Shown: positions 1 through 29,395 of the stretch, in pieces
Layout: every line of letters begins with the position of its first letter
Position numbering within the stretch: the first letter of the stretch is position 1
IMG/VR virus record: IMGVR_UViG_3300042293_000560
Span: 1-29,395 of that record
Strand: one strand, 5' to 3'
DNA length: 29,395 nucleotides
Source: a virus
Program-made: the position numbers and the translations under genes
The notes under the pieces: model-generated
What the model was told of the DNA's origin: nothing
Database searches by the model: none
Seen by the model: the letters and a program-made list of their open reading frames with translations, nothing else

Positions 1-107
1 TGGACACCACGCGCGAGCGGCTGACCGGACTCGCCGAGCAGATGGACGCGGCCGCGGCGCGGGCGATGGGAGACACTGCACCGGCGGCGACGCCAGGCGA
101 GGGCTAG
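1..107 (+). CDS. 3' end of an unidentified tail-module gene (partial)
   Basis: An open frame enters from the left edge (first full codon at 3) and stops with TAG at 105-107, three bases before the tape measure start. The visible C-terminus is about 34 residues, hydrophilic and alanine/glycine/proline rich (it ends in PGEG). In siphoviruses the gene just before the tape measure is often a tail assembly chaperone, sometimes made by frameshifting, but too little is visible to say that here. The reading frame, stop position and close spacing to the next gene are the only evidence. Confidence 0.55.
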   Translation, partial: DTTRERLTGLAEQMDAAAARAMGDTAPAATPGEG

Positions 108-110
108 GCT

Positions 111-2225
111 ATGGATGTATTCGCGCTAACCATGCGACTAAAGGCCGAGGGCGCCGCGCTGGTGAAGGCGTCGTTGGCGACCATGCAGTCAGGCATAAAA
201 GCGGCCGAAAAAGACGCTAAGGGGCTCGACAAGTCGCTCGGCGGATTGTCCAAAGCGTTTAAAGCGCTTGGCGCCGCGGCTGCTGTTGGCGTGACGTTTA
301 AGAAAATTATCGACGAAAGCAGCAGCGCGCAGTTTGCGCAGGCGCAGTTAGCCAGCGCGCTCAAGTCGACCGGGTATGCGGCAGGGCAAAGCGTCAAGGA
401 TTTGAACGACCACGCGTCGGCGTTGGCGCAGTTAACAATGTTCGAAGACGATGCGATCACGGGCGCGCAAAACCTGCTCCTGACGTTTACGAAAATTCAG
501 GGCGACACGTTTCCGAAAGCGACGGAAGCCGTGCTGAATATGTCGCAAGCCATGGGTACGGATTTAAAGGGCGCCGCGATCCAAGTGGGCAAGGCCTTAA
601 ATGATCCGATCCTCGGGGTGACTGCGTTAGGGCGTGCCGGCGTGCAGTTCACGCAGCAGCAAAAGGACCAGATTAAAGCAATGGTCGAAGCGGGGAACAC
701 AGCGCAGGCGCAAACGATTATCCTAAAAGAGCTTGAAACGCAGTTCGGCGGATCGGCAGAGGCGGCGCGCAATACGCTTGGTGGCGCGCTAGCCGGCCTG
801 AAGAACGATTTCGGCAATCTGTTTGAGGTGGCTGAGCCGGGGACGGCTGACGTGGTGCGAGGCCTCAATGATATTGGCAAGATGCTGCGCGATCTGAAAA
901 CATGGATGGATACCAACAAAGTATTTCCCATCATGTTCCGCGAGCTAGTCCTGCTCGCGCAGGCATTGGCCGACACGGTGCGGTGGTTTGGATTGCTTGG
1001 GAAACAGGCATCCGCCACGTTTGGCATACTGCGGGGCGGCGTCGTCATTATGGCGGGCGTTAAGCAAGCCAGCACGAAAATGATCGAGGCGGGCGTTGAT
1101 CTGATTAAGACAAACAACGCCGAGTATGATGCAATTCAGCGCACCATGGGAGCGCTTATTGACCAAGGCCGCGAACGGGAATCTGCCACGCGCGCCATGT
1201 CTCGTTTTACCGGCGCGCTTGATGACGTTATCGGGTCAACGACGCAGTTTTATAAACTGACGGGACCGTCAAGCGGGCGCACTGGCAAGGGCGGCGGGGT
1301 GGTCAACGAGGAAGATACGCCCGTTCTTGTAAATCGCGTTACGCTACTGACCGAGCTGGCCGGCATGGTGCAGCTGAGCACCGCCGAAGTGATGGAGCTA
1401 TCCGGCGCCGAGTCGAACCTGCTGACGCGGTTACTCGCGGGCAACGTGTCGCTCGAGCAGCGCGTGAAACTCAATAAAGAATTGCTTGCGGTGCAAGGCG
1501 CGGTGTCGGCACAGTTTGACATGATGCTGAGCAAGCCGCCGACGGCGCTAGCGGCGACCGCGACGGAAGGGCGGGCGCCTATTGTGCCGAAAGCCGTATC
1601 TATTAATCCGGCGATAATTGCACAGGTACGGGCGAACGCAGACGCGATGGGGCGCGAGATGGACGCGGCGGCAAAGGATGTGCTTGACAAAACTGGCATA
1701 AATATCACGGAGCAGTTCACGTCTATCTTTGCCGATGCACTAGGCGCCGGATTTGAGGCAGCCTTTGCGACGGGCAAAATTAGCGACGGCTTTAAGGCAT
1801 TTGGCAGAGCGATGCTGGCAGGGCTTGGCGGGATGCTACAAGCGTTTGGCAAGCAAACTTTGCTGGCGTCCGGAATTATGAAGCAGATTATGGTGTCCTT
1901 TGCGACGCTGAACCCGGTGCAAATGGCGGCGGCCGGCATTGCCTTAATTGCGCTCGGTGGAGCGCTCAAAGGATCGGCCAGTAGCATTTTTGGCGGTGGT
2001 TCTGCTGGCGGTGGTGCCAGCGCCGCATCCTACAGCACGAGCTCGAGCGCCATGACGGCGCCCCGACTGCCAACGCTGACGTACGGCCCGACCAGTGCGG
2101 CCGGCGCGGCCGGACTGTCACCGATGGGCGCCACAAACATTACGATTATCGGGCCGAACGATCCCGTGGCACAACGCGCGATGCAGGAGCTCATTACCAA
2201 AGCCAACCGCCGGGGGAACGTCTAG
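111..2225 (+). CDS. Tail tape measure protein
   Basis: A 704-residue protein that should set tail length and travel with the DNA during injection. Residues 1-60 are alanine/lysine-rich and helical, followed by a block typical of lambda-type tape measure proteins: FEDDAITGAQNLLLTFTKI near 111-129, then a KALNDPILGVTALGRAG segment near 161-177. The middle is helical. Residues about 560-640 carry glycine/alanine-rich hydrophobic stretches of the kind seen in tape measure proteins, and the C-terminus is a glycine/serine linker followed by a short ordered tail. At the usual rule of about 0.15 nm per residue the tail would be roughly 100 nm (inference). The start ATG has GAGGG seven bases upstream. 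The stop directly abuts the next ATG. The gene looks somewhat less GC-rich than its downstream neighbours. Confidence 0.93.
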   Translation: MDVFALTMRLKAEGAALVKASLATMQSGIKAAEKDAKGLDKSLGGLSKAFKALGAAAAVGVTFKKIIDESSSAQFAQAQLASALKSTGYAAGQSVKDLNDHASALAQLTMFEDDAITGAQNLLLTFTKIQGDTFPKATEAVLNMSQAMGTDLKGAAIQVGKALNDPILGVTALGRAGVQFTQQQKDQIKAMVEAGNTAQAQTIILKELETQFGGSAEAARNTLGGALAGLKNDFGNLFEVAEPGTADVVRGLNDIGKMLRDLKTWMDTNKVFPIMFRELVLLAQALADTVRWFGLLGKQASATFGILRGGVVIMAGVKQASTKMIEAGVDLIKTNNAEYDAIQRTMGALIDQGRERESATRAMSRFTGALDDVIGSTTQFYKLTGPSSGRTGKGGGVVNEEDTPVLVNRVTLLTELAGMVQLSTAEVMELSGAESNLLTRLLAGNVSLEQRVKLNKELLAVQGAVSAQFDMMLSKPPTALAATATEGRAPIVPKAVSINPAIIAQVRANADAMGREMDAAAKDVLDKTGINITEQFTSIFADALGAGFEAAFATGKISDGFKAFGRAMLAGLGGMLQAFGKQTLLASGIMKQIMVSFATLNPVQMAAAGIALIALGGALKGSASSIFGGGSAGGGASAASYSTSSSAMTAPRLPTLTYGPTSAAGAAGLSPMGATNITIIGPNDPVAQRAMQELITKANRRGNV

Positions 2226-2660
2226 ATGGCCTCGATCACGTTTACCGATAGCACAGGGACGGCGACCCTCGACAACGGGCTTACGTCGTCAGCCGGTGGC
2301 GTCGGCTCGCGCTTTGCATCGTGGGTGCCATTTACGCGACGCATCGGAGAAACGGCCACGGCGCTCGGCACCGGCGCCCGGTACGCCTTCACCTTCCGCA
2401 TCGACTACGGCGCCGCGTTTGAAATGCGCGACCTCCCGAACACGACGCAGCTGGTCGCCTTGCGGCTGATCCGTCACCTTGAAGGGGGCGGCGTGGTGAC
2501 CGTCACAACGGACGACGCGGCCGCGCGAACGTACACGAACGCGGGGCTCGATCCGCAAGGCGCGGTGTCCCTGGCGTTTCAGGATCCGCAGTTCCTCACG
2601 TACTCGCTGTCGGTTGCGCTTATTAATTTGAGCGGCGCCGATATGCTCTGCCAATACTGA
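2226..2660 (+). CDS. Tail protein, distal-tail position, function unknown
   Basis: A 144-residue, beta-rich protein with no signal peptide or membrane segment. It starts at the base right after the tape measure stop, and the tail-tip gene begins four bases after its own end. In siphoviruses, genes between the tape measure and the tip protein usually encode distal tail or tip-assembly proteins, so a virion role is likely from position. The sequence resembles, from memory, small proteins found at this place in other environmental phages (a pattern around RLIRHLEGGGVVTV, then a C-terminal LTYSLSVALIN). I cannot assign a fold. The start has no clear ribosome site, so translation may be coupled to the tape measure gene. 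Confidence 0.8.
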   Translation: MASITFTDSTGTATLDNGLTSSAGGVGSRFASWVPFTRRIGETATALGTGARYAFTFRIDYGAAFEMRDLPNTTQLVALRLIRHLEGGGVVTVTTDDAAARTYTNAGLDPQGAVSLAFQDPQFLTYSLSVALINLSGADMLCQY

Positions 2661-2664
2661 CGCC

Positions 2665-5600
2665 ATGCCAACGACGACCCTGCACTACCGGTTGCGCATC
2701 CGCACCGTCTCGACCGAAAGCGACCCGAACGGCACCGGCGATGAGCTGTCAGTATCGTCGCTGCCGACGGATGGCGCGCCGTATATCGGATCGGCGCCGG
2801 ACGGCGACGGGCAGGAGGTCGATCCGCTGACGGGATCGGTGCGCACCGGCACGTATACCGTCGAGGTAGTCGACGCGCAGACGGGCACGGATGGCACCGG
2901 CACCATTCGCCACGTTACGCAAAAGCTCGAAGATGCGGGCGCGCGCCAGCAGCTGCTCAGCCGGCGCGCGTATGTCGAGATCAGCACAGACGGCGGCGTT
3001 ACGTGGCCGACGCTGACGGCCGGCTACGTGACGTCAATTCGGTTGGTCAGCCCGATGCGGTACGCCGTGCAGATCGGCGACACGCGGCGCGTGGAGCAGA
3101 CGCAGACGATCTTTCAGGGTGGATCGCTTGGCAACTACACGACGCGCGGGACGATCACCGGCGGCCCGCTGACGAGCAGCTGGGGGCCGGTGCAGGCGCG
3201 CGGCGGGTGGAAATACAAGGTGCTTGCGGTCAGCGGCGGCAACGTGGTGCTTGATTTTCAGTCAGGGTACGGCGTTGGGCAAAACGCACCGGTTGTGACC
3301 GATAGGGCAAAGGTGACGCGCCCGCAGATTTCCGAGTTTATGGCGTCTTACCTGCAACCCAACCCGTTTGCGGTGGTCGGTGGCGCGTCGTTTTATGAAA
3401 ACGCATTTACGGGCACGTCGCCGGATGCGGTGTCTGGATCGTGGAAAGTATCGTCCGGCATCGTGGCATGGATTGGGGCAAGCCCAACAACCGCGGCGCC
3501 GGTTAATGCGCTGGTTTGCACGGCCATTTTCTACCAGAACGATTTGAGCCTTGGTGTATATCGCGTTTATCTGTACTGGCCGACGTGTCCGTATTCGATT
3601 GGGGATACGGTGTATTGCTCGCTCTCTACCTTTGAAGTTACAGCACAGACGCCGCTGTACATTGACGCGCACCCGGTCGACCTAACGCTTGCCATATGGG
3701 ACAACGCACGTATTGCATACGACGCCGCGGCGCCGTGGATTGCAGCCATGCGGGCGCTGGTTGGCGACTCGGTGCGGATTGCGTGTCGATTTACTGAGGC
3801 GCCCGTTATTGCGGAGTTTTTGGAGTCGGCCATCTTTGGGCCGTTTGGCATTTCCGCGCGTACCAATAGCAGCGGCGATCAAGAGCTTTTCCCCACGCGC
3901 ATTCGCACGTCAACGGCGCCGACGCTCACGCTCAACGCAGCGGGCATGCGGTCGCCTGATGATGTGGTCTTTGAGCTTGACGAGCGAACGGCCGTCAGTG
4001 CGATCACGTTAGTACAGCAGTATATCCAGCCATCCCTTGCGTCATCTAGCGAACGAACGGACGCAGACAATAACAGCGCATCGGCTCCGCTTGATGGCGT
4101 GATGGTCTCAAGCGTGTCGCAGACCGCGCAATACCTTGACCCAAACCTGACCGTATTTTCGGGCCGGAGCGTGGAGTACCGCGTACCCGGCATGATCCAC
4201 ACGGCGACGACATGGGAGCCCGCGCTTGGCAGTCAGCTGGACGCGATCGCGGTTCCGGCGTTTGACCGCTACGGGCGCGGCGCGGTGGGCGCCGACGTGC
4301 AGGTCCTTGCGGGCTCGAGCGCCGCGGCGGCCGCGATCGGGGATGAGATCTACTTTGAGGCGCCGCAGTTTCCCAACAAAGGCTACCGCATCGGGGAATC
4401 GTCCGTCGGCGCGCGCATTATGCAGGTGGTCCGTCGCACGGAATCGCCAGCTGGTCCCGTGCTTAGGCTGCTGGACAGTGGGTTAGCCGCGCAGCCGGCC
4501 ACGTTGCCGACGATTAGCGTGGCCAAGGTGACGGGCGCGCCGACCACGACGGCCGAATACACCATCACGAACGCCGCGACGCTCAACGCGGGCGGGCTAA
4601 TTTCGGTGCGGGTGCAGTATGCCAGCGGCACGAGCACGCCGACGGGCGCCGGCGCCGATCATGCGGTCTATGCGCCTGGACAAATCCCGACGACGGCGCA
4701 AACGCTGCCGGGGCTGACGGTAGCCGGCCAAACGGTCTACGTCCGCGCGCGATCTGAGCAGGCCGCGCGGCGGCCGTCCAATTGGACGGCGTGGTCCTCG
4801 GTGACGCTTGATGCGGTGGGCGCCGTTACCGGGCTGGCGGCGTCGACCATCCGCACGACGGCGGCGACGCTTAGCTGGACCAACACGAGCACGGCCTACC
4901 CGATTACCGTCTACGCCTATCAGGGCGCCAGCGCGCCGGCAGACTGGGGGCCGTATCAGGTGGCCACCGTGCCGGCGGGCTCGACGTCGGCCGTGGTGCG
5001 CACGCTTACGGGGCCGAGCGTGGCATGGCGTCTCGGGGTGGCGTATATCGCGCCGGGCGCCGTGGGCGCCGTGGCGTCGGTCGCCGTGACCACCAACAGC
5101 ACGGTTGACCCGTCGAGCCGTCCGGCTGCGCTGGCCGTGATACCGGGCGTGGATGACGTCACGCTCACACAGGGTATCACGCTGGCGTTATGGGCCAGCG
5201 AACAGACTCTTGATCTCATCATCGAGCGCAGCACGTCGGCCGGCAGTGGGTACGCCGAGATCGCGCGCGTGAGCGGCTCAACGCCGACGTACGCGGACGA
5301 GCTGCCTCGCAACGGCACAACCTACTATTACCGGATTGCGCACGCGCTGGGCGGCTTTGCCCTGTCCTCGTATAGTCAGGTCGTCTCCGCGATCGCGCGC
5401 GGGATCCCGCGGGACGTGGTGCGGCCGGGTGCGGTGGCGCCGGTCGTGGTGGTCACGACGGCCGAGGCGGGCGGATTCGGCAACGTGATTTTAACGGTGT
5501 CCGATCCACAGGGCCGCGTGGTTGAGGTGTCGTTTCGCCAGCGCACTAACGGCGGCGCGTGGTCGGCATGGTACATCGAGGCCGTAAACCCGTACATCTA

Positions 5601-7509
5601 CGGCGCGCTAATCCCGGCGGCCGGATTCGTCGAAATCGAATACAAGGTGGACGGCTACGCCGCGGACGGGTCGCGCGGCATTTTAGCGGCCGGTGTGGAG
5701 ACGTTTGACCAGAACGCCGTGAGTGATATGGTGTCGGTCGTGGGCACCTTCACATCCGCCGGCGCGATGACGTTGGCCATATCGGCCGATACCGATACGG
5801 CATCGATTCGCTACGCCGTCAGCACCAGCGCACAGCCGACACTGGCCACGACGCAGGCGGCCACCGCCATTGACGCGCGCAACTACACGGTGACGCTGGC
5901 GGGCCCGTATGTGGCAGGGACGACGGTATACGTGTCCGTGCTGGGGTATACCGCGATCGGAGGCGGCGGCGCCGAGTCGGTGCTGTTCCAGTACCGCTTT
6001 GTCCGTGACGGTGGGCTGGTATACACGGAATGTCTCGCGCGGATGGCAACATCGAGCGCGACGCAAATCGTGGTGACGGTGACCGGCACGGCGCCGAGTG
6101 GATCGCCAACGGTGCAGCTGGTGACTGCCCCAACGGGATCGGCAACGCTGGCGAGCGGCGCCGCGCCTGGCGTGCCGGTGGCGTCGGGCTCGAGCTGGAC
6201 GTTCAATCGCGGCGCCGCACTCGGCCAACCCGGCGGCGCGCAATTTCGCGCGGTGCTGGCCAGTGCGCAAAGCGATGACGACTTCATCGAGATCCCGGAG
6301 CAGGGGCGGGACACGACGTATTTGGCATCTCGCGCGCGCGTCACGGCCACGACAGATACCACGGTTAGTGTGCGGTATGCGGTGGCCGATCCGTACCCGC
6401 AGGGGACAAACTCGGTCACCGTGGCGTATCAATCGCTGGGGTTGCCAAGCGTGAGCCCGGCAAGCGGTGGCACGCTGACGCCGGCCGCGACACTGACGGA
6501 AGCCGTTGGGACGTATATCGATTACACCATTGGGCGGCCGGCATTTGGCGCCGGCACTGGGCGTGCGACATATACGGCAACGGCATCCGGTCGCGTCTCG
6601 GATTCGGACGCGGTCGACGTGCCGGCGCAGGAGCGGGATACTATTAATCTGCTCAGTCGCGCGCGGATCTTTTCGCAAACCTCGACGCAGATGGTGATTC
6701 GGTACGCGGTGGCTACGCCGGTCGCGTTGTCGCCGAATACGGCAACCATTACGTACGTCACCGAAGGGCTTGCTGGCATTCCGCAAACTTCTCCGCAGAC
6801 TGTGACGCCGGAAACCAACACGGTGATCACCGAGCCGGCAGGCAGTTACGTGGATTTCACGGTGCCGCGGCCGGCCGCCACGGCCACGCCTGGGCGCATC
6901 ACGTTCCAGTCAACAGCCACGGGACGAACGGCCAGCACGGACGCGGTCGACGTGCCGGCGCAGGACATTATCGGGCCATCGCTGCAAATCGTGACGACGC
7001 CAAGTTCAACCACGTACAGTCTCGTTGTCACATGGAGCGGGACAATTGCGTACGCGCTGGACGGTGTCACGCAATCCGTGGCCGGCTGGACGTCGCCGCG
7101 TACGGTGACTATTACGCGCTCCGAGTTCCTAGGATCTACGCAGGTTGCTGCATTTGCCGTGACGCGCGATTCTTCAACGGTGTCGGAGTCGATCGGCATT
7201 CCGCCTCGGGACAACGCGGGCGCCTCAATTACGATCGGCACACAGAGCGCCGACGATACCACCGAAATCTATACGTTCAGCTGGTCCAGCAGCGGCATGC
7301 CGACCGGCACCACGTTTGACCTGACGTACACAACAACGACGACGGCCGGAGTAATCGAGCAAGGCACCATAAACGGCGCTACAAGCCCGGAGAACGTCAC
7401 CAGCGGGTATAATATTGGGTCTACGCCGCGCTATCAGATGACAATAACGGCCATTAAATCCGGCACGCTGGTCCTGAGCAAGAGCCGGTCCGGAACCTTC
7501 TTGACCTAA
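2665..7509 (+). CDS. Large tail-tip / host-contact protein with fibronectin-III-like repeats
   Basis: A 1614-residue protein placed where lambda-like phages carry the central tip protein. The N-terminal ~600 residues are beta-rich and unlike anything I can name with certainty. From about residue 617 fibronectin-III-like domains begin (about 617-720, 720-815, 818-915), with typical edge strands such as TTYYYRIAHAL. Residues about 1209-1433 contain two tandem ~111-residue units, both starting near RDT..LASRAR or RDT..LLSRAR and ending DAVDVPAQ. A last Ig-like stretch closes the protein. Fibronectin-type modules are common in tail proteins that touch the cell surface. The function as tip or receptor-contact protein is inferred from size, domains and neighbours. 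It could instead be a side fibre. No strong ribosome site precedes the start. Confidence 0.82.
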   Translation: MPTTTLHYRLRIRTVSTESDPNGTGDELSVSSLPTDGAPYIGSAPDGDGQEVDPLTGSVRTGTYTVEVVDAQTGTDGTGTIRHVTQKLEDAGARQQLLSRRAYVEISTDGGVTWPTLTAGYVTSIRLVSPMRYAVQIGDTRRVEQTQTIFQGGSLGNYTTRGTITGGPLTSSWGPVQARGGWKYKVLAVSGGNVVLDFQSGYGVGQNAPVVTDRAKVTRPQISEFMASYLQPNPFAVVGGASFYENAFTGTSPDAVSGSWKVSSGIVAWIGASPTTAAPVNALVCTAIFYQNDLSLGVYRVYLYWPTCPYSIGDTVYCSLSTFEVTAQTPLYIDAHPVDLTLAIWDNARIAYDAAAPWIAAMRALVGDSVRIACRFTEAPVIAEFLESAIFGPFGISARTNSSGDQELFPTRIRTSTAPTLTLNAAGMRSPDDVVFELDERTAVSAITLVQQYIQPSLASSSERTDADNNSASAPLDGVMVSSVSQTAQYLDPNLTVFSGRSVEYRVPGMIHTATTWEPALGSQLDAIAVPAFDRYGRGAVGADVQVLAGSSAAAAAIGDEIYFEAPQFPNKGYRIGESSVGARIMQVVRRTESPAGPVLRLLDSGLAAQPATLPTISVAKVTGAPTTTAEYTITNAATLNAGGLISVRVQYASGTSTPTGAGADHAVYAPGQIPTTAQTLPGLTVAGQTVYVRARSEQAARRPSNWTAWSSVTLDAVGAVTGLAASTIRTTAATLSWTNTSTAYPITVYAYQGASAPADWGPYQVATVPAGSTSAVVRTLTGPSVAWRLGVAYIAPGAVGAVASVAVTTNSTVDPSSRPAALAVIPGVDDVTLTQGITLALWASEQTLDLIIERSTSAGSGYAEIARVSGSTPTYADELPRNGTTYYYRIAHALGGFALSSYSQVVSAIARGIPRDVVRPGAVAPVVVVTTAEAGGFGNVILTVSDPQGRVVEVSFRQRTNGGAWSAWYIEAVNPYIYGALIPAAGFVEIEYKVDGYAADGSRGILAAGVETFDQNAVSDMVSVVGTFTSAGAMTLAISADTDTASIRYAVSTSAQPTLATTQAATAIDARNYTVTLAGPYVAGTTVYVSVLGYTAIGGGGAESVLFQYRFVRDGGLVYTECLARMATSSATQIVVTVTGTAPSGSPTVQLVTAPTGSATLASGAAPGVPVASGSSWTFNRGAALGQPGGAQFRAVLASAQSDDDFIEIPEQGRDTTYLASRARVTATTDTTVSVRYAVADPYPQGTNSVTVAYQSLGLPSVSPASGGTLTPAATLTEAVGTYIDYTIGRPAFGAGTGRATYTATASGRVSDSDAVDVPAQERDTINLLSRARIFSQTSTQMVIRYAVATPVALSPNTATITYVTEGLAGIPQTSPQTVTPETNTVITEPAGSYVDFTVPRPAATATPGRITFQSTATGRTASTDAVDVPAQDIIGPSLQIVTTPSSTTYSLVVTWSGTIAYALDGVTQSVAGWTSPRTVTITRSEFLGSTQVAAFAVTRDSSTVSESIGIPPRDNAGASITIGTQSADDTTEIYTFSWSSSGMPTGTTFDLTYTTTTTAGVIEQGTINGATSPENVTSGYNIGSTPRYQMTITAIKSGTLVLSKSRSGTFLT
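6289..6963 (+). repeat. Two tandem ~111-codon repeat units inside the tail-tip gene
   Basis: Unit 1 is 6289-6630 and unit 2 is 6631-6963. At protein level they share RDT-x5-SRAR near the start, a central RYAVA, a Y(I/V)D(Y/F)T core and the closing DAVDVPAQ. At DNA level an exact 27-base copy occurs at 6606-6632 and 6939-6965, 333 bases (111 codons) apart, while the rest of the units has diverged. This fits an old domain duplication with a conserved or recently converted junction. Confidence 0.8.
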
Positions 7510-7519
7510 CCGCCACGCT

Positions 7520-8629
7520 ATGCGCTTGCACCTGCTCGGCATTCCGCACACCGTCACGCACCCCGAATGGTCGCACTGCGCCTTTACCCAAAAAGTGCGA
7601 CGCCTGGCAGCAATGGTGCGGCCGTACGGGCATCACGTGACGCATTACGGCGTGGCCGGATCCGTAAGCGGCGCCGACGTTGACGTCGTGGTCATGGAGC
7701 AGGACGAACACCAACAGCTGTTGGGGCATGCGTACCGACACGATCAGCCGTACGGCGCCGACGCGGAGGACGGGAGCCCGCTCTACCGTCAGTGGAATCT
7801 GTACGCGCGCGCCGAGCTGGCGGAGCGCGTGCAGCCCGGCGACCTCATTTTGTGCCCGTTTGGGCACGCGCACGGCGCCGCGATCCGCGGGTTGCCGGTG
7901 CTGTCGGCCGGCGCCGGCGCGATCGAATCGGGGATCGGGTACTTCGAGACCATGCTTCCGTGGCGGATCTACGAATCGTATGCCGTGCGGCATGCCGTGA
8001 TGGCCAAAGAAGGCCGGTACGGGGTGACGCTAACCAGCGATCGGCTGGAGTTTGTGGCGCCAAATTACTACGACGCCGCCGAGTGGCCAGCGGGCACGCC
8101 TGGCGCCGATGCGCCAATGCTGTACATGGGCCGGCTGACGGAGGGGAAGGGGTTGGCCATCGTGCTCGACGTCGCGCGGCAATGCCCCGACGTGCGCTTC
8201 CAGATTGCCGGGCAAGGCGAGTTATCCACATTCGGGCCGCTGCCGGATAATGTGGAATACTTAGGCGTGCTGGGCGCCGATCGCGCGCAGGTGATGGGCG
8301 CCGCGCGGGCGATGATCGCGCCGAGCCGGTACGTCGAACCGTTTTGCGGCACCGTGATTGAGGCGGCATTGTGCGGCACGCCGGCTATCACGTCGGATTT
8401 CGGCGCGTTTGCCGAGACCGTGGAGCATGGCACAACCGGCTACCGGTGTCAGACCGTGGCGCAGTTTGTCCAGGCGGTGCGGCAGGTGGAGACGCTCGAG
8501 CGCGACGCGGTGCGGGCGCGAGCACTGGCGCGGTATACGCTGCCGGTGGTGGGCGCGCTGTACGACGCGCATTTCGCCGTCTGCGCGGAGCGGCTGGCGG
8601 CTGGACCGTACCCGGCAACGGGCTGGTAG
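7520..8629 (+). CDS. GT-B fold glycosyltransferase (GT4-like) in the tail/lysis junction
   Basis: A 369-residue protein of the GT-B type, which transfers a sugar from a nucleotide-sugar to an acceptor. The N-terminal Rossmann half (1-180) starts MRLHLLGIP and includes a likely acceptor side. The C-terminal half has the donor-site signature: LYMGRLTEGKG near 201-211 with the conserved lysine K210, the Q-IAGQGEL turn near 228-235, and the E-x7-E pair E273/E281 in the segment ending IEAALCGTPA. These match GT4 retaining enzymes. There is no signal peptide or membrane segment, so it should act in the cytoplasm. It follows the tail-tip gene by ten bases and has no promoter or strong ribosome site of its own, so it should be expressed with late genes. 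The acceptor is unknown: a virion protein, host lipopolysaccharide or another glycan are all possible. Confidence 0.9.
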   Translation: MRLHLLGIPHTVTHPEWSHCAFTQKVRRLAAMVRPYGHHVTHYGVAGSVSGADVDVVVMEQDEHQQLLGHAYRHDQPYGADAEDGSPLYRQWNLYARAELAERVQPGDLILCPFGHAHGAAIRGLPVLSAGAGAIESGIGYFETMLPWRIYESYAVRHAVMAKEGRYGVTLTSDRLEFVAPNYYDAAEWPAGTPGADAPMLYMGRLTEGKGLAIVLDVARQCPDVRFQIAGQGELSTFGPLPDNVEYLGVLGADRAQVMGAARAMIAPSRYVEPFCGTVIEAALCGTPAITSDFGAFAETVEHGTTGYRCQTVAQFVQAVRQVETLERDAVRARALARYTLPVVGALYDAHFAVCAERLAAGPYPATGW

Positions 8630-8688
8630 TGTCTAGCGTGACGGGCTGAGCCCTACGCGTACGCGCCGCAGGCGGCGATATTTGGCGC

Positions 8689-8695
8689 AAGGAGG
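8689..8695 (+). promoter_or_regulatory. Strong ribosome binding site that fixes the next start
   Basis: AAGGAGG lies seven bases before ATG 8703. The longer reading frame opens at TTG 8682, which would put this site inside the gene, so ATG 8703 is the better start. Confidence 0.8.
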
Positions 8696-8702
8696 CCGGC
8701 CA

Positions 8703-8975
8703 ATGGGGTTTCACGTGGAACACGGGGTATCGGGGTTAGTGGCGGCCGCAGCAGGCGCCGGCACGTACGCCATGCGCGCGACGACGCTCGATCCGCAGCC
8801 GGTGCCGTACCTCGCGCTTGCCGTGACGCTGCTCTCGACGATCGTGGCCGGCGCCGTGGCGTGGGGCATGCTCCAGGCGGATCACCGACGGACGCGACGG
8901 GATGTGGAAAAAATGTCGGAGATGATGCTCGAAACGGTGCAGCGATTAAGCCGCATCGAAGCCAAGCTCGAATGA
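8703..8975 (+). CDS. Small one-segment membrane protein of the lysis cassette (holin-like)
   Basis: A 90-residue protein with a short N-terminus, one clear membrane segment at about residues 38-60 (YLALAVTLLSTIVAGAVAWGM), then a charged HRRTRRDVEK stretch and a heptad-like helix to the end (MSEMMLETVQRLSRIEAKLE). The start is set by AAGGAGG at 8689-8695. Its last codons overlap the endolysin start as ATGA at 8972-8975, which ties it to lysis. It may be a holin, a holin partner, or an inner-membrane spanin-like subunit. The single membrane segment plus C-terminal coiled coil does not decide between these. The assignment rests on topology and context, not on sequence family. Confidence 0.8.
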   Translation: MGFHVEHGVSGLVAAAAGAGTYAMRATTLDPQPVPYLALAVTLLSTIVAGAVAWGMLQADHRRTRRDVEKMSEMMLETVQRLSRIEAKLE

Positions 8976-9508
8976 CAACGCCGCGCCGGGTGGTGTATGC
9001 GCGCGCGGTCCCGCCGACGGTGCCGGCCGTGCGCAGTGTGGACGTGCTGGCGCCGCGGTTTCTTGCCGCGCTTGATCGCGTGCTGGCCACGATGCGCGGC
9101 CTCGGGCTCGATCCGCTGATCGTCGAGACGCTGCGCACAAGCGAGCGCCAAACGTACCTACACGGCTTCGGGCGGCTGTACGACGACGGGCGCGGGGTGG
9201 TCACGCATTCAGCCGACGCGGACGAGACGTGGCACGGCTACGGGCTTGCGGCGGACATCGTCAGCACGGGCAAACTGTGGGCGGCGCCCGATCTTTTTTG
9301 GGCCGCGCTAGGGCGGGCGTGCGCGCGCGAGCGGCTGACGTGGGGCGGCGACTGGAACGGCGACGGCAACAGTGGTGACGAGCGGTTTCTCGACCGGCCG
9401 CATGTCCAATGGGGGCCGCCGATGCGGCGGAGCCCGAGCCCGCGCGCGGCGCGGTTGGTCGAGACTGGTGGACTGCCGGCCGTCTGGCGGGCAGTGGGCG
9501 CACTCTGA
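8972..9508 (+). CDS. Endolysin, M15-type (VanY/L-Ala-D-Glu) peptidase
   Basis: A 178-residue metallopeptidase expected to cut the stem peptide of peptidoglycan at the end of infection. The zinc-site pattern is visible: WHGYGLAAD at 87-95 gives H88 and D95 (the HxxGxxxD motif of M15), and DRPHVQW at 141-147 gives the third ligand H144. The upstream TLRTSERQ (53-60) matches the R-S-xxxQ part of this family. There is no separate cell-wall-binding domain and no signal peptide, so release would depend on a holin. The ATG at 8972 overlaps the stop of the membrane protein (ATGA). A longer frame opens at 8861 but would run through the upstream gene and lacks a ribosome site. Confidence 0.92.
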   Translation: MTTPRRVVYARAVPPTVPAVRSVDVLAPRFLAALDRVLATMRGLGLDPLIVETLRTSERQTYLHGFGRLYDDGRGVVTHSADADETWHGYGLAADIVSTGKLWAAPDLFWAALGRACARERLTWGGDWNGDGNSGDERFLDRPHVQWGPPMRRSPSPRAARLVETGGLPAVWRAVGAL

Positions 9509-9514
9509 CGACGG

Positions 9515-9524
9515 GGAGGTGATC
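9515..9524 (+). promoter_or_regulatory. Ten-base perfect Shine-Dalgarno match before the holin-like gene
   Basis: GGAGGTGATC is the full complement of the 3' end of 16S rRNA over ten bases. It is the longest such match I noticed in the window and lies immediately before GTG 9525, which implies very strong initiation or ribosome stalling at the holin start. Confidence 0.75.
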
Positions 9525-9836
9525 GTGGGATGGCTGAAAATGCAGGCGATTGAGTACGGGCTGACGCTGATTGTGGCGCCGTTGGCGGTGCTGGTGATGC
9601 AAGCGCTTAAGCGCACGGCGGATCAGGTCGAGCAGCTGCCGCCCTGGGCCAAGCGCGGAACGGTGGTGGCCATCGCGGCCGCCTGCACCGCGGCTGGCCA
9701 TGTGCTCGGCGTGGATTTTGGCGTGACGCCGGAGACGGGGCTCGCCGCCATTCCGCAGGGCGCCGTCGAGACGGCCATTGCGGCCGCGTTGGCGATGGGG
9801 CTGCACGCGCTTAAGCCGAGCAAGAAGAACCCTTGA
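9525..9836 (+). CDS. Holin-like membrane protein
   Basis: A 103-residue protein with two hydrophobic segments (about residues 11-28 and 50-68), a third weaker alanine-rich helix (about 80-97) and a charged end, KPSKKNP. This is the usual profile of small phage holins, which form the membrane lesion that releases the endolysin. GTG 9525 is chosen because GGAGG at 9515-9519, in a 10-base perfect match to the 16S anti-Shine-Dalgarno tail (GGAGGTGATC, 9515-9524), stands directly before it. ATG 9540 is the alternative. It is the last gene before the terminators, so it closes the late operon. The other membrane protein on the far side of the endolysin could instead be the holin and this one its partner. 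Confidence 0.82.
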   Translation: MGWLKMQAIEYGLTLIVAPLAVLVMQALKRTADQVEQLPPWAKRGTVVAIAAACTAAGHVLGVDFGVTPETGLAAIPQGAVETAIAAALAMGLHALKPSKKNP

Positions 9837-9861
9837 CGCGGCACGATCGGCGCCGTACCAT
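9833..9861 (+). promoter_or_regulatory. Repeated element copy A, possible promoter
   Basis: TTGACG (9833-9838), 17 bases, then TACCAT (9856-9861) resembles a sigma-70 promoter. The first 23 bases match copy B at 9959-9981 as TTGACGCGGC-N5-CGGCGCCG. It overlaps the last codons of the holin-like gene. Confidence 0.35.
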
Positions 9862-9918
9862 TGTCGGCGAGGTGTGGGCCACCTTTCTGCTGTAGAGTCT
9901 AGAGACGTAGTAATAGCG

Positions 9919-9946
9919 CAACAGCCACCGGCGACGGTGGCTGTTG
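9919..9946 (+). terminator. Perfect 12-bp hairpin ending the lysis operon
   Basis: CAACAGCCACCG (9919-9930), loop GCGA (a GNRA tetraloop), and the exact reverse complement at 9935-9946. It is followed by GCGTTTC, a poor T tract. It lies 83 bases after the holin-like stop, as expected for a late terminator. Confidence 0.7.
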
Positions 9947-9958
9947 GCGTTTCATGGG

Positions 9959-9987
9959 TTGACGCGGCCGGTACGGCGCCGCATATT
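9959..9987 (+). promoter_or_regulatory. Repeated element copy B, possible promoter
   Basis: TTGACG (9959-9964), 17 bases, then CATATT (9982-9987). Positions 9959-9981 repeat copy A at 9833-9855 except for the five middle bases. It lies between the two terminator hairpins. Confidence 0.35.
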
Positions 9988-10083
9988 GGCCGTGTCGGTG
10001 ACGGCGCTGCCGATACAGCGGCCGGCCGATGTCGGACCGGGGTGGGGAGATCCACCAAAAGGCTAGCGGGTACGGCCCGTGAG

Positions 10084-10114
10084 ACCGCCCACTGTTAGCG
10101 CAGTGGGCGGTTTG
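10084..10114 (+). terminator. Second terminator hairpin, 11-bp stem
   Basis: ACCGCCCACTG (10084-10094), a 6-base loop TTAGCG, and CAGTGGGCGGT (10101-10111), then TTG. The GGCGGTTT edge is typical of rho-independent terminators, though the T tract is short. It sits downstream of the second repeated element and backs up the first terminator. Confidence 0.65.
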
Positions 10115-10557
10115 CCGTTTCCGGTGCTGTCGGGCGGTATTGCGCCTGGCGTGGGCGCGGTGTACTGTCCTCATCCCGCCGCTGTGTGGTGGGATCCGGG
10201 CCTGATGTTGCTCTCCCGGAGGCCGTATGCGGACCCGCGGCGCACCAATCCTGAGCGATCCAGACAAGCGCGCAGTACAAATCCGGGCAACGTCAAGCCT
10301 ACGCCCCGGCCGGTCACCAGCGCTCGAGCTGTTGCAGTACGGCCGCACATCGGGGCCGATAGGTACCCTCCGAGGGCGTGACTCGATCGAGCAGGCGAGC
10401 ACGAGCAGGAGCGCCACCGCTGGCCAGTCCGCAGGGCAGCAGCTCACCGCTGACGAGGCGTCGACCTCGATATCCGCGCTCCGCCTCAGGGTGGGTGACC
10501 GGGTAAGGCCCTGCTATATCTGTAATGAAAGGCCCAAAAGACGACCGAAAATAATGC

Positions 10558-10585
10558 TTGACGGATTGTGAATGTGCTGTATACT
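10558..10585 (+). promoter_or_regulatory. Early promoter P1 (sigma-70 type)
   Basis: -35 TTGACG (10558-10563), 16-base spacer, -10 TATACT (10580-10585). The predicted transcript would begin about at 10592, right before the hairpin at 10594-10611. The same layout recurs at P2 (15174-15201). It heads the operon starting at 10637. Host RNA polymerase should read it. Confidence 0.8.
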
Positions 10586-10593
10586 AGACCCGC

Positions 10594-10612
10594 GCGCCGT
10601 AGCCGCGGCGCC
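10594..10612 (+). promoter_or_regulatory. 5' leader hairpin, copy 1 of an exact 19-nt duplicate
   Basis: GCGCCG (10594-10599), loop TAGCCG, CGGCGC (10606-10611). The 19 bases 10594-10612 are identical to 15209-15227 behind P2. A hairpin at the very 5' end of an mRNA can protect it from decay. The inverted repeat could also be an operator. The sequence alone does not decide. Confidence 0.7.
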
Positions 10613-10636
10613 GGCAACCCAACCCGGAGACTTTAA

Positions 10637-10846
10637 GTGGATTACACACACGCCCTGGCCGAACAGGTCAGCCGATACAGCGACGCCGAACTGGCCGAGG
10701 CCCGCGAGATGATGGCGCGCTGGTCCGACACGCGCGACATGCCGGACGTCGTGCACTCGCTCATTCACGTTCTGGACGTTGAGCACGCCTTTCGTCGCGC
10801 CGAAGACAGCGCGCAGCAGGCCGCCGCGGCCGAGGTGGCGCCGTGA
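10637..10846 (+). CDS. Small acidic protein, first gene of early operon 1, unknown
   Basis: A 69-residue, mostly helical, acidic protein beginning at GTG 10637, with GGAG at 10626-10629 seven bases upstream. It contains a helix-forming block (SDAELAEAREMMARW) and an alanine-rich tail. It lies 25 bases after the P1 leader hairpin, so it should be the first and perhaps the most strongly made early product. I recognise no family. Its stop overlaps the next GTG (GTGA), so the next gene is probably translationally coupled to it. Confidence 0.75.
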   Translation: MDYTHALAEQVSRYSDAELAEAREMMARWSDTRDMPDVVHSLIHVLDVEHAFRRAEDSAQQAAAAEVAP

Positions 10847-11202
10847 CCGACGAGCAACCGACGACGGCCGACACGCTCGCTGCGGTGCGGCAGTATTGCG
10901 CCTCCGCGCGTAAGACGTTCCGCGGCATGCACGCGCATCTGACTGCATGCCGGCAAGCGGTACTGGCCGCACAGAAGGCCGAAGAGCTCGCCTACCCGAT
11001 GGCGGTGAACACCGTCCTGCGGGCAGATCACGCCGCACGGGCAAGCCTCCTGCACCGAGTGTGGTCAGCGCTTGAGCGTGCGCAGCTCGAGCTGCACATC
11101 TCTGGCGACGCTATCGAGTCGGTCGACCACCGCGTATCGTGCGTGCTCGCGCTGGACCTGCTGGATACGTTGCCGTGGGAGGCGCCCAATGCGCAGCAGT
11201 GA
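10843..11202 (+). CDS. Hypothetical early protein, helical
   Basis: A 119-residue, largely helical protein with four histidines and three cysteines and no recognisable motif. Start GTG 10843 overlaps the preceding stop and has GAGGTGG at 10832-10838. It overlaps the ERF gene by 14 bases at its 3' end. In many phages the gene before a single-strand annealing protein encodes a partner such as an SSB, exonuclease or inhibitor, but I see no OB-fold or nuclease motif here, so I give no function. Confidence 0.75.
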   Translation: MTDEQPTTADTLAAVRQYCASARKTFRGMHAHLTACRQAVLAAQKAEELAYPMAVNTVLRADHAARASLLHRVWSALERAQLELHISGDAIESVDHRVSCVLALDLLDTLPWEAPNAQQ

Positions 11203-11899
11203 CAGTATCGCCGCGATCGCGCCGGCGCTGGTGGCCGCGGCCGGTGAGCTAGCGCCGGTCGGCAAGGACGCGACAAACCCGGCGTTCCGGAATCGGTACG
11301 CCACGCTCGATGCGATCATGGAGCAGGTGCGGCCGGTGCTTGCGCGCCACGGGCTGGCGGTGATGCAAGGCGTCCTGCACCCAGAGACGGACGGCGGGCG
11401 GGTGGTGGGCGTGACGATCGAGACGCGGGTCCTGCACCGGTCCGGCGAGTGGGTGGCCAATGTGGTGACGCTGCCGGTGGAAAAGCCAACCGCGCAGGGC
11501 GCCGGATCCGCGATCAGCTACGGGCGCCGCTACGGGCTGTCCGCACTGCTGGGGCTCACGGCGGAGGACGATGACGGGCAGGGCGCGAGCGCGCCGCCAA
11601 GGCGCGCGCCGGAGAAGGCGCGCCGTGAGCCGGATTCGGAGCCGGCGCCAGGACAACGCCTGCACGATCGCGTACCGACCACGCCGGCGGCCGCTATGTC
11701 GCTGGCCAAGGCCGAGACGGTTGAGCTAAAGGGGAAGCGCTTGGCCGACATGGAGCCGGAGCGGCTGGCGGCGGTGCGCGCCTGGGCGGTTGAGAAAAGC
11801 AACGCCTACATCCTTGCCGCATGTGACGCGCTGGCGGCCGCACGGGACGCCGACGACGATGACGGCTCAGACCTGACTGACGAGAGGTTGCCGTTTTGA
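11189..11899 (+). CDS. erf: ERF-family single-strand DNA annealing protein
   Basis: A 236-residue protein of the Erf recombinase family, which anneals complementary single strands during phage recombination and genome repair. The N-terminal ~130 residues carry the family pattern: NPAFRNRYATLDAIMEQVRPVLARHGL (30-56, here cited in part), THR/RSGEW near 84-88, and AQGAGSAISYGRRYGLSALLGLTAEDDDG near 102-130, with its conserved GSA-Y-RRY core and acidic end. The C-terminal half is an Ala/Pro/Arg linker and an acidic tail (DDDDGSDLTDERLPF) of the kind that binds partners in SSB-like proteins. GGGAGG at 11177-11182 is six bases before ATG 11189. An upstream extension to 11072 would overlap the previous gene fully and has no ribosome site. 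Confidence 0.92.
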   Translation: MRSSDSIAAIAPALVAAAGELAPVGKDATNPAFRNRYATLDAIMEQVRPVLARHGLAVMQGVLHPETDGGRVVGVTIETRVLHRSGEWVANVVTLPVEKPTAQGAGSAISYGRRYGLSALLGLTAEDDDGQGASAPPRRAPEKARREPDSEPAPGQRLHDRVPTTPAAAMSLAKAETVELKGKRLADMEPERLAAVRAWAVEKSNAYILAACDALAAARDADDDDGSDLTDERLPF

Positions 11900-12219
11900 C
11901 CCCGACCCTATCCATCTATGACGCCACCACGCCCGCTGAACTGCGGGCGGCGGTGGTCGCGCTGTGCGCCGCCGCCATCGGAATAGCCCGATACGATGGA
12001 CCCGCGCCCGCGCGGCACGTGGCCGAAGATGTTGTCCCGCCACTGCCTCCGGTTTGGCGCGTGGTCACCGTGTCCGGGCACAGCTACCGCTGCGTGGCGG
12101 GCGTGGTCGAGTACCGGCAGGGTGACGGTGAATGGCGCGAGACAGTGTGGGTGCACGGTCGGCACCTCGCCGTGATCGCGGACCTAATCCAGAACCCGTG
12201 TGAGGAGGTGAGCGCATGA
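11896..12219 (+). CDS. Hypothetical early protein
   Basis: A 107-residue protein starting at TTG 11896, which overlaps the ERF stop as TTGA. AGAGG at 11883-11887 sits eight bases upstream. The N-terminal half is alanine-rich and helical. The C-terminal half looks like a small beta sheet (RVVTVSGHSYRC, GVVEYRQGDGEWRETVWV), then a helix. No family is recognised. The stop is overlapped by the next ATG. The unusual TTG start, with the overlap, suggests reduced expression coupled to the ERF gene. Confidence 0.7.
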   Translation: MTPTLSIYDATTPAELRAAVVALCAAAIGIARYDGPAPARHVAEDVVPPLPPVWRVVTVSGHSYRCVAGVVEYRQGDGEWRETVWVHGRHLAVIADLIQNPCEEVSA

Positions 12220-12692
12220 CGGACGTGAAGGCTGTGACGCGGTACGACTTCGACCATCCGGCGTGCACGGGATACGGATGCTGTGGCGGCGGGAGTGTTG
12301 TACAGATCAGCGACGGCAAGTACGTCGGGTATGCGGACTATTTTGCGCTGTTTCGCGAGCTCAAAAACGCAAAACGAGATGTAGCAAAGCTGCGGACCGA
12401 TCTTATTTGCGCCGAACGGCAGCGCGACCAGCACGCAAAGGACGCTATGAAACTGCTTAGAGTGCGAGGAGAACGCCGCGATCTACGGCAGGATGCGGAC
12501 CGGTTGAACTGGTTTGCAGACGAGCAGGTAGTTTTTTGCTTTGCAGGTGTTTCGCCTGAGATTGTGCACGAATTGGCAATAATTGTTGCAGAGCGATACG
12601 GACGATGCGACCCAACGGTTGACGACCGCCGCTTGGCTTTCCGCGTTATGATTGACGAGGCCCGCATTGCCTACGCAGAGCGTGGAGCGTGA
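12216..12692 (+). CDS. Hypothetical coiled-coil protein
   Basis: A 158-residue protein with a cysteine-rich start (CTGYGCCGGG near residues 18-27), a long charged coiled-coil helix (about 44-90, FRELKNAKRDVAKLRTDLI onward) and a C-terminal helical part (about 95-155). Start ATG 12216 overlaps the previous stop and has GAGGAGGTGAG just upstream. It resembles, in general build, the phage proteins with a coiled coil followed by an RLNWFADE-type segment that are often found in early operons, but I know no function for them. Its DNA is less GC-rich than its neighbours. Confidence 0.75.
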   Translation: MTDVKAVTRYDFDHPACTGYGCCGGGSVVQISDGKYVGYADYFALFRELKNAKRDVAKLRTDLICAERQRDQHAKDAMKLLRVRGERRDLRQDADRLNWFADEQVVFCFAGVSPEIVHELAIIVAERYGRCDPTVDDRRLAFRVMIDEARIAYAERGA

Positions 12693-12844
12693 AAAGCGGT
12701 GACCAAGTTTTCACGGGCACGGGTGACGCTCGTCGCCCGCTGACGCTGGCCGAGGCCGAGGCGGGCGGTTTGCCAGAGCCGCTGACCAAACACGAGTGGG
12801 CCGCGATGCACCGCGCCAGCACGGGCACGGAGGCGGCATCGTGA
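12689..12844 (+). CDS. 51-residue small early protein
   Basis: GTG 12689 overlaps the previous stop (GTGA) and the frame stops at 12842-12844, itself overlapped by the next start (GTG 12841). The product has an acidic core with LTLAEAEAGGLPEPLTKHEW at residues 18-37. There is no ribosome site other than the coupled upstream reading. Overlap at both ends and the lack of another gene in this gap are the support. Function unknown. Confidence 0.65.
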   Translation: MKSGDQVFTGTGDARRPLTLAEAEAGGLPEPLTKHEWAAMHRASTGTEAAS

Positions 12845-13092
12845 AAAACCGGCTTACCGACTTAAACGACATGCTGTTCGCCCAGCTCGAGCGCATCGCC
12901 GACGAGGACCTTTCGGCCGAGCAGCTGGCGCAGGAGATCCAGCGCACGTCGGCCGTGGTACAGATCGCCGACCGCATCGTCGAGACAGCCACGTTGCAGC
13001 TGCAAGGCGCCCGCTTAATCGCCGAGCACGGCGTAACCATGGCCAAGCAACTGCCTGGCGTGATGGCGATCACGAGCGGGGCGGCCGCATGA
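12841..13092 (+). CDS. Small phage protein of the type found before HNH genes
   Basis: An 83-residue helical protein beginning MKNRLTDLNDMLFAQLERI, with GGAGG at 12829-12833 seven bases before GTG 12841. The N-terminal NRLTDLN-x-xLFAQLERL pattern followed by a D-E-DL(S/T)-x-E segment is familiar from many phages of Proteobacteria, where this small gene also precedes a HNH endonuclease gene, as here. Its function is not known to me. Small size and acidic helices would fit a regulatory or adaptor role, but that is a guess. It overlaps the genes on both sides by four bases. Confidence 0.8.
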   Translation: MKNRLTDLNDMLFAQLERIADEDLSAEQLAQEIQRTSAVVQIADRIVETATLQLQGARLIAEHGVTMAKQLPGVMAITSGAAA

Positions 13093-13937
13093 AGGGCGCC
13101 CATATTGCCTACACGGCCGACGAACTGCTGTTCGTCGCGGCCCGACGCGATATGCCACGCAACGAGCTGCGCGCGGCCTTTGCGCACCGGTTTGGGCGGC
13201 TTGATGTCGAGGTGCGCCACCTTCGAGCGCTCTGTACCCGCAACGGGTGGACCACGGGGCGCGAACGGTACTCATCGGCCGAGGATGCGCTGATCCGCGC
13301 ACGGTTCTCGGACACGCCATCGGCGCATCTGGCGGCGGAGATGGGGCGCACGCTCGCGTCGGTGGTTCATCGCGCGCGCGCGCTGGGGATTGTAAAGAGC
13401 CAAGCGTATCTTGCCAGCGCTTCTTCTGGCCGCATGCAACGCGGCGCGCAGATCGGCGCCGCGACGCAGTTTAAAAAGGGGCAGACACCGCAAAACAAAG
13501 GCGTCAAGCGTCCAAAGGGTTGGGCGCCTGGTCGCATGATTGAGACGCAATACAAGCCCGAATGCAAGCCGCGCAATTGGCGCCCTGTAGGCAGCACGCG
13601 CGTGGTGCAGGGCTACGAATACACCAAGGTCGGCGAGCAGCTGAAGGTGTCATGGACGAAGAACTGGAAGCAAACTCACGTTCTGCAATGGGAAGCCGTG
13701 CACGGGCCGGTGCCGGCTGGGCATGCGCTCAAGAGCGTCGACGGCAATTCGCGCAACACCGACTTGGCGAACTGGCAGTTGATCCCGCGGGCAATCTTGC
13801 CGACACTCAACGGCGGCCGGCACAAGCGTCTCGGCTACGATCAGGCGCCGGCCGACCTGCGCCCGGTGCTGCTGACGCTGGCCACGCTGGCCCACACAAT
13901 GTCGAAGCGGAAGCGGGCCGGGAGCGTGCGCGCATGA
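13089..13937 (+). CDS. HNH endonuclease with N-terminal DNA-binding region
   Basis: A 282-residue protein. Residues 61-101 (YSSAEDALIRARF onward, then GRTLASVVHRARALG) look like a SANT/Myb or helix-turn-helix DNA-binding unit. Residues 128-175 are basic and carry the F-KKGQTPQNKG pattern common to phage HNH proteins. The nuclease core is residues 195-232: H197, the GPVPAGH turn (206-212), DGN (218-220), N223 and N228, then L231. The histidine often seen just before DG is replaced here by valine. It makes DNA breaks, in a mobile homing role or in phage replication or packaging. ATG 13089 overlaps the previous stop. The middle part (about 13450-13560) is less GC-rich than the rest, which could mean transfer. 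Confidence 0.9.
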   Translation: MKGAHIAYTADELLFVAARRDMPRNELRAAFAHRFGRLDVEVRHLRALCTRNGWTTGRERYSSAEDALIRARFSDTPSAHLAAEMGRTLASVVHRARALGIVKSQAYLASASSGRMQRGAQIGAATQFKKGQTPQNKGVKRPKGWAPGRMIETQYKPECKPRNWRPVGSTRVVQGYEYTKVGEQLKVSWTKNWKQTHVLQWEAVHGPVPAGHALKSVDGNSRNTDLANWQLIPRAILPTLNGGRHKRLGYDQAPADLRPVLLTLATLAHTMSKRKRAGSVRA

Positions 13938-14071
13938 CCGATGCGGATCGGCAGTGGCAATACCATTGCGAGGCAGGGCACTACAGCGCGCCAACGCTAC
14001 CGCGTCTTGCGTGGGCGATCGTGTCGCACCGCTGGTGGCATTGGCGGCGCGGTGATGGGTGGGTCGATTGA
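13934..14071 (+). CDS. 45-residue tryptophan-rich small protein
   Basis: ATG 13934 overlaps the HNH stop (ATGA) and the frame ends at TGA 14069-14071, overlapped by the next ATG. The 45-residue product has six tryptophans, several histidines and one cysteine (RWWHWRRGDGW near the end). Zinc or nucleic-acid binding is possible but unproved. The double overlap is the main evidence that it is a gene. Confidence 0.6.
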   Translation: MTDADRQWQYHCEAGHYSAPTLPRLAWAIVSHRWWHWRRGDGWVD

Positions 14072-14289
14072 TGCGGAGCGCAACAGCGGACGCACAGCTT
14101 CGCAAGCATGTGCGCGTGCTTGCGCAGCACTGCGAGACGATCAGCGCACGGTGCCGAGCGGTCGAGGACGTGATAACAAGGGGCGAAGTGTTCGGCGTTC
14201 CCGTGCCTCCAGAGCGTGTGAACAAAGCCATCAAAGACATAGAAACGCGGGTTGCTGCGGCGGCTCGCCTTATCGGGATTGGGGCATGA
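14071..14289 (+). CDS. Hypothetical early protein, helical
   Basis: A 72-residue protein (ATG 14071, overlapping the upstream TGA by one base). Alternatively it starts at GTG 14059, adding four residues, but the overlap start matches the habit of this operon. Predicted helices cover residues 6-40 and 52-70, with a VFGVPVPPERV turn between. Slightly lower GC than neighbours. No family is recognised. The stop is overlapped by the next ATG. Confidence 0.65.
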   Translation: MRSATADAQLRKHVRVLAQHCETISARCRAVEDVITRGEVFGVPVPPERVNKAIKDIETRVAAAARLIGIGA

Positions 14290-14423
14290 TGATACCGGAA
14301 ACGTTCTTGTGGCCTTTGGGCTGTCTCGCATTGCTTGGGGCGGTGCACGCGCTGTTCTGCCTTGAAGATGTCGTCAGGTATGCGGCCAAGCGCGCGGCGG
14401 AGGCGTTGCACCGATGGCTGTGA
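14286..14423 (+). CDS. 45-residue membrane protein
   Basis: ATG 14286 overlaps the previous stop (ATGA). The product is a single membrane segment (FLWPLGCLALLGAVHALFCL, residues 7-26) followed by a basic amphipathic tail (VVRYAAKRAAEALHRWL). Topology is that of a small inner-membrane protein made early in infection. Possible roles are superinfection exclusion or interference with host membrane functions, but there is no direct evidence. It overlaps the next gene by ten bases. Confidence 0.6.
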   Translation: MMIPETFLWPLGCLALLGAVHALFCLEDVVRYAAKRAAEALHRWL

Positions 14424-14770
14424 CACCGCCAAAATCGGCGCGGCCAACGGCCGGAAGCGCGATCCTTGACGCCATCCGTCAACATGGGCCGCTCACACCG
14501 GGCGAGCTGCGCGACCTGCTGGCGCCGATTGCGCCGTCAACCGTCAAAACGTCGGCCATGCGGCTGGCAATGTGTGGCGTACTGACTCGGACGCCATACA
14601 CGGAGCCCGGCGGCGCCGCGACGGTGCAATACGATATAGGGACAGTCGAATACGTCGCGCGGAAACCCGTGCATTATGACACGGACGCTGCGGGCGACGC
14701 CTGGCAGCCGGCGCCGTGGGTGCATCCGATCCGCGCTCGAGCCCTCGGGCTGCCGGTGGCGTCACGATGA
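14414..14770 (+). CDS. Winged-helix-like DNA-binding protein with WVHPIR tail
   Basis: A 118-residue protein. Residues 15-60 (AILDAIRQHGPLTPGELRDLL onward) look like a winged helix-turn-helix of the type that turns bacterial or phage transcription on or off. After a linker the C-terminus ends APWVHPIRARALGLPVASR (residues about 99-117), almost the same peptide as on the next gene. GGAGG at 14399-14403 lies ten bases before the ATG. It overlaps genes on both sides. A transcription regulator of the early genes is plausible. The missing piece is a target site, for which the P1/P2 hairpin is a candidate. Confidence 0.78.
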   Translation: MAVTPPKSARPTAGSAILDAIRQHGPLTPGELRDLLAPIAPSTVKTSAMRLAMCGVLTRTPYTEPGGAATVQYDIGTVEYVARKPVHYDTDAAGDAWQPAPWVHPIRARALGLPVASR

Positions 14771-15177
14771 GCGCCGCCGGTCGTCCGTCATGGCACGCCG
14801 TGAAGCATCGCTCTGTGGTGCCATATAGCGTCTGGTCCAATCGGCTCACCAAGGGGTGGGGCGTAGAACAAGCACTGACCACACCGGCCGCGGTGCGCAC
14901 CAATCGCACCTCCACAGTGCGGCGCATTCTCGCGCAGCAGCCCGACGCGACGCCAAATCAGATCGCAAAACAGATGGGACGGCACGTCAAGCCGTGGGAA
15001 GTGCGCGACATCCTCGACGCGATCGCGGCCACAAACACAACGGCGCCGGCCGCCGCGGCACCACCGGCACCGCCGCATGCCAAGTCGACGCCATCCGGTC
15101 CCGCGTGGGTGCACCCGATCCGCCGGCGAGCGCTTGGGCTGCCGGTGGCGCCCGATGGCTACGCCATTGGCTCTTGA
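14767..15177 (+). CDS. Helix-turn-helix-like protein with WVHPIR tail
   Basis: A 136-residue protein starting at ATG 14767 (ATGA with the previous stop). The N-terminus has the pattern VKHRSVVPYSVWSNRLTKGW-x5-ALTTP that is common in small phage and HNH-linked DNA-binding modules (a GW-x-x-E-ALTTP repeat). Residues about 50-85 form a second helix-turn-helix-like unit (RRILAQQPDATPNQIAKQMG). A long Ala/Pro linker follows and the end is WVHPIRRRALGLPVAP, shared with the preceding gene. The frame could be read from 14716, but that start lacks support. Its last codons overlap the -35 box of P2, so its end is under double constraint. Confidence 0.78.
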   Translation: MSAAGRPSWHAVKHRSVVPYSVWSNRLTKGWGVEQALTTPAAVRTNRTSTVRRILAQQPDATPNQIAKQMGRHVKPWEVRDILDAIAATNTTAPAAAAPPAPPHAKSTPSGPAWVHPIRRRALGLPVAPDGYAIGS

Positions 15178-15201
15178 CTAGCCGCTTGTACCTTGTATAC
15201 T
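15174..15201 (+). promoter_or_regulatory. Early promoter P2 (sigma-70 type), near copy of P1
   Basis: -35 TTGACT (15174-15179), 16-base spacer, -10 TATACT (15196-15201), followed by AGAC as in P1. It starts the second early operon at 15249. The -35 overlaps the stop of the upstream gene. Confidence 0.82.
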
Positions 15202-15207
15202 AGACAG

Positions 15208-15227
15208 GGCGCCGTAGCCGCGGCGCC
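15208..15227 (+). promoter_or_regulatory. 5' leader hairpin, copy 2
   Basis: GGCGCCG (15208-15214), loop TAGCCG, CGGCGCC (15221-15227): a 7-bp stem just after the predicted start site. Bases 15209-15227 are identical to 10594-10612. Both copies are then followed by CCGGAGAC, which carries the ribosome site. Confidence 0.72.
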
Positions 15228-15248
15228 ACACTCACCACCGGAGACACC

Positions 15249-15389
15249 ATGTACGAGCTGTTAAACGATCCGATAATTCGCGCGGCATTGACGCGCGCTA
15301 CGTTATGGGCCTGCGCCATGATGCTCGGCGCCGCCGCGCTGTGGATGGCAGGCTATGCGGCCGTGACCGTCCTGAGGGCGCGCGCATGA
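15249..15389 (+). CDS. 46-residue membrane protein, first gene of early operon 2
   Basis: ATG 15249 has GGAG at 15240-15243, five bases upstream, behind P2 and its leader hairpin. The product has one membrane segment (about residues 19-42, LWACAMMLGAAALWMAGYAAVTV) and short basic ends. Being first behind a strong promoter suggests high early expression. Function unknown. Small early membrane proteins in phages often modify the host envelope or block superinfection, but that is only a possibility. The stop is overlapped by the exonuclease ATG. Confidence 0.72.
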   Translation: MYELLNDPIIRAALTRATLWACAMMLGAAALWMAGYAAVTVLRARA

Positions 15390-16084
15390 AGGCGCACGTG
15401 GTGCTCGACATCGAGACCGTCCCGCTGGCCGCGTCGCTGGCCGTCCCGTATCCGGCTGCCGACCGCAGCCCGCCGGCGACGTACAAAAGCGAGGAGGCCA
15501 TCACGCGCTGGCGTGAGTCGGACGAATCCGCCTGGCGCGCCGCGCGCGTGAAGGAATGCAGCCTGAACCCGCGATTGGGGCGCGTGGTCGTGGTGGGCAT
15601 GATTGACAGCGGGGTGCCGGATCACGCTGTAACCGCAGAGGCGCCGGCGGAATCCGACGAGGCCGACATGCTGCGCGACGCTTGGGCTGTGGTAGCCGGC
15701 TGCAAAGGGCACGTGGTAACGTGGAATGGCAGCTGGGATTTACGGTTCATGCTGGTGCGCTCAATGTTACTGGGAGTGGATGTGCCGATCGGCACGACCG
15801 TCGTGCGCGAGTGGTTCCGGCGGTACCAGACGGCGCCGCATTGCGACGTCAAAGCACTGCTCACCAACTGGGAGCCGCCCACTAAAGGCGAGGGGTTGGA
15901 CGAGTGGGCGCGCGCGTTTGGCGTAGAGGGCAAGACCGGCGGCATGAACGGCGCGGCGGTCTACCCCGCGTACGTGGCGGGCGATATTGTCGGCATTGCT
16001 TCATATTGTCTAGGTGACGTGGCAGCGACCAGCCGCATCTACCACGCGATCGGCCCGACCCTCGACCCGGAGTATGGACGATGA
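15386..16084 (+). CDS. DEDDy-type 3'-5' exonuclease (DnaQ-like fold)
   Basis: A 232-residue nuclease with the RNase H-like exonuclease core. Acidic residues are in the expected order: VLDIETVP gives D8 and E10 (Exo I), NGSWDLRF gives D118 (Exo II), and Y207-x3-D211 in YCLGD gives the Exo III tyrosine and aspartate. CDVKALL (D154) lies between. The class removes nucleotides from DNA 3' ends. The closest known group are predicted phage 3'-5' exonucleases related to the PolB proofreading domain, which work apart from a polymerase. With ERF it may serve recombination or host DNA breakdown. Start ATG 15386 overlaps the previous stop. Earlier in-frame starts to 15305 would overlap the membrane gene. 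Confidence 0.88.
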   Translation: MKAHVVLDIETVPLAASLAVPYPAADRSPPATYKSEEAITRWRESDESAWRAARVKECSLNPRLGRVVVVGMIDSGVPDHAVTAEAPAESDEADMLRDAWAVVAGCKGHVVTWNGSWDLRFMLVRSMLLGVDVPIGTTVVREWFRRYQTAPHCDVKALLTNWEPPTKGEGLDEWARAFGVEGKTGGMNGAAVYPAYVAGDIVGIASYCLGDVAATSRIYHAIGPTLDPEYGR

Positions 16085-16434
16085 GCCCTACCATGATGGA
16101 GGCGGAGGCCGCGCGAGACGCGGCCTGCGCACAGGCAGAAGCGCGGGTGCGGGCGTCGGCCGAATCATCGCGCGTGGTGGCAATGGTCACGCTTGACCTG
16201 CTGGCCCTGCTCGATCGCACCGGCCGGCGCGAGTTTACCGCCGATGACGTCGGCGCCATCCTCGACGGCCGCGGGGTGGCGGCCGATATGGATACGCGGA
16301 AGCGGCTGGTAAGCGTGCTGGTCAAGCGCGGCGCGCAGGACGGCCGATGGATGAAGGTCGGGTATGCACCAAGCGCGCGCCGGAAGTGTGCGCCGGTGGC
16401 GTTGTGGAAGCTGGCGCCGTCGGTGACGGCATGA
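16081..16434 (+). CDS. Winged-helix-like hypothetical protein
   Basis: A 117-residue protein. An N-terminal helix rich in alanine and arginine (residues 7-33) precedes a compact unit, residues about 45-112 (REFTADDVGAILDGRGVAADMDTRKRLVSVLVKRGA onward, ending in PVALWKL). That layout (helix pair with D-x-R, then a basic strand and closing V-x-W) resembles small phage winged-helix proteins of unknown role. The ATG overlaps the previous stop. DNA binding is suggested by the fold impression only. Confidence 0.72.
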   Translation: MSPTMMEAEAARDAACAQAEARVRASAESSRVVAMVTLDLLALLDRTGRREFTADDVGAILDGRGVAADMDTRKRLVSVLVKRGAQDGRWMKVGYAPSARRKCAPVALWKLAPSVTA

Positions 16435-16796
16435 GGACCGCGCGCGACATCCTGAGCGATCACCAGCTATTGACGCCGGAAGCGCTCACGGCCGAGCAGC
16501 TGGTCCGGCGCGTCTCGGCACTGGCCGAGTTTGCGGCATCGTACGACGCCAGCTATCAACTGCTGTCTGGCCGGTTGCAGCGGCAGGCCCGAAAGCTCAA
16601 AGCCGCCGAGGACACCGCCGCCGATTTGGCCATCGCGGCGGGGCAGCTGCGGGACGTGATGCGCCATCATGCCGCCGCGGTCGGGGCGCTGGTGGCATGG
16701 CACGGGGCGCGCGGGACGCCCAAAGAGCAAGCCGCTGCGGATATGCTGCTCGCCGCACTGGCCGCGTTCCGTGAGCCGTCGGCGGGGCTGGACTGA
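16431..16796 (+). CDS. Hypothetical helical protein
   Basis: A 121-residue, all-helical protein starting at ATG 16431 (overlap with the previous stop). It has a coiled-coil-like stretch (about 47-78) and alanine-rich helices. No motif. The stop TGA is two bases before the ATG of the VRR-NUC gene. The upstream frame to 16347 would overlap the previous gene for 88 bases and is rejected. Function unknown. Confidence 0.7.
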   Translation: MRTARDILSDHQLLTPEALTAEQLVRRVSALAEFAASYDASYQLLSGRLQRQARKLKAAEDTAADLAIAAGQLRDVMRHHAAAVGALVAWHGARGTPKEQAAADMLLAALAAFREPSAGLD

Positions 16797-16798
16797 TA

Positions 16799-17164
16799 AT
16801 GCAGCACCTCGAATCGGACGAACAACGGCTGTTCGTGGCGCGCTATCGGCTGGACGCCAAGACCCGCAAATATCCGGCTTGCGCGATCCCGAACGGCGGC
16901 CGGCGTGGCGCTCGGGAGGCGGTCCGGCTTAAGGCGGAAGGCGTCACGGCCGGGGCGCCAGACTGGATGCTGTTCGCGCCGGCGTTTGAGTGGGTTGGGC
17001 TGGCGCTTGAGTTCAAAAGCCCGACCGGCAAAGGCCGGCTAACGGCCGCGCAATCGGCATTTCACGACGCCCTGCGGGCGCAGCGTTGGCAGGTGCACGT
17101 TGTCACCTCCGCGCGCGACGCCTGGGCGATCGTCACGACCTATCTACAGGGGGCAACATGGTAA
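16799..17164 (+). CDS. VRR-NUC family nuclease (resolvase-like)
   Basis: A 121-residue stand-alone VRR-NUC domain, a PD-(D/E)XK nuclease type related to Holliday-junction and flap endonucleases. The family pattern is clear: AIPNGGRR (29-36), GAPDWML (52-58) with D55, ALEFKSPTGKG (69-79) with E71 and K73, and Q85 in the following helix. Length matches the small phage versions. It likely cuts branched or structured DNA during recombination or before packaging. With the ERF protein and the exonuclease it completes a recombination set. It overlaps the next start by seven bases. Confidence 0.9.
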   Translation: MQHLESDEQRLFVARYRLDAKTRKYPACAIPNGGRRGAREAVRLKAEGVTAGAPDWMLFAPAFEWVGLALEFKSPTGKGRLTAAQSAFHDALRAQRWQVHVVTSARDAWAIVTTYLQGATW

Positions 17165-17505
17165 CAGATGGAGCAATCGGGGTAGTAGCAGCCGCCAAGC
17201 TGATCGGCGTGACGCGGGCGCGGGTGTATCAGCGCATTAACGGCACGACCGGCGCCGAGGAAAACATGCGGCCACAGACCCGCTTGGCGTCGGTGCAGGA
17301 CGTGCGGATCTCGCGCACGACGGGCAAAGCGCAGAGCATCACGCTAATCCCAATAGCCGCCGCGATGCAGTGGCGCACCGAGCGCATTGCGGCCGGACTG
17401 CCGGTGGGGCCGATGCTCGATGACGTGGCGCCGGTGGTCCACGCGCCGGCAGCCGAGCCCGGACCGGACGGCGCGGTCGGGATTCCGTCTATGAGGGCAT
17501 ACTAA
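17158..17505 (+). CDS. MerR-like helix-turn-helix protein
   Basis: A 115-residue protein. Residues 10-27 (VAAAKLIGVTRARVYQRI) form a helix-turn-helix of MerR/excisionase type. Beyond it come a basic strand region and a C-terminal Pro/Ala-rich tail. Start ATG 17158 has AGGGGG upstream and overlaps the VRR-NUC stop by seven bases. It may bind phage DNA as a regulator or as an accessory factor for terminase (small terminases also often begin with such a fold). The C-terminal tail is disordered. Either role is inference. Confidence 0.75.
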   Translation: MVTDGAIGVVAAAKLIGVTRARVYQRINGTTGAEENMRPQTRLASVQDVRISRTTGKAQSITLIPIAAAMQWRTERIAAGLPVGPMLDDVAPVVHAPAAEPGPDGAVGIPSMRAY

Positions 17506-17708
17506 TGTGGCATCATACGCCGATGATGCGCACGGAGACCCTGAGCGCACAGACGCACGGCAAGCGCATTACAACGCACGTGTACTGGGATCACCTGCGC
17601 GACGTGCTGTTCGCGCGCGCGCAAGCGTCGCACCTTGGCGAAGCGGTCGGGGTGTCCGACTCGACGGCGGCCGCGGCAGGCTGGCGCGCGTCTGGAGATG
17701 TGCACTAA
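17505..17708 (+). CDS. Hypothetical small protein
   Basis: A 67-residue protein, ATG 17505 overlapping the previous stop (TAATG). In-frame ATG 17523 is a possible alternative start. The sequence has histidines near the start and a helix (VYWDHLRDVLFARAQASHLG). No family is recognised. The stop overlaps the next ATG (TAATG again). It sits in the chain of overlapping genes leading to the terminase. Confidence 0.6.
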   Translation: MWHHTPMMRTETLSAQTHGKRITTHVYWDHLRDVLFARAQASHLGEAVGVSDSTAAAAGWRASGDVH

Positions 17709-17875
17709 TGCCGACACCGGTCCCGGCGCCTAGACAAACTAGGGGCGCCTACGTGCAAGCATGTATGACCGATCCCGCGATGAAGGCGGAGTACCCAGAC
17801 GAGCCCGCGCGGTTTGTCGTGTGCCTTGCGGTGGCGGTTGCGGCGATCCAGCCGCAGGCAACGGAGCATTCATGA
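17708..17875 (+). CDS. Small phage protein of the C-x-D-x-x-M-EYP type
   Basis: A 55-residue protein, ATG 17708 (TAATG with the previous stop). The line YVQACMTDPAMKAEYPDEPARFVVC (residues 15-39, two cysteines at 19 and 39) follows the familiar pattern of small phage proteins with a C-x-x-D...EYPD...QR-AVC motif that lie near portal or terminase genes, and fits that here. No function is known to me. It contains the inverted repeat at 17725-17749. The stop is overlapped by the next ATG. Confidence 0.7.
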   Translation: MPTPVPAPRQTRGAYVQACMTDPAMKAEYPDEPARFVVCLAVAVAAIQPQATEHS

Positions 17876-18201
17876 TGACCAAGAAATCAGCCACAAAACA
17901 GCCGAACCCGATCAAGGGGAACACGCCGTGGCCGAAAGGCCAAAGCGGCAACCCAAAAGGGCGGCCGCCGAAACTGCCGGGGCTGGACCTGCTGCTCGCG
18001 TCGGTGATGGGCGAGGAGGAAAACGGCGTATCCGCGGCGGAGACTGTGCTCCGGGCGATGCTTGCCAAGGCCGCAGGCGGAGACGTCCGAGCGGCTGAGG
18101 TGCTGCTCGATCGCGCCTACGGCAAGGCGGCGCAGACGCTGGACGTGACGTCAGCCGGGCAAGCGATCACACCGCCGATCATCTGGAGCGATGGTAAATG
18201 A
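17872..18201 (+). CDS. Small terminase subunit candidate (DUF5681-type)
   Basis: A 109-residue protein with the N-terminal signature TPWPKGQSGNPKGRPPK (residues 18-34), which defines the DUF5681 domain, followed by a helical part (36-95) of a size fit for a small terminase. It lies two genes before the large terminase and the intervening gene is a methyltransferase. Small terminases bind the packaging site and regulate the large subunit. The motif plus place supports the call, but DUF5681 also occurs elsewhere, so TerS is likely rather than sure. ATG 17872 overlaps the previous stop. Another ATG follows directly. Confidence 0.75.
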   Translation: MMTKKSATKQPNPIKGNTPWPKGQSGNPKGRPPKLPGLDLLLASVMGEEENGVSAAETVLRAMLAKAAGGDVRAAEVLLDRAYGKAAQTLDVTSAGQAITPPIIWSDGK

Positions 18202-18812
18202 AGTATTACGAACGGTGGTGGCAGGACAACATTGGCACGCGCGGCGCCGAGTTTGCCGGATGGCTGGCCGATAGCGACCCGTCAAGCCGCGCGGCGGTCG
18301 GTGACCTCGTAGACACGCTACGTGGCACGGTCGACGTGCTGGAGTGCGGGCCGGGGACGTACATGGATCACCGGCAGCTGTGGGAATGCCGGCCGGATGT
18401 GATCTATCACGCGCTGGACGTCACGCCGGCTATCGTGGAACGGGGCCGCGCGATGGGGCTAGAGGACGTGCGCCTCGGGTCGGTCGAGGAGATCCCGCAC
18501 AAGGCGGATTCTATAGATGTCGTGTACTGCCGGCACGTGCTCGAGCACTTGCCGAACTACCGGACGGCGCTGGTCGAGATGCACCGCGTGGCGCGAAAGT
18601 ACGCCGTGGCCGTGTTCTGGCGGCTGGACATTGAGGCCGATCGGGATCTGATCCTTTGGAATACCGTAGCCGATGTGCCGGACACGTTCCACAACATGTA
18701 CTCAATGCCCGTCATCTCGGCGTGGCTCGCGTCGCTGCACATCGCGCACCGATGGCAACCGGCCGACAAAGACTGGCTGCTGATCTTGGATGCCGGCCGC
18801 ACGCCAGGATAA
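18198..18812 (+). CDS. SAM-dependent methyltransferase (class I) between the terminase genes
   Basis: A 204-residue Rossmann-type methyltransferase of the Methyltransf_11 kind. Motif I is VLECGPG (47-53), the acidic end of strand 2 is D74 in HALDVT, and the motif around strand 4 is DVVYCRHVLEHLPNY (107-121). There is no (N/D)PPY motif, so N6-adenine or N4-cytosine DNA methylation is not supported. No cytosine-C5 PC motif is visible. The family mostly methylates small molecules, sugars, lipids or proteins. ATG 18198 overlaps the small terminase candidate stop, and the gene overlaps the large terminase start by 23 bases. Its insertion between packaging genes is odd. See findings. Confidence 0.88.
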   Translation: MKYYERWWQDNIGTRGAEFAGWLADSDPSSRAAVGDLVDTLRGTVDVLECGPGTYMDHRQLWECRPDVIYHALDVTPAIVERGRAMGLEDVRLGSVEEIPHKADSIDVVYCRHVLEHLPNYRTALVEMHRVARKYAVAVFWRLDIEADRDLILWNTVADVPDTFHNMYSMPVISAWLASLHIAHRWQPADKDWLLILDAGRTPG

Positions 18813-20043
18813 CGCGGAGCCGGTCATCCTGCTGGCGCCGTACCGGCCGCTGTTTGACCCGGCGCCGGCGTGGCGCTACGCATTTTTGACCGGCGGCCGC
18901 GGCTCTGGCAAGTCGTGGCACCTAAGTATCTGCCTGCTCAACCTGACGTATTCGCCCGACCACGTGATTCTTTTTACGCGCTGGACGATGGAAAGCGCGG
19001 GCGCCTCAATCATCCCTGAGTTTGTGGATAAGATCGAGCGGCTTGGGAAACGTGATGATTTTGCGGTGACCAAAAACGAGATCGTCAACAAGCTGACCGG
19101 CAGCCGCATTCTGTTCCGCGGCATTAAAACGAGCAGCGGCAACCAGACCGCCAAGCTAAAGTCGATCCAAGGCGTGACGACGTGGGTGCTTGACGAGGCC
19201 GAGGAGCTGGTCGACCGGCGCACGTTTGACACGATCGACGACTCCATCCGCTCCCAGCTGCAACCAAACCGCGTCATTTTGTCGCTCAATCCGTCCAGTG
19301 TGGACCATTTCCTCCACGGGCTGTTTGTGACCGCGCGACGGGCGGACACGTTGTATATCCACACGACGTGGAAAGACAATGTGGACAACTTGTCCACATC
19401 GTTTGTGGAAAAGATTGAGCAGACGCGACGGGACAACCCGCCGCGATACGCGCATATCTACGGCGGCGAGTGGCGCCGAGAGGTGGCAGGGCTGCTGTGG
19501 ACGCGGGCCGAGATTGAGCGGGCGCGCATTGCGGCACGGCCGGACGATCTGGCGCGGGTGCTGGTGGCGATCGACCCGGCGATTACGGCGCATGAGTCCA
19601 GCGACGAAACCGGCATCGTGGTTGTGGGCGCCGATCGGCACCGGAAGGGCTATGTGCTGGACGATCTGAGCGGACGCTATACGCCGAACGAGTGGGCAAC
19701 GATCGCGCTGGACGCGGCGCGCCGGTGGAATGGATCTATTGTGGCGGAAACCAACCAGGGCGGCGATATGGTGACGGCCGTGATTCGATCGCTCGGTGAG
19801 CGGGGCCGCGGTGTGCGGATCATCGACGTGAAGGCAAGCCGGGGGAAGCTGGCGCGGGCTGAGCCGGTATATTCGCTGTACCAGGAAGGCCGAATCTTCC
19901 ATTGCGGGACGTTCCCGCTGCTTGAATCACAGATGGCCGGATTTAACCCAGAGTCGACCACGACGTCACCGGACCGCGTGGACGCGCTGGTTTGGGGGCT
20001 GTCTGCGCTGCTCTTGACGGGCGCGACCCCATTCGTTGTCTAG
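18790..20043 (+). CDS. terL: Terminase large subunit
   Basis: A 417-residue packaging motor. Walker A is GGRGSGKS (35-42) and Walker B is WVLDEAE (132-138) with D135 and E136. The C-terminal RNase H-like nuclease has D262 in VAIDPAI, ETNQGGD (320-326) and DRVDALVWG (396-404). The order and spacing fit the terminase_3 family. Start ATG 18790 overlaps the methyltransferase by 23 bases. The gene contains DnaA-box-like 9-mers at 19023-19031 and an inverted pair at 19380-19398. The next gene begins 73 bases later, in a short spacer that holds two more. Confidence 0.95.
   Translation: MPAARQDNAEPVILLAPYRPLFDPAPAWRYAFLTGGRGSGKSWHLSICLLNLTYSPDHVILFTRWTMESAGASIIPEFVDKIERLGKRDDFAVTKNEIVNKLTGSRILFRGIKTSSGNQTAKLKSIQGVTTWVLDEAEELVDRRTFDTIDDSIRSQLQPNRVILSLNPSSVDHFLHGLFVTARRADTLYIHTTWKDNVDNLSTSFVEKIEQTRRDNPPRYAHIYGGEWRREVAGLLWTRAEIERARIAARPDDLARVLVAIDPAITAHESSDETGIVVVGADRHRKGYVLDDLSGRYTPNEWATIALDAARRWNGSIVAETNQGGDMVTAVIRSLGERGRGVRIIDVKASRGKLARAEPVYSLYQEGRIFHCGTFPLLESQMAGFNPESTTTSPDRVDALVWGLSALLLTGATPFVV
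19380..19398. repeat. Perfect 19-base palindrome, two inverted DnaA-box-like 9-mers
   Basis: TGTGGACAA (19380-19388), C, TTGTCCACA (19390-19398). TTGTCCACA is a known DnaA-box form, typical in high-GC bacteria. It lies in the large terminase coding region. TGTGGAAAA follows a few bases later. Confidence 0.6.
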
Positions 20044-20069
20044 GGCGCTACCGCGCGCGGTTGTTGCTA

Positions 20070-20086
20070 TGTGGATATGTGGATAA
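20070..20086 (-). promoter_or_regulatory. Tandem DnaA-box-like 9-mers in the terL-portal spacer
   Basis: TGTGGATAT (20070-20078) and TGTGGATAA (20078-20086) overlap by one base. The second is the exact reverse complement of the consensus TTATCCACA. The only non-coding gap in the packaging module holds them. Confidence 0.5.
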
Positions 20087-20116
20087 CTTGCCATTGTGAA
20101 CGAATCCGGGAGCCCT

Positions 20117-22663
20117 ATGGCGTCACCCTTCCTTTCTCGCGTGTCTAGCGCGCTGGCCGTGCTGCGCGGGACATCGGAGACGCGCGCCGTCACGCCGGCC
20201 ATGATGCCCGGAGGCGCGATCGGCGCCGCGGCCGGCATGGCGGGGTTGTCGCTGGTCCGCACGGCCAACCCGCAGGAGTACAAGCCGGACGGCGCCACGG
20301 TCCGCGCGCAGGGCTTTAACAAGCACCCGGTGGTGCACGCGTGCATTCGCGCGATTGCCGATATCGTGGCGTCGGTGCCGCTCATCGTGCTGCGTGAGCA
20401 AGGCGAGATGGAGACGCGGGTGCCGCTGACGCATCCGCTCCAGCGGTTGCTTGATGCGCCGGGGCCGCGCATGACCGCGCGACAGATGCGGGCGCGGCTG
20501 GCCGTGGATTACGTCGGGTATGGCAACGCGATGTTCCAGCTCGAGCGGCCGGCGCCTGGGCGGCTGCCGCTGGCCATGCGGGCAATTAATCCGGAGTCGT
20601 TGCAGTCGGTCTGGGTGGACGCCGAGGGCGATCCGCGGCGCTACGATTACGGCAACTGGGCGGGCGTCATTGTGCAGGTGCCGGCCGAGGATGTCATCCA
20701 TTTCCGCGACCTCGATATGCCGCGGCCGTATTACCCGGATGTGTTCGGGTTTCCGCGCGGGGCAACGGCGATCGCGTCAATGACGGCGGACAACGAGGCG
20801 ACGCAATACGTGCGGCAGGTGGTGACCAACGACGGAACGCCGACGTTTGCCGTGCTGCTGTCTGATGAGGCGACACAGGACGACGCCAGCGCCATGCAGG
20901 ACCGCTACCGCGCGCGCGTGGTAGATCGCGGCAAGCGCGGCACGCCGGCGTTTTTTGGATCGGTGCGGGACATTAAGCCGCTTGGGTTTACGCTGAGCGA
21001 TCTAGAGTTCCCCGACCTGCGCCGCGTAAGCCGTGAAGACATTTGCGCGGCGTTCGGGGTGGATCCGCGGATGATCGGGATCGCGTCGGCCACGTCTGAC
21101 GCAGGGCTTTCCGGCACGCAATACGTTGAGGCCCGCGCGCGGCTAGTGCAGCACACCATTGAGCCGATTTTAGGCGCCATTGAGGACGAGCTCAACCACT
21201 GGCTGTCTCCGGAATACGGCGACGTCTACATCGTATACGATCACGCCGTGCTGTCGGACCTGATTGAGAACGACACGGTCACAAGCGAGCGGGTGCAGAA
21301 GGAGTTTGGTATCGGCTTGCGCACGTGGGAGGAATCGCGCCGGGCGCTCAAGCTGTCGCCGGTGCCGATCCCAACCGACACTATCGCACTCAAGACGGGC
21401 ACGCAGCTGGTGCCGGCCGCCGTCGCGGTGATTGACCCGCGCGCCGTGCTCGATCCGGAACCCGCCGAAGCGGAGCAGCTGGCCGGCGCCGGGCCGGGGC
21501 CGATGACGACCGAAGCCGGCGCGGCCGCGATGGACGAGGCCGAAGCCGAGCAGGGGCAGGCGCAAGAGCAGGGGCGCCACGTGCGCACCATGGCCGATAG
21601 CGCGCTCTCCGGTGACCAAATTGAGCAGATGGTCGAGCTGCTAGAGTCTCTGGCAGAAGGCGAGCTGCCGCGCGATGCGGTGCAGGCCGTGATGATGGCC
21701 GCGTTTCCGGCCGTGCCGTTGTCGACCATTGCCGCAATGCTGGACGCTATGGTCGGCTTTGTGCCAGCGGAAGAAGAGCCGGAAGAGCCGGAGGCGCCGG
21801 AAGAAGAGCCGGAAGAGCCGGAGGAGATGGCGGCCCCGATGTGGTGGGAGCGGCTGACGGCGGACGAACTGGCGGCGGAGCCGCGGTATCAGCAGTGGAC
21901 GCGCGCCATGGAAGAACTGACGCGGCGCGAAGAGCCATGGTATACGGCGGGCGTGTCTCGGTTCGCGGCTGAGCGCGAGCAAATCGGCTCGTTGTTCGGG
22001 TTGGGGAGCCGCGCAACCAAGACCACGCAAGAAATTCTCGACGAGATCCAGCGGCGCATCCGGCAAGGGTTTAAGCCGAACGGCGAATATTACGACGCCT
22101 GGCGCGCCGCGTTTCTTGATCTGATCGGCGAGATGTATATGGTCGGCGCGCGGCAGGTGTCGGGTGTCGGGCTGTCGTTTTCGCTGCAATCGCCGGAGGT
22201 GCTGAACGCGATTAGCAAGCGGTCGGGGCGGTTGGCGGAACTAGTCGGCAAGACGACCAGCGACAATATCCTTTCCGCGATCCGCGCCGCCGAACTGGCC
22301 GGCATGTCGGTCAAGGAGACGGGGCGGCTCGTGCAAGCGTCGGTTTATAACGAAGTCATAACCGACAACAGAAGCCGCACCATTGCGCGCACCGAGTCGG
22401 CCGGCGCGATGAGCCAGGGCACGTGGGATCAGGCCACGCAGGCCGGTATCTACCGCTCAAAAGAGTGGCTCGCGTTTTCAGATCTCAAAACGCGCGATTC
22501 GCATACGCAGTGCATGGAGCAAGGCCGTATTCCGTTTGACGATGCGTTTCAAAACGGACTAACGTACCCGCTTGATCCATCAAGTAATGATCCGGCCGAG
22601 GTCATTAATTGCCGCTGTGTGCTGGCGCCGTATATCACCAGCGTGGATGAGGAGCCTATCTAG
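20117..22663 (+). CDS. Portal protein fused to a MuF minor head domain
   Basis: An 848-residue fusion. Residues about 50-390 are a HK97-type portal (HPVVHACIRAIADIVASVPL, later GFTLSDLEFPDLRRVSREDICAAFGVDP, which is the typical core). A flexible acidic linker around residues 540-570 contains a 24-base exact direct repeat encoding E/P. The C-terminal ~170 residues are a Mu gpF-like domain: ARTESAGAMSQGTWDQA near 756-772, later H, then NCRC near 828-831. The portal forms the dodecameric DNA gate. MuF domains are minor head proteins injected or used in assembly. ATG 20117 is chosen for GGGAG at 20108-20112. GTG 20096 adds seven residues but lacks a ribosome site. The two are usually separate genes, so this fusion is notable but not unique. 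Confidence 0.92.
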   Translation: MASPFLSRVSSALAVLRGTSETRAVTPAMMPGGAIGAAAGMAGLSLVRTANPQEYKPDGATVRAQGFNKHPVVHACIRAIADIVASVPLIVLREQGEMETRVPLTHPLQRLLDAPGPRMTARQMRARLAVDYVGYGNAMFQLERPAPGRLPLAMRAINPESLQSVWVDAEGDPRRYDYGNWAGVIVQVPAEDVIHFRDLDMPRPYYPDVFGFPRGATAIASMTADNEATQYVRQVVTNDGTPTFAVLLSDEATQDDASAMQDRYRARVVDRGKRGTPAFFGSVRDIKPLGFTLSDLEFPDLRRVSREDICAAFGVDPRMIGIASATSDAGLSGTQYVEARARLVQHTIEPILGAIEDELNHWLSPEYGDVYIVYDHAVLSDLIENDTVTSERVQKEFGIGLRTWEESRRALKLSPVPIPTDTIALKTGTQLVPAAVAVIDPRAVLDPEPAEAEQLAGAGPGPMTTEAGAAAMDEAEAEQGQAQEQGRHVRTMADSALSGDQIEQMVELLESLAEGELPRDAVQAVMMAAFPAVPLSTIAAMLDAMVGFVPAEEEPEEPEAPEEEPEEPEEMAAPMWWERLTADELAAEPRYQQWTRAMEELTRREEPWYTAGVSRFAAEREQIGSLFGLGSRATKTTQEILDEIQRRIRQGFKPNGEYYDAWRAAFLDLIGEMYMVGARQVSGVGLSFSLQSPEVLNAISKRSGRLAELVGKTTSDNILSAIRAAELAGMSVKETGRLVQASVYNEVITDNRSRTIARTESAGAMSQGTWDQATQAGIYRSKEWLAFSDLKTRDSHTQCMEQGRIPFDDAFQNGLTYPLDPSSNDPAEVINCRCVLAPYITSVDEEPI
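21770..21823 (+). repeat. 24-base direct repeat in the E/P-rich portal-MuF linker
   Basis: The 24 bases at 21770-21793 recur exactly at 21800-21823, ten codons apart. They encode EEEPEEPE. It makes the linker adjustable in length by slippage or recombination. Confidence 0.75.
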
Positions 22664-23457
22664 TGAAAACGACCATACCGGCGCAGGTGCGCCACATCGC
22701 CGACGCACACCTCCAGCTGCGAGCCGATACCGCGTTGCCCGATGGCGTGGCGGGCCGTGTGTCCGGTGTCGCGCTCACGTATGAGGTGGTTGACAGCTAC
22801 GGCACCATGTTTGCGCGCGGCTGCACGAAGGCGACCATCGAGCGCAAGGTGAAGGCGCGCAAAGTGCCGCTGCTAATGGACCATGAGCGGCGCACCGGCG
22901 CGCATGTCGGTGTGGTGTCGATGATGCAGGAGATGGGCGACAGTCTGATGATGACCGCCGATCTATTCGACACGCCGGAGGGCCGCTCGGCGCTCGAGTA
23001 CGTCAAGGCCGTGATCGGCGCCGGCGCCACGACGGGCTTCTCGATTGGCTTCGCACCGCGGCGCACGGAAGCCGTCACGGTGGACGGGCAGATCGTGGAA
23101 CGCTTCCTAGAAATCGAATTGCGCGAAGTGTCGATTACGCCAATGCCGGCCGTGCCTGGCGCCGACATCACGTCGGCGCGGCACGATGACGGCGGCGCGC
23201 TCGAGCGGAGCGACGAAGAGCTACTGACGGCGGCCGCGATGGCCGCCTTGAACGCGTTGCCCGTGAGCTCGCGGGCGGCGCTGCTGGCGCAGTACACGCA
23301 CGAGCAGGCACGACCCGAACCCGACCAGCAGGCGACACCGCACAGCCGTGCGGATTGTCCCGCCACTGACCCGGCGCCGGCGCCCGTGGATGCGCGCGCG
23401 ACCGATGGACACACCACGATGGCGCACCGTCTCGCGGCGGTCCGCGCCACATACTGA
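22663..23457 (+). CDS. Prohead protease, S78 (HK97) family
   Basis: A 264-residue protease. The S78 core covers residues about 28-170: the catalytic histidine in VPLLMDHE (H74), the serine in TTGFSIGF (S127), and E155 in the closing IELREVSITPMPA. Family members cut the scaffolding part of the capsid during maturation. The C-terminal ~90 residues are Ala/Pro-rich and may be a scaffold segment, since no separate scaffold gene appears. GTG 22663 overlaps the portal stop (TAGTG). It lies eight bases before the capsid gene. Confidence 0.92.
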   Translation: MKTTIPAQVRHIADAHLQLRADTALPDGVAGRVSGVALTYEVVDSYGTMFARGCTKATIERKVKARKVPLLMDHERRTGAHVGVVSMMQEMGDSLMMTADLFDTPEGRSALEYVKAVIGAGATTGFSIGFAPRRTEAVTVDGQIVERFLEIELREVSITPMPAVPGADITSARHDDGGALERSDEELLTAAAMAALNALPVSSRAALLAQYTHEQARPEPDQQATPHSRADCPATDPAPAPVDARATDGHTTMAHRLAAVRATY

Positions 23458-23464
23458 GGATATC

Positions 23465-24823
23465 ATGAAAGCACCACTGGTGAGCAAGAACCGCGCGGCC
23501 GCTGAGCTGCGCGAGAAGGCGCACAAGATCCGGCATGACTTGGTCGACGCGACCAACGTTTACACGGCCGAAGAAGTCGACAAGATGACGGCCGATATCC
23601 GGTCGTTTGAAATGCGCGCGCAGGCGGCCGCCGAGTTTACGCCGGATGCTGAGATCCAGCGTCAGGGCGGAGACGAAGGGCTGACGCGCGTGGACGCGGG
23701 CGCTCCGCCGCGCACCGAGTTTGCCAACATGGGCGACGCGATGACCGAAGTGCGGTCGACGATCGTCAACGCGTTTAGCAACGTCGGGAGCTACATCCGC
23801 GCGGCCACGCGTGGACCGGCGAACGCGGCGGAAGCGGCGGCGTTGCGCGAAGTGGACAAGTACACGCGCACGATTACCGGCAGCACCAACGGCGGCGAGT
23901 ACCTGCTTCCGTTGACGCAGGTGCCGGAAATCTTTTCGGTGGACAACCAGCAGCCCGGATTGTTCCAGTACGCGCGCCGGTACAACGTGCCCGGCCGCTC
24001 GCTGCGCATCCCGTATCTGGTGCAGGACGAGGGCACCACGACGCTCAACCGTCCGATGGCCGGTAAGATTGCCAACGTGACGATCGTTGGCGAAGGCGCC
24101 ACCAAGCCGACGCGCGAGCCGACGTTTGGTCAGCGTCTGCTGACGATGTACAAGTATGCCGCGATCACGCAGTTCGGCGACGAATTGCTGGGCGACGATT
24201 TCACCGGCGAGCTGCCGAGCGAAGTCACGACGGCTGTTGGCGGCCAGATCGTCAACAAGCTCAACGAAGATATCACGATCGACGGCACGGGCTCGAGCGA
24301 GCCGCTGGGCGCCCTGAACAACGCCAACACGGCGCTGATCTCGGTGAACCGCGCGACTGCATCGACGTTCACCGCGGCGGATGCGTTCGCCATGTATGAG
24401 CGCCACACGCACGGCCCGAACTCGGTGTGGATGATCTCCCGCCGCGTGCTGGCCAAGCTGTTCGCCATGCAGCAGACCAACAACACGATGGTAACGTGGC
24501 TGGCCAACCTCCGCGACAAGCCGCAGATGCTGCTGCTTGGTCTTCCGGTGGTGGTCACCGACCTGCTCCCGACGCTCGGCACGAAGGGCGACGTGGCGCT
24601 GGTGAACGGCGATTTCTACTCAATGGGCCTGCGTCAGGCGCTAACGGTGGAATCGTCCATTCACGTGGCGTTCGTGCAGGACGTGACCACGTACCGCTTC
24701 GTGGCACGTGGCGGCGGTATCCCGCTTCCGACGTCGACGTACGCCTACAAGGTGGACGGCGCCGGCAACAAGGTCGACCCGCATTCGCCGTTCGTCACGC
24801 TTGATGTCCCTGCATCGTCCTGA
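23465..24823 (+). CDS. Major capsid protein, HK97 fold
   Basis: A 452-residue protein with the usual layout: an N-terminal helical scaffold-like delta domain (1-~110, to be removed by the protease), then the HK97 core (SYIRAATRG, GGEYLLPLTQVPEIF, VGEGATKPTREPTFGQ, VNKLNEDITIDGTGSSEPLG, and the closing FVQDVTTYRFVARGGG). GAGGA at 23456-23460 sits four bases before ATG 23465. It has no visible frameshift and no insertion in the core. It probably is the most abundant protein and its codon use looks uniform. Genes downstream overlap its end. Confidence 0.95.
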   Translation: MKAPLVSKNRAAAELREKAHKIRHDLVDATNVYTAEEVDKMTADIRSFEMRAQAAAEFTPDAEIQRQGGDEGLTRVDAGAPPRTEFANMGDAMTEVRSTIVNAFSNVGSYIRAATRGPANAAEAAALREVDKYTRTITGSTNGGEYLLPLTQVPEIFSVDNQQPGLFQYARRYNVPGRSLRIPYLVQDEGTTTLNRPMAGKIANVTIVGEGATKPTREPTFGQRLLTMYKYAAITQFGDELLGDDFTGELPSEVTTAVGGQIVNKLNEDITIDGTGSSEPLGALNNANTALISVNRATASTFTAADAFAMYERHTHGPNSVWMISRRVLAKLFAMQQTNNTMVTWLANLRDKPQMLLLGLPVVVTDLLPTLGTKGDVALVNGDFYSMGLRQALTVESSIHVAFVQDVTTYRFVARGGGIPLPTSTYAYKVDGAGNKVDPHSPFVTLDVPASS

Positions 24824-26135
24824 TGCAGTGACCGATTACCCGACCCCCGGTGGTGCCGATCTGGCGCCGCCGGGGCGTTCGGCGTTGGTGGAGGTGATGG
24901 CGGTCACGGAATGTGTGATCGACGGGACGCGCCGCGCGGTGGGCGAGGCGTTTACCGTGGCGGCTAATCGGGTGGATGCGCTGGTCGGGTATGGGTACGT
25001 GTTGCCCGATGCGCTATTCGACCTGATGCAGCCGGAGGCGGCGGCGCAATGGCGCGACCGGCCGCGGCGCGGGCTGACCGCGCAGTCGCTGGTGTGTGAT
25101 CCCGCGACCGCGGACGCTCTGTGGAGCGGCGATGGGCGCATGCTGGCGCCTGCCGGATGGGCGGAGACGTCGACGTATACCGCGGCGCCGGTGACGCCTG
25201 GCGCGGTGCGCGTGTTGCAGCTGACGCAGTATGACCCCGGATCGAGCGTGTACCGCTACCATAGCGCGGCCAATAGCGTCGACGGGGTCGTCTCGGCCAT
25301 GGTGCGGTACGGCGACAGCAACCCGCATTGCTCATTGCGGCAGTGGGACGGCGAGCTCCACCGGCGCACGGTTGAGCTATTGGCCATGACGGCCGATGTA
25401 ATTCACGTACACATGGACTGGCGCGCGCTGCACCAAGACTTGCGCTACGTGCTGCGCGATGGCCAGCGGGCCGCGATCACGTATCACGGCAGCGTGCGCC
25501 CTAACGACGGCGCCCGCGTGCTGGTGGACCACGACGGCGACCGACGCATGGGCGCGATGCAGTTTGGCGCGCGCCCGTACCATGGCCGGCACGGCGTCGC
25601 GCGCTACCTGCCGATCCCGGTGCCGGTGGCCGATTACGCGGCGGCCGCACAATCACACCGGCGCGGCGATGTCCTTCGCATTGCGCACAGCCCGACCAAG
25701 CGAGAGATCAAGGGGACACGGACGCTCTTGGATGCGGTCGACTGGCTGCGCGATGTGGAAGGGCTGCGGATTGAGGTGGTGATGATCGAGGGGCTCGAGC
25801 ACGGCGCCGCGTTGCGACTCAAGGCGTCGTGCGATGTCACCTTCGATTCATTTTGGCTGGGCATGCAAGGCAGCGGCATTGAAGCGGCCGCGATGGGGCA
25901 AGCCGTGATCGCGGGCGACGCGCTGGCGGCCGGCGAAGCGGCGGCGCTCAACGGCGGCGCGTGTCCGTGGACGTATGCGGATGAGCGCTACCAGCTGCTG
26001 ACCGTGCTGGCGCGCTTGGCGACCGATCCGGACTATCTAACGGCCGAAGCGGCGCGGGTGGGCGCCTACGTGGCGCGGGTGCATGACTATCGGGCCGTTG
26101 GCCAGCGTTACCGCGCGTTCCTTCAAGAGGTGTAG
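24804..26135 (+). CDS. Glycosyltransferase fused to a small head-module domain
   Basis: A 443-residue protein. Residues about 28-70 (ALVEVMAVTECVIDGTRRAVG onward, GYGYVLPDALF) look like the small beta domain that many phages encode as a separate gene right behind the capsid gene. A linker follows to ~134. Residues 135-440 are a GT-B glycosyltransferase: VRVLQLTQYDPG, VIHVHMDW (199-206), ITYHGS (225-230), RIAHSPTKREIKGT (292-305) and MQGSGIEAAAMGQAVIAGD (354-372) with E360 as the donor-site acidic residue. The start is uncertain: ATG 24804 overlaps the capsid gene and GTG 24828 lies five bases after its stop. Either keeps the domains. The sugar acceptor is unknown. The location between capsid and connector genes points to a virion role. 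Confidence 0.85.
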   Translation: MSLHRPDAVTDYPTPGGADLAPPGRSALVEVMAVTECVIDGTRRAVGEAFTVAANRVDALVGYGYVLPDALFDLMQPEAAAQWRDRPRRGLTAQSLVCDPATADALWSGDGRMLAPAGWAETSTYTAAPVTPGAVRVLQLTQYDPGSSVYRYHSAANSVDGVVSAMVRYGDSNPHCSLRQWDGELHRRTVELLAMTADVIHVHMDWRALHQDLRYVLRDGQRAAITYHGSVRPNDGARVLVDHDGDRRMGAMQFGARPYHGRHGVARYLPIPVPVADYAAAAQSHRRGDVLRIAHSPTKREIKGTRTLLDAVDWLRDVEGLRIEVVMIEGLEHGAALRLKASCDVTFDSFWLGMQGSGIEAAAMGQAVIAGDALAAGEAAALNGGACPWTYADERYQLLTVLARLATDPDYLTAEAARVGAYVARVHDYRAVGQRYRAFLQEV

Positions 26136-26136
26136 C

Positions 26137-26697
26137 ATGGCATTGCCGACGTTTACCGACCTGAAAACGTACCTGCGCATTGAGACGACGGCGGAAGATA
26201 CGCTGTTGGCCGCACTGATGGCGCGCGCGAAAGCGATGATTGAAGCGTGGACGGATACGCCGATGACCGCGACCAGTCAAACGGCGATCGACCGCGCCGA
26301 CGCGCTGGCCATGCCGGTGACGTCGCTGGTGTTTCCTCGCCGGCCGTGCGCGGTTACGGCCATCGTCGATGTGGATAACGTCGCGGTGCCGGTGGCGGAT
26401 TACTGGGTTGATGGCCGATCGGGCGTCATCTACGCCAAGCAGGGCATTGCGTTTCCGTATGGACCGTACACGATCACGGCCAATGTCGGGCTGTCGCTGC
26501 GCGCGGATTACGCGGCGCTCGAGCCGTTGCTGACCGAGGCAATCATCGACCTTGCGGCGGATTTGTACCAGCGGCGCACGCCTGGCGCCTCATCGGAGAC
26601 GGCGGCCGGTACCACGATCCATTGGGACGCCAGCCGGGAGACGGTGGCGCGCGTGATGAAAACGCTGCGCCTGCTCAAGCTTGGGGTGGCGCAATGA
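26137..26697 (+). CDS. Head-tail connector, gp6-like
   Basis: A 186-residue protein with the helical start of the HK97 gp6 family (FTDLKTYLRIETTAEDTLLAALMARAKAMIEAW, residues 6-38) and a beta-rich middle. Members form a ring under the portal. ATG 26137 follows the glycosyltransferase stop by one base. The stop overlaps the next start. Its position right after the capsid module supports the call. A DnaA-box-like 9-mer (26370-26378) lies inside. Confidence 0.85.
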   Translation: MALPTFTDLKTYLRIETTAEDTLLAALMARAKAMIEAWTDTPMTATSQTAIDRADALAMPVTSLVFPRRPCAVTAIVDVDNVAVPVADYWVDGRSGVIYAKQGIAFPYGPYTITANVGLSLRADYAALEPLLTEAIIDLAADLYQRRTPGASSETAAGTTIHWDASRETVARVMKTLRLLKLGVAQ

Positions 26698-27110
26698 CGG
26701 TGGCGCCGGGGCTGCTCGATCGACGGCTGTCGTTCTACGCACGCACCGAATCGGGCGCCGATGGATTCCAGCGGCCGACGTATGTGCTGACCGGCACGTA
26801 CTGGGGGCGGCTGGACGACACCAGCGCGGCGCAGCAGATCCCGCTCAGCCCGCAAGCGCACCAAGAGCAGCGGTACGACGCGGCCGCTACCGTTATGGAT
26901 TATGTGGCGGTGCCGGTCAACGGCATCGTGCGTGATACGGCAGGCCCGGTGTATTTCGTGCGCGGGATCGTGGCACAGCGCGCGCTCCGGCAACAAAATG
27001 TGACGCTCGAGCGGATCGACCCGACGCACTACGGCACGTATACGCTCTTTGACCCGGCCGACGTGGCCGACGGGGTGCACTTGGTGACGACCCCGGTGGT
27101 GGCCGCATGA
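26694..27110 (+). CDS. Head-tail joining protein (head closure type)
   Basis: A 138-residue, beta-rich protein of the SPP1 gp16/lambda FII-like closure group: LLDRRLSFYARTESGADGFQRP (7-28), a W in GTYWGRLDD, then a C-terminal strand (VYFVRGIVAQRALRQQNVTLERID). Such proteins close the connector and meet the tail. The ATG overlaps the gp6-like stop. No tail completion gene follows in the usual place, because the next gene is unknown. Confidence 0.8.
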   Translation: MTVAPGLLDRRLSFYARTESGADGFQRPTYVLTGTYWGRLDDTSAAQQIPLSPQAHQEQRYDAAATVMDYVAVPVNGIVRDTAGPVYFVRGIVAQRALRQQNVTLERIDPTHYGTYTLFDPADVADGVHLVTTPVVAA

Positions 27111-27379
27111 CCACACTCGGGCGCGATCCTCGGCGCGAGTGGACACCGGCTGAGCGAGCACGGGCCGAAGCAATTACCGCGCAGTATGGCGGCACGCTCA
27201 CCACGACGGCGCCCGCGCGGCCGCTGGGCGGGATGTCGCTCGAGTGGGACGATGGGCAGGGCGACCGCATCCAGCTGCACGCCGAGAATGCCGGCGCGCT
27301 GGTGGGGCTGCTGGCGCGCGTGGCGAAGGTGCACGTACAGATGAGAGCAGGCGACACCACTTCTAATACCGGGGCATAG
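27107..27379 (+). CDS. Hypothetical protein, head-tail region
   Basis: A 90-residue protein, ATG 27107 overlapping the previous stop. It has a charged start (GRDPRREWTPAERARAEAITAQYGG), a middle with MSLEWDDGQGDRIQLHAENA, and a short helix. No family is recognised. Position predicts a virion assembly role, but where gp10/tail-completion genes would normally lie the sequence does not look like them. Confidence 0.65.
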   Translation: MTTLGRDPRREWTPAERARAEAITAQYGGTLTTTAPARPLGGMSLEWDDGQGDRIQLHAENAGALVGLLARVAKVHVQMRAGDTTSNTGA

Positions 27380-27380
27380 C

Positions 27381-27806
27381 ATGGCCGTTTTCTTTAAGTT
27401 CGACGCGTTCGCCGAAGCCGTCGCTGAGAAGGTGCACGACCTTGGGACGGACACGCTCAAAGTGTACCTGAGCAACGCCACGCCGTCGGCGTCGGCCGAT
27501 GCGGTCAAGGCGGATCTTGCCGAAATCACGCCGGGCAACGGCTACACGGCGGGCGGTAATACCGCAGCGCAGACCAGCAGCGCACAGGTGGCGGGGCTCT
27601 ACAAGCTCGTGCTGGCAGATCCGGCCGCATTTACCGCGTCCGGCGGCACCATTGGGCCGTTCCGCTACGCGGTGCTGTACAACGACACGACGGCGAGCGA
27701 CAACCTGATCGGCGCATGGGATTACGGTGCCGCCATCACGTTGCAAGCGGGCGACTCATTCACCGTTGACTTCTCGCCGACCACTGGCGTCCTCACGCTC
27801 CAGTAA
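27381..27806 (+). CDS. Virion-associated beta protein, common in environmental phages
   Basis: A 141-residue protein, MAVFFKFDAFAEAVAEKVHDLG at the start, then TLKVYLSNATPSASADAVKADLAEITPGNGYTAGG (cited in part), IGPFRYAVLYNDT and a closing FTVDFSPTTGVLTLQ. This series of motifs matches small proteins found with capsid and fibre genes in many aquatic phages. I recall them as predicted structural. The biochemical role is unknown. ATG 27381 comes one base after the previous stop. The tail fibre gene starts 21 bases after it, so they may work together. Confidence 0.78.
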   Translation: MAVFFKFDAFAEAVAEKVHDLGTDTLKVYLSNATPSASADAVKADLAEITPGNGYTAGGNTAAQTSSAQVAGLYKLVLADPAAFTASGGTIGPFRYAVLYNDTTASDNLIGAWDYGAAITLQAGDSFTVDFSPTTGVLTLQ

Positions 27807-27827
27807 CCAACAGGCCGAGGCGCACCT

Positions 27828-29395
27828 ATGGCATTAATGGCGGATCGCGTCCGAGAGACGACGACCACGGCAGGCACGGGCACGGTGACGCTTGACGGCG
27901 CCGCGATTGGATACCAGAGCTTCGGGACCGCCTTTGGATCTGGCGCCCTGGTGTACTACGTGATTGCCGGTCCGGTGGAATGGGAGATCGGCATCGGCAC
28001 CACGGGCGCCGGCACGCTCGCACGCACGACGGTGCTGCAATCCACCAACGGCGATGCGCTGGTCCCGTTTTCGGCTGGCCAGAAAGACGTGTTCTGCGCG
28101 TACGTGGCTGATCGAGCGGTGACGACCAGCGATGCGGCGGCGCTCACCAACAAGACGATTGACAGCTACACGAATTTTGTCGGCGCCAATCAGCTGCACA
28201 TAAAGTGCAAGGCGATGGCGAACTTGGCGAAGGGCACGGTGTGCAAGATCACCGGATGGAATGCCGGAGAAAACGCCGTCGAAGTGGACGCCATGACGTC
28301 GACGGCCGATCTCGCGTTCGGCGTGATGTATACCGCGCTGACCACGGGATCGTTCGGCGAGATCATTAACACGGGCTATCTCGAAGGGATCAACACCAAC
28401 GCGTATGCTCCGGGCACGATCCTTTACCCGAACGGCACCGGCGGCTTTACGTCGACCAAGCCGACGAGCGGCACATATCAGGCGTGCGCGTATGTGCTGC
28501 GTCAGCAGAGCGTAAACGGTACGATCTATGTGGAGTTCACGAATCCGAATCAGGTCGAGGCCAGCACTAACACAGGCAACACGCTCGTGTTGCGCGACGG
28601 CAGCGGCAACTTTGCGGCGGGCACGATTACGGCCGCGGCGCAGGTGGTCACGGGTGACGCGCAGGTCAATGGTATGGCGAAGCTCTATGGGCCAAACGGC
28701 TCAACTATCCTGAACCTGCGGGATAGTTCCGGGACCGTTGATGCAAGAGAGTGGTCGTTTCGTATGGTTAGCGGAGCACTTGAAATCCGCTCTGTAACAG
28801 ATGCCAACGCGACGCAAACTACGGTTGTCTCATTTGCTCGTGCTGGCAACATAACTGTTCCCGGTAGCATCTTGGTTTCGGGGAACTCAACAGTCACTGG
28901 CGACCTCACCGTGGATACGTCCACGTTAAAGGTGGACGCGGCAAACAACCGCGTAGGCGTTAACACAGCGACACCAGCCACCACGCTCGATGTGAACGGC
29001 GCCACGACGCTGCGTGGTAACGTGTCGTTTTTGGCTGACGCCACGCACGATATCGGAGCATCGGCATCGGCTCGACCGCGCAACGTCTACACGTCTGGCG
29101 ATGCGTTTGTTGCTGGCGTTCGCGTGGGTCGAGGGGCGGGCGCGGTTACAAGCAATACCGCCGTAGGCACTAGCGCGCTAAACAGCGCATCGCTGACGGG
29201 TGGCAACAACAGTGCCATTGGCGCAAGCGCCATGTTAGGCAACACCACAGGTGTTAGCAACAGTGCCGTGGGCGCGACCGCCTTGGCAAGCAACACCACG
29301 GGCAGCAGCAACATTGCCATCGGCTCGCAAGCCCTGCTAAGTAATACCACGGGTGGGGTTAACAGTGCTGTCGGCAGTAATGCTTTGCAGTTTAA
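27828..29395 (+). CDS. Tail fibre / adhesin-like protein (partial, runs off the window)
   Basis: Open from ATG 27828 to the right edge with no stop (522 codons plus two bases visible). It begins MALMADRVRETTTTAGTGTV, the start pattern of many phage fibre proteins, then a beta-rich part (residues ~100-250: TNKTIDSY, KCKAMANLAKGTVCKITGW, GLEG-type turns), then fibre stalk-like segments (GNFAAGTIT, VDAANNRVGVNT, DATHDIGASASARPRNVYTSGDA). From codon 443 comes a run of 17-residue repeats of the N(S/T)A(V/I)G...AL...NTTG type, seen in trimeric adhesins and fibres, where they form a beta roll. It probably binds the host surface. No chaperone domain is visible as the end is missing. From about 28680 on base use becomes less GC-rich. 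Confidence 0.85.
   Translation, partial: MALMADRVRETTTTAGTGTVTLDGAAIGYQSFGTAFGSGALVYYVIAGPVEWEIGIGTTGAGTLARTTVLQSTNGDALVPFSAGQKDVFCAYVADRAVTTSDAAALTNKTIDSYTNFVGANQLHIKCKAMANLAKGTVCKITGWNAGENAVEVDAMTSTADLAFGVMYTALTTGSFGEIINTGYLEGINTNAYAPGTILYPNGTGGFTSTKPTSGTYQACAYVLRQQSVNGTIYVEFTNPNQVEASTNTGNTLVLRDGSGNFAAGTITAAAQVVTGDAQVNGMAKLYGPNGSTILNLRDSSGTVDAREWSFRMVSGALEIRSVTDANATQTTVVSFARAGNITVPGSILVSGNSTVTGDLTVDTSTLKVDAANNRVGVNTATPATTLDVNGATTLRGNVSFLADATHDIGASASARPRNVYTSGDAFVAGVRVGRGAGAVTSNTAVGTSALNSASLTGGNNSAIGASAMLGNTTGVSNSAVGATALASNTTGSSNIAIGSQALLSNTTGGVNSAVGSNALQF
29154..29395 (+). repeat. 17-residue adhesin-like repeats in the tail fibre
   Basis: Repeat starts at 29154, 29208, 29259, 29310 and 29361 (the first unit 18 codons, the following three 17 codons each). 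Each unit has N-S/T-A-V/I-G at its start, A-L/M in the middle and NTTG near the end. The array continues past the window. Confidence 0.85.

Follow-up and report, generated by a model that had tools for sequence, protein, structure and literature searches.

Within a 29,395-bp virus record from an uncultivated phage (IMG/VR IMGVR_UViG_3300042293_000560; hereafter, the window), we found a gene whose single protein product joins a small N-terminal β domain, homologous to a stand-alone protein of related phages, to a glycosyltransferase (GT) of GT-B fold. The gene lies between those for the major capsid protein (MCP) and a head-tail connector, its enzyme part evolves under purifying selection, and the same arrangement recurs in many other phages. 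We propose that the product is a capsid-docked glycosyltransferase that modifies a head surface protein, a reading to which we assign a probability of roughly 0.6. Here, the small domain, resembling in type the C-terminal domain of the post-capsid protein gpFI of phage lambda, would attach to the MCP lattice, in the prohead or in the capsid, and so hold the GT-B enzyme at the shell. There, with a nucleotide sugar as donor, the enzyme would glycosylate the capsid protein or some other protein on the head surface, such as a decoration protein. The positions of the features are given in Table 1.

Table 1. Features of the fusion gene, its neighbors in the window, and the three-part relatives.
Feature	Position	Strand	Remarks
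Prohead serine protease (S78)	22663..23457	+	PF04586; phrog_80
Major capsid protein (HK97 fold)	23468..24823	+	PF05065 Phage_capsid, E 1e-23; phrog_10 major head protein
Fusion gene: small post-capsid (gpFI-CTD-like) domain and GT-B glycosyltransferase	24804..26135	+	443 aa; one ORF without internal stop
N-terminal module, residues 1-67: disordered tail (1-22) and small β domain (~27-67)	24804..25004	+	Homolog of the protein that relatives encode alone after the MCP gene
Variable linker/insert, residues 68-132	25005..25199	+	From alignment; many relatives have a shorter one or none
GT-B glycosyltransferase domain, residues 133-443	25200..26132	+	Signature FDSFWLGMQxSGxE; fold matches; dN/dS
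gp6-like head-tail connector (next gene, ATG 26137)	26137..26697	+	PF05135; phrog_442 head-tail adaptor
Three-part proteins	L223:2246-4228, L224:2318-4261, L225:664-2898, L244:4846-7080		Just after the capsid gene where the locus includes it

Searches against Pfam and PHROGs placed the protease, portal, and TerL genes ahead of the MCP gene in the window, and the slot of the fusion gene is that between an HK97-type capsid gene and a gp6-like connector gene. Its start overlaps the end of the MCP gene by 20 nt, the ATG being at 24804 and the MCP stop codon ending at 24823. An earlier note on this DNA had described a GT-B enzyme behind a small β domain, wedged between capsid and connector genes, and this is indeed what the intact 443-residue frame and its PF05065 and PF05135 neighbors display. 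Elsewhere in the window, the portal and a Mu F-like head morphogenesis domain share one 855-residue ORF (20096-22663, +; PF04860 and PF04233), and a Methyltransf_11 gene (18198-18812, +) adjoins TerL on its upstream side. Among the sampled records, the latter gene occurs in 7 of the 13 that are GT-positive and in none of the 9 that are GT-negative, a comparison that is confounded by kinship. A fibre-like ORF (27828-29393, +), which runs off the window end, carries SNTAVGxxAL-type repeats as in the heads of trimeric autotransporters. Moreover, a second GT (7520-8629, +; PF13692, and phrog_3408 with E 6e-51) is encoded behind a 1614-residue tail-region ORF, and PF13692 GTs are present in most of the sampled relatives, several of these being without the fused GT.

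The AlphaFold2 model of the entire fusion (pLDDT 86, pTM 0.86) begins with a disordered stretch (residues 1-22), followed by the small β domain (residues ~27-67, with strands 28-33, 37-39, 42-44, and 49-53, and a helix at 54-61), a linker, and the GT-B part from about residue 133 onward. The N-terminal domain had previously been drawn as residues 1-130; while a small β domain does exist there, it spans only residues ~27-67, and in the alignment of relatives the linker or insert at 68-130 differs from clade to clade. On the other hand, the motifs noted earlier for the enzyme, i.e., HVHMDW (201-206), TYHGS (226-230), KREIKGT (299-305), and E360, are all present and largely invariant, with H201, H203, T226-S230, K303-T305, and E360 unchanged across 24 diverse relatives. 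In fact, H228, K303, and E360, together with the DSFWLGMQ block, are retained in homologs down to 31% identity.

Structural comparison of residues 133-443 by VIA gave Z scores of about 21 to T4 AGT, PimA, BshA, and HepE (range to GT-B enzymes, 17.9-21.8), and the two Rossmann-like domains of the GT-B type are both present. The top VIA row was T4 AGT (Z 21.8), tied with many GT4 enzymes, while Foldseek returned PimA first (E 4e-11) and ranked PimA, MshA, and HepE all above AGT. In sequence searches, the window protein gave no above-cut-off match to the curated GT4 profile, 8 of the 24 relatives matched PF13692 (best 8e-4), and searches of PHROGs and of PDB sequences with the GT yielded nothing firm. 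The description of the enzyme as GT4-like is thus upheld by its fold and by weak profile matches, but not by the EX7E donor-site motif, in which E360 is kept and the position of the first Glu is L352 (the second GT of the window has Glu there). Since this motif is incomplete, activity cannot be assumed from the motif alone. Nonetheless, because dN/dS is 0.06-0.23 for the GT domain against 0.20-0.60 for the N-terminal part, we consider the GT domain to be under purifying selection and the enzyme, putatively a catalytic one, to have been kept functional.

A search for the same fusion in other phages, as the earlier note had suggested, produced dozens of cases at the same locus. There was no relative of the fusion protein among 50,697 records of cultured phages, and at least 89 were found in IMG/VR; an alignment-seeded search then extended the family to enzymes of 31-46% identity that carry the signature FDSFWLGMQxSGxE. 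In every full-length homolog the N-terminal part is in one continuous frame with the GT, and this shared frame, along with the low dN/dS, rules out a chance ORF or an assembly join. Neighboring genes were counted from 99 distinct GT sequences: an HK97-type capsid gene lies upstream within 2.5 kb in 68 of 77 (those whose record extends 2.2 kb or more upstream), and a connector gene lies downstream within 600 nt in 69 of 84. Separately, two adjacent GT ORFs, one of which has two GT-like parts, are found on a contig with terminase- and Mu F-like ORFs in a Euryarchaeota MAG (L154:4585-8019), with 31% identity to the GT of the window. When only the L154 GT served as the seed, a scan returned no match, though the alignment seed did find relatives. 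Another related contig belongs to a Burkholderiales MAG.

Scanning with the capsid protein also turned up GT-less relatives. In one of their clades, with capsids 74-83% identical to that of the window, the small domain is encoded alone in the same MCP-connector slot by a gene of 78-83 codons (some mechanical ORF calls reach 96 by taking upstream starts). This stand-alone protein has the MSRxRKP start seen in the fusion, and its gene likewise overlaps the MCP stop. With hhalign, it aligns to the fused N-termini at a probability of 98% (E 3e-13), and the predicted models of the stand-alone protein and the fused small domain agree in the succession of strands and helix. The earlier claim that the domain is of a type usually encoded alone after a phage capsid gene is therefore well founded. 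All 11 stand-alone proteins match DUF7210 (PF23843; best 5.1e-6), as do 2 of the 24 fused relatives (best 4.2e-4), whereas the window protein itself gives no match to this profile; a literature search for DUF7210 found no published function. Other relatives have neither part, there being just a 23-97 nt gap between the capsid and connector genes. At the loci L138-L143, a 37-codon ORF with a ..RRKP..GRAVGG start and no β domain sits between these two genes, and may be what is left of the slot gene.

Because some lineages with capsids 74-84% identical to that of the window are without the GT or without the whole slot gene, both are dispensable, a point against the docking model. Relocation of the enzyme in GT-less relatives was considered and rejected, as the sole match to the fusion family in those records is the small domain; the alternative raised earlier, of a separate GT gene far from the head module, accordingly finds no counterpart in them. 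Over the capsid tree, the presence of the GT switches at least four times. That the distant L153 is also fused suggests an old fusion that was later lost, on a tree whose root is not proven.

As for the possible nature of the small domain, lambda gpFI offers a guide. This protein binds the capsid lattice, and its C-terminal domain carries the head-binding activity. Foldseek ranked that very domain first among PDB matches to the small domain (PDB ID: 2lsm; E 0.07, probability 1.00, 28% identity), and with this the idea that the small domain recruits the enzyme gains a concrete model. In the lambda genome, the gpFI gene comes directly after the MCP gene E and before FII, and the slot of the fusion gene is placed in the same way, directly after the MCP gene and before a head-tail joining gene. 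Alignment with hhalign pairs gpFI residues 81-129 with the small domain, at a pairwise probability of 5%; gpFI is also the best scorer among seven lambda head and tail proteins against the small-domain profile, with none of 200 shuffles reaching its score. In VIA, however, a gpFI piece (Z 4.0) is tied with pieces of ribosomal L9 and GINS, and so the gpFI link rests on the Foldseek rank, the slot, and the shuffle test. PF14000 matches lambda gpFI, but neither the window protein nor the stand-alone slot proteins. In view of the VIA tie and the missing PF14000 match, we regard the small domain as gpFI-like rather than as a gpFI member, with a relationship to the gpFI C-terminal domain that is suggestive. 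Besides the 2lsm ranking, the two have in common the post-capsid slot and a similar V..vaaxx..PGxxFxVsa..a....GL pattern, and they differ in that gpFI has its own N-terminal domain and no GT, and in that the sequence link between them is weak.

A search for the acceptor, in which capsid alignment columns were compared with GT state, revealed no convincing residue that tracks GT presence; the clearest such column is the capsid C-terminus, itself constrained by the gene overlap. The enzyme might instead glycosylate some other protein of the virion, from the connector, tail, or fibre, or be merely co-expressed with the head genes, the small domain then being an assembly factor fused for reasons of dosage or timing. 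We judge this to be unlikely, though it is the most serious of the alternatives. Translational overlap with the MCP gene would provide head-gene timing without any docking, and, with the phrog_3408 GT positioned behind the tail-region ORF and PF13692 GTs so widespread, even where the fused GT is missing, tail parts may receive sugar as well. Against this, the relatives of the fused domain stand alone in the post-capsid slot, and the fusion has been kept across very divergent phages, even with a second GT added.

That the GT alters sugars of the host envelope, as in superinfection exclusion, with its proximity to the capsid gene being incidental, strikes us as highly improbable. A late head operon position conserved across divergent lineages, and a fused domain that is otherwise a post-capsid protein, both speak against it, notwithstanding that many phage GTs act on the host envelope and that PimA and further envelope GTs are among its nearest structural matches. 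A shade less probable again is a DNA glucosyltransferase of the T4 AGT kind, brought to the head so as to act on the packaged DNA. AGT does top the VIA comparison in its many-way tie, yet it is outranked in Foldseek by PimA, MshA, and HepE. Moreover, no gene of the PF00303 type (thymidylate synthase/dCMP hydroxymethylase) was seen among the window genes scanned or in any of 20 relatives (some of these records being incomplete), which makes DNA glucosylation unlikely. Least probable of all is an inactive GT domain serving as a structural or decoration protein, for which the L352 replacement would speak, since the low dN/dS of the domain and the invariance of H228, K303, E360, and the DSFWLGMQ block across 31%-identical homologs tell against it.

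Returning to the capsid-docked enzyme, we observed that in some distant relatives the cargo is extended. In L223, L224, L225, and L244, one ORF joins a related small domain to a GT-A-like domain (PF13704, weak) and, behind that, a GT-B domain of the window family, and the N-termini of these three-part proteins match those of the window family (97.6%, E 3e-12). Other distant relatives have double GTs with no visible small domain. The three-part proteins fit a docking part with a variable, longer sugar-building cargo. By extension, a gpFI-type capsid-binding domain could be a general phage device, an adaptor on which enzymes that modify the capsid are docked and whose cargo can be exchanged (none, a single GT-B, or a GT-A with a GT-B), a tentative idea to which we would give somewhat less than even odds. 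If true, the GT-A and GT-B pair would build a longer glycan in place, and site-directed glycosylation of the assembling shell would be a common strategy among uncultivated tailed phages.

Compared with known enzymes, the fused GT has its fold over residues 133-443 in common with GT4-like GT-B enzymes (PimA, BshA, HepE, and PglA) and the T4 α-glucosyltransferase, along with the conserved His of TYHGS and Lys of IKGT, but is set apart from them by an identity below 20%, no gathering-level Pfam match, the incomplete EX7E, and a signature of its own. The phrog_3408 GT of the window is likewise a GT4-like phage enzyme, but as a separate gene in the tail region, widespread in GT-less relatives, it is only remotely similar to the fused GT.

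To our knowledge, glycosylation of the capsid is known in few cultured phages. Among the mycobacteriophages, Corndog encodes GTs and an O-methyltransferase in the portal-protease interval of its head genes, and these have been proposed to act on the capsid (PMC4351075); glycans on capsid proteins of Che8 and Rita are reported in work cited in PMC11256854. These tailed phages resemble that of the window in having GT genes; Corndog further pairs a methyltransferase with its head GTs, and the window has the Methyltransf_11 gene before TerL. In contrast, the mycobacteriophage GTs are described as separate genes, which in Corndog lie between those for portal and protease and in Maravista near the 3' end of the genome, and their descriptions mention no fused capsid-docking domain, while the window GT is fused and lies between the MCP and connector genes. 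Phage capsid glycosylation as such is thus already known, and the putative capsid-docking fusion is new as far as searched, none having been found in cultured phages. Its architecture suggests how such an enzyme might pick the capsid, namely, by docking through a capsid-binding domain. Nature also supplies the controls, with close relatives having the docking part alone or neither part, and distant ones having two enzymes per docking domain. Such targeting can be tested directly, and would provide a modular tag by which enzymes could be positioned on viral shells.
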